A stretch of 64,000 nt of DNA from Promethearchaeia archaeon (lineage in GTDB: Archaea; Asgardarchaeota; Lokiarchaeia; Sigyniarchaeales; SOKP01). The notes under the pieces were generated by a model that was not told where the DNA came from, did no database searches, and saw nothing but the letters and a program-made list of their open reading frames with translations. A program made the position numbers and the translations under genes. The DNA lies in NCBI GenBank assembly GCA_029856045.1, contig JAHQWG010000053.1, forward strand, positions 1 through 64,000, in the 5' to 3' direction. Positions 1 to 64,000 of the stretch are shown piece after piece. Positions within the stretch are counted from its first letter, which is position 1. Each line of letters starts with the position of its first letter.

Positions 1-1
1 G

Positions 2-952
2 AACGATACATTGATGACAACTGTTTCAGAGGAAGATTTGATTTTTTTTCTCACTTCAGTTTTATCAAGCGATAATCGTAATTTTACAATCACTCTAGGA
101 ATGAGAATTTGGTGTGAAGATAATTTTTGGTCTGATAGGGATACTTGGAACTCTTTACGTATAAAATCTTGTAATTTAACCTTTACTTATGAGAAAAAGA
201 TAGACCAATTTACAACCGTAGATTATAATCAGATTGGAGATAAAATTACTGGGACGAATGTTCAAATCACATCTGCAAATCTTAAATTTAAATATAAAAT
301 TAATGATACATGGCCTGAATTATCATCTCCAAACTCTGAAATTAGAATATTGATTAATAATAACTCCCATACAGAAACTATTAAATTAAGTTCGGTTAAT
401 AATTCCTTTCAAGAAATAAAACCAGGTGGATATGATGTGTCGTCTTTAATTTTAATAGATATAAATATTTCTCTTTCAATTCAAGTATTTTTAGCAGATG
501 AGTTCGCATTGGATAAGAATTTCTCCATTTCCATCGATGATGTTTACCTTGAAATTTCTTATATTGAAATTATTCCTGATATCTTCGAAGAACCTTGGGT
601 GTTTAGTGCACTTTTAATATTGGCAATTACAGTACTCACTAGTCTGGGTAGTTATTTCATTGTATATCGAAGATACCTTAAATATCCAAAACCTGTAAGA
701 AAAGTACGTAAATTTAGAAAAACATTAAAAAGAAAACACCCCCCTGGGACAGTTTATATCACCAATCGTGAATATGCATTTAAAACAATTCATGAAAAAG
801 AAGTTTCTAAAGCGATTAAAGTAAAGAAGAGTGCAGCCGAAGAAAAACCGATGTCTTCTATTCAAAAAATTATATCTAAATTTAAATCTAAACCTAAAAA
901 AAAGCCATCAATACCAGCAAAGAAACTTATAGCTAAACCTAAATCTCCATAA
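2..952 (+). CDS. C-terminal part of a surface protein with one membrane anchor and a basic tail (left-truncated)
   Basis: The frame is open to the left edge, so the TTG at 11 and ATG at 14 are probably internal codons and the gene begins outside the window. What is visible is a beta-rich extracellular segment with several N-x-S/T sequons. It is followed by one hydrophobic helix of about 22 residues (around 597-665) and then a strongly basic lysine/proline-rich tail. Directly after the helix comes the motif LKYPKPVRK followed by RK-x-RK, and then R-E-x-x-FKT-x-H. The next gene carries the same motif at the same place, so the two are tandem paralogues. No enzymatic domain is recognised. The likely role is a cell-surface or adhesion protein anchored by its C terminus. 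The TAA at 950-952 interrupts a tail that continues in frame. Confidence 0.75.
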   Translation, partial: NDTLMTTVSEEDLIFFLTSVLSSDNRNFTITLGMRIWCEDNFWSDRDTWNSLRIKSCNLTFTYEKKIDQFTTVDYNQIGDKITGTNVQITSANLKFKYKINDTWPELSSPNSEIRILINNNSHTETIKLSSVNNSFQEIKPGGYDVSSLILIDINISLSIQVFLADEFALDKNFSISIDDVYLEISYIEIIPDIFEEPWVFSALLILAITVLTSLGSYFIVYRRYLKYPKPVRKVRKFRKTLKRKHPPGTVYITNREYAFKTIHEKEVSKAIKVKKSAAEEKPMSSIQKIISKFKSKPKKKPSIPAKKLIAKPKSP

Positions 953-1081
953 AAACCACCATCCCCTACCAAAAAACCTATAGTCAAGAAAGAAGAACCA
1001 ATATCTGCTGAAAAAAAATCTAAAAAATTATCTGAAAAATCTGAAAAAACACCAGAAAACCCCACTAATAAGAAACCCTAA
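953..1081 (+). other. In-frame coding-like tail after the stop codon of the first surface protein
   Basis: The same reading frame stays open for 42 codons after the TAA at 950-952 and ends at a TAA at 1079-1081. Its translation is lysine/proline/glutamate-rich and includes KSKKLSEKSEKT. This continues the composition of the preceding tail. It also matches in type the sequence found behind the stop of the neighbouring paralogue. It is probably the original end of the protein, cut off by a nonsense mutation. Readthrough or a sequence error are the alternatives. Confidence 0.5.
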
Positions 1082-1372
1082 ATTTATATATGCTATGCAA
1101 AAAAATTATTTTCTTTTTCTTATTTTTAGATTATTCATTATTCGCTTCCCTAATTTTTAAAAATTTGATGTATTGCCCTTAAAAAATAATTTACATAGAC
1201 AAAGACATCTCTAAGAATGAAGTAAAAAGGATAATTCTAAGTAGATTATGAAATAGATTTAATAATCATCCTCTATGATAATTATTATATACCATATTCT
1301 TTAATATATTATTTGCTAATCAATAGTGGTTTTTATTATAAAAATACAAAAAAAGAATAAAGTGAATTTATT
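1082..1372. other. Intergenic region upstream of the large surface protein
   Basis: This AT-rich spacer has no coding-like frame that I can support. A TATA-like stretch (TTATTATAAAAATA, around 1333-1346) and an AGTGAA ribosome-binding-site-like element near 1360 precede the TTG start at 1373. This suggests that the second surface protein has its own promoter. Confidence 0.35.
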
Positions 1373-4300
1373 TTGAAAAAAATTAAAAAATGTAAGAATA
1401 ATAAAATATTAATTCTTGTCAGTTTATTAGTTATATTTTCTCTCAGTTTTGTAATACCTAATGTTAATATGAATAATAATGTATATTTTGATAATGTTGA
1501 CGATAAACTTGAAGGAGATACTCTAAATAATGATTTAAGGTCTCAAAGTTTAACCCTCGATAATAATTATACTGGTGTTGGAGCAGCTTGGAATCTAACC
1601 CATTATGCAAACAGAACAGATACAGATTTGGAAGCAAGTTTCGGGAATGATTCCTACGATATTGTAGAAATCCCATTATTCACTGATTGGCAGGGTTATA
1701 AATTAAACGCAACTATAAATGATTTGTATGATGAGAGAAATTGGAACAATGGAACATTTATTTATGGAAACGACGATGGTAATTATTCATGTCCTGAAGA
1801 TGATTCTGATTATATAAGTAACGCTTATCAAAATTGGACTTTTAATTATAACGATGTAGGCGGGTTTTATAATAATATGAGTGGAAACTATCTTGATACT
1901 TCTGCTCCAACTAGTGGTGGTCATGATAGTTTAGAATTAAGAATAAATGCTGATAGGCGATCAAGTGGTTGGAATAGCTATAATTTAGGAGATATTTGTT
2001 GGTGGAGTAGTTCTATCGAAATTCCTAGAGGCAATATAATTGATAGCATATTGCAATTTGATCTCAATCCTTATTATTTAGCTGATTTCAATTCATGGGA
2101 TTTTTCCATTTCATTAAACAATGAAAAAATATATAGTAAAGGTACATATTCTTTAAAGTTAGAGGCTGGGGGACAAGGAATTTGGCATACATTTACTGTT
2201 CCCCAATCAGTTTGGATAAATCAATCCGTATTTCCTTCCCCTATAAATGATACAACAATTACATTTGAAATAGCTTTAGAATATCTATCAAGTTCAGCAA
2301 GTTATAGCGATGGTTTTGATTATATTGAATATCAACAAATATTTATTGATAATGTAAAATTATTTGCAAAGGCAGAAGTATTACCCTCACAAATTGGGTT
2401 AAAGATGAATGGAACGAATGATGTAAATGATATTAATTCAGAATGGGGGAAAGGAACTAGAGTACTTGAAGGTAATTGGGTAGGAACTGAAGTAAAGGCT
2501 AATTTTAGTAGTAATTCTACTTGTGAATTAAGTAATTATACTATATATTTAAAATCTAATTTAAATCTTTTTGCAATAAGACATACTCCAGATACAAATT
2601 ATATAGAATCTAGCGTTTCAGAAGGCACAAATTTCGAAGTAAGTAATAATAGTATAGTGAACTGGAATTGTGTCGGTTATGTATCCGTTCCAGTAGGGTA
2701 TAAAGAAACAGAAATAAAACTTGAATTTCCAACTGATGTAAATATAACTTGGGTATCGGAACCTCAAAATCCAAATACAAATAAATCATCTTTATGTGAT
2801 AATTCAGCTCAAGGAATTTTAAATATAAATGTCTCTAAATTTTCTGATCCACCAGATGGTTTTTGGAAATTTGAAGCAGTATCACCTAATTATTGTGAAC
2901 AATTCAATATTTTTAATAATGAAACAGGTATATGGCTGCAAGATGATGAATTTCTAAGCGGGGATTATATTAATATTACAGGGAAAATAACGAATAATAC
3001 AATAATCTCTGGATACATACAACAAACTAAAGCATATCTAAATATAAGATTTCCAAACGGCACCATATGGACCAGTAAAACTCAAGAAAAGTCCCCCCTT
3101 GAAGATGGAACTATTTACTTTGATCCTTTTCTAATACCCTCCTCACCTCCCGCTTATGAAGTAGGAGTATATGACGCAATAATTACTTGGAATAACTCTT
3201 ATACTTCTTATGGATTAAATGAAACTGGCGTGATCTATAAAAAATTTACAGTAATTCATAATTCCACTTTAAGTCCAGATGAAAATAAGTATTATTATGA
3301 AGATATTATTGAAGAAACAACTGTAAATTTAAGGGTTCTATTTAATGATAAAATGAATAATGATGCTATAACAAATGCTCATGTATATGTTTATAAATTC
3401 ACCGGTGGAATGCAGAATTTTAGTGAAATAAGTCCTGGTTTATATTTTCTAGAATTCAATGTGATCGGAGCACCGAATGCAGGCAATAATACTTTAACAA
3501 TTTTTGCTAATTCGTCCCTCTTTGTAAATAATAAGATGAATATAACAATCGAAGTAATTAAAGCAACAACTTTTACAGCAGATGAAACTATAATATCTGT
3601 TCCGTGGCGAGATAATTTTACAATCCAATTTAATTTTACTGAACAAAAAACTGGAAATGGTATAACTGCCACTCCTACAAATAATTGGAATGGAGAATCA
3701 CACATAATTATGACAGCTCCGGGAGAATATAGCATAACTTGTAATACTTCTCTTTATGCTGTAAACCAAATCCATTCATTAATTATTAGTGTTGATGAAT
3801 ATGGATATGAACAGCCCCCAGATATATTAGTTAAAATTGAAATAACTGAGAGAAATGCAAACATAGACGAAATTTATTTAAATCAAACGCTTGGTACATT
3901 AATTGTATTTCCTTATGGTGACCTTTTAAATATTACAGCTAAATACAGTGATCAAGCAACAAGCAGTTTTATTAGTGGAGCTACAGTACAATTAAGAGAC
4001 GGTGAGACTATTTTAGATAGTTTTTCAGAAAATCCAACGCTGAAACACTATAATCTTACAATAAATACTACTATTTTAGGAGTCGAAGTTAATCTATTTA
4101 CAATTTATGCCAAACAAGATAATTATACAACCGCGCTGGAAAGTATAATAACATTAATTGAAAGAGAAACTGATTTAACTTTAAAGATCAATGAAACTAA
4201 TATAAGTAATAATGGTGTTTTCGAGCTTCAAGTAAATGAAACCATTAATCTTTTTGTTACTTATAAAGACATGTATACAGGAGATCATATAGACAATGCT

Positions 4301-5734
4301 ACTGTAGAAATAACTGGAGCTGGAATATCAGCAAATTTAACGGAAGATGATGTATTAGAACAGTACAACATAACTTTAAGTGCCGACAATCTGACTAAAG
4401 GATTTAACTTTTTAACGATAATTGCTCAAAAGGAAAATACTAAGCCTCAATCCATATCATTTTCAATTGAATTAATAGAGAGAAAAACAGCAATTAAGTT
4501 ATTCATTAATCAGACTGATATCACAACTAGTAAGACATATGTAATTCAAATAGGAGAGACAATAGATATAATATTTAATTATACAGATGAGACTACAAAT
4601 GAATTTCTTGAAAATGCAACAGTTGAATTAACAGGAGTAAGTATTGTAGCTTATTTAACGGAATATAGTAATTCTTATAAGATAACTATCAGCTCAGTAA
4701 ATTTAACTCAATCAATCAACTTTTTAAAAATTATTGCTGAAAAGAGAAATTATCAACCTCAACCTATTGAATTTAGAATTGATGTAATTGAAAGGCAAAC
4801 ATATACATCATTGTATTTAAATCAATTAAACAAAACTATTGATAAATCAATCGAACTTCCAATAAGTGCTACTTTAAATATTACATTTGGTTATTTTGAT
4901 GATGTTACAAAAGAATTCATTCATGATGCATTAGTACAACTCGTGGGAACGGATTTATTGTTTAATTTCACTGAAGAACCTGCATTAAATCAATATAAAC
5001 TTATTATAAATGCGAGAGATTTAGATTTTGGAATTAAATTTTTAACTTTAGTTGCTGGTAAGACTAATTTTCAATCATCATCAGACCTTTTAAAGATAAC
5101 AGTTAGGCAAATAAAAACTAATATTACAGCAGTATATGGGGACGTTGTAAATATAAGAGTTGGTGGTTCTCATGCCTTAACAATTACTCTATATGATATA
5201 GATAATGAACAATATATAACTAATGCTACTGTAAGATATTCGGGTGACCTAGGGCAAGGAGTATTAATAGAAGATCTAAATAATCCAGGCACATATATTG
5301 CTAATTTTGAGACTTTGGGTCTTGGCAATTATATTATTACAATAACGGTAACTGGTGTAAGTGGAGATTATCTATTCGAAAGCAAGCAAGTAGCAATAAC
5401 CGTCACTTTATCAGAAGAAGAAGCACTATTATTTTTAGGAGGATTAATAGCAGCAATCAGCGCTACCATCGGAATTGGGGGCTATTTCATTGCTTATCAG
5501 AGAGTTCTTAAATATCCAAAGCCTGTTAGAAAGACTCGTAAATACAGGAGAACATTAAGGAAGAAAAAAACACCAAGTGTAGAAATTTTAGGTCGTGAAG
5601 AATCTTTCAAGACACTTCATGGAGAAGGATTGTCTAAAATATCCAAAATCAAGACAAGCAAAACAAAACTAGAAGTACCTCCTATTGATATAAAGACTGA
5701 AGCTAAATTTGTAGAAAAACCTCCATCAACTTAG
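1373..5734 (+). CDS. Giant secreted surface protein with five tandem repeats, C-terminal anchor and basic tail
   Basis: This is a 1453-residue protein. The N terminus is a lysine-rich stretch followed by a signal-peptide-like helix (about residues 12-32). The long extracellular part is rich in Asn, Thr and N-x-S/T sequons. From about residue 824 it contains five tandem units of about 105 residues (starting near 826, 930, 1036, 1140 and 1246). Each opens with a phrase like ER-x-T and carries a NAT-V-x-(I/L) strand in its middle, which suggests Ig-like or other beta-sandwich modules. A single membrane helix lies near 1348-1370, followed by LKYPKPVRK, RK-x-RR and the R-E-x-x-FKT-x-H element shared with the upstream gene. 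The start is TTG after an AGTGAA element. The likely role is a glycosylated adhesin or S-layer-associated protein; no catalytic motif is seen. Confidence 0.85.
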   Translation: MKKIKKCKNNKILILVSLLVIFSLSFVIPNVNMNNNVYFDNVDDKLEGDTLNNDLRSQSLTLDNNYTGVGAAWNLTHYANRTDTDLEASFGNDSYDIVEIPLFTDWQGYKLNATINDLYDERNWNNGTFIYGNDDGNYSCPEDDSDYISNAYQNWTFNYNDVGGFYNNMSGNYLDTSAPTSGGHDSLELRINADRRSSGWNSYNLGDICWWSSSIEIPRGNIIDSILQFDLNPYYLADFNSWDFSISLNNEKIYSKGTYSLKLEAGGQGIWHTFTVPQSVWINQSVFPSPINDTTITFEIALEYLSSSASYSDGFDYIEYQQIFIDNVKLFAKAEVLPSQIGLKMNGTNDVNDINSEWGKGTRVLEGNWVGTEVKANFSSNSTCELSNYTIYLKSNLNLFAIRHTPDTNYIESSVSEGTNFEVSNNSIVNWNCVGYVSVPVGYKETEIKLEFPTDVNITWVSEPQNPNTNKSSLCDNSAQGILNINVSKFSDPPDGFWKFEAVSPNYCEQFNIFNNETGIWLQDDEFLSGDYINITGKITNNTIISGYIQQTKAYLNIRFPNGTIWTSKTQEKSPLEDGTIYFDPFLIPSSPPAYEVGVYDAIITWNNSYTSYGLNETGVIYKKFTVIHNSTLSPDENKYYYEDIIEETTVNLRVLFNDKMNNDAITNAHVYVYKFTGGMQNFSEISPGLYFLEFNVIGAPNAGNNTLTIFANSSLFVNNKMNITIEVIKATTFTADETIISVPWRDNFTIQFNFTEQKTGNGITATPTNNWNGESHIIMTAPGEYSITCNTSLYAVNQIHSLIISVDEYGYEQPPDILVKIEITERNANIDEIYLNQTLGTLIVFPYGDLLNITAKYSDQATSSFISGATVQLRDGETILDSFSENPTLKHYNLTINTTILGVEVNLFTIYAKQDNYTTALESIITLIERETDLTLKINETNISNNGVFELQVNETINLFVTYKDMYTGDHIDNATVEITGAGISANLTEDDVLEQYNITLSADNLTKGFNFLTIIAQKENTKPQSISFSIELIERKTAIKLFINQTDITTSKTYVIQIGETIDIIFNYTDETTNEFLENATVELTGVSIVAYLTEYSNSYKITISSVNLTQSINFLKIIAEKRNYQPQPIEFRIDVIERQTYTSLYLNQLNKTIDKSIELPISATLNITFGYFDDVTKEFIHDALVQLVGTDLLFNFTEEPALNQYKLIINARDLDFGIKFLTLVAGKTNFQSSSDLLKITVRQIKTNITAVYGDVVNIRVGGSHALTITLYDIDNEQYITNATVRYSGDLGQGVLIEDLNNPGTYIANFETLGLGNYIITITVTGVSGDYLFESKQVAITVTLSEEEALLFLGGLIAAISATIGIGGYFIAYQRVLKYPKPVRKTRKYRRTLRKKKTPSVEILGREESFKTLHGEGLSKISKIKTSKTKLEVPPIDIKTEAKFVEKPPST

Positions 5735-5849
5735 ACACAACCTGAAATTGAACCTACTAAAAAACCTCCTATTACTGATGAAAAATCAAAAAAAATATCT
5801 TGATATCTCAAAAGAAAAAACATCGGAAAAATCTGCCAAAAAGGATTAA
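5735..5849 (+). other. Coding-like tail after the TAG stop, broken again by TGA and a frameshift
   Basis: After the TAG at 5732-5734 the same frame continues for 22 codons (TQPEIEP-TKKPP type) to a TGA at 5801-5803. Moving one frame, it goes on as DISKEKTSEKSAKKD and ends at TAA 5847-5849. This resembles the KSKKLSEKSEKT tail found behind the stop of the upstream paralogue. Both paralogues therefore seem to have lost the same lysine-rich tail by independent lesions. Confidence 0.45.
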
Positions 5850-6051
5850 TCATTTTATTTTATATTTAATTATATTTTCTTTTTTTCATTTCATATTTTT
5901 TTTTACTTGATATTTTTTTTCTTAGAACTCTAAATAAGATGCAATGTTAGATAGCATAATTAAACACAAATTCTTACAAATCATAGAAAATCTAATTATG
6001 GATTGCAAAATATTATTTAATAAATCAATAATTATAGTGAAATGAAGAAAA

Positions 6052-6816
6052 ATGGATAATTCAAATCGTAATATAATGCCGGGTGCTGGTCCTTTCTATT
6101 TTGAAGGAAATGATATAGGTGTTTTATTATTGCATGGAGGAGGTGGCGGAACTGCAGCCGATTTAAAGCCAATGGCAGAATTTTTACATAATGAAGGAGG
6201 TTTTACTGTAAGAGTTCCGTTGTTATCCGGATTTGGAACAACACCCGAAGAATTAAAAGATACACCGATCTCTGCTTGGATGGAAGATCTTGAAGTTGAA
6301 TATAATTTCTTAAAGCAAAAAGTAAAAAAGATAGTTGTTGGAGGGCATAGTATGGGGGCAATTTTTAGTCTATATTTAGGAGCTACAAAAAATCCAGATG
6401 CAATATTTACCATAAGTGCTCCTATAGGAGTTAAAGGATTCTTACCAAAATTACTTCCGTTAGTAAAATATTTTATTAAATCTTATCCTCTTCCTATAGA
6501 TGAATTTGAAAAAGAAACAGATGGTGCGTGGGTGGGATATGATAAATTTCCTCTAAAAGCTGGAGTGAGACTATTCAAAATAATTAAAGAATTTAAAAAA
6601 TATTATCCGAAAATTACGTGTCCTACTCTATTAATTCAAGGAAGATTAGATAGCGTGATTAAATCCTCGAGCATGGAAGAGATTTATGAAATGTTAATGT
6701 CCGAAAATAAGAGGAAATTATGGCTAGACAACAGCGACCATCCCATATTAAAAATCCCTGACGAGAATTTATTATTTTCTGAAATTTTGAATTTCATGAA
6801 AGAAGTTACAAAATAA
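6052..6816 (+). CDS. Alpha/beta-hydrolase, carboxylesterase or monoacylglycerol-lipase type
   Basis: This 254-residue single-domain protein has the complete alpha/beta-hydrolase layout. An HGGGGG oxyanion loop lies at residues 28-33, the nucleophile elbow GHSMG has Ser100, a late-strand Asp is at about 200 (QGRLDSV) and the catalytic His is at about 230 (SDHPI). It has no signal peptide, so it acts in the cytoplasm. The family (Est30-like carboxylesterases and monoacylglycerol lipases) cleaves short- to medium-chain esters; the exact substrate cannot be read here. The ATG follows a GTGAAATGA ribosome-binding element. It converges with the HAD gene, leaving 4 bases between the stops. Confidence 0.85.
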   Translation: MDNSNRNIMPGAGPFYFEGNDIGVLLLHGGGGGTAADLKPMAEFLHNEGGFTVRVPLLSGFGTTPEELKDTPISAWMEDLEVEYNFLKQKVKKIVVGGHSMGAIFSLYLGATKNPDAIFTISAPIGVKGFLPKLLPLVKYFIKSYPLPIDEFEKETDGAWVGYDKFPLKAGVRLFKIIKEFKKYYPKITCPTLLIQGRLDSVIKSSSMEEIYEMLMSENKRKLWLDNSDHPILKIPDENLLFSEILNFMKEVTK

Positions 6817-6820
6817 ATTT

Positions 6821-7483
6821 TTATTTCTCCTTCAGAATTGAATAAATCACATTTAAGTTTAGATCTCTAATACTTTTTAAAATCAAATATGGAACTGATA
6901 TACTCTCTATCAATTTCTCTTTGGTGGTAGTTCCAGTTAAAACCCCAATAAAGGGACAATCAAGCATTTCTGCGACTTTTACATCATTTATATGATCTCC
7001 AATAACAATTATTTGCTTATTAGGAAAATTTTTTTCTAGTATCTTTTTTGTAATTGGGTCGAATTTTTTCTTCCTTTGCTCAGTTTCTCCTAAATATAAA
7101 TCAAAAAAGTTGTCTATTTTTAAAATTTTTAGAATATTATGGACCATTTCATGCTTTTTAGAAGATAATACACCTAAAGAAAAACCACTTTCTTTTAATT
7201 CTTTTAATTTTTTTCTTACACCTTTTATTAGTTTTGACTGATAAATTCCCTTCTTTCTATAAAAATCACGGAAGGCGGATACATATTTTTCAGGAGATTC
7301 ATTAGTTACATCTTTAAACATCTCATATAAAGGAATTCCGATCATTTGCTTTATTATTTTTGGAGGAATTTTCTCTTTTTTATATTTCTCCAACGCATAA
7401 TTGAAGGAGTTAATAATTCCTTTTGTGTTTTTAATGAGAGTATTGTCAAGATCAAAACTTAAATATATTTCGCTAGAGTTCAT
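6821..7483 (-). CDS. HAD-superfamily phosphatase, phosphoglycolate-phosphatase-like
   Basis: This 220-residue protein carries HAD motif I, DLDNTL, at residues 11-16 with the nucleophile Asp11 and acid Asp13. It is followed by a helical cap (about 20-85), motif II (GVLSS), a motif III lysine region (KKFDP) and motif IV (IGDHINDV). This is the pattern of the phosphoglycolate phosphatase / pyrophosphatase PpaX branch. It hydrolyses small phosphate esters in the cytoplasm; the substrate is not predictable. It is transcribed divergently from the LarA-like gene, with about 115 bases of shared promoter region. Confidence 0.82.
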   Translation of the reverse strand: MNSSEIYLSFDLDNTLIKNTKGIINSFNYALEKYKKEKIPPKIIKQMIGIPLYEMFKDVTNESPEKYVSAFRDFYRKKGIYQSKLIKGVRKKLKELKESGFSLGVLSSKKHEMVHNILKILKIDNFFDLYLGETEQRKKKFDPITKKILEKNFPNKQIIVIGDHINDVKVAEMLDCPFIGVLTGTTTKEKLIESISVPYLILKSIRDLNLNVIYSILKEK

Positions 7484-7599
7484 CGACCGTTCATTTTACT
7501 TGTTTAAAAAATTTGATTTTAAACTTAATTTTAGTAGAATTTAGTTTATTATTGCTATTTATTAAAAGTTTATTTTTATGCCTTGATTTTAATACAATA

Positions 7600-8880
7600 A
7601 TGAAGGTCCATTTTAAATACGGTAAAAATGGGTTAAATGTTGAAATATCTGATAATTTAAACTTTACAATAATAAAAGCACCAGAAGAAAAAGAAATACT
7701 CAATCCTGTGGAAGAAATTAAAGCAAAAATAAATGACCCAATTGGGACTTTACCTTTGAAAGAATTAATTCAACAAAAAGGAAAATTTCATGAAATTTCT
7801 ATCATAATTGTTATTAGTGACGCTACAAGACCGTCTCCTTCTAAAATAATATTAAAAGCTTTAACTGAAATATTTGAAGAAATCGGAATTAGAGATGAAC
7901 AAATAAAAATTTTAATAGCTACAGGCCTTCATAGAGAAAGCAGACAAGATGAACTAGTAAGAATGGTTGGTGATAATTTTCTTAAACGTTTTGAAATTGC
8001 TGACCATAACGCTAATGATGAATCCACTTTAGCTTTTGTTGGCTATAGCAACGATAGAACACCCATTTATTTAAATACATATTATCTCGATTGTGATTTT
8101 AGAATTTTAACAGGCTACGTAGAACCTCACTTTTTTATGGGATTCTCTGGAGGGAGGAAATCGATTATTCCAGGAATAGCTGGAGCAAAAACAATTAAGG
8201 GTAATCACTCTGCCAAAAATATTGCTTCACCGTATGCCCGTTTTGGAATATATAAAGAAAACCCACTCCATATTAATGCGGTTGAAATAGCTAAGAGAGT
8301 TGGCGTAGATTTTATAATTAATGTATGTATCAATGAAAATCATAATATAACTCAAATAGCCGCTGGAGATCTTGAAAAAGCCCACGAAGCTCTAGTAAAA
8401 TATCAATTAAAACAGGTATTTCAAAAGGTTAATGTGCTATATGACATAGTTATTTGCGGGAATGGAGGCTTCCCGTTAGATTTGAACCTTTATCAAGCAG
8501 TCAAAAGCATGGCTCTAGGTGAGATGGCTGTAAAGAAAGGGGGAATTATTATATCTGTAAATGAATTATCCGATGGAATAGGGCATGATAAATTTAGGGA
8601 ACTAATTTTTTGTGGAAGATCTCCAAAAGAAATCTATAATGATATTATAAATGAAAAAATTAAAGTGGTTGATCAATGGGAAATACAAATATTAACTCGA
8701 ATCTTACAAAAAGCTGAAATAATTGTTGTTTCTCAATTATCAAAAGATGAGGTTGGAAATATAGGTTTAATCCATTCAAATTCAGTTGAAGAAGCAATCG
8801 AAATGGCATTGAAAAAAATTGGACCTAATGCAAAAATACTTGTATTACCAGATGGACCAATTGTTTTACCAAAATTATAA
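7600..8880 (+). CDS. larA: LarA-family nickel-pincer racemase (lactate racemase-like)
   Basis: This is the LarA (DUF2088) family, which interconverts D- and L-lactate or related 2-hydroxy acids with a nickel-pincer nucleotide cofactor. Diagnostic segments are present in order: SDATRP, ATGLHR, EPHFFMGFSGGRKS with the cofactor-binding Lys candidate, PGIAG and NHSA with a metal-site His candidate. The length of 426 residues from the ATG at 7600 is normal. An earlier in-frame start at 7513 would add a hydrophobic stretch unlike the family, so 7600 is chosen. The next gene encodes a D-lactate/glycolate dehydrogenase-type flavoprotein, which supports a lactate role. The cofactor makers LarB, LarC and LarE are not in the window. 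Confidence 0.85.
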   Translation: MKVHFKYGKNGLNVEISDNLNFTIIKAPEEKEILNPVEEIKAKINDPIGTLPLKELIQQKGKFHEISIIIVISDATRPSPSKIILKALTEIFEEIGIRDEQIKILIATGLHRESRQDELVRMVGDNFLKRFEIADHNANDESTLAFVGYSNDRTPIYLNTYYLDCDFRILTGYVEPHFFMGFSGGRKSIIPGIAGAKTIKGNHSAKNIASPYARFGIYKENPLHINAVEIAKRVGVDFIINVCINENHNITQIAAGDLEKAHEALVKYQLKQVFQKVNVLYDIVICGNGGFPLDLNLYQAVKSMALGEMAVKKGGIIISVNELSDGIGHDKFRELIFCGRSPKEIYNDIINEKIKVVDQWEIQILTRILQKAEIIVVSQLSKDEVGNIGLIHSNSVEEAIEMALKKIGPNAKILVLPDGPIVLPKL

Positions 8881-8980
8881 ATTCTCTTAATTGTAATTTT
8901 AATTAAATTTTAATATCTTACACATTAAGAAGCATTATAATCCCAAATAATATAGAAGAACAAATCTTTAGTGTAATTTT

Positions 8981-10714
8981 TTGATTGGATCATACTCAAA
9001 TATTTCAGAGGATATTTATCAACAACTAAAAAATATCGTGGGAGATGAATTTATCTCAAAAGATCTTGAAATATTATGGTGTTATGCATTTGATGGTACT
9101 ATGTTTAAAGAAAATACAGTCCCAGAAATCGTAATTTTACCTAAAAATAAAGATGAAATATCTGAAATTTTAAAAATAGCTAATAAAAATAAAATCATCA
9201 TTATTCCAAGAGGAAACGGAACAAGTTTAACTGGTGGCCCTATATCTATTTTTGGTGGTGGAATTATACTTGATTTGAGCAGAATGAATAAAATTCTCTC
9301 AATTGATATTCCAAATAATCTTACAGTGGTTGAACCCGGTGTAATTTGTGATGATCTTAATTTTGAATTGAATAAATATGAATATTTCTTTCCACCAGAC
9401 CCGGCTTCGAGCTGTATTTGCACAATAGGAGGGATGGTTGCCAATAATTCAGGTGGAGTTCAGGCATTTAAATATGGCGTAACCAAAGATTATGTAATAT
9501 TTCTAGAAGTTGTTCTTGCTGATGGACAAATAATAAATATTGGTTCTTTAGTTAGAAAATCAGTATCATCCTATAATTTCACTGGATTATTTGTTGGTTC
9601 TGAAGGCACCCTTGGAGTTATTACTAAAATTGGGCTTAAAATAATCCCCTTACCTAAATCTAGGAAAATGGGGCTTTTTATATTTGATTCAATTGAATCA
9701 ATCGTCCAAGCAGTTATTGAGTTAAGAAAAAATGGAATCATTCCAAACTTACTCGAATTTATGGATGAAACCACAACTAAAGCAAGCTTTGAATATCTTG
9801 GCGGAGAATTTCTTTCTTATCCTAAAGGAATTGTATTATTAGCGGAAGTCGATGGTAATAAAACACAAGTTGATTCTGATTTTGCAAAATTATTTAAAAT
9901 TATAATGAAATATAACCCAAAATTTCATAAAATAGCAGAATCTGATAAGGAAAGAGAAGTTTTATTAAACGCAAGGAAAGCAGCGCTACCAGCTCTCTCA
10001 AGAATTAAACCATCATGTTGTATAGAAGATTGTACAGTTTCAATCGAAAAATTCGCTAAATGTGTTCAAAAGATTAAGAAAATTACCGAAGAATTAGAAT
10101 TGGATAATATAGAGATTGCTAATTTCGGACATATGGATGGAAATATGCACCCAACATTTTTATTTAATGAGAACAATGAATTTGATCGTAAATCACTATT
10201 AGTAGCTATGAAATACTTATATGAAAAAATTGTGATACCATTAGGGGGAACAATTACCGGCGAACATGGAGTTGGTTCTATTAAAACTCCTTTTCTCAAA
10301 CTAGAATATGATAAAGAAACTTTAAATCTAATGAGAGGGATTAAACTTTTTTTTGATCCCAATATGATTCTTAACCCAGGTAAAGGAAAAGGAGACCCTC
10401 GGATAATAAAAAATAATATATTGAATAGAAAGTTAAAAATTCCAGGAGATTTAGCTTTATCTTGTATGAGGTGCGGATTCTGTATCCCACTATGCCCATC
10501 AAAAGATTATTATAAATTCGAAGCATATACCCCAAGAGGGAGATTAAATATATTAAATGGATTAGTTCATGGAGATTTAAAATTATCAGAGAAAATCAAT
10601 GAAATTTTGCATACTTGCATTCTTTGTGGTGCATGTTCTGTATTGTGCCCTGCAGGAGTGAAAACTTATGAAATCTTTGAGAAAGCCAGAGAATTAATAC
10701 ATAAAAAAACTTAA
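8981..10714 (+). CDS. GlcD-type FAD-linked lactate/glycolate dehydrogenase with C-terminal 2x[4Fe-4S]
   Basis: Residues 1-470 are a GlcD/D-lactate dehydrogenase flavoprotein. It has a FAD PCMH domain (PRGNGTSLTGGP near residues 72-83, GGMVANNSGG, VGSEGTLGVIT) and an FAD-oxidase C domain ending in GHMDGN and TGEHGVGS. A ferredoxin-like module is fused behind it: CxxCxxCxxxCP at Cys495/498/501/505 and CxxCxxCxxxCP at Cys546/549/552/556. This corresponds to the N-terminal part of GlcF without its CCG domains. The enzyme should oxidise a 2-hydroxy acid and pass electrons through two clusters to an unknown acceptor. The start is TTG at 8981. It lies 100 bases behind LarA on the same strand, so the two probably form a lactate-use unit. 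Confidence 0.88.
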   Translation: MIGSYSNISEDIYQQLKNIVGDEFISKDLEILWCYAFDGTMFKENTVPEIVILPKNKDEISEILKIANKNKIIIIPRGNGTSLTGGPISIFGGGIILDLSRMNKILSIDIPNNLTVVEPGVICDDLNFELNKYEYFFPPDPASSCICTIGGMVANNSGGVQAFKYGVTKDYVIFLEVVLADGQIINIGSLVRKSVSSYNFTGLFVGSEGTLGVITKIGLKIIPLPKSRKMGLFIFDSIESIVQAVIELRKNGIIPNLLEFMDETTTKASFEYLGGEFLSYPKGIVLLAEVDGNKTQVDSDFAKLFKIIMKYNPKFHKIAESDKEREVLLNARKAALPALSRIKPSCCIEDCTVSIEKFAKCVQKIKKITEELELDNIEIANFGHMDGNMHPTFLFNENNEFDRKSLLVAMKYLYEKIVIPLGGTITGEHGVGSIKTPFLKLEYDKETLNLMRGIKLFFDPNMILNPGKGKGDPRIIKNNILNRKLKIPGDLALSCMRCGFCIPLCPSKDYYKFEAYTPRGRLNILNGLVHGDLKLSEKINEILHTCILCGACSVLCPAGVKTYEIFEKARELIHKKT

Positions 10715-10779
10715 ATTGTTTTATCCCCCAAATACAAAACATTAATAAATTTGAAAATTTAATTTAGAAATGAATATTC

Positions 10780-13458
10780 TTGGAAAAACGTTTAATTATA
10801 AAACTGAGTGCATCCGTTGTAGGCATGCTCTTATTAAGTGCTTTCTTAATAACTCCAATTGGAATTTTGCCAGGGTTAGGTAGTCTTTTATCTCCTATTG
10901 GAGGAATTTGGAATGGACCAAATTACGCAGAATACCCTTCAATGAAAGAAGTTAGAGGGACAGGATATAGTGGAACTGTATATAGAGATGAATTAGGAAT
11001 TCCACATATATTTACCTCGGGTCAAAACGACTTATCTTATATTATCGGTTATTTACAAGCAATTGATCGATTATTTAGTATGGACATGCAGAAAAGAGTA
11101 ATTACTGGCAGGGTCTCAGAGATATTGGGATCAAATAGCCTTGAAATGGACAAGTACTATAGATTATTAGGGTTTGCGCGAAGCGCTGAGGAACTATGGA
11201 ATAAAATAGAAGAAGATGCCCAATCGGACCTTGAATTACTATTGTTAATAGATTCTATGCGAGCTTATTGTGCAGGGGTAAATAGATACATCGATGAGAT
11301 CACTCCAAATAACCTCCCACTAGAATATATACTCTTAGGCCTACAGCCAGAATATTGGACGGTTTTGGACATTTTGACATTTGTGAAATATGAATCCTGG
11401 GCATTGACCTATAGTGAATTTGATATTGCAATGACCATCATTAGAGATGCCATGGGAGACGATATACCACCTGAATTAGTCCCCTATGAGCCATTTCCAT
11501 TTGAAAAAGTAGTAGTTCCTAATTTCAAGGATAATACATCTGGTGGTATTCCCAAACCTAAAAGTTCTGCAATGGGAAATGGTGGTGGTTTTAGCCAGAG
11601 TAGTTTAGAAAAAATCCCTGAATTAAAAGAAGATTTACAAGGGATTTTTAACCTATTTCAGAATTTCAACCTTTTTGGATTGAAGGATCAAATAATTCAA
11701 GCTTGTTCAAATAATTGGGTGATAAATGGAAGTCTGTCATACTCAGGAAAACCGATCTTGTGTAACGATCCTCATTTTCAATTAATTTTACCATCGGTCT
11801 TGTGGGAGTTTCATTTCGTTAATACATCAGAAAATTTTTACAATAGTCTTTATGGTGTTGCATTTCCGGGTGCTCCTTCTGCGGTAATGGGTCACACAGC
11901 TTACATTTCTTGGGGTATGACCAATAGTTTCTACGATCAAAATGATTTCTATCTTGAAAAATTAAATAATGAAGGTACAAAATATATCTTCAATAACACG
12001 GAACGAGATATAGAAACCGTCACAGAATTAATAAAAATAAAAGGACAATCGGACTATAATTATGAAATTAAATTCACGCGACATAACTGGACTGAACAAG
12101 ATAATTTCAAGTGCCCGATAATCAATTCAACGGAATTTGGTTATCCTGGAAATCTAAACATTTCAATAAAGTGGCCAGGGTATGCACCAGATTACGGTAT
12201 ATTAAAAGGTTTTTATAGGCTTAATAACGCGAAGAATATAAATGATTTTATAGAAGCAATGAGAGTATATGGCTGTCCTGGGTTAAATTTTATTTATGCG
12301 GACGTGGAAGGAAACATAGCCATCTATCCAAAGGGTAATTATCCAGTTAGAAATGCAACGGGAGTTGTCAAGGAAGGTAGATATATAATGAATGGTAGTA
12401 ATGGAGAGGATGAATGGACTGGCTATATTCCGTTTGATTGGATCCCGCATAAAATAAACCCTCCAGATCAGATGTATCTAGCTTCAGCGAATCAACGAAC
12501 TGTGAACACAACTGAATATACAAAGTATTATACCTCATATGGTTTTGTGAATTCTTATAGAAGCCGGAGAATTAATCAGTTATTAGAAAATGAATCGTAT
12601 TATCACAAGACATTTGGCACGAACATTACGATTGAAAAAATGAAAAAGTTTCAGACGGATTATTATGATATTGCGGCGGAGGTTTTTGTCCCCATTTTAC
12701 TTGAGACCCTTAAAAACGCCTATCCCACTGGAGTACCAGCTACAGGTGAAACTGAATTATTGTACATGTCAATCGAAGCTTTAAAGGCTTGGAATGAAAG
12801 TGATGCTCGATGGATAATGGATAAAGACCTCATAGCACCGACGATTTTCAATGTATGGCTGGAAATTTATCAAAATTTCACCTTTTTAGACGAGTTCGAA
12901 GATGCTAATGTCAATATTGGTGGAAGAGTGGCATATCTAACAGATTATCTCGAGTATTTAACAAGGTATAATCAGACTTCAAAATGGTTCGATAGTATTT
13001 CCACATCAGGAACAACTGAAAATGCTTCAATGATTATGTTGATGGCATTGAATGAAACAATGGAAGTATTAAGTACTGATTTTGAAAACTTCAACGATTG
13101 GTTATGGAGAAATTTTCACATAATGGACATTCAATATTTACAGGGACTGGTACCAGCGTTTAATATGCCGAAATATGGTTGTTCGGGTAGTTCAAGAACA
13201 TTGAATGTGGCATCTGGATATTTTATCCATTCTGGACCATGTATGAGGTTGATCGTAGATTTTGAAAAATTAGTAAATCAAGAACTCTATAGCGGATATA
13301 TATCTATTCCTGGTGGTCAATCTGGTAATCCTCTGAGCTCGCATTATGATGATAATTATCAAATCTGGAAGAACAATGATTATTATCAAATATTATTTCC
13401 GCGAAATATAAGTGCATATCCCTTAAATAAAATATATTCAACCGTGATTTTCAGTTAA
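10780..13458 (+). CDS. Secreted penicillin-acylase-family Ntn hydrolase
   Basis: This 892-residue protein of the penicillin acylase (S45) family starts at TTG 10780. An N-terminal signal or anchor helix (residues 8-35) is followed by the A chain (YRDELGIPHI, IGYLQAIDRLF). After a spacer rich in Gly, Ser and Lys comes the autoprocessing site QAC-SNNW, where Ser310 would become the N-terminal nucleophile of the B chain. NDPHFQ and the downstream Asn/Arg motifs (SANQRT, SYRSRRI) also fit. Family members cleave amide bonds, including N-acyl-homoserine lactones and acyl amino acids; the substrate is unknown. It should act outside the cell. A small membrane protein begins 15 bases after its stop and is probably co-transcribed. 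Confidence 0.88.
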   Translation: MEKRLIIKLSASVVGMLLLSAFLITPIGILPGLGSLLSPIGGIWNGPNYAEYPSMKEVRGTGYSGTVYRDELGIPHIFTSGQNDLSYIIGYLQAIDRLFSMDMQKRVITGRVSEILGSNSLEMDKYYRLLGFARSAEELWNKIEEDAQSDLELLLLIDSMRAYCAGVNRYIDEITPNNLPLEYILLGLQPEYWTVLDILTFVKYESWALTYSEFDIAMTIIRDAMGDDIPPELVPYEPFPFEKVVVPNFKDNTSGGIPKPKSSAMGNGGGFSQSSLEKIPELKEDLQGIFNLFQNFNLFGLKDQIIQACSNNWVINGSLSYSGKPILCNDPHFQLILPSVLWEFHFVNTSENFYNSLYGVAFPGAPSAVMGHTAYISWGMTNSFYDQNDFYLEKLNNEGTKYIFNNTERDIETVTELIKIKGQSDYNYEIKFTRHNWTEQDNFKCPIINSTEFGYPGNLNISIKWPGYAPDYGILKGFYRLNNAKNINDFIEAMRVYGCPGLNFIYADVEGNIAIYPKGNYPVRNATGVVKEGRYIMNGSNGEDEWTGYIPFDWIPHKINPPDQMYLASANQRTVNTTEYTKYYTSYGFVNSYRSRRINQLLENESYYHKTFGTNITIEKMKKFQTDYYDIAAEVFVPILLETLKNAYPTGVPATGETELLYMSIEALKAWNESDARWIMDKDLIAPTIFNVWLEIYQNFTFLDEFEDANVNIGGRVAYLTDYLEYLTRYNQTSKWFDSISTSGTTENASMIMLMALNETMEVLSTDFENFNDWLWRNFHIMDIQYLQGLVPAFNMPKYGCSGSSRTLNVASGYFIHSGPCMRLIVDFEKLVNQELYSGYISIPGGQSGNPLSSHYDDNYQIWKNNDYYQILFPRNISAYPLNKIYSTVIFS

Positions 13459-13472
13459 TGGAGAGTGTTTAA

Positions 13473-13877
13473 ATGAGTATCGTTACTGGTATAAAAGAAT
13501 TATTTTATTCAGAGAATGTTTTTATAGGATTTATCATTGCATTTGTACTTGCACTTTATTTAGAAATAACTGGTGTATATTTATTAATGCTTTTGGTTGG
13601 TGGCGTTGCAGGATTTTTTGTAAAAAGGGGATGGCTCAGTTTCATCATTGGGTTTATGAGTGTGGCTTTAGCATGGGGAATATATTTCATATTTTTCGCA
13701 TTCATTGGACCATTAGGAGAGTTTTTTATCCTGATTGGTTCGATAATTGGGATATCTGGAGTAATTTTAATGATATTATCCTTAATAATAGGGGGATTAT
13801 TAGGTGGAATCGGAGCACTCGTTGGAGCTTACACCACACAATTAATTTTAGGAGATAAATACATTAGAAAATCATAA
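13473..13877 (+). CDS. Small polytopic membrane protein downstream of the acylase
   Basis: This 134-residue, almost wholly hydrophobic protein has four or five predicted membrane helices and glycine-rich turns (VGGVAGFF, GGLLGGIGALVGAY). I do not recognise a family. It begins 15 bases after the acylase stop behind a GGAGAGTG ribosome binding site, so the two are likely one transcript. A structural or export-related role next to a secreted hydrolase is possible but unproven. Its end abuts a decayed acyl-CoA ligase 3' end. Confidence 0.75.
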   Translation: MSIVTGIKELFYSENVFIGFIIAFVLALYLEITGVYLLMLLVGGVAGFFVKRGWLSFIIGFMSVALAWGIYFIFFAFIGPLGEFFILIGSIIGISGVILMILSLIIGGLLGGIGALVGAYTTQLILGDKYIRKS

Positions 13878-13881
13878 AATT

Positions 13882-13959
13882 TGGGATTTTCGGAGCGAAC
13901 TTCCGACTACTTTGATTGGTAAGGTTTTAAAAAGAGCGCTAGGGGAAGAAGCAAAATAA
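13882..13959 (+). pseudogene. Remnant of the C-terminal end of an AMP-forming acyl-CoA ligase
   Basis: The frame ending at TAA 13957-13959 translates to DFRSELPTTLIGKVLKRAL plus a short GEEAK end. This is the standard last segment of AMP-forming acyl-CoA synthetases (FR-x-ELPKT-x-x-GKVLRR-x-L), containing the catalytic lysine region. The rest of such an enzyme (about 500 residues) is absent: the acylase and membrane protein genes lie upstream. The fragment therefore looks like the leftover 3' end of a gene replaced or deleted here. Confidence 0.7.
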
Positions 13960-14132
13960 TATTCCAAATCATTGTAATCTTTTAAAATTTTCATATAAAA
14001 ATTTCTAAAAGATAAAAATTTGACAACACACAAAGTTCATAAGATTTATCCATGTTCGGATAATCAGCTGAACTAATTCATAAAAACTTTAAATATATCA
14101 CATGGGTTTTTATTTATTTCTTATTCTAGATT

Positions 14133-14600
14133 TTATCTTTTTTTTCTCGCTCTCATCTTTGTTTTCTCTATAAATTCAAGGCAAACCCCTAATACCTCTG
14201 TTGTATCAAAATAGTCCCATTTTAGATTGGCAAATTGACTCGCATTAACGGATTGAAATCCCATTTCTTTCATTTTGGTTGAATATGATTCTAGATTCTC
14301 AATATATACACCATAATGATGTAATCCTTCTTTTCCTTGCTCAATAAATTCCTTATAAATACAATCTCCATCAACCCATTGGATTAATTCTAACTCTAAC
14401 ATGCCCAATTGGCTAAATCCTGCCTTAATATCAACTATAGTGCGTTTATCTCGAAATTGGGTATCCAGATTTGGAACGTTTATAATTTGAAATTTTGGTA
14501 AACCTAGGATTTCTTCCATTAATTTAGATTGTTTTTCAATATTTTTATAAACATATCCCAATTGTCCAATTTTAAGTTCAGAAAATTTTATCTCTACCAA
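14133..14600 (-). CDS. VOC-superfamily (glyoxalase/methylmalonyl-CoA epimerase-like) protein
   Basis: This 155-residue protein has the paired beta-alpha-beta-beta-beta layout of vicinal-oxygen-chelate proteins. The first half contains the phrase QLGYVYKNIEKQ. The second contains LHHYGVYIENLE with a His suitable as metal ligand, and ends in a strand with LEFIE. Glu residues near LELELIQW may also bind metal. Members include methylmalonyl-CoA epimerase, glyoxalase I and dioxygenases; the exact reaction is not determined. A basic end (RARKKR) follows the fold. It is divergent from the nitronate-monooxygenase-like gene. Confidence 0.7.
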   Translation of the reverse strand: MVEIKFSELKIGQLGYVYKNIEKQSKLMEEILGLPKFQIINVPNLDTQFRDKRTIVDIKAGFSQLGMLELELIQWVDGDCIYKEFIEQGKEGLHHYGVYIENLESYSTKMKEMGFQSVNASQFANLKWDYFDTTEVLGVCLEFIEKTKMRARKKR

Positions 14601-14711
14601 ATAGTTGTCACCAAATAAATTTTAATATTTTAATTTAGATCTTTAGAATTTTGTTTTTAAATATTATTTCAATTATTAATTTAATATAATAACTTTGGTT
14701 ATTTTTAAGAA

Positions 14712-14731
14712 ATCGTTATCTTAAGAACGAT
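14712..14731. promoter_or_regulatory. Inverted repeat directly before the nitronate-monooxygenase-like start
   Basis: ATCGTT (14712-14717) and AACGAT (14726-14731) are perfect 6-base inverted arms around an 8-base spacer. The right arm ends one base before the ATG at 14733. It may be an operator or a leader hairpin that covers the start region. Only the arms and position support it. Confidence 0.35.
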
Positions 14732-14732
14732 C

Positions 14733-15623
14733 ATGATTTGGAAAACCCGTATAAATCAAATGACAAAAACAAAATATCCTGTAATTATGGGGGCATTTGT
14801 AGGATTAGGTAAAGCAGATTTTGCTGCTCCATTTTCTGAAGCTGGTGGTTTGGGAATTATCACTGCCTTAAATTTTAAAACTCCTAACCGCTTTAAACAA
14901 GAACTGGCACATATGAAAGAATTGACAGAAAAACCATTCGGTGTAAATTTTTCTGTAGTCCCACCCCAAGTAAAAGGAGGATTTCACTTAACAGAAAACT
15001 CAAAACGTAATTATTTATCGTATGTTGAGATTGCGTTAGTAGAAGGAGTAAAAATTTTTACAACTTCAGCTTATCAAGCAACATTTATTGGAGAGAGATT
15101 ACATGAAGCAGGATGCTATTGGTTTCATAAATCTGCTACGATAAGACATGCCATAAGCGCAGAAAGGGCTGGTGCAGATGCGGTCACAATTGTTGGATTA
15201 GAAGGAACAGGTTTTAAAAATCCTCTTACCCAAACAACCTTGGTAAATATTACAATGGCAAGAAGGTTACTTAAAATCCCAATAATTGCAGCAGGAGGTA
15301 TCGGTGATGCGAGAGGATTTTTGGGGGCTCTAGCAATGGGCGCAGAAGCCGCTTGTTTTGGAACAGCAGTTATGGTATGCGAAGAAAGTCCTGCAGCATT
15401 AAAACTGAAAGAAAAATGGATAAATGAAGATATTTTTACGGAGGATTACCACCAAAAGATTTATCATCTTAAATTGAGAGATACAGTTCTTCCTTCAATG
15501 GCAATCGGTCATCGAAAGAAAATAATAACAATCAAGGAGTTTATTGAAGAAATTATGAATGAATCAGAAGTGATATTAAGATCTTGGGGATTCACTGCAG
15601 AAGAGTTTAATACAATTTTCTAA
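14733..15623 (+). CDS. Nitronate monooxygenase / FabK-like FMN enzyme
   Basis: This is a 296-residue TIM-barrel flavoprotein of the 2-nitropropane dioxygenase family. Recognisable parts are the N-terminal PVIMGAFVGLG, the glycine-rich FSEAGGLGII, GVNFSVVPP, the GADAVTIVG strand and the phosphate-binding end IIAAGGIGDARG. The motif that usually reads EAGGH is LEGTGF here, so the usual catalytic His is not at that place. It may belong to an archaeal subfamily with another substrate. The enzyme would be cytoplasmic with FMN. Confidence 0.8.
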   Translation: MIWKTRINQMTKTKYPVIMGAFVGLGKADFAAPFSEAGGLGIITALNFKTPNRFKQELAHMKELTEKPFGVNFSVVPPQVKGGFHLTENSKRNYLSYVEIALVEGVKIFTTSAYQATFIGERLHEAGCYWFHKSATIRHAISAERAGADAVTIVGLEGTGFKNPLTQTTLVNITMARRLLKIPIIAAGGIGDARGFLGALAMGAEAACFGTAVMVCEESPAALKLKEKWINEDIFTEDYHQKIYHLKLRDTVLPSMAIGHRKKIITIKEFIEEIMNESEVILRSWGFTAEEFNTIF

Positions 15624-15731
15624 ACGTTAAACTATATAATTCTTTATTTTTTCTACGAATTCCTGAAAGTATTTAATAAAATTTTTCCTACCAAAAATTT
15701 TTAAAATAAAAATTGATCTTTAACAATAGAT

Positions 15732-16250
15732 ATGTCATCACCTCCCCCTCCACAAACTCCTAATTCAAGAAGATCTCGGAGATTTGAAACCAGAGAATTA
15801 GTTGAAATAATAAGAAATGCGATGGAAATATATGACGATCAATGGGAACAAGAATCCATTTCAATTAGAGCAGTTCCCAGATATCAAGAGGATTATAACA
15901 AACTTACAGTAGAAGAAAAGGAAAAATTTCATGAATTCTTAGAATTGGGTTCGATTTGTCCAATTTGTAAAGCTAAAAATCATGTAAATTATTTAAAAAA
16001 ATTTTATTTTAATAAAAAACCTGATAAAATAAATCTAAAAAATAGTTTATTGAAATTAATGGAACGATCTAAAGATTCTAGTAAAAATATCTCAATTGGA
16101 ATACCTTGCTGTAGCTGTTATAGAAAAGTTTTCAATCAGAATAAATCTAATTTAACTATATCACTGAATAGATCGAATTCACGTATGCGATTGATAACAA
16201 TTCAACTTCCTGAGGAATATATAAATTCATTAGATAGGTTAGTTCGATAA
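15732..16250 (+). CDS. Hypothetical zinc-binding protein with a ribbon-helix-helix-like end
   Basis: I do not recognise this 172-residue protein as a known family. It starts with a Ser/Pro-rich stretch. A helical middle leads to CPIC (near residue 76) and, after about 60 residues, CCSCY, which could form one zinc site. The last 20 residues (ITIQLPEEY-x-x-SLDRLVR) look like the strand and first helix of a ribbon-helix-helix protein, but the second helix is missing. A regulatory role is only a guess. The ATG at 15732 lies close behind an AT-rich promoter region. Confidence 0.6.
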   Translation: MSSPPPPQTPNSRRSRRFETRELVEIIRNAMEIYDDQWEQESISIRAVPRYQEDYNKLTVEEKEKFHEFLELGSICPICKAKNHVNYLKKFYFNKKPDKINLKNSLLKLMERSKDSSKNISIGIPCCSCYRKVFNQNKSNLTISLNRSNSRMRLITIQLPEEYINSLDRLVR

Positions 16251-16303
16251 AACAATATCAATTTTAAGATCTAATATGGGTTAGAAAAAGTATTGAAAAT
16301 AAA

Positions 16304-17770
16304 TTAATTACAATCTGTCCTTTTTTGACCGTATTCATATAAGGCTAAATATGATTTTGCGGCCCTTTGAATTGTTGGATATACTAAAAAATCATTTTCC
16401 TTAAGCTTTTTGTAGAATATTTGCCGATCCTCATCAGGATATTCATGTAAAATTATTATCAGGATTTTATTAAGAGAACGCACATAATCCTTAATTCTAA
16501 TTAAATTTTTAAAATAGCCTTGGAACCACTGTCCACCAAATTTTCCCGGCGTATCTGTTTCTATTATTACCAAATCTATGTTTTCTGAAATGGCAACCTT
16601 GGAAATTTCATAAAATGCGTCTATATATGTAATCCATGGTAAATCTAACGGATTAGAATAGGATCCTACCTTTATAGGATAAATTTCTATCAATTTTTCT
16701 TTTATTTTTCCTTCAAATAGCGGCATATTTAAACCTAATTTGGTTAAGCTATCTGTAGCAAGAATCCCGAAACCTCCAGACCATAAAATAACCAAGGTAT
16801 TCTTTCCCTTAGGAAATATGAGTTCTTTATTCAATTTTTCTTGATTTCTTTTATCACTAAAAAAATGATTGAACATGTAAGCATAATCAATCATTTGTTC
16901 TAAGGATGTTTCTACCTCAATTGTTGGTGTTTGTTTAATAATAGCATCCCAAATATTCTGTTTTGTCGCAATTGAACCGGTATGACTTAAAACTGCGGTC
17001 TTAGAACGTTTTGTTGTCCCTCCATTCATAAATAATACGGGTTTTTTCATGTGTTTTAGAACATGGAATAACTTTTTTCCTTCTTCTCTGTGAAATCTTG
17101 AAAATCCTTCGAAATATACGCAAATTATATCTGTTTCTTCATCCTGATTGTAATATTCTAAAATATCAGACATTTGCAAATCTACACAATTTCCTATACT
17201 AGCGCCTTTAGAAAATTTAAGACCATATCTTAGAAAACCAAATTTTATGAGTTTAGTATGTAGATCACCTGAATGGAAAACACTTGCGATATTACCACTT
17301 TCAATTGGGAATAAAAAATGATAAGCATTATGACCCTTAGGGCAATAAACCCCCATACAGTTGGGACCAATTGCTCGCGTATTTATTTCCTTATTATCTA
17401 AAATTTTTTTTATTTCTTCTTCGATTTGACTTCCAATTTCATCAGATTCCCCTGTACCAGCTGTGAATATATGGAAAAAATTTACCTTTTTAATACTTAA
17501 AATTTTTTTTATAGTCTGAACAAGTTTTTCTCTCCTAACTGCTAATATGAAAAGATCAATAGTGTCTGCAGGAACTTCTTCAATTGTTTTATAACACTTT
17601 ATATCATAAATCTCTGTTTCTGTAGGAGAAATTAAGTAGAGATTCTCTTTCTTAAATCCTTGTTTGTTTAGACCTTTAATAAAGTAACTTAATTTATATT
17701 TTGCTTCAAAAATAGCAATATTTCTTGGTTTGAACAAAAAGTCTAGTGATTTAAGTTCTTTATTATTCAT
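16304..17770 (-). CDS. ADP-forming acyl-CoA synthetase alpha-subunit-like protein
   Basis: This 488-residue protein resembles the alpha part of NDP-forming acyl-CoA synthetases. It has an N-terminal CoA-binding Rossmann domain (FLFKPRNIAIFEAK, DLFILAVR) and a central ligase domain with IGPNCMGVYCP. The phosphohistidine-type motif LSHTGSIAT near residue 265 still holds His. A second ligase-type domain (LWSGGFGIL, SNPLDLPW) follows. The ATP-grasp beta subunit that normally completes the reaction acyl-CoA + ADP + Pi = acid + ATP + CoA is not adjacent. The sequence is divergent, so it may pair with a distant beta subunit or have another role. Confidence 0.78.
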   Translation of the reverse strand: MNNKELKSLDFLFKPRNIAIFEAKYKLSYFIKGLNKQGFKKENLYLISPTETEIYDIKCYKTIEEVPADTIDLFILAVRREKLVQTIKKILSIKKVNFFHIFTAGTGESDEIGSQIEEEIKKILDNKEINTRAIGPNCMGVYCPKGHNAYHFLFPIESGNIASVFHSGDLHTKLIKFGFLRYGLKFSKGASIGNCVDLQMSDILEYYNQDEETDIICVYFEGFSRFHREEGKKLFHVLKHMKKPVLFMNGGTTKRSKTAVLSHTGSIATKQNIWDAIIKQTPTIEVETSLEQMIDYAYMFNHFFSDKRNQEKLNKELIFPKGKNTLVILWSGGFGILATDSLTKLGLNMPLFEGKIKEKLIEIYPIKVGSYSNPLDLPWITYIDAFYEISKVAISENIDLVIIETDTPGKFGGQWFQGYFKNLIRIKDYVRSLNKILIIILHEYPDEDRQIFYKKLKENDFLVYPTIQRAAKSYLALYEYGQKRTDCN

Positions 17771-17887
17771 CTATATTCTAATATAGAAATAAAGTAAAAA
17801 AAATAACTTTTATTAATTATTAAAATCAAAAAGTATATAATTTTAAAAATGAATAAAATCAAAAAAAATATTGAATAGGGTAATTAT

Positions 17888-18835
17888 ATGAATCCAAGCG
17901 AAATAAAACATGTTCTAGTAGTTGGAGCCGGTACAATGGGTCATTCAATTGCACAAGTTTTTGCTCAATATGGGATGGAAGTTGATTTGGTTGATAAAAA
18001 TCAAACAGTATTAGAACATGCTCTTAATTTAATAAAATCAAATTTAACAGTATTAGCAGAATTTGGACGTGTCTCAAGTAGTGATATTTCGAAAATTGTA
18101 GATCGAATTCATCCCTCAACTAATCTCGCTACTGCCGCTCAAAATGCGGATTACGTCATAGAAGCGGTGAATGAAAATTCTGAAATAAAGAAGGAAGTTT
18201 TTTTACAATTAGATGAAAATTGTTCTGAAGATATAGTATTGGCAAGTAATACTTCAGGACTAGATATTTTTAGCATTGTAGATATTAAAAAACCTGAAAG
18301 ATTAATAATTCACCATTGGTTCCATCCACCCTATATAATTCCATTAGTTGAAATAGTACCAGGACCTAAAACACCTCCAGAACTGATTTCTTTCTCGGTT
18401 AAATTAATGGAAAGCCTTGGTAAAAAGCCAATAGTATTGAAAAAGTTTACTCAATTATTTATTATCAATCGAATTCAGGGTGTTTTAAATCTCCAAGTTT
18501 ATGAAATGATAGCAAAAGGCTGGATAACTCCCGAAGATATTGATCTCGCAGTGAAAACTAGCTTGGGTATTCGATTACCAATTGTAGGTTTAGTTCAGAC
18601 TCAAGATTTTACAGGACTTGATTTAATTCTTGATGTTCAAAAAAACATGCGTATGAATCGTAAATATCCTCAAGTGGAAAATTTAGTAAAGCAAGGACGT
18701 CTTGGTATCAAAACTAGCAAAGGTTTCTATGATTATAGTGGACGGAGTGAAGAAGAAGTGCTTAAAAAGAGAGATAGACTATATTTAAAAATGCTAGATT
18801 TTCTTGAAAAAATAAACGCCTTTGAACCAGTTTAG
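17888..18835 (+). CDS. 3-hydroxyacyl-CoA dehydrogenase
   Basis: This 315-residue protein has an N-terminal NAD-binding Rossmann fold with GAGTMG at residues 13-18 and an acidic VDK at the end of the second strand. The catalytic His lies in HHWFHPP near residue 140, followed by LVEIVPG. The C-terminal helical domain has NRIQGVLNLQVYEM and TPEDIDLAVK. This is the 3-hydroxybutyryl/hydroxyacyl-CoA dehydrogenase fold, interconverting 3-hydroxyacyl-CoA and 3-oxoacyl-CoA. It fits beta-oxidation or butyrate-type metabolism together with the thiolase at 26 kb. It is transcribed alone, convergent with the GtrA-like gene. Confidence 0.87.
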   Translation: MNPSEIKHVLVVGAGTMGHSIAQVFAQYGMEVDLVDKNQTVLEHALNLIKSNLTVLAEFGRVSSSDISKIVDRIHPSTNLATAAQNADYVIEAVNENSEIKKEVFLQLDENCSEDIVLASNTSGLDIFSIVDIKKPERLIIHHWFHPPYIIPLVEIVPGPKTPPELISFSVKLMESLGKKPIVLKKFTQLFIINRIQGVLNLQVYEMIAKGWITPEDIDLAVKTSLGIRLPIVGLVQTQDFTGLDLILDVQKNMRMNRKYPQVENLVKQGRLGIKTSKGFYDYSGRSEEEVLKKRDRLYLKMLDFLEKINAFEPV

Positions 18836-18841
18836 TATTTT

Positions 18842-19327
18842 TCAATCCTTTATTTCATCAATAAAAACATATCTCTTATCTAAAAAGAACTTGGTAAGAT
18901 AACCTATGCTTAAAGCAATAATAAAACTAATCTCGAGTGGTGTTCCAATAAAATTCGTGAAAATAAACTGAATTCCAATATTTTCTACAGTTGTTAGAAT
19001 TGCAAACAAGAAATATTTTATGAATTGTTTGGATGTTTCTTTAATCTCCATGCTCTTTTTCTTAAACACATAAAATTTATCCAAGAAAAATTTAATAATA
19101 TAAGTAATTCCAACGGCTATTATTGAACCTACTAATTCAGGCATATTGTAAGGATATATCGAGCAATAAAATGTTTGTATTAAATCAATTTCACTGAAAT
19201 TAGCACATATAAATGGTGCTAACCATATCTGATTAATTTTTTGGATTAAATAATTAAGACCAATCATTAGAGCAGCAAAAATAAAATAATACATCAATTG
19301 TTTTTTTATTTCATTTTCTTCTTCCAT
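18842..19327 (-). CDS. GtrA-family membrane protein
   Basis: This 161-residue protein has four predicted membrane helices in two halves. Each half ends in the GtrA-type signature (KFFLDKFYVF and KFFLDKRYVF). GtrA-family proteins are linked to movement of lipid-linked sugars across the membrane for surface glycosylation. That would suit the sequon-rich surface proteins of this window, but the link is an inference. It is the last gene of a three-gene membrane cluster; 15 bases separate it from the zinc-ribbon gene. Confidence 0.75.
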   Translation of the reverse strand: MEEENEIKKQLMYYFIFAALMIGLNYLIQKINQIWLAPFICANFSEIDLIQTFYCSIYPYNMPELVGSIIAVGITYIIKFFLDKFYVFKKKSMEIKETSKQFIKYFLFAILTTVENIGIQFIFTNFIGTPLEISFIIALSIGYLTKFFLDKRYVFIDEIKD

Positions 19328-19342
19328 AGAAAACCTCTCTTT

Positions 19343-19663
19343 TTATCTTAATTTTGCACCACAGTAGGGACAAAAACGTAGATTTAATTCTTTTATTTCA
19401 TTTCCACAACTAAGACATGTAAGATAATCTAATTCGGTAAATGATTCTTTCTTTTTATATTCATGATTTTCAGGGATTTCTCCCTCTTCAGTTTGCTCGA
19501 TGCTTTCAAACTCAGATTCTCCTCTATTACGAGAAGAAAATGGCCAACAACAAATCAATGGAAAAAAAAAAATGAAGGGAAAATTCAGGTTAAATATGAA
19601 AAATAGAATTATTATTAATATTCCAATTGAGAAAAATAATATTATTCTCGCCCGATAATTCAT
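19343..19663 (-). CDS. Membrane protein with C-terminal zinc ribbon
   Basis: This 106-residue protein has two hydrophobic segments at the N terminus (about residues 7-28 and 30-45), an acidic linker, and a rubredoxin-like zinc ribbon CLSCGNE ... CPYCGAKL at the C terminus. This zinc-ribbon-plus-helices layout is common in archaea, but the function is unknown. It sits between the EMC3-like and GtrA-like genes with short gaps (12 and 15 bases), so the three are probably co-transcribed. Confidence 0.7.
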   Translation of the reverse strand: MNYRARIILFFSIGILIIILFFIFNLNFPFIFFFPLICCWPFSSRNRGESEFESIEQTEEGEIPENHEYKKKESFTELDYLTCLSCGNEIKELNLRFCPYCGAKLR

Positions 19664-19675
19664 TTCTACTCCATT

Positions 19676-20275
19676 TTAACTTTTTATCTTATCTTTCCAA
19701 GCATCCTTTCGCATTTTTTCATCATCTATATATTCGTCATCCAATTTTTTACTATCTTCTTCCAATTGAGATTTTGTGGGAATAGTTAATAATGAACTCT
19801 GGGATAAACCTTGAGGACGCCATAGTGAGGGTGATTCAATTCCTTTTATTTTTCTGTATATCAATCTAATTAAATAAGATACACCAAAAAGACTAAAAGA
19901 TGTTAATATATATAATCCTACCCAACCGTCTCCAAAGAATAAAACTGGAAAAAAAATCAATCCTGCCGAATAATCTGCATAAATTATTCCTAAAATTGCC
20001 CATAATACCCAAAATGTTATACAACATACACACATTGGAACCATTTGCTTTATCATCATTTGTTTCATCAAAGCCATGTATTCTTTCTGTAATCTCGTAA
20101 ACTCCTCAGCATCTCCCATTGCTTGATTTAATCGATTTTGGATATCTTTTGTTTTATCTATAAAATCTCTCCTTTCTGAAGCTGATTGACCGAATATTTT
20201 AATAAACACTAATCGACTGAAATAAACAATAACAGTTATCAGTACAATTTGTAAAATTATTATCTCATTTGCCAT
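19676..20275 (-). CDS. EMC3/DUF106-family (YidC/Oxa1 superfamily) membrane insertase
   Basis: This 199-residue protein has the archaeal DUF106 arrangement. A first membrane helix (IIILQIVLITVIVYF) is followed by a cytoplasmic coiled coil rich in Met, Gln and Lys (MGDAEEFTRLQKEYMALMKQ) and two or three further helices. The family is related to YidC, Oxa1 and eukaryotic EMC3/TMCO1 and inserts membrane proteins. A charged C-terminal extension follows. Archaea often keep this gene near sec genes; here it leads a small membrane-protein cluster instead. Confidence 0.8.
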   Translation of the reverse strand: MANEIIILQIVLITVIVYFSRLVFIKIFGQSASERRDFIDKTKDIQNRLNQAMGDAEEFTRLQKEYMALMKQMMIKQMVPMCVCCITFWVLWAILGIIYADYSAGLIFFPVLFFGDGWVGLYILTSFSLFGVSYLIRLIYRKIKGIESPSLWRPQGLSQSSLLTIPTKSQLEEDSKKLDDEYIDDEKMRKDAWKDKIKS

Positions 20276-20375
20276 CTATTTAATCACTTAATATGATAAA
20301 TCTGCATTTAAATTAAATTTTAGTAATTTACTTTTAAACTAAATAGAATAAGATTAATTGGGATAAGAAACTCAC

Positions 20376-21458
20376 TTATCTTAAATTTCCCCTCAAATAA
20401 GCTGATAAATACTTCTCATATAATAACTTAAGGCTTGTCGGTATTGAAGTAGCGATAGCACATCCTAATCTGCATCTATCACAAAAATTATAATCATCAT
20501 GCTTTTCCATAATTTCATATACTTCTTTAGATCGATATATTTTAGAGAGAGGTATCTTTAAGGCATTTAAACTATATAATGGGTGAAGCTTGCAGGGATA
20601 ATCTACTTTTCCATCTTGTCTCACAAAGATGTAAGATCTGGCAACATGACACCTTAAAAAATTTTGATAATAAGCTGGAGCACCACCAAATCCTCCATTT
20701 TCTATTATCAACACTGTATAGAGGTCAGTTACCATATTAGAATATTTCTTTCGTAATTTTAAGACATTAGAGCCCCATATATTAATATCTGGAATAAAAT
20801 CATTAATATTTTCTATTCTATAAACCTTACCATTAATCTCCCGTATAATATCTTCAACGGGTAATATTTCTATTGTACAATTTAAATCGTTTGCTAGAGA
20901 AACCATATCCTCCATTAAATTAAGATTTTCTTTCATAACAACAGTAGAGATAATCACATTTATTCCTCTGTCTTGCGCAATTTTTATTCCTTCAATAGCT
21001 TTATCAAATAACTTAATCCCCCGATATCTATCATGTAATTTTGCATTAGGAAAATCAAGTGAAATCAATATATAATCTAAACCATCAAAAGGATATTTTT
21101 TAAGCAATTTCGGTAATAAAAAACCGTTAGTAGCAACACCTGTATAAAAGGAATAGTTTTTTCCAATATATTTTATTAGTTCTGGTAAATCCTTTCTTAA
21201 TGTTGGTTCCCCTCCTGTAAAAGAAACAGAATTTACTTTTAATATCTCCAATTGATCAATGATGCTTTTTACCTGTTCTGTTGTCATATTCGGTCCTAAA
21301 GCAGATTTTGGAATTGAATGAAATGTACAAAAGGGACATTTACCATTACAATCTAACGTCAGTTCAACTTGGGCGCTGTATGGAGTTGGAATATTTAGAA
21401 GATTGTTTTTTACTAAATTCTTGATGTATCGAAACCAATTAATTTTTTTAGCTGGAAT
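20376..21458 (-). CDS. Radical SAM protein with C-terminal cysteine cluster; start codon not canonical
   Basis: The cluster motif CNGKCPFC lies upstream of the first in-frame ATG (21287), so the gene must start earlier. The frame is open up to 21488 but contains no ATG, GTG or TTG there. A GAGGAAGGT ribosome binding site is 6 bases before an ATT at 21458, taken here as the provisional start. A TTTATAAA box lies just before it. After the CxxxCxxC the protein shows SFTGGEPTLR and the usual half-barrel repeats. The C terminus has a SPASM-like set (DYPCKLHP, FCDRCRLGC). It is probably an oxidoreductase or peptide-modifying enzyme; the substrate is unknown. Confidence 0.75.
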   Translation of the reverse strand: MPAKKINWFRYIKNLVKNNLLNIPTPYSAQVELTLDCNGKCPFCTFHSIPKSALGPNMTTEQVKSIIDQLEILKVNSVSFTGGEPTLRKDLPELIKYIGKNYSFYTGVATNGFLLPKLLKKYPFDGLDYILISLDFPNAKLHDRYRGIKLFDKAIEGIKIAQDRGINVIISTVVMKENLNLMEDMVSLANDLNCTIEILPVEDIIREINGKVYRIENINDFIPDINIWGSNVLKLRKKYSNMVTDLYTVLIIENGGFGGAPAYYQNFLRCHVARSYIFVRQDGKVDYPCKLHPLYSLNALKIPLSKIYRSKEVYEIMEKHDDYNFCDRCRLGCAIATSIPTSLKLLYEKYLSAYLRGNLR

Positions 21459-21778
21459 ACTACTACCTTCCTCTAACTTTATAAATAGTTATTTCTATTA
21501 GTAATAAATATCAATTATACAATTTGATTATATGTAATTACCAAATTTCATAAATTTTTTTTTCTAATAAGCCGTTCAATTAAAATTAATCTTTTTTTTG
21601 TAATTTTTATACTTATAAATTATATATTCTATGTACAAAAAAAGATTTGTACGTGTTATAAAATCAGAACTATGTAGACACAACAATTATTTTATATAAA
21701 AAAACATTATATTATTCAACCATTAAGTCACTTTAAAATTTTTATAAGGGAGCACTACAGTAGGGTTAAGGGTTAATT

Positions 21779-21898
21779 ATGTCGGAGGAGAATTCAAATT
21801 ATATTTCAGAGTCAGATTTTTATAAAAATGTTCATAAATATCTCTCCTCTAAAAAAACAGAAGAAAAAAAAAAGAAAAAGAAAACAACTGAAGTATAA
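21779..21898 (+). CDS. Small lysine-rich protein (39 residues)
   Basis: The short ATG-started frame encodes an acidic, Ser/Asn-rich front (MSEENSNYISESDFYKN) and a run of lysines at the end. A TTTTATAA box lies about 40 bases upstream. No family is recognised. It stands alone between the radical SAM gene and the ABC exporter, and the composition is protein-like rather than random. It may be a real small basic protein or a spurious frame. Confidence 0.42.
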   Translation: MSEENSNYISESDFYKNVHKYLSSKKTEEKKKKKKTTEV

Positions 21899-22027
21899 TT
21901 TAAGTCGAATAAAAAAAGGTGGCTAATTTTATTCTGTTTGTTAATAAAAATCTATAAAATTTTTTAATTTTTATTTCAATTTACTAAAACTTATAATTTT
22001 TTCACAATACATTTTATAGAAGAATTA

Positions 22028-23848
22028 ATGGTTGACGGCTTTAACTTTAAGCAAATATTTTTAAGACGAAGGGAGAGATTTCTTAGTAAAGATTATAAAT
22101 CTAGCTTAAGGCAGATTCTTTCGTATTTATGGATTTATAAAAAACTATTTATCATCACACTTATTCTTGGAATTTCCCAATCAATTTTATTTTTAACTTT
22201 GCCCTTATTCTTGGGCCCCGCTATGGATATTATTACTACCCCTACTATTCCGTTAGAGAATATTTTTCAATTATTTTGGCTTATGTTCGGTTTACAGATT
22301 ATAACCGGGGTTATTTTTGGAATTAGAATTTATATCAATAGATGGGTTGGAGCAAATATAATTTACAATTTAAGGAACGACTTTTTCTCAACTATTCAAA
22401 TTATGTCTTTCGGATGGTTGGATAAAAATAAGACTGGAGAATTAATCTCAAGGGGTATATCAGATATAAATTTATTAAAAGAGTTTTTAGCAAATAACCT
22501 GCAATATTTTATTCGAAGTACTGTTACATTTTGTTTTAGTTTTGTTATTTTATTCTATATAAATGCGGAACTGGCTTTTTATGTCTTAATAATTTCACCT
22601 TCATTACTTATCGTGCTTATTATTTTTAGAAAAAAGTTACGTCCTGTTTTTAAAAAATCGAGGGAGACATATGCTGATTTAACACATTTTATACAGGAAA
22701 ATATTCAGGGTGCCCGGGTTGTTAAATCTTTTGGGCGAGAAAAGCATGAAATAAAAAAATTTGAGAAAGTAAATGATCAATATTTTGATGATTCAATGGG
22801 GATTATAAAGTTACAGGCATTCTTTGACCCAATTATTTATGTAATTGATAATATTGCCTTCTTAATTGTAATTTTATTAGGGGGACTATTTGTTATAAAT
22901 GGCCAAATGACATTTGGAGATATTTTCTCATTCGTCATGGTTATGAATTTTTCGATTGAACCCCTCTATTTTATTAGTAGATTTATTGGTAACTTGCCTC
23001 AAATATCTGAAACTTGTGACCGAATAACTCTTGTTCTTAACTCAGAAATAATCGTAAAAGAGAAACTGGACGCGATTGAAATGCCTCCCATTAAAGGACA
23101 AATCGAATTTAAGAATATGTATTTTTCCTTTGACCAAAAAAAAGAAACTAATGGACTTTATGTTCTAAAAAATATTAATTTAAAAGTAAAACCCGGCGAA
23201 AACATAGCCATCTTGGGAGCTACGGGAAGTGGAAAATCAGCGTTTGTAAAGCTGCTTCCAAGGTTTTACGAAGTATCTAAAGGTAGTATATCAATAGATG
23301 GTATTAACATAAGAGATGTTTCATTTAAATCTTTAAGATCCCAAATAGGGTATGTAAGCCAAGAAAGATTGTTATTTTCAAGGACTATTAAAGAAAATAT
23401 AGCGTTTGGTAAGAGGGATATTACTTTTAAGGATATAAAATACGCCGCTGACGCGTCGGATATAAATGAATTTATCGAAAGCTTACCTGAAAAGTACGAT
23501 ACAAAAGTAGGAGAACGAGGGACAACAGTGTCGGGAGGCCAAAAACAGAGGTTAGCAATTGCAAGAGCTATTGCAATTAAACCAAGAATCTTAATTCTTG
23601 ACGATGCAACCTCAAGCGTAGATGTAGATACAGAATATGCAATTCAAAAACATTTTAAAGAAGTTTTTAAAGGAACCACAGTCTTTTTAATAACCCAAAG
23701 ATTAAGTTCGGTTCGAAATGCTGACAGAATTATAGTTTTGGATAAAGGACAAATCGCGCAAGTTGGAACTCATGAAGAATTGATGGACCAAGATGATGGA
23801 ATTTATAAAAAGCTTTATTTAACTTTAAAAATTGAGGAGAGAGCTTAA
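22028..23848 (+). CDS. ABC exporter half-transporter, degenerate-site partner
   Basis: This 606-residue half-transporter has six membrane helices in the first 340 residues and an ATPase behind them. Walker A (GATGSGKS) is near 397 and the signature VSGGQKQR near 501. Walker B reads LILDDATSS, with Asp where the catalytic Glu normally is. The switch region is TQRLSS, with Gln where the switch His normally is. These two changes are the mark of the non-catalytic partner in heterodimeric exporters (TM287/288, BmrC/D type). It probably exports lipids, peptides or drugs. The partner gene begins at the next base after the stop. Confidence 0.9.
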   Translation: MVDGFNFKQIFLRRRERFLSKDYKSSLRQILSYLWIYKKLFIITLILGISQSILFLTLPLFLGPAMDIITTPTIPLENIFQLFWLMFGLQIITGVIFGIRIYINRWVGANIIYNLRNDFFSTIQIMSFGWLDKNKTGELISRGISDINLLKEFLANNLQYFIRSTVTFCFSFVILFYINAELAFYVLIISPSLLIVLIIFRKKLRPVFKKSRETYADLTHFIQENIQGARVVKSFGREKHEIKKFEKVNDQYFDDSMGIIKLQAFFDPIIYVIDNIAFLIVILLGGLFVINGQMTFGDIFSFVMVMNFSIEPLYFISRFIGNLPQISETCDRITLVLNSEIIVKEKLDAIEMPPIKGQIEFKNMYFSFDQKKETNGLYVLKNINLKVKPGENIAILGATGSGKSAFVKLLPRFYEVSKGSISIDGINIRDVSFKSLRSQIGYVSQERLLFSRTIKENIAFGKRDITFKDIKYAADASDINEFIESLPEKYDTKVGERGTTVSGGQKQRLAIARAIAIKPRILILDDATSSVDVDTEYAIQKHFKEVFKGTTVFLITQRLSSVRNADRIIVLDKGQIAQVGTHEELMDQDDGIYKKLYLTLKIEERA

Positions 23849-25789
23849 ATGCCAAGGAAAAAGAGGAAAACTGTAATTAATGCTGATGAAGAATACACAA
23901 GAACAATGAGTACTCTCCAAGTTATTAAACGGCTGTATGGCTATATAGGTCTTGGTAATCGAAAATATATTTATATTTTTATTATTGCAGTCTCATTTAA
24001 TGCCTTATTTAGTTGGTTTACTCCTTTATTGTTCAAAATTTTTATTGATGAAGGATTAGGGGGTGGATTAACTGGAACAGCTGGAGATATAAATGTAATT
24101 TTCTTGGCAGGAACATTATTCTTTATTTTTACTATATCAAGTGTATTTATCCGTATCATTCAGAATTACATAATTCAAAAACTTGCTACAAAAACAATGT
24201 ATAATCTAAGATCTGGTATCTTTAACAAATTACAGTTTCTTGGATTGGATTACTATGATGGAAAAGATGAAAGAACTGGGAAATTCAGAACAACTGGGAA
24301 AATCATTAGTTATGCGACAAATGATGTAAATACTATTCAAGAATTGATTGCTTCAGGAATGTTAATGGTTATTGGAAATTTCTTTTTGGTATTTGGAGCT
24401 TTGATTTTCATGATTATCTTAAGTCCACATTTAACATTATTCTCTTTTTTACTTCTAGTACCTATTTTTTTTACTGCTTCGATTGTATTTAGAAAAGCTA
24501 GAAAATATTTTAAAGAATTAAGGGAAAGAGTAGCCGTTGTTAATAGTGTATTAGATGAATCAATTGTTGGTATGCGTATTATTCAATCTTTTGCAGTAGA
24601 AGAGGAAAACTTTAGCGAGTTTAATGAAGCCACGAATAATGAAATGGAAATATCCATAAAATCAGCAAAATTGTTTGCGTTTATCCCAGGAATTATCATT
24701 TTAGTAATGACAATAGGAATTGGTTCATTAATCATAGCATCTGGCTTTTTAGTGCGTCAGGGATTATTAACTTCAGGTACTCTTGTTGCATTTATTTTTT
24801 ATCTATTCACATTTTTTGAACCAATATTTCAGTTAGTTAATTTCTTTACATTATTACAAAATTCTATCAGTGCATGTGAAAGGATTATACGGTTACTCAA
24901 TGCAGAACCTTCAATCACTGATAATGAAGTAGCTATAGATATTGATGACATTAAAGGAAAAATTGAATATAAAAATGTGGATTTCGAATATGAAGAAAAT
25001 ACACCTATTTTAAAAAATATTGATATTACTATAAGAGAAAATGAAAGATTAGCACTTGTTGGTTATACGGGTGCTGGAAAAACTACTCTTATAAAATTAA
25101 TAAGTAGATTTTATGATACCACTAAAGGAGGCATTTATTTAGATGGTTTAAACCTTAGAGATATTAAAACCAATTCATTAAGAGGATCAATGGGTATTGT
25201 TTTACAAGAAAATTTTCTCTTCTCGGAAACAATAATGGACAATATCAAATATGGGAAATTAGATGCAACAGATGAAGAAGTAATTGAAGCTGCAAAAAAA
25301 GTAAGCGCTCATGAATTCATTATAGAATTAGAGGATGGATATAATACGATTGTAGGAGAACGTGGAAGCAGACTCTCTGAAGGACAACGTCAATTAATTG
25401 CTTTTGCGAGAGCTCTCATTGCAGATCCCCCAATCTTAATATTAGATGAGGCAACTTCATCGATTGATCCATACTCAGAACTTTTAATCCAACAAGCATT
25501 GGAAACTTTGTTAAAGGGAAGAACATCGATTAGTATTGCTCATAGATTATCTACGATTATTAATGCAGATAGAATTCTTGTATTAAATGATGGCGAAATT
25601 ATTGAAGAAGGAACACATGATGAACTAGTTAAAAAAAATGGATTCTATAACCATTTATATAAAATGCAGTTTAAAGATCCCTTCAAAAAAGAAAAATATG
25701 ATGAAAAAGATAAAACTCTAGAAGAAATAGGCAGATTAGGCCCTCAAGATTTTGATCGTAGAAGAGGAGGATTTGGGGATTTATTTTAA
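23849..25789 (+). CDS. ABC exporter half-transporter, catalytic-site partner
   Basis: This 646-residue half-transporter follows the previous gene with no spacing. Six membrane helices precede an ATPase with Walker A (GYTGAGKT, near 405), Walker B LILDEATSS (near 532) with the catalytic Glu, and the switch His in AHRLST. Its own signature is the non-standard LSEGQRQ. This is what is expected when that signature faces the partner's degenerate site. About 40 charged residues follow the ATPase. Together the two genes form one heterodimeric exporter. Confidence 0.9.
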   Translation: MPRKKRKTVINADEEYTRTMSTLQVIKRLYGYIGLGNRKYIYIFIIAVSFNALFSWFTPLLFKIFIDEGLGGGLTGTAGDINVIFLAGTLFFIFTISSVFIRIIQNYIIQKLATKTMYNLRSGIFNKLQFLGLDYYDGKDERTGKFRTTGKIISYATNDVNTIQELIASGMLMVIGNFFLVFGALIFMIILSPHLTLFSFLLLVPIFFTASIVFRKARKYFKELRERVAVVNSVLDESIVGMRIIQSFAVEEENFSEFNEATNNEMEISIKSAKLFAFIPGIIILVMTIGIGSLIIASGFLVRQGLLTSGTLVAFIFYLFTFFEPIFQLVNFFTLLQNSISACERIIRLLNAEPSITDNEVAIDIDDIKGKIEYKNVDFEYEENTPILKNIDITIRENERLALVGYTGAGKTTLIKLISRFYDTTKGGIYLDGLNLRDIKTNSLRGSMGIVLQENFLFSETIMDNIKYGKLDATDEEVIEAAKKVSAHEFIIELEDGYNTIVGERGSRLSEGQRQLIAFARALIADPPILILDEATSSIDPYSELLIQQALETLLKGRTSISIAHRLSTIINADRILVLNDGEIIEEGTHDELVKKNGFYNHLYKMQFKDPFKKEKYDEKDKTLEEIGRLGPQDFDRRRGGFGDLF

Positions 25790-25824
25790 AATCTAAAAAT
25801 TTAATAAAAAAAAGACTTAGAAAT

Positions 25825-26088
25825 ATGGCAAAAGAAGAATTAAAAGACAAAATTAAATATTTCCAAGAACAAATTGATAACTATATATTAATTAGAGCAA
25901 ATAAATCTCAATTTAATAAAGATAAAGTATATCATTGTAAAAATTTAAAAAAATTGCTAGAGGAATCTCCTAAATTTATTAAATATTTAAATGAAGATTA
26001 TAAAGAAAAGCTGATCAATTTAAATTTTTTTTATGTAGATAAGTGTAAGGGACCAGTTATTAAGGTCGACCCTAGAAAATATGGATAA
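25825..26088 (+). CDS. Small hypothetical protein downstream of the ABC exporter
   Basis: This 87-residue lysine-rich, mostly helical protein has two cysteines (YHCKN and DKCKG) and a positively charged middle. It begins 36 bases after the exporter genes and is probably on the same transcript. No membrane helix or known domain is recognised. Confidence 0.6.
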   Translation: MAKEELKDKIKYFQEQIDNYILIRANKSQFNKDKVYHCKNLKKLLEESPKFIKYLNEDYKEKLINLNFFYVDKCKGPVIKVDPRKYG

Positions 26089-26256
26089 TTTTAATGTTAT
26101 AATAAAACTTAGGGTTTTTTTTTATTAAAAATTTAATTTATTTTCATTTCTTAAAATCATCCTTAAGAACAACATTTAATATTTTTAATAATCTTTAATA
26201 CATAATTTTGTAATCAATAATTTTATTAATAATCAAAAAAATTAAAGTGAAATATA

Positions 26257-27516
26257 ATGGGGAAATTAGCTAGAAAGGTCGCTCTTGTTGGAGCAGGTAC
26301 AAGTAAATTTGGTCAAACCTTCCCATTAAGGCGAATACCTGAACACTGGACTGATGCTTGGCTAAATGCTGTTGCAACTGTAGATAATGGAATCGAACCG
26401 AAAGATATTGAAGCATGTTATGTTGGAAATTATTCGGCTGATTTATTTAATCATCAAGGTCATTTGGGTCCAATGATATCATCCCTTGTCGGTTTAAATC
26501 CAAAACCAGCACCAAGATTTGAAGGAGCGTGTGCAAGTAGTGGAATTGCCATGAGACAAGCGTTAATAACAATCGCTTCTGGATTAATGGATGTGATTTG
26601 CGTTAGTGGAATTGAAGTTATGACTGAAGTTCCGACGGTGGGTGTAACTGACGCGCTTGCAACTGCTTCAGATGTATCTTTTGAATATACAGCTGGTGCA
26701 ACTTTTCCGGGTTTATATGCGGCCATTGCTACAGCACACATGCATAAATATGGAACTACTCACGAAGATTTAATGAGAGTAGCTATAAAAAATCACATTA
26801 ATGGTAAAGAAAATCCATATGCACAAATGCAAAGAAGTATTAAAGATTTAATGGAAAGAAAAATAGCAAAAATAAAAGGAGCTGGAGGAGAAGTTCCTGA
26901 TTGGAAGGATGAATTTGATTATTTAAAAAGCCCTTCCAACCCTCCGATTGCTTGGCCGCTTCATTTATTTGACTGTTCTTTAGTAACAGATGGTGCCGCT
27001 TGCCTTTTTCTGGCATCTGAAGATGTAGCTAAGAAGTTTACGGATAACCCAATTTGGATTACTGGGACTGGACAAGGAAGTGCTGCAATAGCAATGCATG
27101 ATCGATCAACATTAACAGCATTAGAAGCGACTGTTGAAGCTTCAAGGCAAGCCTATCAAATGTCTGGCAGAGGTCCTAAAGATATACAGATTGCTGAAGT
27201 TCATGATTGTTTTACAATTGCTGAGATTTGCGCAATGGAAGATTTAGGCTTTTATGAGAAAGGGAAAGCGGTTGAAGCTATAAAAAATAAAGACACTTAT
27301 AGAGATGGTGTTAAACCTATAAATACTTCTGGAGGTTTAAAAAGTAAAGGTCATCCAGTAGGAGCAACAGGTGCTGCACAAGCCGTTGAAATATTTAAAC
27401 AAATGAGAGGTATAGCAGAACGCGATAGACAAGTAAAATTTGATGTAGAAATTGCAATGACACACAATCTTGGAGGGTCTGGGGGGTCTTGTGTAGTTAC
27501 AATTTATGAAAAATAA
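26257..27516 (+). CDS. Archaeal-type thiolase (acetyl-CoA acetyltransferase family)
   Basis: This 419-residue protein belongs to the thiolase/SCP2 branch common in archaea. The acyl-binding Cys92 is in GACASSG, HDCF near 318 supplies a second active-site His, and His366 is in SKGHPVGATG. The end reads NLGGSGGSCVV. It condenses two acyl-CoA units or runs the reverse cleavage. Directly behind it is a DUF35 protein, the partner known to sit in the archaeal thiolase-HMG-CoA synthase complex. No HMG-CoA synthase gene is in between, so a beta-oxidation or butyrate-type role is as likely as mevalonate synthesis. AAAGTGAA precedes the ATG. Confidence 0.87.
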   Translation: MGKLARKVALVGAGTSKFGQTFPLRRIPEHWTDAWLNAVATVDNGIEPKDIEACYVGNYSADLFNHQGHLGPMISSLVGLNPKPAPRFEGACASSGIAMRQALITIASGLMDVICVSGIEVMTEVPTVGVTDALATASDVSFEYTAGATFPGLYAAIATAHMHKYGTTHEDLMRVAIKNHINGKENPYAQMQRSIKDLMERKIAKIKGAGGEVPDWKDEFDYLKSPSNPPIAWPLHLFDCSLVTDGAACLFLASEDVAKKFTDNPIWITGTGQGSAAIAMHDRSTLTALEATVEASRQAYQMSGRGPKDIQIAEVHDCFTIAEICAMEDLGFYEKGKAVEAIKNKDTYRDGVKPINTSGGLKSKGHPVGATGAAQAVEIFKQMRGIAERDRQVKFDVEIAMTHNLGGSGGSCVVTIYEK

Positions 27517-27532
27517 AAACGAGGTAAAGAAA

Positions 27533-27964
27533 ATGAGCGAAAATGAAAATGAAAATGAAATAACGATCAATAATTATTTAAAATATCTTTCAGAAGGAAA
27601 ATTAATGGGTTCCAAATGTAAAATCTGTGGTCATGTTGACGTACCCGCCAGAAAATTATGCAGTAAATGCATAAAACCTGAAAATGAATGGATAGAAATG
27701 TCTGGAAAAGGAAAAATAGCCGCTTTTACAAGCATTAATGTAGGAACACCATATTTCGTGAAAAAAGGATACGATAGAAAAAGGCCCTATGTTTTTAGCA
27801 TTATAAAACTAGATGAAGGACCCATGGTCTCCGCACAATTAGTCGGTGTTGATGAATCTCATCCAGAAACCATTAAAATTGAAATGCCTGTAAAAGTAAA
27901 ATTTCTCAAAGTAGAAGTAGAAGGGCTTCCTGAAAAAGTTGATTTAGGATTTGAACCTGCATGA
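27533..27964 (+). CDS. DUF35 zinc-ribbon/OB-fold protein, thiolase partner
   Basis: The ATG at 27533 is chosen because GAGGT lies 7 bases before it; an ATG at 27506 would overlap the thiolase end and lacks such a site. The protein has an acidic N terminus and a rubredoxin-like zinc ribbon (Cys29, Cys32, Cys43, Cys46). An OB-fold follows with GKGKIAAFTSINVG and GPMVSAQLVG. In archaea DUF35 proteins bridge thiolase and HMG-CoA synthase and hold the CoA substrate. The gene is co-transcribed with the thiolase. Confidence 0.87.
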   Translation: MSENENENEITINNYLKYLSEGKLMGSKCKICGHVDVPARKLCSKCIKPENEWIEMSGKGKIAAFTSINVGTPYFVKKGYDRKRPYVFSIIKLDEGPMVSAQLVGVDESHPETIKIEMPVKVKFLKVEVEGLPEKVDLGFEPA

Positions 27965-28024
27965 AATCTTAGAAAACCAAAAATATATCTAAAATTATAA
28001 TTTTCTTTCTATTTTTATTATCTG

Positions 28025-28711
28025 ATGAATTTGAAACTAAAATCGGGCTTATCCAGAGTATTTCAAGAGCTTTCAGAAATATTTGATATTATAAAAGAGG
28101 ATTTTTCAAATATTTCCGATAAAACTACCAAGAAATCTAAAAAATTAAATAAATGGCTCGAAATGCTCGACAATTTTTTATTGAAACATGAAAATATCCT
28201 ATTAAATCTGAAACCTTCAATTGAAAAGAAATTTTCTATTAAATTTAAAAATCCTAATTTGATTACTTTAGCTTTATTTAGACCGAGCACTAAAAATATC
28301 TTCACTGAATTGAATATTTATTTCCAAGAAGAACATCCTAATTTTCTTAATATTGAAAAATTGGAGAATATGTCGAATCTTGGTGATATAGCTGAGGGTC
28401 TAGCCCTCCTTGGAGATTCTGCTTTAGATTTAGCAGTATCACATACTCTCTGGGAAGAAGGAATAACAGATAAAGGAACAATAACTCTAGAGAAAGCACA
28501 AATGGTTCAGAATTTAAATCTTGCAAAATATTGTGATGATTTAGATTTATATCATAATAGAATTCATATGGAATTAAATGTAAATGAAACTAAACTCGAA
28601 ACTATTAATCATATAAAAGCAACTTTGGTAGAAGCAATAATAGGAATAATTTATTTGGAAAAAGGGGTGCAAGGGGTAATTAAATTTTTAAAAAAAATAG
28701 AAGAAAACTAA
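28025..28711 (+). CDS. RNase III-like domain protein with altered active site, no dsRNA-binding domain
   Basis: This 228-residue protein has a helical N-terminal part (1-75) and an RNase III fold after it. The signature segment reads LALLGDSALDLAVSHTLW (126-143). It is followed by LEKAQMVQNLNLAKYCDDLDL and IKATLVEAIIGIIYLEKG. Compared with E. coli RNase III, the first acid (Glu38) is Ala127 and the third (Asp114) is Thr200. Asp131 and Glu203, equivalent to Asp45 and Glu117, remain. There is no C-terminal dsRNA-binding domain. It may be a weak nuclease or an RNA-binding relic of the fold, as in ribosomal protein bL44m. It follows the thiolase pair by 60 bases. Confidence 0.65.
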   Translation: MNLKLKSGLSRVFQELSEIFDIIKEDFSNISDKTTKKSKKLNKWLEMLDNFLLKHENILLNLKPSIEKKFSIKFKNPNLITLALFRPSTKNIFTELNIYFQEEHPNFLNIEKLENMSNLGDIAEGLALLGDSALDLAVSHTLWEEGITDKGTITLEKAQMVQNLNLAKYCDDLDLYHNRIHMELNVNETKLETINHIKATLVEAIIGIIYLEKGVQGVIKFLKKIEEN

Positions 28712-28732
28712 GTTTAAATAAATTGTAAATTG

Positions 28733-28804
28733 TTACCATTGTATTGAGAACTTTTCTCTCTTTTCCTCATATAATTTTTTAATATCTTTTCTTAATTGTT
28801 TAAA
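28733..28804 (-). pseudogene. Possible remnant of the 3' end of a GPH-type transporter gene
   Basis: The reverse strand holds 23 codons ending at TAA 28735-28733: FKQLRKDIKKLYEEKREKF plus SIQW. It resembles the C-terminal tails of both nearby GPH symporters (LKQVKQQREKLHEEK in the next gene). A TGA precedes it in frame. It may be a decayed copy lying opposite the intact gene. Confidence 0.35.
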
Positions 28805-28866
28805 TCATAAAGATTTATTAGGAAAAAAAAGAAATATTATCAACTTAAAAAAAAAGTTGAATTTTT

Positions 28867-30276
28867 ATGAGCACATCTGAAAATGATATAAAAAGATCAA
28901 AATTTTCATATAAACGCGGACTTGCCTATAGTATCGGCCAAATGTCAGATATTACATCATACCAAACATTTACATTCTTAGTATTTACTTTTTACTATGC
29001 TGTTGTTGGAATTAACGTATTTTTAATAACGATCGGTTTTATAATATGGGCTTTCTGGAATAGTTTCAACGATTTTCTTATCGGATATTTATCAGACAGA
29101 ACACATACAAAATGGGGAAGGAGGTATCCTTATATAATGTTTTCAATAATTCCTTTAGCATTCATAATGTTTTTTCTATTTACACCTCTATTTCCCATAG
29201 GTACAGATTATCAAATCGCAAACTTTGTATATTTTTTAATAATAATTATTATCTTTGAACTGTTTTTTACAATGTACGACTTAAATTATACTGCACTTTT
29301 TCCTGAATTATTTCTAACCCTTGAAGAAAGAACAAAAGCCAACAATTTAAGACAAGCATTTGCGATTATTGGATTAATTATGGCTTTTGTTCTGCCTGGA
29401 TTGTTCATTACCGATTACTCTGACCCTCAATACCTTGGAGAATATCAGTTATTTGGAATAATTATTGCGATAATTGTTATCATCCCGGGACTCATTTTTC
29501 TTAAAATAACTCCTAGAGAAAAAGCTGAATTTCAACAGGATTATAAAAAAACGCCAAGATTCATTAATTCCCTTAAAACTTGTGTTAAAAGTAAAAGTTT
29601 TATGTGGTATATTCCTGCAGAAGTTGCAAATTGGTTTGTATACGGTATTCTACCTGCGATTGTTCCACTGTATGGAAAATTTGTCTTAGAAATTACGGAT
29701 ACATTACTTCTCTCTCTATTATTAGGAGTTGCATTCATTTCTGCGGCTATTTTTATGACTATATTATGGAAACCAGTTGTTCAAAAGATTGGACCAAGGA
29801 AGTCTTGGTTAATGTCTATGTCAATATGGATAGCGACGCTTATACCTCTATTGTTCATTGGGGATATGATCTCAGGATTCATTGTTTTTTTTTTAATAGG
29901 TATCGGCTTATCTGGCTCGCTATATATAATTGATATTATTATTTCTGATATCATTGATGAAGATGAGATTAATACTGGAATACGTAGAGAAGGAGCATAT
30001 TATGGAGTGAATATGTTCCTAATGCACTTATCGACAGTTTTTGTGTTTTTAGCCATAAGTTCAGTATTTACGACCGTCGGTTGGGCTGTATTTGAGCCAG
30101 AAAACATAACTCCAGAGATCATTTTTGGACTTAGAAGTCTAATGGCTATCTTTCCATCAATTGCTATATTTATTGCTCTTCTTGTTATATATAAATATCC
30201 TTTAGATGGAGAACGGTTAAAACAAGTTAAGCAACAACGCGAAAAATTACACGAAGAAAAGAAATCAAAAATATAA
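28867..30276 (+). CDS. GPH-family (MelB-like) sugar/cation symporter, copy 1
   Basis: This 469-residue major-facilitator protein of the glycoside-pentoside-hexuronide:cation branch has twelve hydrophobic segments. The GPH signature lies after helix 2 (GYLSDRTHTKWGRR) and a conserved cytoplasmic loop DIIDEDEIN lies near residue 363. The place that is often NDP reads NDF. It should take up a sugar or glycoside with Na+ or H+. A close paralogue is at 31683, with the URO-D-family gene between them on the other strand. The basic C-terminal tail is EKLHEEKKSKI. Confidence 0.83.
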   Translation: MSTSENDIKRSKFSYKRGLAYSIGQMSDITSYQTFTFLVFTFYYAVVGINVFLITIGFIIWAFWNSFNDFLIGYLSDRTHTKWGRRYPYIMFSIIPLAFIMFFLFTPLFPIGTDYQIANFVYFLIIIIIFELFFTMYDLNYTALFPELFLTLEERTKANNLRQAFAIIGLIMAFVLPGLFITDYSDPQYLGEYQLFGIIIAIIVIIPGLIFLKITPREKAEFQQDYKKTPRFINSLKTCVKSKSFMWYIPAEVANWFVYGILPAIVPLYGKFVLEITDTLLLSLLLGVAFISAAIFMTILWKPVVQKIGPRKSWLMSMSIWIATLIPLLFIGDMISGFIVFFLIGIGLSGSLYIIDIIISDIIDEDEINTGIRREGAYYGVNMFLMHLSTVFVFLAISSVFTTVGWAVFEPENITPEIIFGLRSLMAIFPSIAIFIALLVIYKYPLDGERLKQVKQQREKLHEEKKSKI

Positions 30277-30346
30277 TAACTTTCTTTTTTTTATTTTTTC
30301 TATATTTTTTCTATTTTATTTCTAAGGTATTTCAAATGAAAATTTT

Positions 30347-31513
30347 TTAAATCGGATATTTACCGCATTTTTGTACAGTCTCTTGCATTGCAAGAAAATT
30401 TTCTAATTTAATCGCTGGATTAATACTATGTCCAGAACTTAAGATAAATCCTCCCCCAGGAGCAATCTCTTCAATTAATTTTCTGACATAATTGCGGATA
30501 TATTCCGGATCTTTATTTGCAAGATCCATCGGACTTACATTTCCTATGAATGAAATTTTATCTCCATATTTTTGATTTAATTTGAAAATATTATATTCAG
30601 GATTAGCCGTTGTGGGCTCAAGAGGATGAATTGCATCTACACCACATTTAATAATATCCTCAAAAATTTGATAAACATCTCCACAACTATGTAAAATTAA
30701 TTTTAACCCACCTTTATGAGCCGTTTTACAAATCTGTTCTAACCAAGGAAGCACATATTTTCGATAATTTCTAGGGCTCATTAATAATCCCGCTTTATAC
30801 CCATAATCGTCACCAACCAGAATTGAGCCTGTTTCGCCCCAATCAATAATTCGTTTTACCATTTCAACAGCAAATTTTCCTCTATCATCAAATATTTTTT
30901 TCATTTGCTTTTGTCGAGCTAATAGTCTACTAAAGTTCTCCAATCCAAATCCTTGCCATGTTGGTTCCATCATTCCAAAAATACCTGGAATGAAATAAAC
31001 TTTTTTATCATATTTCTTTTCCATTTCTTTTGACATTTTATAAACATTTTCTCTAACAGGATTATCAGGATCTAAAGGCGGAAATGATTCATAATCCTCA
31101 AAATCTTTCAAAGTTCCACCTATATAATAAAGAATATCCATATTATCGGAAGGATTTTTTTTAATATGTAAGAGTCTGCCAGTTTCATCTATAAATCCAT
31201 TTTTGTCATAATAAAGAGGATAATAACCTAACCATACTGAACCTAGGTCTAATCCGATTTTTTTATAAAGTTCCATTGCAGGTTTTACAGCAAGACCTGG
31301 TTTTGAAAACTTATTGCTTATTTTTGTTAACAAATTTTTATTTCCAAGTAATAAATAATACATTCTCTTGAGTAATTTCCCTGTTCCTTGAAATCCATAT
31401 TTAACGTTAAAGTGAGAACATATTTCCAGATTATCTATCGATATTTCAAAAGTTGGAACACGATCTGGCTCTTCATGATTTATAGCTGTCAGCATTCTCT
31501 CTTGAGCATTCAT
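30347..31513 (-). CDS. Uroporphyrinogen-decarboxylase-family protein, methyltransferase-like
   Basis: This 388-residue TIM-barrel protein starts with MNAQERMLTAINHEEPDRVP, typical of the URO-D/MtaA/CmuA group. The usual metal-site His and Cys occur in ILHSCGD near 275. The later Cys found in corrinoid:coenzyme M methyltransferases is not obvious, because the end region reads LSSGHSINP. Members are either heme enzymes or zinc methyltransferases that move methyl groups from corrinoid proteins. No heme genes are nearby, so a methyltransferase-like or O-demethylase role is more plausible. It stands between two GPH symporters. Confidence 0.75.
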   Translation of the reverse strand: MNAQERMLTAINHEEPDRVPTFEISIDNLEICSHFNVKYGFQGTGKLLKRMYYLLLGNKNLLTKISNKFSKPGLAVKPAMELYKKIGLDLGSVWLGYYPLYYDKNGFIDETGRLLHIKKNPSDNMDILYYIGGTLKDFEDYESFPPLDPDNPVRENVYKMSKEMEKKYDKKVYFIPGIFGMMEPTWQGFGLENFSRLLARQKQMKKIFDDRGKFAVEMVKRIIDWGETGSILVGDDYGYKAGLLMSPRNYRKYVLPWLEQICKTAHKGGLKLILHSCGDVYQIFEDIIKCGVDAIHPLEPTTANPEYNIFKLNQKYGDKISFIGNVSPMDLANKDPEYIRNYVRKLIEEIAPGGGFILSSGHSINPAIKLENFLAMQETVQKCGKYPI

Positions 31514-31682
31514 ATTAATCTAATAAACAGCTATAATTATTTAATTTTTTATTAAAAAATCTAATACTTTATTGAGATAATAAATCGATTTTAATGTGAT
31601 TATTTTGTAAATATTTATTTTATTTAGTCAATAAAGATTATTATAGAATTTATTCTAAAATAAAAATTTATAAGGATTTATC

Positions 31683-33074
31683 ATGAATAGAAAAGAAAGT
31701 AAAACAGGTAAAATTGCAGTGTTCTTTAGTTGCGGTCAATTATCAGACATAATATCGTATCAAGCTTTTACATTTTTAATATTTACTTTTTATTATTCCG
31801 TCATTGGAATTAATGTGGGTTTGATAACAATTGGTTTTATTATATGGTCAATTTGGAATAGTATAAACGATCCTGTATTAGGATATTTATCAGATAGGAC
31901 ACATACCAAATGGGGGCGTCGGATACCCTATATAATGATAGCATTAATCCCATTAGCGTTGATCATGTTTCTACTTTTTACTCCGCCAAAATCTATAGGG
32001 ATAACTAATGAAATTTCTAATTTTGTCTATTTTTTTATCATAATTATTGTTTTTGAACTATTCTATACAATGTATAGCTTAAATTTAACCTCCATGTTTC
32101 CTGAAACATTTATCTCTAAAGAAGAAAGGATAAAGGGTAATAATATAAGGCAAGTATTTAGCATAATTGGGTTAGTAATAGCTTTTATTTTACCAAGCTT
32201 ATTCATTTCGGATTACTCAGACCCTCAATATTTGAATCAATATCAATCTTTTGGAATAGTTATTATGATAATTGTTATTATTTTTGGAATAATTTTCTTA
32301 AAATTCGGTCCAAAAGAGAAACCTGAATTTAAGGATGATTATAGAAATGCACCAGCCTTTATTAACTCTATAAAAACCAGCCTAAAGAGTAAATCTTTCA
32401 TGTGGTACATTCCAGCAGAGATTGCAAACTGGTTCGTCTACGGAATGCTTCCAACAATAGTTCCGCTTTACGGGAAGTTTGTATTACATATTGAAGATAC
32501 ATTGCTTATATCATTATTATTAGGGTTAACTTTTATTTCGGCAGCGATATTTATTACAATCTTATGGAAACCAGTAGTTAAAAGGATAGGTAATAGAAAG
32601 GCGTGGATGATATCCATGTCAATTTGGATACTAACGCTTTTACCAATAATGTTTATTGATACTCTTATCCTTGGAATGATTGTATTCTTTCTGATAGGAA
32701 TTGGTCTGTCTGGATCACTATACATTATCGATTTAGTTGTTTCTGATATTATCGACGAAGACGAAATAAATACAAATATGCGTAGAGAAGCGAGCTATTA
32801 CGGTGTTAACGCTTTATTCTTACGAATGACAACAGTATTAGTGTTCTTAGCCATAAGTTCAGTTTTTACGAGCGTTGGTTGGGCTGTATTTGAGCCAGAA
32901 AACATAACTCCAGAAATAATATTCGGATTAAGATCATTAATGTTTATCTTTCCAGCGATAGCTTTAGGAATTGCTATTTTATCAATATACAAGTACCCTT
33001 TAGATGGAGAGAAATTATCGCAACTAAAAAGGGAACTACAAATAATTCACGATAAGAAAAAATCATCACTATAA
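31683..33074 (+). CDS. GPH-family (MelB-like) sugar/cation symporter, copy 2
   Basis: This 463-residue paralogue of the gene at 28867 shares most residues over the second half (SFMWYIPAE-x-ANWFVYG, DIIDEDEINT, GWAVFEPENITPEII). It keeps NDP-x-x-GYLSDRTHTKWGRR with the standard Pro. Twelve membrane helices are expected. A stretch of about 68 bases (32848-32915) is nearly identical to copy 1 even at silent positions. The pair probably arose by duplication and may transport related sugars. Confidence 0.83.
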   Translation: MNRKESKTGKIAVFFSCGQLSDIISYQAFTFLIFTFYYSVIGINVGLITIGFIIWSIWNSINDPVLGYLSDRTHTKWGRRIPYIMIALIPLALIMFLLFTPPKSIGITNEISNFVYFFIIIIVFELFYTMYSLNLTSMFPETFISKEERIKGNNIRQVFSIIGLVIAFILPSLFISDYSDPQYLNQYQSFGIVIMIIVIIFGIIFLKFGPKEKPEFKDDYRNAPAFINSIKTSLKSKSFMWYIPAEIANWFVYGMLPTIVPLYGKFVLHIEDTLLISLLLGLTFISAAIFITILWKPVVKRIGNRKAWMISMSIWILTLLPIMFIDTLILGMIVFFLIGIGLSGSLYIIDLVVSDIIDEDEINTNMRREASYYGVNALFLRMTTVLVFLAISSVFTSVGWAVFEPENITPEIIFGLRSLMFIFPAIALGIAILSIYKYPLDGEKLSQLKRELQIIHDKKKSSL

Positions 33075-33155
33075 TTTTTTAATTTTTTTTTTTCCCATTC
33101 AGATTTTTTCCTAATAAAAAATAGATTTTTATAGAAAAATTAGGACTAGAAAATT

Positions 33156-33515
33156 ATGACTGAATTTCCAGAAAAAATTCTTGATGAGTTAGTAAATTTA
33201 AAATCTGAATTAAGAAAAATTGAGAGTAAGTTAGACAATATAATTGAGAATGTTAAATCTTCAAGTGCAAAAGGTCCCAGTGTTACACCAACCATTGAAA
33301 CTATTGAGATGAAAAAACCTTCACAAGTTGTTGAGGAACAAGAAGCTAAAGAAAAAATCGAAGAAAAACCAGTTGAGGGAAGAATTAAATGTCCCCAGTG
33401 TGGATCATTACAATTTTCTGAAGTCGAAGATAAAAGTAAAGTGTTATATTATCAAAGTGGTACACCAATATACGCTAAGAAAAAAATTTGTAGAAAATGC
33501 TCGACAGAATTTTAA
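33156..33515 (+). CDS. Coiled-coil protein with C-terminal zinc ribbon
   Basis: This 119-residue protein has an N-terminal coiled coil (residues 3-35) and a charged Pro/Glu/Lys linker. A zinc ribbon follows, formed by CPQCG near 79 and CRKC near 113. Such proteins are common in Asgard and other archaea and often bind nucleic acids or partner proteins; the function is unknown. It is the last plus-strand gene before the convergent dehydrogenase operon. Confidence 0.7.
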   Translation: MTEFPEKILDELVNLKSELRKIESKLDNIIENVKSSSAKGPSVTPTIETIEMKKPSQVVEEQEAKEKIEEKPVEGRIKCPQCGSLQFSEVEDKSKVLYYQSGTPIYAKKKICRKCSTEF

Positions 33516-33589
33516 TAAAATATCTTTTTATTTTATTTCTCTTTTAGATATACTTCAAATCTCAGAAATAAAGAATTTTTGGAAGTGTT

Positions 33590-33988
33590 TTAAGTTTTGA
33601 TTGGCATATCTCTACTTGCTATAACATTAATTCCTAAGTCATGAATATTTTTAATTAAGATATCCCCCACTTTAATAGGTGCCTTGACCTTAATACTTGA
33701 GATTTCTCTAATTATATCAAACACAGATTCTTTAGGAATAGGGTTCTCCGTTCTTACTGGAATAATCGGTAAAAATCCATTCTCAACTCTCATTGTCGCT
33801 GTTATAATTCTTTGTGGTGCAGAAAACTCTTCTTTTGCATACTCCTCTCCCCTCTTACACCCAAAACCCCTAATCTTAACCTCTCCATCAACGTTTTCGA
33901 CTGTGATCTCGCAACCAGTTGGACATACTGTACATCTAATAACTTTTTTATCTTCCGACATCTTATCTTCCTTACTACTTTCCGACAA
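33590..33988 (-). CDS. DUF1667 protein of the glycerol-3-phosphate dehydrogenase operon
   Basis: The 132-residue DUF1667 (COG3862) protein has four N-terminal cysteines (CTVCPTGC and GFGCKRG), a likely Fe-S or metal site. The body ends in VKAPIKVGDILIKN. In Thermotoga and clostridia this family follows the same two flavoproteins found upstream here and is thought to take part in electron transfer from G3P oxidation. The TTG at 33988 is preferred over the ATG at 33961 because GAGGTGG lies about 10 bases before it. Confidence 0.82.
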   Translation of the reverse strand: MSESSKEDKMSEDKKVIRCTVCPTGCEITVENVDGEVKIRGFGCKRGEEYAKEEFSAPQRIITATMRVENGFLPIIPVRTENPIPKESVFDIIREISSIKVKAPIKVGDILIKNIHDLGINVIASRDMPIKT

Positions 33989-33991
33989 TAG

Positions 33992-35293
33992 TTATTCCAC
34001 CTCATCAATAACTTCTAATAATGACACAGGTAATACCTCAATTTTTAATTCTCTACAATTTGGAGAAATAACTTCAGATTTAAACTTTGTCCTGATTTCG
34101 ATCATTTCGCTTGGAATTACAAATGATCTTACTCTTTGATAAACAATTTTATTTACTTCTTTAATTACAATAATAACATCTCTATCGGGTTCTTTGACTC
34201 TTAAATGGAAATGCAAGAGATTCTCTAAATTGGAAAAATTCACATAATCAGGTTTTACATATCCAACATTTATCCCGGGAACTATCTTAATAAGGTCTTT
34301 TTTAATTTGTTCCTTATTAGATCTTTCTTTTATATATATAGCAGCATTTTCTCCTGCTCTTTTAGCTTCTGCAGAAACATTATCAACCAGATCATGAACT
34401 TGAAGAACATTTCCGCATGCAAAAATTCCGTCTATAGTTGTCTCTAAATAATTATCTACAACCGGACCTCCGTTAGTAGATAATTCTGCTCCTGCTTTAG
34501 TTGTTAATTCATTTTCAGGCAATAACCCAACTGATAAAAGTATCGAATCACATTCAATATATTCATCTGAACCTACAATCTGATCCCAGTTTTGATCTAC
34601 ACTGGAAATTGTAATACCTTCAACTCTATCTTTACCATGAATTTTTGTTATCGTATGATTTAAAATTAGAGGTATATTATAATCTTCCAAACATTGAACT
34701 TGATTTCTTATTAATCCACTTACATATGACTTAATTTCCACTACTGCTTTAACCTCACAACCCAACCAAGTTAATCTCCTTGCCATTATCATACCAATAT
34801 CTCCTGACCCTAAAATTACATAAGTTTTTCCAGGAAGATATCCTTCAATATTCACAAATCTTTGAGCTTGTCCGGCAGTATAAACTCCAGCTGGTCGAAA
34901 ACCTGGAATATTAATAGCTCCTCTTGTCTTTTCTCTGCATCCCATTGCTAAAATAATTGCTTTAGCCTTAATTTTTAAAAGACCCTCTTTTTTATTTACT
35001 GCATAAATTTCTTTGTCCTCAGTAATTTCTATTACCATTGTATCAAGTTTATATGGAATTTTTAATTCCTTCACTTCATCAATAAACCTTTGAATATATT
35101 CAGGTCCTGTAATCTCTTCTTTAAATATTTTGAGACCAAAACCATTGTGAATACATTGTAATGTGATACCACCGAGCTCATCATTTCTTTCTAATATCAA
35201 TACATCCATACCCTGTTTTTTAGCTTCAATTGCTGCTCCCAACCCTGCAGACCCTGCCCCAATAACTGCAATATCTACATCTAATGATTTCAC
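33992..35293 (-). CDS. NAD(P)/FAD oxidoreductase, middle subunit of the G3P dehydrogenase operon
   Basis: This 433-residue two-nucleotide flavoprotein has an FAD fold (GAGSAGLGAAIEAKKQG at residue 11), an NAD fold (GSGDIGMIMARR near 170) and the closing ACGNV motif. The family works beside GlpA-like dehydrogenases and likely moves electrons from FADH2 to NAD or a ferredoxin-like acceptor. The start is GTG, overlapping the stop of the upstream dehydrogenase by 4 bases (GTGA), which shows translational coupling. The DUF1667 gene begins 3 bases after its stop. Confidence 0.85.
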   Translation of the reverse strand: MKSLDVDIAVIGAGSAGLGAAIEAKKQGMDVLILERNDELGGITLQCIHNGFGLKIFKEEITGPEYIQRFIDEVKELKIPYKLDTMVIEITEDKEIYAVNKKEGLLKIKAKAIILAMGCREKTRGAINIPGFRPAGVYTAGQAQRFVNIEGYLPGKTYVILGSGDIGMIMARRLTWLGCEVKAVVEIKSYVSGLIRNQVQCLEDYNIPLILNHTITKIHGKDRVEGITISSVDQNWDQIVGSDEYIECDSILLSVGLLPENELTTKAGAELSTNGGPVVDNYLETTIDGIFACGNVLQVHDLVDNVSAEAKRAGENAAIYIKERSNKEQIKKDLIKIVPGINVGYVKPDYVNFSNLENLLHFHLRVKEPDRDVIIVIKEVNKIVYQRVRSFVIPSEMIEIRTKFKSEVISPNCRELKIEVLPVSLLEVIDEVE

Positions 35294-36774
35294 TTTTCTG
35301 TAACCCCCTTTGATTCTTTTTTATCTTCTGTTAACTCTATACATAGCACATTATTTATTAAATAATGAGATCCTTTTCCTCTTTTAGTTACTTCCTTGTA
35401 AGGTATATTCAATTCTCGAGATAAAATTTCCATTACTCTTGGCTTACAAAAACCACCTTGACACCGTCCCATTCCAGCGCGACATCTAAACTTAATTCCA
35501 TCAACTGTTGTCGCTCCTACAGGACTATGAATTGCATTAACAATTTCTGCTTCAGGAATGGTCTCACACCTGCAAATAATTCGTCCCCATGCAGGATTTT
35601 CCTTAATTTTTTGGTTGAGTTTCATTTTAGTAAAATCCGAAAGATGTTCTGGTTTTGGTCTATATGAGTTATAATTCTCTTTTTCCTTCAATTCTTCACC
35701 TAAATCTTCGACTAAAATTCTCACAACTTCTTCTGCAATTGCAAATATGGCTGTAAGTCCCGGAGATAAAATTCCCGCAGCATTTACAAAACCAACCATC
35801 TCTGTCGCTTCTATGATGAAATCCATTGTATTTGAAACCGCACGTAATCCCGCAAAATTACGAATTGCTGCATTTAATGGTAAATTAGGAACAAGCTTTA
35901 ACCCCCCTGATAATATCTCCTTAAGCCCTCTAATTGTTGTAGATACATCCTCAATATCTAGAATATTATCTGCATTTGGACCAATAAATACATGACCATG
36001 AATAGTTGGTGATACTAAGATACCCTTAGATAACCTTGTTGGCATCGGAAATAGAACTTTATTAAGATGAATTGAATTTTTATCAAATAAAATATACTCC
36101 CCTCGTCGTGGATATATCTCAAAAGTATCAGCCCCGGCCATTCTTGAAATTTCAGCGGAATATAAACCTGCTGCATTAATTACAATCCTAGAAGTAAATT
36201 TCCTGGGTTTTGTTTTTACTTCAAAACCTGCGACTATTTTATTTATACCAATAACTTCATGCTCTCTAAAAAATTCAACTCCGTTCATATTCGCATTTTC
36301 GGCTAATGCAAATGTAAATTCGTAAGGACTTATAATTCCTCCACTTGGGGCATGAAGAACGGCTATTGCTTTATCTGTTAGTTGAGGTTCTATTTGTTTA
36401 ATTCGGTTTTTATCAATAATAATTTCTAAACCTGGAACACCATCTTCTGTACCATAATTTCTTTTATATACTAAATCTTTAATTTGTCTTTCTTCAAGTG
36501 CAACTACTAATGTTCCTATCCTTTTAAAGGGAAAATTTAATTCCTTATACGCCTGATCGAACAATTTATTCCCACGAATGCAAAATTCCCTCTTTTTATA
36601 TTTTCGATCTGCTGCATAACCCGCATGAACAACACCAGAATTACCTTTAGTCGTTCCTGATGCTATATCAGCCTCTTTCTCTAAAAGACAAATCTTTAAA
36701 TCATAACGAGAAAGGGTTCTAGCTATACAACACCCAGTAACTCCCCCACCAATAATAATTACATCATAATCCAT
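35290..36774 (-). CDS. GlpA-like glycerol-3-phosphate dehydrogenase with C-terminal 2Fe-2S (BFD) domain
   Basis: This 494-residue protein has an N-terminal FAD fold (GGGVTGCCIARTLSRYDL, residues 8-25). It also has the GTTKGNSGVVHAGY stretch of G3P and 2-hydroxyglutarate oxidases, and a C-terminal BFD-like domain (CRCET near 403, then CRAGMGRCQGGFC). It matches the anaerobic-type enzyme that oxidises sn-glycerol-3-phosphate to dihydroxyacetone phosphate. It is the first gene of a three-gene operon. No glycerol kinase or facilitator is nearby. In an organism that makes archaeal lipids from glycerol-1-phosphate, it would serve catabolism of outside glycerol compounds. Confidence 0.83.
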   Translation of the reverse strand: MDYDVIIIGGGVTGCCIARTLSRYDLKICLLEKEADIASGTTKGNSGVVHAGYAADRKYKKREFCIRGNKLFDQAYKELNFPFKRIGTLVVALEERQIKDLVYKRNYGTEDGVPGLEIIIDKNRIKQIEPQLTDKAIAVLHAPSGGIISPYEFTFALAENANMNGVEFFREHEVIGINKIVAGFEVKTKPRKFTSRIVINAAGLYSAEISRMAGADTFEIYPRRGEYILFDKNSIHLNKVLFPMPTRLSKGILVSPTIHGHVFIGPNADNILDIEDVSTTIRGLKEILSGGLKLVPNLPLNAAIRNFAGLRAVSNTMDFIIEATEMVGFVNAAGILSPGLTAIFAIAEEVVRILVEDLGEELKEKENYNSYRPKPEHLSDFTKMKLNQKIKENPAWGRIICRCETIPEAEIVNAIHSPVGATTVDGIKFRCRAGMGRCQGGFCKPRVMEILSRELNIPYKEVTKRGKGSHYLINNVLCIELTEDKKESKGVTEK

Positions 36775-36978
36775 TAAATTCAGTTCCGAAAAATTATTTT
36801 TACAAAATCAAATTCATTGATAATAATCTTAATTTAAATAAATAAAAGCAATTAAAAATCCTTTACTTTAATTGGGATTCCCTAAGAAGTTAATTATAAT
36901 ATTCCCTTAATAAAAATTTGCTAAATAATATTAAAAAAAACACTTGAATGTCGAGATCAAATAGGTTAAAAGCCAAAT

Positions 36979-37329
36979 TTAAAATAAAATTAAAAATAAC
37001 ATTGTTATATTAAAAATACACCACAATATGAGTAAAGCTTTAACTAAAGGATTGAATAATATCCAATTCCCCTTTTTTACAATATTGTAATAAAAAATAC
37101 GACTTTTTAAAATCCCCATAATAGAATTTGATGTATTAAAATGGTCTCTTTTACTAAAATTACTCCCTAAAAATCTTGGACTCGATAAATTTTTAATAAA
37201 ATTATCAATATCTATTGTGGATGATAAATCAAGATCCCTAGAAACCTTTAATTCATTTACATCTTTAATAATTCCTAACTTATCAAAAATTTTTTTGTTC
37301 CTAATGTAAAAATCTTCAAAAATTCTCAT
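36979..37329 (-). CDS. Hypothetical tail-anchored small protein
   Basis: This 116-residue protein has a basic, polar N-terminal part and one strong hydrophobic helix at the very end (residues 95-116, LVKALLILWCIFNITMLFLI). That fits a C-tail membrane anchor. No domain is recognised. It is flanked by AT-rich spacers on both sides and is likely monocistronic. Confidence 0.5.
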   Translation of the reverse strand: MRIFEDFYIRNKKIFDKLGIIKDVNELKVSRDLDLSSTIDIDNFIKNLSSPRFLGSNFSKRDHFNTSNSIMGILKSRIFYYNIVKKGNWILFNPLVKALLILWCIFNITMLFLILF

Positions 37330-37562
37330 ATTTTTAATATTAAAGATTTAGTGTTTCTTAATATATTCTATTTTATTATAAACAAATCATTGTATAAATT
37401 TTTTATTACTTCAAAAAAAAATAAGAAACGTAAATAATGGAATTTTTCATTATCTCTTACTAAATAGATGATTCAACAATTTATAAAATAACAGGGGAAA
37501 TTAAAAATATCCTTGATATTATAAAAATAAGTTTAAAAAAGAACATTTATTCATATTTAATC

Positions 37563-37979
37563 ATGCCTAGCCTATTAGATACTATATTAGATATTTTTGA
37601 AGTAAAAAATATAGAGAAAATTGATCAAGAAGAATTAATCGAGAACCTAAGTTATGCAGGCGATGTAATCCAAGAAAATCTGGAAGAAAGTATGCAAAAA
37701 GATAAATCCCTTAAACTCTCCGATGATATCTTATATTGTGTGAATGGTGATGTGTGGGAAGAAAATAATAAGCTCTATTTGGAACTCGATCTTAGTAGAG
37801 AAGATACTTCCACCGAAGATGAAGATGAAGCATCTAAACCAGTTTTCGCTTCCGGAACTCCAATAGAGATCTGTAAAATTTCATCAGATATGAAAAATGC
37901 AGAAATCATCCAAAAAGTCCAAGAAAAAATTGATGAATTTCAAGAAAAATTCCTAAACCTTATTAAAGCTACAAAATAG
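37563..37979 (+). CDS. Hypothetical acidic protein
   Basis: This 138-residue, strongly acidic, helical protein has a DEDEDEA-like patch around residue 84 and no cysteine motif. A GTTTAAAA promoter element lies about 25-30 bases before the ATG, so the transcript may be leaderless. The family is not recognised; the composition fits a soluble cytoplasmic protein. Confidence 0.6.
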   Translation: MPSLLDTILDIFEVKNIEKIDQEELIENLSYAGDVIQENLEESMQKDKSLKLSDDILYCVNGDVWEENNKLYLELDLSREDTSTEDEDEASKPVFASGTPIEICKISSDMKNAEIIQKVQEKIDEFQEKFLNLIKATK

Positions 37980-38053
37980 TTATTTTCCTTTATTATTTTT
38001 TTTTATTTTCAAAAAAAGTAATTTAAATTGAAATCTAAAGAATAAGTCTTATT

Positions 38054-38260
38054 TTAATCATCCCCAGATACTTTCACTGGCGATTTTGATTCAATTTTCT
38101 GAACATTTGTGTAAAAATCCTTAACCTCACTTAACTCCGTTGTTACAATCGTATGCCTTGCGTGGTCTTTTTCAAACTTATTTACTATCTGAGAACTTAA
38201 GAAATTATCTGGATGAATTAGTACATACTGTTTACACTTTAAACAAGCACGTACTCGAAT
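38054..38260 (-). CDS. Conserved-looking 68-residue zinc protein, probable ATT start
   Basis: The frame encodes IRVRACLKCKQYVLIHPDN and continues to a central helix (KFEKDHARHTIVTTELSEV) and an acidic end. CLKC and the later His residues could bind zinc. It looks like small archaeal proteins of similar size that begin with a KVRA-type strand. The open frame reaches back only to a stop eleven codons upstream and holds no ATG, GTG or TTG before the CxxC. GAGGT is placed 7 bases before the ATT at 38260-38258, the same spacing as in the DUF35 gene. The start is therefore inferred to be ATT. Confidence 0.6.
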   Translation of the reverse strand: MRVRACLKCKQYVLIHPDNFLSSQIVNKFEKDHARHTIVTTELSEVKDFYTNVQKIESKSPVKVSGDD

Positions 38261-38376
38261 CTTAATTACCTCAATATAATTTTTTTAATTACACTATTAA
38301 ATATCATAAATTAAAAGGAAATAAATGTTTTGTGTCTTTAAAATTTGAAATACTATCACGAACAATTCGTTTGATT

Positions 38377-40398
38377 TTAAGATTTATTTCTAATTTTTAC
38401 ACTTTTAGATTTAATAATTCGAGAGTTCAATAAATCTATTACTGCTTTATAAACTTCTACTTTCTGTTCATTGTTCAAATTCAAAAACTCATAGAAAAAG
38501 TTATCTAATTTATATCGTAAGGGCTTAATTTGATTTAAAGTAACTGGTTCAGTCTTTTTTATTCCAATTTCATTATATATTGTATCAATAGGTGTGTCAC
38601 ACAACTTTTTAAATATCTCCTTTAATTTTTTGTAATCTTCATTTGAAATTTTATCTGGATTAATTGTCAATAACCGTCTTGCCAGAAATTCGCTGAGTTC
38701 CGCTACGGTTACCGAACCCGTAAGTTCATAGCCGGCGAGTTCATAAAAAAACCGCCCTAAAGTCGAATTCAAAAAAGAAAGTGTAATAGTTATCGCTCGC
38801 TCTGTATCTATTGCAATCTCATATAACGTTTGGTCGCTATAGATCTCCTTATTATTAAAATAAACATAGAATTTTTCCCCCATTCGTTTAGGAAACAAAA
38901 TTTGATATGGTTTCCGAACCCCCAAATCATACCAACGTTGTCGATTCTTCATTGTTCTACGATTATGGAAGCCTTGAGATTCTCCCCATTTGATATAATT
39001 CAAGATTCCCTTCTTTAAATTTTGCTTATTATCGTGAATTATAAGAACAACTTGATTTAATGACTCCGGTTTAATTTTAACATAATCACTTTCTCTTGGA
39101 CTTTTAATTAAATAATTTGGAACCCAATCATTTGACTTCTTATGCATCCAATACTCCTTCTCTATACTAAATCTCAACTGATTTGACTTTAAATCATATA
39201 ATAATAAATCCATTGTGTTAGGGTCTTTCTCAGTGTAAAAATTCCGATTCTTTTTACCCGGCGCTGGAATATAAAAAAATTGATTGGCTCCAGTAGTAAA
39301 GCCCCGCCTAAATGTGCCTATTTCTTTTAACGGAACCAAAAACTCTTTTCCTTTTTCCAATAAAATAAAATAAATATCAGGCGCTCTCAGAAATATATCC
39401 CACTTTGAACCTATATATTTGCCAACTTCTTTATCATAACCGCGATTCCAGAGATCTCCCTGGTTAATTGGGAAGATTCTAATATTATATTGCATATCAA
39501 CCTTATAATTATCCAAATCGTTAATATAATTCCAAAATGCATCATTCATTTGCCATCGTTCATTTTCACCCAAATCTTCACGTTTGTCAAAATTTGTAAA
39601 TTTACATAAAATGTTTGTTAATTTATCCCGTAATTGTATAAATTTCACAATATTACTCGAACGTTCCGATTCATTGGAACACTTCTCCAATATTATAATT
39701 ATCGTATCAACTTCTGCAAACTCAAAAAATCGCTCCACCTTCGAACCAACAATTGCCTTTATTTTGAAATTTTTTAATAAAAATTCCTGTAATTGCGTCC
39801 CATAATCAACATTGAGCCATAAATTAGGCGTAATATAACCCATAACACCAAAATCTTTTAAGAAAATACTACTATGATAAATGAAATAAGCATATAGACT
39901 GGTCCGCTTATTTATCGAAATAATATGATCTAACTCATCCTCAATTTGCAGTATTAATTGTTCTTTATATTTCATTCCCATTGAATGATTTATTTGTTCT
40001 TGGCGTGTAAAAGGTGGGTTTGCAACTAATACGTCAAATTTTGGCATCATAATTTGCTTATTATGCATTATTTTATGAAGAAAATAATTATTTTTTAATA
40101 ATTGACCTGGCTTAATTGAAAAAAAATCACCTTTTATAAGATAAGGAAAAAAGTTACTTTCATCTAAAAATAATGACGAAGGTGAAATATCAATTCCCCA
40201 AATTTTATTTTGAAAATCCTCTTGTTTCTCATTCTTTTTACTTAAATATTTTAACCGAGAATTCGCCCTTATTATAAAAATACCTTCCCCAAAACCAGGA
40301 TCTAAAATTTGTTGATTTGTTCTAAATAAAATTGAGCTTAAAATTAAATCAACAACATCAGGTTGAGTAAAAAAAAGTCCGTAATTTTTTTTTTTCAT
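38377..40398 (-). CDS. N6-adenine DNA methyltransferase (Eco57I/TaqI type), orphan
   Basis: This 673-residue protein has SAM-binding motif I (LDPGFGEGIFIIRA, near 36-49) and the catalytic NPPF (VANPPFTRQEQ, near 130). A long target-recognition region makes up the C-terminal half (SPRESDYVKIKPE, LGRFFYELAGYELTG). The methylase begins at the very N terminus, so the nuclease domain of type IIG enzymes is missing, and no restriction gene is adjacent. It would methylate adenine in a specific site, either as a solitary modifier or as a leftover of a restriction system. Start ATG at 40398. Confidence 0.82.
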   Translation of the reverse strand: MKKKNYGLFFTQPDVVDLILSSILFRTNQQILDPGFGEGIFIIRANSRLKYLSKKNEKQEDFQNKIWGIDISPSSLFLDESNFFPYLIKGDFFSIKPGQLLKNNYFLHKIMHNKQIMMPKFDVLVANPPFTRQEQINHSMGMKYKEQLILQIEDELDHIISINKRTSLYAYFIYHSSIFLKDFGVMGYITPNLWLNVDYGTQLQEFLLKNFKIKAIVGSKVERFFEFAEVDTIIIILEKCSNESERSSNIVKFIQLRDKLTNILCKFTNFDKREDLGENERWQMNDAFWNYINDLDNYKVDMQYNIRIFPINQGDLWNRGYDKEVGKYIGSKWDIFLRAPDIYFILLEKGKEFLVPLKEIGTFRRGFTTGANQFFYIPAPGKKNRNFYTEKDPNTMDLLLYDLKSNQLRFSIEKEYWMHKKSNDWVPNYLIKSPRESDYVKIKPESLNQVVLIIHDNKQNLKKGILNYIKWGESQGFHNRRTMKNRQRWYDLGVRKPYQILFPKRMGEKFYVYFNNKEIYSDQTLYEIAIDTERAITITLSFLNSTLGRFFYELAGYELTGSVTVAELSEFLARRLLTINPDKISNEDYKKLKEIFKKLCDTPIDTIYNEIGIKKTEPVTLNQIKPLRYKLDNFFYEFLNLNNEQKVEVYKAVIDLLNSRIIKSKSVKIRNKS

Positions 40399-40548
40399 AC
40401 AATTTCTGTTAGATTTTTTAATTTCTACTAATTTTAATTATTTATTTTAAAAATTTATATTTAATATTGTTAAGTAAATATTAGAGATTCTCATTTTATT
40501 ATTGGTTTTTATGCTAGCTAATACTACAGATGAATGTCTAACTCTTTA

Positions 40549-41256
40549 TTAATTTAGACCAAAATACATTCTTCTATTATTCTTTCCTTTATTATCAGTC
40601 TTTAATAATTCAATCTTACCTATTTCTTTCAAATGTTTTACATGAGTCCCAGCATCTGCCTGCTCGTCAACATCTCCGATCTTTACTATACGTATTTCTT
40701 TAACATCTTCAGGCAATCCTTTGGCAAGATGTGTAAGCTCAGCCTTTTCCAATGCTTCCTCTCTAGAAATATAATAAGAAGTAACAGGCAAATCCTTCTC
40801 TATTATTTTATTTGCCTCATTAACAGTAGCATGCAGCTTTTCAATTGAATAATCTTTCATTGAAAAATCCATTCTAGATCTATCAACACCTAACTGATTA
40901 CCGGTAATTTTAGCATGAAAATTCTTGTAAATAATTGCACTTAAAAGGTGAGCTGCAGTATGATGACGCATTAAAGTATAGCGCCTTTCCCAATCAAGCT
41001 CGCAAGAAACCTCATCACCCTCATTCAAACCAACTTTGCCAACCTCATGACTTATTTTACCTGAAAACTTACCAACATAAACAACTTTGAATTTTTCACC
41101 ATTTTTGATAATGTATCCTTCATCCCATGGCTGACCCCCACTATTAGGATAAAATGCCGTATTATTAAGGACTATAAATTTTCCATCTTTAACATTAATA
41201 ACTTTAGCAGTCCAAGATTTCAAATAAGAATCATTCATATAAAGAGCTTCTATCAT
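40549..41256 (-). CDS. alaX: AlaX-type alanyl-tRNA editing protein
   Basis: This 235-residue free-standing editing domain related to alanyl-tRNA synthetase hydrolyses Ser-tRNA(Ala) or Gly-tRNA(Ala). It has the N-terminal YPNSGGQPWDEG motif and the metal-binding HHTAAH near residue 97. The second metal element reads QADAGTHVKHLKEIG, so the usual Cys before GTHV is replaced by Asp-Ala. His in GTHV remains. The length matches AlaX-M. It lies 65 bases after the cysteine desulfidase gene and may share its transcript. Confidence 0.85.
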   Translation of the reverse strand: MIEALYMNDSYLKSWTAKVINVKDGKFIVLNNTAFYPNSGGQPWDEGYIIKNGEKFKVVYVGKFSGKISHEVGKVGLNEGDEVSCELDWERRYTLMRHHTAAHLLSAIIYKNFHAKITGNQLGVDRSRMDFSMKDYSIEKLHATVNEANKIIEKDLPVTSYYISREEALEKAELTHLAKGLPEDVKEIRIVKIGDVDEQADAGTHVKHLKEIGKIELLKTDNKGKNNRRMYFGLN

Positions 41257-41321
41257 AAAGATAAAAGAAAGAATCTAAATTCAAAAACTTTTCTTCTCTT
41301 CTAAATAGTTTTATCTTATTG

Positions 41322-42671
41322 TTATGAGTTTTTTTCTTGGATTATTTTAAGGATTTCTACATCTGTTGGTGCCATAGAATCGGAGATTTGACCAATTGCT
41401 TTAATTGTATCTTCTGCATTTTCAAAAATGATACCATTATCCGGAGATACTTTCATTCCATTAAGAGCCATGAGAGCACATTCAGTTGCTGTTCCAGCTG
41501 CTGTAGATAATTTGAGAGCACAACTCTCTTTTGCTCCATCACAGATAAACCCTGTATTATTTGCGGCCATTAAATTGATTGCCGCATGAATCTGTTCAAG
41601 AGAACCACCAAGTAAATAGGTAATACCCGCTGTAACACCGATCCCTGCCTTAATTGCACAACCACAGAGTGCAGATAAATGACCGCAAGATATATCAGCC
41701 AATTTAGTAATAAAATGTGAGAATAGTATTGCCTCACAAATTTTGTCTTTATCAATATTTTTCATTTCACCCATAACGGTGATTGGGATGATAGCCATAA
41801 TACCGAGATTTCCTGATCCTGAAGTCGTCATTACAGGTATGCTTGCACCACCCATTCGAGCATCCCCAGCAGAACCAACCTTGATACGCACTTGAGCAAT
41901 TAAACTTTCCTCATATCCCTCTTGTTGGGCAATTTTATGCAAAGTTCTCCCAATTTTTAATCCATAATCATTGTTCATGCCCTCATCAACAACTTTTTTA
42001 TTCATTATTATACCTTTATAGACTTCTTCTATTTCTTCAGAAGTTATTGATCGAGCAACCTTGAAGAGTTCTTCGATTTTTTCGGGAAATTTCTCTTTAT
42101 CTTCTACTTCTTTTTTCCAAGAACCTTCAAATAATATTTTGCCATCAACCCTAATTTCAGTTACATTATCGTGATCTTTTTGCACCCTTACATAAGCGGT
42201 TTTAATATTACTATTAACTTGATATTCTACGCTCACTTGAATATCGAGATCTGGCTTATCACTCCATTCGATTTTTTTTATAATAATTTTATTGCTTTTT
42301 AGGATTTGTTTTGCTTTTTGAATTGATTCTGATGAAATTCCGTCAAATAGATTTAATTTTTTTCTGGGATCGCTAAATAATCCCATTGCTGATGCGATTG
42401 CCATTCCCTTTTGACCATTAGTCCCCGGAATTATATTTGAATAAGCATTTTTAAATACATTCAAGTCTGTCTCTATGGATATTTGTTTGATTTTATCAAT
42501 TTCAATCTCTGAAGGGAGATTTTTAAAAATAAAGTTGTCATTCTCATTAACTTTTATTATATCATTAAAAATCGCATGATATGCTAAAGAAGTAGCATAT
42601 CCTACAGCAATCGGTTCTGTACATCCCGTAGCTGGTTTTACATACTTCTTTAGAAAACTAATTGCATCCAT
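41322..42671 (-). CDS. L-cysteine desulfidase / serine-dehydratase alpha-family protein (CyuA-like)
   Basis: This 449-residue protein belongs to the UPF0597/CyuA family. The N-terminal GCTEPIA motif (residues 16-22) and the C-terminal cysteines (CGHLSALCGCAIKAG, FICDGAKESCALK) form the Fe-S cluster site. Glycine-rich segments AGDARMGGAS and TTSGSGNLG fit the family fold. It splits L-cysteine to pyruvate, ammonia and sulfide without PLP. It may supply sulfide for cluster assembly or degrade cysteine. It is followed by alaX on the same strand. Confidence 0.85.
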   Translation of the reverse strand: MDAISFLKKYVKPATGCTEPIAVGYATSLAYHAIFNDIIKVNENDNFIFKNLPSEIEIDKIKQISIETDLNVFKNAYSNIIPGTNGQKGMAIASAMGLFSDPRKKLNLFDGISSESIQKAKQILKSNKIIIKKIEWSDKPDLDIQVSVEYQVNSNIKTAYVRVQKDHDNVTEIRVDGKILFEGSWKKEVEDKEKFPEKIEELFKVARSITSEEIEEVYKGIIMNKKVVDEGMNNDYGLKIGRTLHKIAQQEGYEESLIAQVRIKVGSAGDARMGGASIPVMTTSGSGNLGIMAIIPITVMGEMKNIDKDKICEAILFSHFITKLADISCGHLSALCGCAIKAGIGVTAGITYLLGGSLEQIHAAINLMAANNTGFICDGAKESCALKLSTAAGTATECALMALNGMKVSPDNGIIFENAEDTIKAIGQISDSMAPTDVEILKIIQEKNS

Positions 42672-42827
42672 TTATTCTTTTTCACCTTTTTATTAAAAGA
42701 AATAAAGAAATATAAACGAATATTTTGTATCTTAATTTCAATGATTATTTTAATTATTCATTATTTTTTTAACTTAATATGAAATTTGTATAGAAAATTT
42801 TTATGAAAGGAATCTTTTCAAATAGAA

Positions 42828-44072
42828 ATGAAAAATAATATCGAATTATCAAGTGTAAAGAAAGAGCCAAAGAAAATTTATACGCATATCATTAGAGGTA
42901 AAAAAGCAGCGGTGTTTTTTTTATTACTTGTTATTGTTTTTTTTGGTATGCAGATTTTTCAAATTGGTTCTTGGACATTTCAACCAAATTTAAAGTGGCC
43001 TTATCTGTATTATATCGGCGATCCACAAAACTCAATAGGATTATCATGTGGAACACCAGTAGATTGTAAATTGATCTTAAATTATGGTGAAAATAATGAA
43101 TCTTTTGAGTCTTCTATAGAAGAATCAATGCCAACCAACCTTCATTTCTTTAACTTCACTAACTTGAATCCTGATACAATTTATTATTGGAAATTAAATA
43201 GCTCTGATTCAGATTTAAATTATCCATTTTTAAATAAAATTTATTCCTTTCAAACTGGTCCTATATCTACTGAAAAAAAACCATTCAAGTTTTGTGTTTT
43301 AGGAGATACACGCCCCGATATTTGGGGCAATACTAAACATATATATCTTTTGAAAGAGGCTTTAAAAGAGCAACCAAATTTTATTTTAAATGTGGGGGAT
43401 ATGGTAATGGGTCCGGGAATTACCGGGCATTGGGATAGATGGTTCTATGAAGTAAGAGAATGTGCTCAAAAGGGAATTCCTATTGAAATAGGGCTAGGAA
43501 ATCATGAATGGGATGAATATCAATGGTTATTTGGCTTTGAAGATAAGGGAATGACATATAAATATTATATGGAATATCCTGAACCTGAGAATTATTATGC
43601 ATTTAATTATAGTAATGCAGCCTTTATCTCTCTTGATACAAATGAAGGTGAAATAACAGAAACACAGATAGAATGGCTTAATAAAACGCTTGAAATCGCA
43701 AATGCTGACGAAAACATTGATTGGATTATTGTATTTGGGCATTATCCTTTATATTCGGAAGGAGGAAGAAATAGCAGAATTGGAAATGCTTTCGAAAATT
43801 CATTCAATAAATACAATGTAGATATGTATATATCCGGTCATATCCATCATTATGCAAGAGTGCAATTTAATGATATTACTTATATAATATCTGGTGGAGG
43901 TGGGGCAGAATTAGATGATAGAATTGATCCTACATTCTCAAATACTAAAAAAAGCGCAATAGCATTTCAATATTGCACTATTGAAATCGATGGATCACAA
44001 TTATATTTTAAATGCATTAGCCATAATGGAATTATTATTGATGAATGTCAACTAACTCCGAGGAAGGTATGA
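42828..44072 (+). CDS. Membrane-anchored metallophosphoesterase, purple-acid-phosphatase-like
   Basis: This 414-residue protein has an N-terminal membrane helix (residues 26-44), an FN3-like domain (about 55-140) and a calcineurin-type metallophosphoesterase domain. The domain has the five metal motifs GDTRPD (160), GDMV (190), GNHEWDE (224), GHYPLY (304) and GHIHHY (337). The FN3-plus-phosphatase order is that of purple acid phosphatases. The active part should face outside and release phosphate from organic phosphates. The next gene overlaps its stop. Confidence 0.87.
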   Translation: MKNNIELSSVKKEPKKIYTHIIRGKKAAVFFLLLVIVFFGMQIFQIGSWTFQPNLKWPYLYYIGDPQNSIGLSCGTPVDCKLILNYGENNESFESSIEESMPTNLHFFNFTNLNPDTIYYWKLNSSDSDLNYPFLNKIYSFQTGPISTEKKPFKFCVLGDTRPDIWGNTKHIYLLKEALKEQPNFILNVGDMVMGPGITGHWDRWFYEVRECAQKGIPIEIGLGNHEWDEYQWLFGFEDKGMTYKYYMEYPEPENYYAFNYSNAAFISLDTNEGEITETQIEWLNKTLEIANADENIDWIIVFGHYPLYSEGGRNSRIGNAFENSFNKYNVDMYISGHIHHYARVQFNDITYIISGGGGAELDDRIDPTFSNTKKSAIAFQYCTIEIDGSQLYFKCISHNGIIIDECQLTPRKV

Positions 44073-44686
44073 AAAAAATGGCAGAATACACAATTTATAT
44101 GACATTTATTATTGGATTTTTATTTTTACTTTGCAGAGATGCTGAAAAATTAAGATGGCTGGGCGGTCGTAAAGGAGAGGAATCCCCAGTTAAAGATGGC
44201 TCTTTCTGGTTCTTTCTTTGGGTTTCATTGATAATTCTTCGAGTATGTATTCTACAGACTAGTTTTCTAATAAATACCACCATTAATGAGCCTTCTATGA
44301 TGATACTGTATTCACATCAAATTTTTGGTATTCTTATGTTATTTTCTTTAGTCTTTGTCTTGCTAATTAAAGGATTTTTAAATCCCAGCTTAAATTTCAT
44401 CATTGCTTTATTCTCTAATATTATCACAACGATAATATTTTGGTCATTAAACATTCTTGATGAATCTAACTATACATCTCCAATAGTTGGTCTCATTGTG
44501 GGCGTAATTATTGAGAATATATTGATAAGGTTTTATAAATCCGGGAATAGAATTCTATGGAACTTACCGCCCAAAGTTTGGAAAACTGTAAATAACAAAT
44601 GGTTTGTTTTGGCATTTACAATATTATATGCGATAGAAATGTATTTGCAAATCTATTCAGAAAGTATTACGACCATTTTCATTTAA
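44069..44686 (+). CDS. Six-helix membrane protein coupled to the phosphoesterase
   Basis: About 205 residues with six predicted membrane helices; the family is not recognised. The ATG at 44069 overlaps the phosphoesterase stop as ATGA. Another ATG at 44078 lies 10 bases behind GAGGAAGG and is an equally good start. An earlier ATG at 44045 would overlap more and lacks a binding site. Translational coupling suggests joint action with the phosphoesterase, for example as a membrane partner. Confidence 0.7.
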   Translation: MKKMAEYTIYMTFIIGFLFLLCRDAEKLRWLGGRKGEESPVKDGSFWFFLWVSLIILRVCILQTSFLINTTINEPSMMILYSHQIFGILMLFSLVFVLLIKGFLNPSLNFIIALFSNIITTIIFWSLNILDESNYTSPIVGLIVGVIIENILIRFYKSGNRILWNLPPKVWKTVNNKWFVLAFTILYAIEMYLQIYSESITTIFI

Positions 44687-44831
44687 ATATTTTAAATTAA
44701 ACAGAAAAAAATCAGAAGTTGATAATTCTAAAAATCTGATAGAAACACTTACTTCTGAAGCATTTTGTAATAAATTCATAAAATCCTAATCATATAAACA
44801 GCGAAAATGAATCCTAAAATTATTAAAATGA

Positions 44832-45461
44832 TTAAATTCTAAATTCTCCACCCATGTCAAGAAATTTTGAGTTAAGATTATTAACCTTAAGAAAATCGAC
44901 TAATTTCTTTGCGTTTTCCTCTTTTTCACCTGTAAAATGATATGGAATTACCAATTTTGGAGAAATAATTTTTAAAAACTCTAAATAATCATTAAAATTA
45001 CTCTCAAAACATGCAATAAAACAGCAATCAATTTCGGTTTTAATTGCTCTTAACTGGTTGGAAAATTTGGCTGAATCTGCAGTATGTAATATCCTTTTAC
45101 CTCCAATCTCAATTAAAAATGCAACACACCCCTTCGATTTCCAACACTCGTTCTCGAAAACCTCTACAATACCATCATTTAGATTAACTTTGGTATTCGA
45201 CTCAACTTCTAAAATATCGAATTTAAAATTGTTGTGTACAATTTTTGGACCATAAATTGCTAGCCATTTTGGGTTTTCCGTATATTTTTCACAAATTTCA
45301 TCAAGTTTATCTATATTAATGTGATCTGAATGTTCATGCGTGATAAAAACTCTTCCAATTCCTTCTCTGGGAGGAGACAAAAATACGGGGTCTATAATGA
45401 TATGATCTTTTTCACCAATCAATTCTATGCACGCATTGCCTAAAAACCTACAAATCAACAT
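44832..45461 (-). CDS. Metallo-beta-lactamase-fold hydrolase (UlaG-like)
   Basis: This 209-residue protein has the MBL metal motif THEHSDH near residues 36-42, a later Asp in HTADSAKF and a His in PYHFTGE near 184. It opens with the typical FLGNACIELIGEKDHIIIDP. This is the UlaG/RNase-Z-like branch of small hydrolases. The substrate is unknown; the enzyme acts in the cytoplasm. It is followed on the same strand by the truncated methyltransferase-like fragment. Confidence 0.8.
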   Translation of the reverse strand: MLICRFLGNACIELIGEKDHIIIDPVFLSPPREGIGRVFITHEHSDHINIDKLDEICEKYTENPKWLAIYGPKIVHNNFKFDILEVESNTKVNLNDGIVEVFENECWKSKGCVAFLIEIGGKRILHTADSAKFSNQLRAIKTEIDCCFIACFESNFNDYLEFLKIISPKLVIPYHFTGEKEENAKKLVDFLKVNNLNSKFLDMGGEFRI

Positions 45462-45490
45462 TACAAAATCATCTCTTTTATGTAATTAAT

Positions 45491-45862
45491 TTAAAGTGTT
45501 TTGAATAACTTTTTTTCTATTATTTCAACTATGATAGATACATTTGACCATCCATATTGTCTATCTAAGCCGGGAACGAAGAAAATCGGAATAAATCCGA
45601 TGGATGTAAAAAAGGTTACGATTTTATCCCATTTTTCTTTAAATTCAGGCTTGGAGCGTTTCTGGATTAAATTAGGGTCATATTTGCTGAAATATAAGAT
45701 ATTATTTATAAAAAACACGTAAAATAAAATGAGTACAATCCAAGCCTCAACCCATAAAAAATTATTAGCGGGTATTAACATCCCTAATCCAAGCAAGAAC
45801 GTTACAAAGGTTACTACACCAATAAACTTCCCCTTTGATAAATCTGTCCCTTTATCTGTCAT
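45491..45862 (-). pseudogene. Truncated isoprenylcysteine-methyltransferase-family membrane protein
   Basis: The 123-residue product matches the first half of ICMT/PEMT-like membrane methyltransferases. It has two helices, SKYDPNLIQKRSK and a third helix ending in PGLDRQYGW. Full members continue for about 100 residues with two or more helices and the SAM-binding end. Here the frame stops at EKKLFKTL, and only 29 bases separate it from the next gene. The catalytic half is therefore deleted. It is probably non-functional. Confidence 0.6.
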
Positions 45863-45925
45863 GATTGAAATAATACTAGCTTATTTTTTGCTGTATTTCT
45901 ATTGCTCATATCTATTCTGTAAAAT

Positions 45926-46834
45926 TTATTTAGATAATAAAAATTCCCTAAATGACATCATAAATTCATTTTCTTTAATTAACGTTCCTAGATGACCAGT
46001 ATTCTCGTAAATTATATCTGAAACATTGGGGAACTGTTTTTTTAATCTTTCGTGATATTTAAAATCGGAATCTGTGTTAGATGTTACTACTAACACCCGT
46101 CCTGTCCAATCTTGAAATGAAATCTTATTCAATTTCATACTATCTGACACCAGTTTAAATTGACATAAAACATCCTTTTTCGTGATTTTAGTCTTAAATA
46201 TCTCTGTAAAAAAACATTTAAAAAATTTAACACGTTCAACTTGCTCTTCTGTTAGATTTACATCAACTTTAGTTAGTTTTAATAATTCTCTTGAAAGAAT
46301 TTTAAATAAAAGAGAGTAGGGAACGATGTGTACGATAAAAATCATTAATTTAAAGTACCAATTCCATTCTGGAAGAGGAGGAAATGTAAAACTTAAAATA
46401 AGTTTTTCAATTCTGTGGAACGCATGATAAAAATAAGATTGTGCCATCAATCCACCAAAACTTCCCCCATAAACATAAAGAGTCTCAACTTTTTCTTCTT
46501 TAAGAATATTGTCAATCCCGATGAAAAATTGATTCAGATTTTTGAATCCTTTTATAGAAGGCGCAATAATTTTGTATTCTGATTGTAATTGTAAAATTCG
46601 ATTATAAGCAGTTTCAGCATTGCCCATCGCTCCGTGAAATATCAATAGAGTCTTTTTTCCTGAACCAGAAGTAATATATTCTGATGTAATTCCGTTCTTT
46701 GACAACAGAGTAAATTTATTCTGATTTCTAAATTCAATTAATTCCTTCATTAGAGTGTCATCAACATGAACATAAAAATCTGGATTACTTTTTGGTATAG
46801 GTATTTCTTTTTTCAAGTTTGACATAATTTTCAC
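45926..46834 (-). CDS. Alpha/beta-hydrolase
   Basis: This 302-residue protein has the oxyanion motif FHGAMGNAE (near 68), the nucleophile elbow GGSFGG (near 120), a late Asp in SNTDSDF (near 256) and the final His in TGHLGTL (near 282). No signal peptide is visible. The family covers esterases, lipases and peptidases; the substrate is not predictable. The gene is divergent from the small basic protein at 46944, with a palindrome between the two promoters. Confidence 0.78.
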   Translation of the reverse strand: MKIMSNLKKEIPIPKSNPDFYVHVDDTLMKELIEFRNQNKFTLLSKNGITSEYITSGSGKKTLLIFHGAMGNAETAYNRILQLQSEYKIIAPSIKGFKNLNQFFIGIDNILKEEKVETLYVYGGSFGGLMAQSYFYHAFHRIEKLILSFTFPPLPEWNWYFKLMIFIVHIVPYSLLFKILSRELLKLTKVDVNLTEEQVERVKFFKCFFTEIFKTKITKKDVLCQFKLVSDSMKLNKISFQDWTGRVLVVTSNTDSDFKYHERLKKQFPNVSDIIYENTGHLGTLIKENEFMMSFREFLLSK

Positions 46835-46892
46835 ATCTGATAATTCAATCTGGGCTCACTACTTGTAAATTGTTTTATAACATTTAGTTTGT

Positions 46893-46902
46893 ACTAATTA
46901 GT
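46893..46902. promoter_or_regulatory. Perfect palindrome between divergent TATA-like boxes
   Basis: ACTAATTAGT is a perfect 10-base palindrome, and a second ACTAATT half-copy follows within 7 bases. On the right lies ATTTATAAAT (46910-46919), about 25 bases before the GTG at 46944. On the left, TTATAAAA on the other strand points to the hydrolase gene. A regulator bound here could control both directions. Confidence 0.45.
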
Positions 46903-46943
46903 CACAACTAATTTATAAATTTAATGATTTAATATCATCATTA

Positions 46944-47237
46944 GTGATCTATAATATAACCAATAAATATAAAATTACTGAGATAATGGAAAAAGTTATT
47001 GAAATGATTAGAACCTTTCAGGAAGATTATTGGATTTCTGTTAAGCATGAGACCAACATCAATTATTTAATAAAAGAAATTAAAGATAAAAAAAGGAAGC
47101 CTTCCAGAAACGAAACGGTAGAATTGATAAAATATTTTAGAAAAATAAAAAAGAAAATAAAAAAAAGAATCCGAAAAATTGAAAATGAAGCGAGCTTTTT
47201 TAATAAACATCATAGAAAGAATCGCTTAACCTTCTAA
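46944..47237 (+). CDS. Small basic helical protein
   Basis: This 97-residue, lysine/arginine-rich, all-helical protein has no cysteine or known motif. GTG at 46944 lies about 25 bases from a TATA box, so a leaderless message would begin almost at the start codon; an internal ATG at 46986 is the alternative. The charge pattern (KKKIKKRIRKI) could bind nucleic acid, but that is a guess. Confidence 0.5.
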   Translation: MIYNITNKYKITEIMEKVIEMIRTFQEDYWISVKHETNINYLIKEIKDKKRKPSRNETVELIKYFRKIKKKIKKRIRKIENEASFFNKHHRKNRLTF

Positions 47238-47601
47238 TTATTTGTAAATAATCGGAAACATTTAGAAGATTCCAAAATTTATTTCAATCTTTAAACTTGA
47301 ATCTATAAAAATAATGAAAGTTTAATTATTATCTTAATGATAATTCTTGAATATTCAGCTAGATTTTATCTACGAAGATTCAATTTTTTGAATTTATGAA
47401 CTTAAAATATATTCTAATTTATATTCCAAGTGTTGTTTTTCTTGGACATAATAATCTATATATCATTTATCTGTAAGGGGGAAATACTAAAAGCAATATT
47501 TAGGCAAGACTGATAATTCCTTTTATAAATCAGAAATCTAATTTAAAGGAAATTTTCTTAATCAAAATACTTTAAGTTGTTATTTCATTAATTTTTAACA
47601 A
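47238..47601. other. Non-coding AT-rich spacer
   Basis: I see no convincing gene in this 364-base convergent spacer. The longest short frame (ATG near 47397, 26 codons) is hydrophobic and unsupported. No clear hairpin terminator is present. Confidence 0.4.
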
Positions 47602-47955
47602 TTAATAAATACGCCAGAGGTAAATATCAAGATCAATGGATTGATCTTCCTTAAAAACAATACCCTCTTTTTCCAACAGATCTTTTTGAGTTTCATAACC
47701 ACGATAAAGGGGCAAAGAAATACGTCCCTTACTATTAATAACTCTATGCCACGGTAAATCATATTTTCTAGAGCAAGAATGCAATATCCAAGATACCTGA
47801 CGTGAAGCACGTGGATTACCTGCATAAGCAGCAATTTGACCATAAGTGGCAACTTTTCCTGGTGGTATCTGCTTTATTAGTTGTTTTACGTGCTCAGAAA
47901 ATGAATAGTTCATGTTATTATCATCTTCATTAAATATTTTCATTCCAATATTCAC
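47602..47955 (-). CDS. Alkyltransferase-like protein (ATL), MGMT homologue without the acceptor Cys
   Basis: This 117-residue protein has the DNA-binding half of O6-alkylguanine-DNA alkyltransferases: IPPGKVATYGQIA (residues 30-42), the NPRASRQVSWIL helix and the active-site loop PWHRV. The alkyl-acceptor Cys of PCHRV is Trp69. That is the mark of ATL proteins, which bind alkylated guanine and pass it to other repair pathways. The usual C-terminal end (LEKEGIVF) is present. The start is GTG at 47955, with ATG at 47943 and 47913 as alternatives. Confidence 0.85.
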   Translation of the reverse strand: MNIGMKIFNEDDNNMNYSFSEHVKQLIKQIPPGKVATYGQIAAYAGNPRASRQVSWILHSCSRKYDLPWHRVINSKGRISLPLYRGYETQKDLLEKEGIVFKEDQSIDLDIYLWRIY

Positions 47956-48024
47956 TTGATTTATTAGAATAAAAATAAGAAAAAAAAGAATATTTTTTGT
48001 TTTTTTAATTATTTTACTATTCCA

Positions 48025-48438
48025 TTACGTTCTCTTTTCTTCTCGAAGGTAGAAGTAGATGTTTATAACTATTAAAATGATTTTTATTATAGTAGCAATT
48101 ATTTGACCTGTAATCCAGGTAGCTGAACCAGTAATAGTAATATAAGCCACAATATCTAAAATAAGCAATAGTATTTCATATGCGATTGCAAGCTCGAAGG
48201 TTATTTTAACTTTCTCCCAGTCTGCTCTTATGATCGCAATTATACCGAAAATTCCAAGAACCACAAGAGCTCCACCACAAACCCTTAAGGCTTGTACATC
48301 AAACGCAGGTGCATCAGTTAATTGGTAATATATCTCAGGAATTATCAATTCAAGAAATCCATAGATAAATGCAACAATTACATTAACAATAATCACAATT
48401 TTCATTTCTTTTGACATTTCTGCCATAGATTTTATCAT
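48025..48438 (-). CDS. Hypothetical four-helix membrane protein
   Basis: This 137-residue protein has four membrane helices (about 12-32, 50-69, 76-98 and 106-128) and a charged tail. No family is recognised. ATG codons at 48438 and 48426 both fit as starts. It is monocistronic and convergent with nothing close. Confidence 0.6.
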   Translation of the reverse strand: MIKSMAEMSKEMKIVIIVNVIVAFIYGFLELIIPEIYYQLTDAPAFDVQALRVCGGALVVLGIFGIIAIIRADWEKVKITFELAIAYEILLLILDIVAYITITGSATWITGQIIATIIKIILIVINIYFYLREEKRT

Positions 48439-48729
48439 CTCTTATTTTTTTTATTAAAAATTGTATCTCCTTTTTAAAACAAGTTAATGTAAGTTACTTT
48501 TTAATTTAAACATTAATACAAAATTGTTAAAGAATAAAATAGTTTTTATTTTTTTTTATAAAAAATCTAAATAATTATGACATCATTCTTTTCTATGATA
48601 CAAGAAATAATAGAATAATAGATAATGCAATAATTTTAATTAAAAAAATATAAAAACATATAATGATTTTACTATTAATAGAATAATTATTTTATTAAAT
48701 AATTAAAATATAAAATAACATATATAAAA

Positions 48730-48981
48730 ATGACATATACTACAATTTCTATTAAAGATAAGACCAAAAAAGAATTAAAGAATCTTCTATCAATATATAA
48801 CGCAAAATCTATGGATGAATTACTAAAATTATTAATAATAGAAGCAAAGAAAAAGAAGATTGACGATTTTGGCATTGAATTTCAAAAAAAATTAAAAGAA
48901 AAGAATTTATCTTTAGAAGATATCATAAAATCTGGAGAAGAAATAAGAGCAAAGATCTTAAAGGAAGAATCTAAGAAATGA
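48730..48981 (+). CDS. Ribbon-helix-helix antitoxin (VapB-like)
   Basis: This 83-residue protein starts with the RHH pattern T-x-ISIKDKTKKEL (beta strand and first helix) and SMDELLKLLI (second helix). A charged helical tail follows that would wrap the toxin. It overlaps the PIN-domain gene by 4 bases (ATGA). It should bind the operon promoter and neutralise the toxin; Asgard genomes hold many such pairs. Confidence 0.75.
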   Translation: MTYTTISIKDKTKKELKNLLSIYNAKSMDELLKLLIIEAKKKKIDDFGIEFQKKLKEKNLSLEDIIKSGEEIRAKILKEESKK

Positions 48982-49406
48982 TTCCCTTAGTTATAGATAC
49001 CAACATAATATATTCAGTCATATATAATAAAAATGGCGTCGAAAGACAACTTCTTAATTATATTATTGATAATAATGAAATTCAATTATTTGCACCCGCT
49101 ATATTTTGGGATGAAATTCTTAGGAATCTTTCAAAAAAATTAAATTTTCAGGAAAAAGCTGTGAATTCTATTCTTTCCCAATTTGATATAATTGAAATTT
49201 CTCCCAAACAATATGAACCAAAGATTGTTGAGGCTAGAAGTTTAATTTTCCATGAAAATAACGTACCTTTTGTTGCCTGTGCTCTTTTCTTAAATGCACC
49301 AATTTGGTCAGGAAATGAAACTCATTTTAAAGCTTTAGATAAATCTAAAAAAGTAATCTGGTTTAATTCAAAAAGATTAAACAATTTTTTTAAAAAATCG
49401 AATTAA
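48978..49406 (+). CDS. PIN-domain toxin (VapC-like), two acidic sites replaced by Asn
   Basis: The 142-residue PIN protein has the first catalytic Asp in VIDTNII (residue 6) and a Glu in FWDEIL. The later segment reads ENNVPFVACALFLNAPIWSGNE. In related PIN toxins the places before VPF and after WTG are usually Asp; both are Asn here. The nuclease may be weakened or may use other ligands. It is translationally coupled to the antitoxin at 48730. Confidence 0.75.
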   Translation: MIPLVIDTNIIYSVIYNKNGVERQLLNYIIDNNEIQLFAPAIFWDEILRNLSKKLNFQEKAVNSILSQFDIIEISPKQYEPKIVEARSLIFHENNVPFVACALFLNAPIWSGNETHFKALDKSKKVIWFNSKRLNNFFKKSN

Positions 49407-49549
49407 ATATGTCAGTAGATCTACAATTTCATAAATATAAAATTTAATTCATAAATCTTTAAATATAGGTTCTAGAGAATTATAAATAATTACATAAATC
49501 TAAAATAAAATTTTAAAAAATATTAAATAATAGAAAAAGAGGATTGGCT

Positions 49550-51028
49550 GTGAGAAATTTAAAAGTCAAAATAAAAAAACCTATGCTACTGATAATTATT
49601 TCAGTCACATTAATGTTAATAATTGGGATTACAGGAACTTTGGAGTTGTTGGGTAAAGGAACTGTGATTCTTAGTCTTACTGGAGCAATTATTTTTGCTG
49701 GTTTAATGGGGTGTGGAATTTTTTCTTTACTAATTAATGTATTCCGAGAGGTGTTCTTTATAGCTGAAACTTCAAGAAATTTCAAACGTAAAATCATAAA
49801 ATCAGGTAAATATGTTGTCGTTATCTTATTTACACTAATAATCACTCTTGTCGCAGTTTTAGGAACAATGCTCATTTATTGGAATATTCGCCTTCCTCCC
49901 TCTTATGAAACAGATTCGGTGCTACAATTGGAAACATATATTGCAATACCACCTGGAAATCAATTGGAAAAACACCACAAATCCAATACTAAATTATATT
50001 ATTGGAAAGGGAATTTTTATCTCACTTATCAATCATCTAAATGGCATCTTGAAGACAAAAATGGGGAACTGATAATTGCCAAATCTCCAGATGCATCCGA
50101 GGGAAGCTGGGAAATAATAGCAAGTATAAAGGGTCCAGGACAAAATGATGTTAGAGATCCATTAATAACAGAAATTAACGGTAGTCTGTTCTTTTATTTT
50201 TTACCAAACTTTAGATTCGACCCTGGTCCAAATACAACCTACTGGACTGTTAGTGATGACGGTGAGACCTGGGCTGAACCACAAGAATTAGAAGTAAATG
50301 TATTATATGAAGATGGATGGAAAACAGAAGCAGGATGGGTTTTTGGTAGACAACGACCAATAACTGAAGATAATATTACTTGGTATGTTATGGCTAGCGG
50401 GAGAAAAAATAATAAAAGAATGACAATTTTACTGGAGTCTACAGATGGTATCAATTGGACGGAAGTCTCTGTAGTCTACGATACATATGGCAGTGGCGAA
50501 GCTTGTATGGAATTTTTACCAAACGGAGAATTTATTGCTACACTCCGAGTTAGTGCTATGAGCAGCTGGACTGGCTATGAATTTGGCACTCCTCATGCCG
50601 GTACAATTATTGCTACCTCGTATAATAATCATAAAAATTGGTCCCATCATGCCGATTTTCAAACCAGAATGGACGGTGCTACACTCTTTACTTTAAATAA
50701 TCGATCAAGAATATTTGTTGCCGGTAGAAATCATTTGGGTCCAAGAATAGATATTGGTAATCACGTGAGTAGAAAACGGACAGCCATTTATGAAGTAAAG
50801 AAAGATCACCTAATTCATCTTTTCGATTTACCCAGCAATGGAGATACTGCTTATACAGGCGTGGTCGTAAGAGGAGATGACATTTACGTCAGCTATTATA
50901 CATGCCCGATTAATAAAGATTATCCGTGGATTGTTGGGATTTGTATTCACACCGAAACAGAGATTAGAATAGCAAAATTTAGCACCTCTGGACTAATTGA
51001 ATATGCAAATCAAATTGGGGGTGGTTAA
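49550..51028 (+). CDS. Membrane-anchored sialidase-like beta-propeller protein
   Basis: About 492 residues. Two or three N-terminal membrane helices (about 12-75 and 90-115) are followed by an extracellular beta-propeller with Asp-box motifs (SDDGETW and STDGINW). There are also bacterial-sialidase-like pieces (NDVRDPLI, GRQRPIT). Catalytic residues cannot be assigned with certainty. GTG at 49550 is preferred because AGAGGA lies 6 bases before it; TTG at 49544 is too close. Two tiny membrane proteins follow on the same strand. It may cut sugar chains on the outer face or serve as a glycan-binding protein. Confidence 0.7.
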   Translation: MRNLKVKIKKPMLLIIISVTLMLIIGITGTLELLGKGTVILSLTGAIIFAGLMGCGIFSLLINVFREVFFIAETSRNFKRKIIKSGKYVVVILFTLIITLVAVLGTMLIYWNIRLPPSYETDSVLQLETYIAIPPGNQLEKHHKSNTKLYYWKGNFYLTYQSSKWHLEDKNGELIIAKSPDASEGSWEIIASIKGPGQNDVRDPLITEINGSLFFYFLPNFRFDPGPNTTYWTVSDDGETWAEPQELEVNVLYEDGWKTEAGWVFGRQRPITEDNITWYVMASGRKNNKRMTILLESTDGINWTEVSVVYDTYGSGEACMEFLPNGEFIATLRVSAMSSWTGYEFGTPHAGTIIATSYNNHKNWSHHADFQTRMDGATLFTLNNRSRIFVAGRNHLGPRIDIGNHVSRKRTAIYEVKKDHLIHLFDLPSNGDTAYTGVVVRGDDIYVSYYTCPINKDYPWIVGICIHTETEIRIAKFSTSGLIEYANQIGGG

Positions 51029-51029
51029 A

Positions 51030-51161
51030 ATGTCTCAGGAAAAAGAAGAGGAAAAAATAAGCGATAAAGAAAAATTCATGATTGAACTTTTAATCATGAC
51101 TGTAGTCGGCTTACTCGTTATAGTCCCACTTATCTTATATGGATATCACTTTTTAATTTAA
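51030..51161 (+). CDS. Tiny single-helix membrane protein
   Basis: A 43-residue frame begins at the ATG at 51030, right after the sialidase-like stop. The N terminus is acidic and charged (MSQEKEEEKISDKEK). One membrane helix follows (MIELLIMTVVGLLVIVPLIL). Spacing to both neighbours suggests an operon. The function is unknown; such one-helix proteins often steady a larger membrane partner. Confidence 0.6.
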   Translation: MSQEKEEEKISDKEKFMIELLIMTVVGLLVIVPLILYGYHFLI

Positions 51162-51179
51162 TATGGAGGAATGTAAAAA

Positions 51180-51287
51180 ATGGATAAAAAAATGATTTGG
51201 AACATTACACGAATAGTTTATTGGACATTAATATTCATTTTAGCACTCTACTTTGTCTTTCTACTAATAACAACGCTTTTTATGTAG
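51180..51287 (+). CDS. Tiny single-helix membrane protein
   Basis: A 35-residue frame starts at ATG 51180 behind GGAGGAATG, a strong ribosome binding site. After MDKKMIWNITR it is one long membrane helix ending in TTLFM. It is the third gene of the sialidase-like operon. No homologue is recognised. Confidence 0.55.
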   Translation: MDKKMIWNITRIVYWTLIFILALYFVFLLITTLFM

Positions 51288-51501
51288 CAACGTCAAAAAA
51301 AATATTAGAATTCAGGAGTATCATTAAAAATTTTAATATAAGTTATCTTTTTTTGTTTTCATTTTCTTTTTATTTTTTTTAAAATCTTTTTTAAAATAAT
51401 TTTCATTAATTTAAGAAACTTTCAACTTTAAAAATTATATAAGATATAACCTTCTAATTGTTAAATAAAAAATAAAATATGAAATTGTTGAAGGGATTAA
51501 A

Positions 51502-52620
51502 ATGTCCACAGATGAAATCCAGCCTAAAATTACCTTAAAATTCATCCTGAAAAATTTAGGCACTATAATCAAGATGAAAAGAGCCAATAGAGAACGAATG
51601 GATAAATTTACAAAAGCAAATCAGCTACTTAAAGCACCAATCATGCCCACTACCGAAGGTACTGGAGGAGCAATGGAAGAAGGTATGATCTATATTATAT
51701 TCAACTCCAATGAAGAAACATCCCCCGAAATCTTCGATAGCGTATTCCGGGTATTTTGGGCCAATGCACCCGATTTGAAATTTTCAGTTTTTGATGGTGC
51801 CCTCCTCTCTGAAAACTTTAAATCTGGCCAATGGGTAAGGTCTTTCGGTAAGGGAATTTTCGAAAATCTTTCTAAAAAGCGCTTTCACCAAGAGGTACAT
51901 TTCGAAGAATGCGACTTGGAATTCGATGGTATATGGCCAGATGGCTATAAATTGATTTTCCATGATAGAAAACTTGATATCAAGGGAAATTTAGCCTATG
52001 AAGCAATAGACCCGAAAGGAGTATTAGTCTATTATAATAATCGCCTTACAGTAGCGCCCTCTATGGCCGAACAATTCTATGATATTTTCGCAATAAAAGT
52101 AACAGGCACTATAGAAATGCAAGGAAAAAAAATTCACGTTTCTAATGGGAGGGGTATCATCGAGCATGGATTAGGTATTTTTTCAAATTTTGACATATAT
52201 GATTGGAGATGGCTCAATTTACAGTTTCCCGAAGGGCAGATCCATCTCTTCTACCATTCGCTTGACCTTAAGGATGAGGGAATTTATATAGCCGGGGAAG
52301 GGGCTGCCGTCATGAATGGTGATTGGTATCACTTCCAACCAGGAGATTTCCAAATAAAGGAAATGGGCTATGGTGCAGATGATATTGTTCCAACTAAAGT
52401 GCCAATCGAATGGAAAGTGACCGCTGGGAAAGATACCCAGGGAGAACCCCTCTTAGACTTGAAAATGGTGTCCACCACTAAACTCTCTTGGCACGGAGCA
52501 ATGGCTAAAGAAAATCAAGCCATAACTAATTATATCCTTGACGCTGACGGAACATGGAAAGGAAAAACCATTAAAGGGAAGGGGACAATGGAAAACCAAA
52601 TGCATAGAGTAATTAAATGA
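51502..52620 (+). CDS. CrtC/AttH-like lipocalin-fold protein (tentative)
   Basis: This 372-residue soluble protein of mostly beta strands contains the phrase GRGIIEHGLGIFSNFDIYDWRWLNLQF. That recalls the carotenoid-hydratase/AttH lipocalin-like group (GRGY-x-EH ... WIWLQ). A second similar sheet (KLSWHGAMAKENQAITNYILDADG) ends the protein, so two linked barrels are likely. No signal peptide is seen. A role in lipid or isoprenoid handling is possible but not shown. Local GC is a little higher than around it. Confidence 0.5.
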   Translation: MSTDEIQPKITLKFILKNLGTIIKMKRANRERMDKFTKANQLLKAPIMPTTEGTGGAMEEGMIYIIFNSNEETSPEIFDSVFRVFWANAPDLKFSVFDGALLSENFKSGQWVRSFGKGIFENLSKKRFHQEVHFEECDLEFDGIWPDGYKLIFHDRKLDIKGNLAYEAIDPKGVLVYYNNRLTVAPSMAEQFYDIFAIKVTGTIEMQGKKIHVSNGRGIIEHGLGIFSNFDIYDWRWLNLQFPEGQIHLFYHSLDLKDEGIYIAGEGAAVMNGDWYHFQPGDFQIKEMGYGADDIVPTKVPIEWKVTAGKDTQGEPLLDLKMVSTTKLSWHGAMAKENQAITNYILDADGTWKGKTIKGKGTMENQMHRVIK

Positions 52621-52810
52621 TCTATGTAATATTTCTTGTAAATAACTCTTCAAATTATATTCTCAACTATTTCTTTTACTGAACTAGGATAAGTATTTGC
52701 ATAATCTTATTTTTGCTAACTATAGAAATGATTTTTTAGATGATTATTTTTTTACATATTTTTAATTTAAAAATAATTTATTCAATTAAAGAACATGTAA
52801 AAAAGTTTTT

Positions 52811-52897
52811 TCAAGAATAATTTAAAGATCTATTTTTTTGGTTTATTAAATCTTGAATTGTAATCTCAGGATGATGATATCTCTGTGTTTTTAAAGT
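52811..52897 (-). other. In-frame C-terminal extension after the stop of the EFR1 gene
   Basis: After the TAA at 52900-52898 the frame continues for 28 codons to TGA 52813-52811. It includes RYHHPEIT followed by IQDLINQ. EFR1 ferredoxins usually end with a basic linker and a RY-x-(H/N)P-(E/N)-(I/V) stretch of this type. The extension therefore looks like the native end of the protein, separated by one nonsense codon. Confidence 0.5.
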
Positions 52898-53620
52898 TTA
52901 TATACCGAATTGAATAGATTTTTCAGGGCAAAAATTAATACATGCTAAGCATTGCTGACATTTATGCTGCCATTGTGGTATTCCCTCTATTAGTATAATA
53001 TTATTTACAGGACAAACCTTTTCACATATACCACACTTGTTGCAATTATCATCGGCGTAGAATGATTTATCACTTTCATACACTTCCTCTCGAAATTTAT
53101 TATTAAATCTTTCACTCTTGCTTACATCTTTTTTAAAAATATCTTGATTGAGATTTTCTCTTTTATCCTTTAAAATTTCAGAGATAAATTCAACTTCTTT
53201 AATTGCTTTTTCGAAAAACTCTTTTTGACGCTCTTCTGAGTGAATATCATACGCAATAATATAATTATTGGGCATAGTGATATAAAATCCAGCACTAAGC
53301 GTTTTCGCTTTCGTTTTTAAAATCTTCTCTAACTGTTGTAAAGGCTGTTCGTTAATATCTCCAGCATACGTTATAACCGCAAAAAAATAATTAGATTTAC
53401 TAAGATCTATTTTGTATATAAAATCATACACTATTTTAGGCAATCCAGAATAATATAAGGGAAAAATAAAACCTACTTTTTCACTCCTCGATGAAAGGTT
53501 TTCCATTTCCCAAACCTTTGCAATGGGTATAAGTTCACAGTCTTCTAACTTTTCGGCAAGGATTCTCGCAATCTTTAAAGAATTGCCCGTTCCAGTAAAA
53601 AAATAGATTGTCGTTTCCAT
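52898..53620 (-). CDS. EFR1-family flavodoxin-ferredoxin
   Basis: This 240-residue protein has an N-terminal flavodoxin-like domain with the FMN phosphate loop FTGTGNSLK (residues 8-16) and FPLYYSGLP. A C-terminal double ferredoxin follows with CNKCGICEKVCP and CQQCLACINFCP. It would move electrons between FMN and two 4Fe-4S clusters in the cytoplasm. The stop comes directly after SIQFGI, and the usual family tail lies beyond it in frame. Even the short form keeps both cluster sites. Confidence 0.85.
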   Translation of the reverse strand: METTIYFFTGTGNSLKIARILAEKLEDCELIPIAKVWEMENLSSRSEKVGFIFPLYYSGLPKIVYDFIYKIDLSKSNYFFAVITYAGDINEQPLQQLEKILKTKAKTLSAGFYITMPNNYIIAYDIHSEERQKEFFEKAIKEVEFISEILKDKRENLNQDIFKKDVSKSERFNNKFREEVYESDKSFYADDNCNKCGICEKVCPVNNIILIEGIPQWQHKCQQCLACINFCPEKSIQFGI

Positions 53621-53644
53621 ATATATTTAAAATGTTCTCTTCTT

Positions 53645-53767
53645 TTAGAGTTTATTAAACTTTAATCTAATTTTTGGTAAGAATTCACTTCTTGTATAAT
53701 ATATGTGCATCAACTTACGATTAGGCATTTTATAATCTTTTGGATTTATGATCGCTTTATTTATCAT
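53645..53767 (-). CDS. Small basic protein overlapping the DUF2695-like gene
   Basis: A 40-residue frame starts with an ATG at 53767, overlapping the stop region of the DUF2695-like gene by 11 bases in another frame. The product (MINKAIINPKDYKMPNRKLM, then YYTRSEFLPKIRLKFNKL) is basic with a protein-like spread of residues. It may be a coupled small gene or the end of a former larger protein. Confidence 0.42.
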   Translation of the reverse strand: MINKAIINPKDYKMPNRKLMHIYYTRSEFLPKIRLKFNKL

Positions 53768-53987
53768 ATTTTTCCCTCAAATGTTCTTCCGAGTTTAAGA
53801 AAATTTCACAATCACAAAATCCGCCAGATTCTCTGCAATCTTCTAAAAACTCTTCTCGGTTCTCTTTGAGAATATTCATTTCTTCTAATATTATCTCTGC
53901 ATTGGTTAAATCACGTCCATTACATCCATTGATTTCTAATAATTCTTCTAATCGATTAAAAAATCTCTCTAAATCTTTTTTATTCAT
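53757..53987 (-). CDS. Small DUF2695-like protein
   Basis: This 76-residue acidic protein has the C-terminal motif GGFCDCEIFLN that marks DUF2695 proteins, plus one more Cys in NGCNGRD. The function of the family is unknown. A 40-residue frame overlaps its end. It is followed on the same strand by the EFR1 gene about 135 bases later. Confidence 0.6.
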   Translation of the reverse strand: MNKKDLERFFNRLEELLEINGCNGRDLTNAEIILEEMNILKENREEFLEDCRESGGFCDCEIFLNSEEHLREKYDK

Positions 53988-54225
53988 TTGTAATTCTCCA
54001 ATTAATTAAGAATTTTAGAATAAATAAGTTATTCAACAATCTATTTATAAATTTTGTTGAAATTTAATTTCATACTCGATTATAATTTCACGATTAGGAT
54101 TTAAGTTAACTTTAATAATGTAATCAAGTAACTTGGATATAATACCTCGAATTTTAATCTTGAAGAAAAATCATAAGGATTTCTTAAAGTTTTCCCTTTA
54201 AAGGTAGTTTTGTTAATTTTCAATA

Positions 54226-55215
54226 TTAGTTAGCTTTCTTTGGTTTTTTTCTGATTAATCTTACACCCAAACTTATTTCATCAGCCTTTTCCTCGGGACC
54301 TTTCCAGAATGGATATGTCTTTTTTAATATTTTTATTTTTTTTATTTTAAATATTAAAAGAGCAGTAAGATTAATTGCAAGGATATTTGACATTAAAAGA
54401 ATAAAACTTCCAAAAGACAAAAGAGCATTTCCATAGATTAGAGCTACTCCAATATTAACGGCGGGAGGCATCAAAGATACCGCAATAGCAATACCAACTA
54501 AAGAAGATTCTATTCTACCCGTTATGGCGAATGCTACAGCTAACCCGGCGCCAATTGAAACGATTAAATCAAAAACCGTTGGAAAATTTCTATTCATCAT
54601 TTCATGGGTTGCAGAGGGTGAATCATAAATAAGGAAAGCCAAACTTCCCAGGACAATTCCAGTCCCTATTGCAATAAGAATTCCAAAAAGTTGTCCAAAG
54701 ATTCCTTTTTTAACTAAGATATAATTTTTGCTTATCATTCCATATGAAACGCCCAGTATAGGACCCATTAATGGAGATATGATCATTGCCCCTATAATAA
54801 TCGCCGTAGAATTTAAAATAAGCCCTGCTCCTGCGATCAAAGCAGCTATGATGATAAAAATATAATAATTTAAATTTAATTCCATAACTTCTTTTAAAGT
54901 GGATTCGATTTCTTCTACAGATATCCGGCTTGTAATTTCATCAGAAACATCACTTTCTTCTTCTTTCAACTCTGGAATTGTAACATCTAATTTTAATATA
55001 TCTATAATACCAAATTCAGTTCCCACTCCAATTTCATTAAGAACTTCTAAAACTCTAGCAACTTTAATTTTAGTGCAACGTATAATGACTAAAGAATTAC
55101 TTTTACCTTCCAATAATATCATATTTTTAATGTTAAGTTTCTCATTTAAAGCTTTTATTAATGATTCAATACGGCTTTTTGGTTCATTAGGAAGACTTAT
55201 CTGAATTTGACTCAT
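54226..55215 (-). CDS. DUF389 membrane protein
   Basis: This 329-residue protein has an N-terminal small alpha-beta domain (residues 1-80) and an acidic linker. A membrane part follows with the DUF389 signature STAIIIGAMIISPLMGPILG and about six helices. The function is unknown; such proteins are widespread in archaea and bacteria. In the spacer behind its stop a 40-codon TTG frame (54223-54101) is protein-like but unsupported. Confidence 0.82.
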   Translation of the reverse strand: MSQIQISLPNEPKSRIESLIKALNEKLNIKNMILLEGKSNSLVIIRCTKIKVARVLEVLNEIGVGTEFGIIDILKLDVTIPELKEEESDVSDEITSRISVEEIESTLKEVMELNLNYYIFIIIAALIAGAGLILNSTAIIIGAMIISPLMGPILGVSYGMISKNYILVKKGIFGQLFGILIAIGTGIVLGSLAFLIYDSPSATHEMMNRNFPTVFDLIVSIGAGLAVAFAITGRIESSLVGIAIAVSLMPPAVNIGVALIYGNALLSFGSFILLMSNILAINLTALLIFKIKKIKILKKTYPFWKGPEEKADEISLGVRLIRKKPKKAN

Positions 55216-55466
55216 TTTAAACTATCCTTGGATGTATTAGTACAATTAGATTTTTAACTAATAATAAAAATTCTATAATATTTATAATAATTTTCTTTTT
55301 AACTAAAATGTGAATAAAACTTACGTTAATTTATTTAACCTACATTCCTTAAATAAATTCTTTTTATTTTCATTCTCTAATTATTATTGAATCTTTTTTA
55401 ATCTATTCTGTAGCAATTTCATAGAAAAACAGAAACTTTAAAGGTTTTCGAAAGAGATTAATAATC

Positions 55467-58076
55467 CTAAATGATGAATTCTCCTACTTTTTTAAAGTCA
55501 AAGACGTTATCTTTATTGTAATCAACTTCTAAAATATCTCCTTCAATAAAATCACCTTCTAATAACTTCAAAGATAACGGATTTTGAATGTATGTTTGTA
55601 TTGCTCTTTTCAACGGTCTTGCCCCGTAATCTGGATCGAATCCTTTTTCACTAAGAAATTCTTTTGCCTTATCCGTGAGCTTTAATTTAATTTTATTGTC
55701 AGATAATATTTTGTTTAAGTTTCTAAGTTGTATATCTACGATTTGTTTTATCTGATCTTTTTTTAAGAAGTTAAAAACTATTATATCATCAACGCGATTT
55801 AGAAATTCAGGCCTGAAATAACTACTCAGTGTCTTCAAAATTAATTCTTTAGTTTCTTCTTTGCCCTTACCGCGGGATTCTAATATATATTGACTACCGA
55901 TATTGCTAGTCATGATTATAATTGTATTCCTAAAATCTACAGTCCTTCCATGACCATCTGTTAAACGCCCATCATCCATAATCTGCAATAATATGTTAAA
56001 CACTTCTGGATGTGCTTTTTCGATTTCATCAAAGAGTATTACTGCATAAGGTCTTCGCCTTATAGCTTCTGTTAAATATCCACCTTCTTCATAACCAACA
56101 TATCCTGGAGGTGCACCAATCAATCTCGCTATGCTGTGTTTCTCCATAAATTCTGACATATCAATTCTTACCATAGCATTTTCATCGTCAAAAAGAAATT
56201 CCGCTAAAGCTTTAGCAGTCTCGGTTTTTCCGACTCCTGTTGGACCCATAAAAATGAAAGTGCCTATTGGTCTATTCGGATCTTGAATTCCTGCCCTTGC
56301 TCTCCTAATAGCATTTGAGATTTTTACTAATGCCTCATCTTGTCCAATTACCCTTTGTTTTAATCGATTTTCCATTTTTAACAATTTTTCTCGTTCTCCC
56401 TCCAACATTCTTGAAACGGGAATACCAGTCCATTGAGAAACTACTTTTGCTATGTCTTCTTCGTCAACTTCTTGCTTTAACATTTTATTATTTTTTTGAA
56501 TTTCATTCAATTCTGTGTTATATTTTTCTAAATCTTTCTTCAATTGATTAAGTATACCATAAATTAATTCGGCGGCTTTCCCAAGATCTCCACGTTTTTC
56601 GGCTTTATCAGCTTCTATCTTTGTTTCTTCCATCTTTCTCTTAATTTCGCTAATTTTTACTATTTTTTCTTTTTCGTTTCTCCATTGAATCTGCATTTTA
56701 TCGCTTTCTTCATGTAGATTATGAAGCTCTTCGTCGATCTTTTTAAGTTTATCATTGGCAGATTTATCCTTTTCTCTTTTCAAAGCTTCTTTTTGGATTT
56801 CTAATTGGATAATTTTCCTCTCAATAGCATCAATTTCGGTTGGCATACTATCTATTTCTATCCTTAATCTAGAAGCAGCTTCATCTATAAGATCTATAGC
56901 TTTATCAGGTAAAAAGCGATCTGTAATATATCTATGAGATAAAATAACGGCTGCAATTATTGCAGAATCTGTTATTCGAACTCCATGATGTATTTCATAC
57001 TTTTCTTTTAAACCTCTTAGAATTGCTATAGAATCTTCTACAGATGGCTCAGCGATATAAATGGTTTGAAATCTACGAGTTAATGCAGCATCTTTCTCAA
57101 TGTATTTACGATATTCATCTAATGTTGTAGCGCCAATACATCGCAATTCTCCTCTGGCTAACGCAGGTTTTAACATATTTGAAGCATCAATCGCTCCTTC
57201 AGCTGCACCGGCTCCTACTAAAGTGTGTAATTCATCAATAAATAAAATAAATTTTCCAGCACCTTCTTCAACTTCTTTTAAGAATGCCTTTAAACGATCT
57301 TCAAATTCACCACGATATTTCGCTCCGGCAATGAGGGCTCCTAAATCTAAAGATATAAGATCCTTTTCTTTTAAAGAATCTGGAACATCATTACTAGAAA
57401 TCCGTTGAGCTAGACCTTCCACAATAGCGGTTTTTCCAACACCAGCTTCTCCAATTAATACGGGATTGTTTTTTGTGCGTCTTGAAAGGATATGCATAAC
57501 CCTTCTTATCTCGTCGTCTCTTCCAATCACGGGATCTAGTTTTCCTCTTCTTGCTAAATCCGTAAAATTGCGACTATATTTCAGAATTGCTTGATATTTT
57601 CCCTCAGGATCTTGGTCTGTTATAGTTCGATTACCTCTAATATTACTTAAGGCTTGAAGAATCCTGTCTTTAGTTATTCCATAATTTCTTAATATAGGAT
57701 AAATTGACAGAGACTCGTCTGCTGCTATTGCAATTAGTAAATGTTCAGTACTTAGATATTGATCTCTTAAAAATCCTGCTTCCTTCCATGCAACATCGAA
57801 TATTTTTTTAATTCTTGGTGAGATCCTGACATCTGTAACTCCAGGTCCTGTAACTTTTGGCAACTTATCCAATTCCGCTTTCAAATCGTTTAATAATGTG
57901 TAAAGATTTACTCCGAGTTTTTGAAAAAGTGGTGTAGCTATTCCATCTTGTTGCTCGATCAACGAAACTAACAAATGAGGGGGTTCTATTTCCTGATTTT
58001 CGTTATTTTGGGCTAGTGATTGAGCAGCCATTAGACCCTCTTGAACTTTAATCGTGAATTTATCAAATTTCATCAT
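55467..58076 (-). CDS. clpB: ClpB disaggregase
   Basis: This 869-residue protein has the full ClpB layout. A Clp N domain (1-145) is followed by the first AAA+ with GEAGVGKT (near 210) and ILFIDELHT, and the coiled-coil M domain (about 395-520). The second AAA+ has GPTGVGKTE (near 610) and [10 protein letters not shown], followed by a small C-terminal domain ([12 protein letters not shown]). It threads aggregated proteins with help of DnaK. It is the last gene of grpE-dnaK-dnaJ-clpB, with 13 bases to dnaJ. ClpB is scattered in archaea and is generally viewed as transferred from bacteria. Confidence 0.95.
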
Positions 58077-58089
58077 CTTATAATTTTAC

Positions 58090-59100
58090 CTATAAACCTG
58101 TTTTTTGTAATTTTTCTAATAAATCTTTTTGGTTCTTTTTTAATCTTTTAGGAACTTTAATTTTTATTCTAACCATTAGATTACCCTTTTGCTCTGAATT
58201 AATTTTATAAAAACCTTGATTTTTTAATCGGAGGACTGTAGAATCTTCGGTTCCGGGAGGAATTGTAACGTTTAAAGTTTTTTCTGTACCAGGCACTTGA
58301 ACATTACCTCCTAATACCGCTGTTGTAAATGGGATTTCTTGTTCTATATATACATCATCGTCTTTTCTTTCAAATTTACTATGCTTTTTAATTTTTACAA
58401 TAATATATAAATCTCCAGGTTTACCTCCATTTTCTCCAGGCAAACCTTTCCCTTTAAGGCGTAACTTTTGATTGTCTTTAATTCCTCTAGGAATCTTTAT
58501 AGTTAAAGTCTTATTTTGCCCCATTAGAGGATCTTTATATTGAATTTTTCGTTGAATGCCATTAAATGCATCCATAAAATCAATTTCGATGTTATATTTT
58601 AAATCTTCTCCTTCTCTTGGAATATTATAATCTGCCGATGTTGATCTAGATCTTGTACTACCCCCTCTATGGGAAAATACGTCAAATATATCTCCTAAAT
58701 CGTTAAAAAAGTCAAATCCCCCAGTTTTACGACTTTTACTTGATTTTCCAAAAATATCGTTAAAATTATAACCTTCAGATGAACCAGTGGTTGAGTAATA
58801 AAAAGGTGTACCATCTGGTGATTGATAAACTTGCCCATCTCTTCCAGAAACACCGCCCCATTGCTGATAGGTAGAGGGATCTCCTTCTACCACACCAAAT
58901 TTGTCAAACATTTCTCTTTTTTTATCATCACTTAGAACACTATATGCCTCGTTAATTTCTTTAAATTTCTCTCCTGATTTAGGCTCGTCTGGATTTACAT
59001 CAGGATGATATTTTCTTGCTAACTTGCGAAATACCCTCTTAATTTCTTCTTTTGAAGCACCTTTATCGATTCCTAATATTTTATAATAATCTTTTGCCAT
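58090..59100 (-). CDS. dnaJ: DnaJ co-chaperone, type B (no zinc domain)
   Basis: This 336-residue protein has an N-terminal J domain (4-70) with HPD at 32-34. A Gly/Ser-rich linker (about 75-165) follows, then two C-terminal client-binding domains. The four CxxCxGxG zinc repeats of classic DnaJ are missing, so it is of the CbpA/type-B form. It stimulates DnaK ATPase. It lies between dnaK (64 bases) and clpB (13 bases). Confidence 0.92.
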
Positions 59101-59164
59101 GTTTTACACTTTCGTTTTTACTACAGTAAATTAAAAAAAAAAAAGAAAACAGCTAGTTTTAAAC

Positions 59165-60997
59165 TTATTCAAACTCAGCATCTATAAAATCATCGTCTTG
59201 ACCAGTAGCTTTTCGGTATTTTTCTTCTTCTATTTCGTCTTGTGTTTTACCTTGTTGTTGTTTATACATTCGAGCTGAAACTTCGTGTAAGGATTGTTGT
59301 AATTCTTCAATAGCACTTTTAATTCTATTTTCATCATCTGATTCCATAGCACCTCTAAGATCTGATATCTTTTGTAAAATTTTATCCTTTAAATCACCAA
59401 TTATTTCTTCATTTTCTTTAAGTAATTTTTCAGTTTGATAGATCAGTGCTTCTCCTTGATTTTTAACTTCTACTAATTCTTTGAATCTTTTATCTTCTTC
59501 AGCATGACCCTCAGCTTCTCGAATTTTTTGCTCGATATCGTTATCAGACATCTTGGTAGACGCGGTAATTGTGATTGATTGACTTTTTCCAGTACCTTTG
59601 TCTTTAGCCGAAACATTTAAAATACCGTTTTGATCAATATCAAACTTCACCTCAATTTGAGGCACGCCTCTTGGTGCTGGTGGAATTCCAGTTAAATTAA
59701 ATTTCCCTAAAGTAATGTTATTCTTTGCTATAGGGCGCTCGCCTTGTAGGACATGAATTTCTACTGCCGGTTGATTATCTGCAGCTGTTGAGAATATTTC
59801 TTTTTTTTCCACCGGGATAGTGGTGTTTCTTTCAATTAATCTAGTGAAAACACCTCCTAAAGTTTCAACACCTAAAGACAATGGAGTTACATCTAATAAG
59901 AGTAAATCCTTAACTTCTCCTGTTAAAACGCCCCCTTGTATCGCAGCACCCATCGCAACGCACTCCATAGGATCAATGGCTCTCTCAGGTGGTTTACCTA
60001 TTAAATCTTCGAATTTATGTTGGACGCTAGGCATTCTTGTAGGTCCACCAACTAAAATTACTTTACCAATTTCTCCTTTCTTTAATCCCGCATCTTTGAA
60101 TGCTTTCAAAATGGGAGCATCTAATCGTTTTAACACGGGATCGATTAATTGTTCTAATTTAGCCCTTGTAAATGTCATGGTTAGATGCTTTGGACCTTCA
60201 TCTGTTGCAGTAATATATGGCAAATTAATATCAGTAGTTATTGAAGTAGATAATTCAATTTTTGCCTTTTCAGCAGCTTCTCGAACCCTTTGCATTGCCA
60301 TCGAATCTTTTCTTAAATCAATACCTTGTTCTTTTTGAAATTCTGAAACTATGTAATCAACAAGAAGGTTATCCATATCTGTCCCTCCTAATTGAGTGTC
60401 TCCTGATGTCGAAATAACTTCAAATACTTTGTTATCCATCTCCATTATTGTGACATCAAATGTACCACCGCCAAAATCTAACACTGCAATTTTTAAGCTA
60501 GCACCTTCTTTATCTAAACCATATGCCATAGCTGCTGCAGTAGGTTCGTTGATTAATCGCCTTACGTTCAATCCAGCTATCCTACCAGCATCTTTTGTCG
60601 CTTGTCTTTGATTATCGTTAAAATATGCAGGAACAGTTATAATAGCGTCAGTGACCTTTTCGCCCAAATAAGCACTAGCATCATCTTTAATTTTTCTCAG
60701 TATCAAAGCAGAGATCTCTTGAGGGGTGTAATCTTTTCCATCAATTTTAACTTTATAAGAAGTTCCCATTTTCCTCTTTATTCCTGTAATCGTTCGATCT
60801 GGATTCGAAATTGCTTGTCTTCGAGCAGGTTCTCCAATTATTCTTTGTCCATCCTTCGTAAAAGCTACATAAGAAGGAAATGCTTTTCCTCCTAAACTAA
60901 CTCCTTCAGCACTAGGTATAATCGTTGGTTTTCCGCCAATTAATACAGCAGCTGCTGAGTTGGAAGTTCCTAAATCGATTCCTATTATTTTTCCCAT
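59165..60997 (-). CDS. dnaK: DnaK (Hsp70) chaperone
   Basis: This 610-residue Hsp70 has [13 protein letters not shown] at the start, the phosphate motifs [14 protein letters not shown] and [10 protein letters not shown], the linker [12 protein letters not shown] and a substrate domain with GERPIAKNN. It has an acidic, Gln-rich end rather than EEVD. Complete and of bacterial type, it partners with the neighbouring GrpE, DnaJ and ClpB. Confidence 0.95.
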
Positions 60998-61040
60998 TCT
61001 ATATCACTTCTTTTTATATATTTTATTCTTATTTTAATTT

Positions 61041-61718
61041 TTATAGAATTTCGTTATTTGATTTTTTTGATATTTTGACCCGAGCGGGTCTTAAAACTTG
61101 TTTTTTATTGTTAAAATAATAACCTTTATTCAATTCTTTTGTTATTATATCTTCAGGGATATCTTCATTATATTCGACCATTACAGCATCATGTTTATAA
61201 GGATCAAATTTTTCTCCTTCGCAATTCATTGGCTCAACACCCTCGTCAACAAGGAGTTTTTCAAAATTTTTAACTACCATTTCAAATCCCTTCATTAAAG
61301 ATTCATCTGTTTCATAAGACTTTGATAGTACTAATGTCCTTATTAAATCCTCGTAATGTTCGATTAATTTCTTCAAAATATTCTCCTTTACATAAAACTT
61401 ATACCTTTCTTTTTCGCGTTCTGAGATTTTCTTGAAATTTTCAAAATCCGCTTTTACTCTTATCATAGAGTTAAGATATTCTTCAGACTGTTCTTTTAAT
61501 TCTCTAATTTTTATTTCGTATTTTCTCAATCCGTCGATTTCTCGATGTAATATTTCATTCTCTGATTTTAATTTTCCGTATTGTTCTGCTAGTAAATCAA
61601 ATTTTTCTGCTTTTTCCTTAAGGGTTTTGTATTGTTCCTCCGATATTAAAGTATTATCAGAAGGATCTTTAAGAAATCTTCGATCATTTGGAAGTTTATT
61701 AAAATTATCTCCAAACAT
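61041..61718 (-). CDS. grpE: GrpE nucleotide-exchange factor
   Basis: This 225-residue protein has a long N-terminal coiled coil (about 25-110). The C-terminal beta domain carries the GrpE signature EKFDPYKHDAVM and ends in KGYYFNNKKQVLRPARVKISKK. It releases ADP from DnaK. First gene of the chaperone operon; 43 bases separate it from dnaK. Its promoter region contains the palindromes at 61782-61823. Confidence 0.9.
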   Translation of the reverse strand: MFGDNFNKLPNDRRFLKDPSDNTLISEEQYKTLKEKAEKFDLLAEQYGKLKSENEILHREIDGLRKYEIKIRELKEQSEEYLNSMIRVKADFENFKKISEREKERYKFYVKENILKKLIEHYEDLIRTLVLSKSYETDESLMKGFEMVVKNFEKLLVDEGVEPMNCEGEKFDPYKHDAVMVEYNEDIPEDIITKELNKGYYFNNKKQVLRPARVKISKKSNNEIL

Positions 61719-61781
61719 CCTAAATATCAGATCTCCCTTCTTTATTTATTAATTTCAATTTTATCTTCTTAATTTTCATTC

Positions 61782-61823
61782 TAAATTCTAAAGAATTTAA
61801 AAGTACTTTTTAGCTTTGCTAAA
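61782..61823. promoter_or_regulatory. Palindrome cluster at the chaperone operon promoter
   Basis: Three dyads lie within 42 bases. They are TAAATTCT-N2-AGAATTTA (61782-61799, 8-base arms), AAGTACTT (61801-61808, perfect) and TTTAGC-N3-GCTAAA (61809-61823). On the grpE strand a CTTTTAAA TATA-like element falls between the first two, about 80 bases before the start. A repressor bound here would block TBP or the start site, as archaeal heat-shock regulators do. No bacterial CIRCE sequence is present. Confidence 0.55.
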
Positions 61824-62324
61824 GATTAAAATGATTTTTTTATTAATAAAATTAATTGTACAAATTGGATTAGAATAAAAATTAGATGATTAATACTCAT
61901 GAAAATAATATTGAGATAAATACTTAGATTGTAGATTCCAAAACTGCAATGAAAAAGCTAATTAATATAGATATTGATAGAGTAATAATTGATAACTATT
62001 CACGAATTAAAGAATTATTAAATCGGTATAATTATTACAAATTTTCACTTAGGAGTATTTAAGAATCTAAAAAGGAATGCTTTATTATTCCAAAAAATAC
62101 TATCTAATTTACATGTAAAAAAAGATTTACATTTATCAATTATAATTTATCTTCATAACTAATAATATTTTATAATAAGATATTTCAAAATATAGACATA
62201 ATTTATTGGGTATTAAAAATAAATCAATTATCTTTTAATGAAAATCAAATTTTTTAATTTTAATAATGATGCTGAACTATCCATAAAAGAGGTTCTATCT
62301 CTAAAAATAAAAGTAAATTGTAAT
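61824..62324. other. Long AT-rich spacer between chaperone operon and DUF2061 gene
   Basis: No gene is supported. A 37-codon frame from ATG 61949 and a 21-codon reverse frame near 62300 look weakly protein-like. GGAAT and ATTCC near 62074-62091 form a small hairpin. The stretch may hold decayed coding sequence. Confidence 0.3.
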
Positions 62325-62771
62325 TTATAAATCAGAAGAACTAAAATTTCGATCTGAATGAACAAATTTAAAATATTCAAAATGACCCGAAATCTCTTCT
62401 TGAAAATCCTTTAATTCTTCATTTTTCAACAGACTATTAAAAAAATTCACTACAGAATTATAAATTTTCTCAATAAATGTATCTGTCCGACTCATTTCAT
62501 AAGAAAGTTCCAAAATAGCTTCATAATTTATTGTTAAGTCGATTTCCCTTCTAATCTCTTCAGTTAACTGTTCTTTAAGCTTTTTAATCCTCATATTAGT
62601 CCATATCGTTTCATAAACAAAATAATTTATAAATTGTATAAATTCTGTTAACGACGCAACCCCTAAAGCTATAGTAATATCACTGGTGACTATAAATGCT
62701 GTGAAAAAACCGATAAATATTGTTATAACCCTATAAATTATACTTTTTATAAGACTCTCTTTCCATTCCAT
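62325..62771 (-). CDS. DUF2061 membrane protein
   Basis: This 148-residue protein has an N-terminal DUF2061 region: KSIIYRVITIFIGFFTAF, a second helix and NYFVYETIWTNM near 58. The family has two membrane helices and an unknown function, often near cation or sulfur transport genes. An extra charged helical part (about 65-148) follows, longer than the family core. Confidence 0.75.
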   Translation of the reverse strand: MEWKESLIKSIIYRVITIFIGFFTAFIVTSDITIALGVASLTEFIQFINYFVYETIWTNMRIKKLKEQLTEEIRREIDLTINYEAILELSYEMSRTDTFIEKIYNSVVNFFNSLLKNEELKDFQEEISGHFEYFKFVHSDRNFSSSDL

Positions 62772-62979
62772 CTTTAATTAACACCTTTTAAATTTTAATT
62801 TAATTCAATCCCTTTTTCCTGTGAGATTTTTCTTTCTCGCCATCGAGAATTTTTCTACCTATTTTTTAAAGGTTCAAAAGAGATATAATAATTATGGCTT
62901 AAAAACATTAAATGTATTTAGCGTCCGTATTCATTGATTTTAATTATTAAAAATTATCTCTGTTCCCCAAGAACTAGGA

Positions 62980-63118
62980 TTACATCTTTATTTTACTCAA
63001 AATATCATCGAGATAATTAATATTTTCCTGTTTGAGTTCTTCCTTTAACGCATTTGCTAAAAAATATCTAAACGCCCATACTTCCAAATTCTATTAATAG
63101 CATCTTTATAAAAGACAT
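62980..63118 (-). pseudogene. Small gene broken by two homopolymer frameshifts
   Basis: Three successive frames of the reverse strand join into one protein-like chain: MSFI, then KDAINRIWKYGRLDIF, then LANALKEELKQENINYL and an end DDILSKIKM at TAA 62982-62980. One extra A in the AAA near 63105 and one extra T in the T6 run near 63060 would restore a single 46-residue frame from ATG 63118. The family is not recognised. It is a decayed gene or a sequence error. Confidence 0.5.
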
Positions 63119-63231
63119 TTTTTATAAAAAAGTAAAATATATATGCATACTTATAAATTTGTATTTTGCACCGAAATCTAATCTAATAAAAAAAAATACA
63201 AAATGAAATTTTATAGAGGTGGTAAATAAAA

Positions 63232-63546
63232 ATGATATTTATTTCATATTGGGAGTTAAATCCTGATTTTGATCCAGCAGATATGGCTAATATTGCACAA
63301 GAGCTTATTAGTAAAAAAATCTACCCCCCTGAAGGAGTTAAGGAAATTGCATTTTATGTTAGTACCTCGGATAATTGGGGTATTAGTATAGATGAAGCCG
63401 ACAGTGAAGAAGCTTTAGCAAGGAATACTGCTATGTGGAGAATTGCTAAACCTGGTATAATGAAATTTATTAAAACCACTCCTGCTATGGAAGTAGTCAA
63501 AATACTCCCAATATTAGTAAAATTGAAAAAACAAATAAAAGGTTAA
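63232..63546 (+). CDS. DUF3303-like small protein
   Basis: This 104-residue protein has the DUF3303-type layout: MIFISYWELNPDFDP, YPPEGVKEIAFYVS and a central GISIDEADSEEALARNTAMW. This is a ferredoxin-like fold of unknown role. A strong GAGGTGG ribosome binding site lies about 10 bases before the ATG and a TATA-like stretch farther up. The frame continues in a coding-like manner after the TAA. Confidence 0.7.
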   Translation: MIFISYWELNPDFDPADMANIAQELISKKIYPPEGVKEIAFYVSTSDNWGISIDEADSEEALARNTAMWRIAKPGIMKFIKTTPAMEVVKILPILVKLKKQIKG

Positions 63547-63657
63547 TATCAAAGAGACTTTGTTTCTGAAATCGAGGGTTATAAGTTAGATTTTGAAGTT
63601 TTCATGATAGCTGTTGAAGCATTACCACTTGTTGGCCTTGAAATCCCCGAACCATAA
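63547..63657 (+). other. In-frame coding-like stretch after the DUF3303-like stop
   Basis: The same frame remains open for 36 codons after TAA 63544-63546, ending at TAA 63655-63657. It contains VEALPLVGLEIPEP. Its composition is protein-like, unlike the surrounding spacer. It may be a former C-terminal extension or the end of another lost gene. Confidence 0.35.
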
Positions 63658-63680
63658 AAAACAAAAAAATAATATTTAAA

Positions 63681-63707
63681 GGAAATTATATTTCCATCTT
63701 TTTTTTT
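63681..63707 (+). terminator. Hairpin followed by a T run
   Basis: GGAAAT and ATTTCC (63681-63686 and 63690-63695) form a perfect 6-base stem with a 3-base loop. A run of T follows. This is the look of an intrinsic terminator for the DUF3303-like gene. A second hairpin (CCTGAA/TTCAGG, 63710-63730) follows. Confidence 0.45.
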
Positions 63708-63795
63708 ATCCTGAAGTGTTTTAATTCAGGTAGTTGAATTAGATTGATTAGATGTTAGAAAAAAGTTAATTACTAATCAGTACAACCATTATTCC

Positions 63796-63981
63796 TTAGC
63801 TTTTATGCATTTTCTGATTAATTTCTTTAGGAATTACTCTCTTTGTAGCATCTGAAAAAACTAAGTTGTGATATTCTTTATCTATAAATTCTATGATTTT
63901 CTTTACTAATTCATTTTCAAATTGTTTATTCAATATATGTTTAGCAATATATTGCTGAAAAAGATTTTCAAGAACACTCAT
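63796..63981 (-). CDS. Small hypothetical helical protein
   Basis: This 61-residue helical protein (MSVLENLFQQYIAKHILNKQ at the start) has a mixed charged pattern. No motif is recognised. The ATG at 63981 is close to the right edge, so promoter and neighbours cannot be judged. Confidence 0.45.
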   Translation of the reverse strand: MSVLENLFQQYIAKHILNKQFENELVKKIIEFIDKEYHNLVFSDATKRVIPKEINQKMHKS

Positions 63982-64000
63982 TAAATATTCTTACATTGAA

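Follow-up and report, generated by a model that had tools for sequence, protein, structure and literature searches.

The window, i.e. the whole stretch of 64 000 nucleotides that was analysed, is G000:C54 in a 3.34 Mb genome whose named relatives are Candidatus Lokiarchaeota MAGs. On its minus strand lies a 68-codon frame (Table 1) that is very likely a real gene, coding for a small zinc-binding protein of the C2H2 type that belongs to a Lokiarchaeal family; we regard it as started by AUU and as a member of a class of near-cognate starts that depend on a Shine-Dalgarno (SD) sequence. Initiation and zinc binding are inferred here, and no peptide, ribosome-profiling or reporter data are available. 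The frame begins ATT CGA GTA CGT GCT TGT TTA AAG TGT, and its translation, IRVRACLKCKQYVLIHPDNFLSSQIVNKFEKDHARHTIVTTELSEVKDFYTNVQKIESKSPVKVSGDD, includes a CLKC motif and runs directly into a stop codon. On the upstream side the frame is closed by a TAA, and the nine codons that follow, ending with the ATT, are AAA AAT TAT ATT GAG GTA ATT AAG ATT. Neither this gene nor its same-genus relatives have an ATG, GTG or TTG in the stretch from the in-frame stop to the conserved core. The GAGGT of the leader is separated from the ATT by the seven bases AATTAAG and can pair with the 3′ tail of the genome's own 16S, which is GGATCACCTCCT. The arrangement GAGGTAATTAA(G/A)|ATT, together with the downstream frame, is common to four genomes of the genus obtained in separate assemblies, which excludes a sequencing or assembly error for the ATT. 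Directly upstream of the gene, on the same strand, is a frame for an Eco57I-like N6 DNA methylase (38377-40398 of the window).

Table 1. Positions, in window numbering, of the two probable AUU-start genes and of the elements around the zinc-type gene
Feature	Position	Strand	Remarks
68-aa CxxC...HxxH protein, coding sequence	38054..38260	-	AUU start 38260-38258, stop 38056-38054; homologues, dN/dS 0.17-0.23
ATT start codon	38258..38260	-	aligned with the ATG of homologues; kept in four same-genus genomes
Shine-Dalgarno GAGGT	38268..38272	-	7 nt before ATT; anti-SD CACCTCC in own 16S; motif kept in relatives
In-frame TAA closing the frame upstream	38285..38287	-	read from the sequence
Possible TATA-box-like element TTTATGATAT	38301..38310	-	sequence only; similar in same-genus relatives; an inference held with low confidence
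Radical SAM/SPASM protein, second AUU-start gene of the window	20376..21458	-	ATT 21458-21456; AAGGT 21469-21465

Conservation of the zinc-type family and its start column

Of the 228 phylum genomes, 62 contain relatives of the protein, most of these in the family to which the window belongs; viral and phage relatives were looked for and none was found. Residues C6, C9, F29, H33 and H36 are invariant in the 61 aligned sequences, and dN/dS between same-genus copies stays within the range given in Table 1 for the pairs with enough substitutions. A survey of the start column over 85 distinct homologous sites revealed that the codon aligned with the window's ATT is ATG in 26, ATT in 22 and ATA in 10. 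Thirteen of the ATT/ATA sites have no canonical codon at all on the way from the in-frame stop to the core, and in three homologues an in-frame stop lies only 1-2 codons before the start (TAG GCT ATA in L011, TAG GGT ATA in L043 and TGA AAA ATA ATT in L016), so that a longer N-terminus is impossible there. Sites showing GTT or CTT in the column mostly have an ATG or a TTG one or two codons earlier. An SD is present at 18 of 24 ATT/ATA sites, mostly of the GGTG/GAGGT type and 4-8 nt upstream, and at 11 of the 26 ATG sites, where it is mostly a weak AGGA. Since the distance from GGTG to the start is 6, 7 or 8 nt among the homologues, thus covering all three frames, GGTG is in those cases a ribosome site and not an in-frame GTG start. 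One caveat is that in L045, L024, L063, L067 and L082 the SD is overlapped, at codon -3, by an in-frame GTG that is itself a possible start. On the protein tree, which rests on few columns, the ATT/ATA label changes at least nine times on supported branches; therefore switches between ATG and AUU-type starts happened repeatedly. Four points are shown for the zinc-type gene: it is conserved, it lacks a canonical start, its start position aligns with that of homologues, and it is associated with an SD.

These results bear on a preliminary description of the window, which had called the 68-residue frame protein-like, with its CLKC, and had pointed out that it has no canonical start and that GAGGT lies exactly 7 bases before the ATT. 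All of this held, the frame being conserved. As to the possibility, also raised there, that homologues might be absent or start well upstream, homologues exist and none begins well upstream: they use the same column, with ATG or, lacking a canonical codon, with ATT or ATA. The zinc assignment is weaker; it is inferred from sequence alone and rests only on the invariant CxxC...HxxH, without metal data or a library match.

The structure predicted by AlphaFold2 from the family alignment is strand-knuckle-strand-helix-strand, with a pLDDT of about 90 over residues 1-50. PDB and fold searches with the protein gave no significant match and no Pfam family covers it. The four-ligand set C6, C9, H33 and H36 is conserved as in zinc-binding proteins generally, and two Cys plus two His are also what likens the protein to classical C2H2 zinc fingers (zf-C2H2) and zinc ribbons. 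However, zf-C2H2 requires C-x2-4-C-x12-H-x3-5-H and a Pfam match, whereas the spacing here is C-x2-C-x23-H-x2-H, so that neither is met. Some genomes carry the domain as a fusion, either with two PAS domains or with the end of a long coiled coil (L032, L033, L026, L065); in the copies fused to PAS the aligned codon is ATT, but an SD is lacking. Because of these fusions, our best guess as to function is a regulatory module binding protein or nucleic acid; this is an inference, and we are inclined to doubt it more than to believe it. A second copy of the zinc gene (L036/L006, G095:C517:114-314) has a TGA where CLKC has its second Cys. Its reading as a selenoprotein was rejected, for there is no SECIS family match and other conserved residues are lost; a pseudogene is likelier.

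Probable AUU-type starts in other genes and at genome scale

In the radical SAM gene of the window, the ATG-start ORF (20376-21287) lacks the CxxxCxxC motif: the Pfam Radical_SAM domain covers residues 39-195 of the complete frame, and the first canonical codon, residue 67, is already past the motif. At its IP start the codon is ATT or ATC in 29 of 30 Lokiarchaeal genomes, with an in-frame stop 0-2 codons before it in 22 (often as TAA|ATT|CCT) and a GG-type SD 4-9 nt upstream in 26; in 11 of the 30 there is no canonical codon at all before the Cys motif. In a TrmB regulator, the domain spans residues 27-89 and the first canonical codon is at residue 66. The start column of a DRG-type GTPase is CTG in three same-genus (g1) genomes (L204, i.e. 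G000:C5:1647-2159, L205 and L206), and TTG, ATG or GTG in others. We also observed a ribbon-helix-helix-like protein, KIVTVNIPEPYINAIDKL..., at G000:C15:128008-128290, the most sensible start of which is an ATT with GGTGAT 5 nt upstream.

The translation initiation factor aIF1 (SUI1), by which the fidelity of start-codon choice is enforced, belongs here as well. In genera g7 and g8, the start position is ATT in 25 of 25 loci (L310-L334). In 24 of them, reading on from the upstream in-frame stop, one meets no canonical codon before residue 16 at the earliest, and mostly not before residues 35-81, of a conserved region of roughly 100 residues. The leader AAGGTTGTGA is nearly invariant in g7/g8 and ends 9 nt before the ATT; AGGTTGTGA stands 9 nt upstream of the start. 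One locus has a perfect GGAGGTGA at this position, by which the leader is identified as the SD. For aIF1 of the genus to which the window belongs, GTG or ATA may be the start (own locus L305, G000:C27:190751-191113).

At genome scale, 708 kb of the window's own genome was compared with about 800 kb of a same-genus genome, using conserved gene pairs in place of a first stop-to-stop frame comparison that had been swamped by shadow frames. About nine of 185 conserved pairs have no shared canonical start where the conserved region begins. A wider test considered coding frames whose first canonical codon comes 15 or more codons after the start of the coding signal, a class that includes frames without any SD-linked near-cognate codon and some probable artefacts. 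Among such start-less frames, an in-frame ATT, ATA or ATC with an SD was present in 10 of 24 in the own genome and 9 of 32 in G097. The same pattern occurred in 1 of 48 and 2 of 64 cases, respectively, in the other two frames, and in 51 of 581 and 48 of 642 inside other genes. This enrichment corresponds to P values of 3e-5 (own genome) and 7e-4 (G097), it being understood that the two genomes share genes and are not fully independent. A plain tally of SD-near-start codons over all genes shows no ATT enrichment, because the signal is diluted and becomes visible only in frames without a canonical start. In G088, from another family of the same order (277 genes), none of 11 start-less frames had an SD-linked near-cognate start; the sample is small, and it suggests that near-cognate initiation is a family-level trait, for which reason our claim is limited to the window's family. 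Three control genomes (G010, G020, G200) had too little sequence to inform. Three start-less fragments (G000:C15 25142-25313, 27175-27325 and 27328-27538), which are conserved frames split by in-frame stops and resemble selenoprotein pieces of the VhuD/HdrA type, were not counted as start cases, a selenocysteine UGA being probable.

The use of SD sequences differs sharply between the two kinds of start. At conserved canonical gene starts of the own genome an SD is found in 15 of 158, which agrees with the reported rarity of SD sequences in Lokiarchaea (PMC12993045), whereas 44 of 53 AUU-type starts of the zinc and radical SAM genes have one (P about 1e-23). The SD thus appears to compensate for a weak codon. 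A special initiator tRNA was sought by pattern, though not exhaustively, and only one CAU initiator was recognised. This tRNA (L198, G000:C27 about 220617), missed by ARAGORN, has A1-U72, the GGG/CCC anticodon stem, CAU and an intron.

Taken together, initiation at AUU, AUA, AUC and CUG with SD help looks real and conserved in this family, in the absence so far of peptide or ribosome-profiling data. The preliminary description had counted the zinc-type frame as the second such case in the window, and an independent AUU gene was indeed found, the radical SAM one. Its suggestion that AUU initiation may be real in this organism is supported by radical SAM, aIF1, DRG (with CTG) and the genome-scale test, short of direct proof, and the phenomenon is wider than it had assumed.

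Alternative explanations

One could imagine that the zinc protein is reached by -1 frameshifting from an upstream frame of 13 codons (ATG ATA TTT AAT AGT GTA ATT AAA AAA ATT ...), by means of the A-run that immediately precedes the SD. Same-genus relatives do have a short ATG frame of equal length in front of the gene, ending inside the SD, and the window has a run of seven A. However, the A-run is interrupted in L003, L004 and L005/L009 (ATAAAAATT, ATTAAGATT), distant homologues have in-frame stops 1-2 codons before their ATT or ATA, and the start column matches the ATG of homologues, all of which makes this explanation very unlikely. Another non-canonical codon of the leader could serve as the start, either the ATT at 38266-38264 or a GTA or ATT near the SD, all of them in frame and kept within the genus. 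But only 1 nt separates the ATT at 38266 from GAGGT, which leaves too little room for SD initiation, the Met of the homologues aligns at 38260, and the extension is not conserved outside the SD, so that there is again very little to recommend this reading.

It may also be objected that the frame is a decayed gene whose ATG has mutated to ATT, ATG being the commonest codon at the start column and the extra copy L036, with a stop for its second Cys, looking decayed. Against this, ATT and SD are kept in four genomes of the genus with a dN/dS of about 0.2, and the Cys and His residues of the family are invariant; we consider decay most improbable. Finally, AUU starts might be independent rare accidents rather than a lineage trait. 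Bacteria are known to use AUU initiation, and ATT appears among the possible starts in standard tables. Prokaryotic starts with AUU are nevertheless reported to be almost non-existent: in another study, only one of 61,358 reconstructed AUG starts had switched to AUU (PMC5622118). Yet accidents hardly account for 29 of 30 radical SAM genes, 25 of 25 aIF1 loci and an enrichment in start-less frames of two genomes, and this explanation too is very unlikely. We therefore retain SD-assisted initiation at the AUU itself.

A putative mechanism and its significance

In the mechanism that we propose, GAGGU would pair with the 16S 3′ end (CACCUCC) and thereby position the 30S subunit so that the P site holds AUU. 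This near-cognate codon would be accepted by the CAU initiator tRNA through pairing with the first two bases of the codon, and the inserted methionine would give a product beginning MRVRACLKC...; both the insertion of Met and a low efficiency of the start are inferred. The zinc gene would thus be one member of an SD-dependent near-cognate class (AUU, AUA, AUC, CUG) in a family that otherwise uses SD rarely. The level of aIF1 would probably tune this class, as IF3 tunes infC in bacteria, because aIF1, the rejecter of such starts in other archaea, is itself AUU-started in most members examined. It is known that aIF1 destabilises a non-AUG mRNA complex in S. solfataricus (PMC6237735), and genes with near-cognate starts should therefore respond to its level; for the zinc gene such control is again an inference. 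An AUU start on aIF1 would create a feedback loop like that of infC and IF3, but this autoregulation is suggested only by analogy.

In bacteria, infC has an AUU start with an SD and is under IF3-dependent autocontrol (Butler 1987; Brombach and Pon 1987, both cited via the reference list of PMC9845219), and the Lokiarchaeal aIF1 has the same kind of start. The two cases differ in the factor and in the domain of life, and the Lokiarchaeal class comprises many other genes; moreover, no common ancestor is assumed for aIF1 and IF3 (PMC7531240). In eukaryotes the homologous factor, eIF1, likewise restrains its own production by a suboptimal start (PMC6237735), but this is an AUG in poor context without an SD and not an AUU. 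In the haloarchaeal CreT mini-ORF, a strong SD rescues less efficient starts in an archaeon (PMC8501985); the codons concerned, however, are GUG and UUG in a mutated RNA. The literature searched yielded no paper that describes conserved AUU starts for Asgard archaea, most subscription papers being outside its scope. A bolder reading, for which we see nearly as much reason to accept as to refuse, is that AUU, AUA, AUC and CUG make up a regulated second class of starts dependent on the SD, a motif otherwise rare here, with aIF1 among its members and the inferred aIF1 feedback loop setting the whole class, the zinc protein included, as an archaeal counterpart of the IF3/infC and eIF1 loops.

Familiar gene finders allow only ATG, GTG and TTG. 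For that reason conserved genes of this lineage, a translation factor among them, are truncated or missed, as the preliminary description had foreseen for the zinc-type frame. Cells may control AUU-type genes through their weak start codons. If aIF1 is AUU-initiated, then IF3 in bacteria, aIF1 in Lokiarchaea and eIF1 in eukaryotes would all limit their own synthesis by means of a poor start and, if true, this shared self-limitation would bear on the evolution of start-codon selection around the time at which eukaryotes arose.
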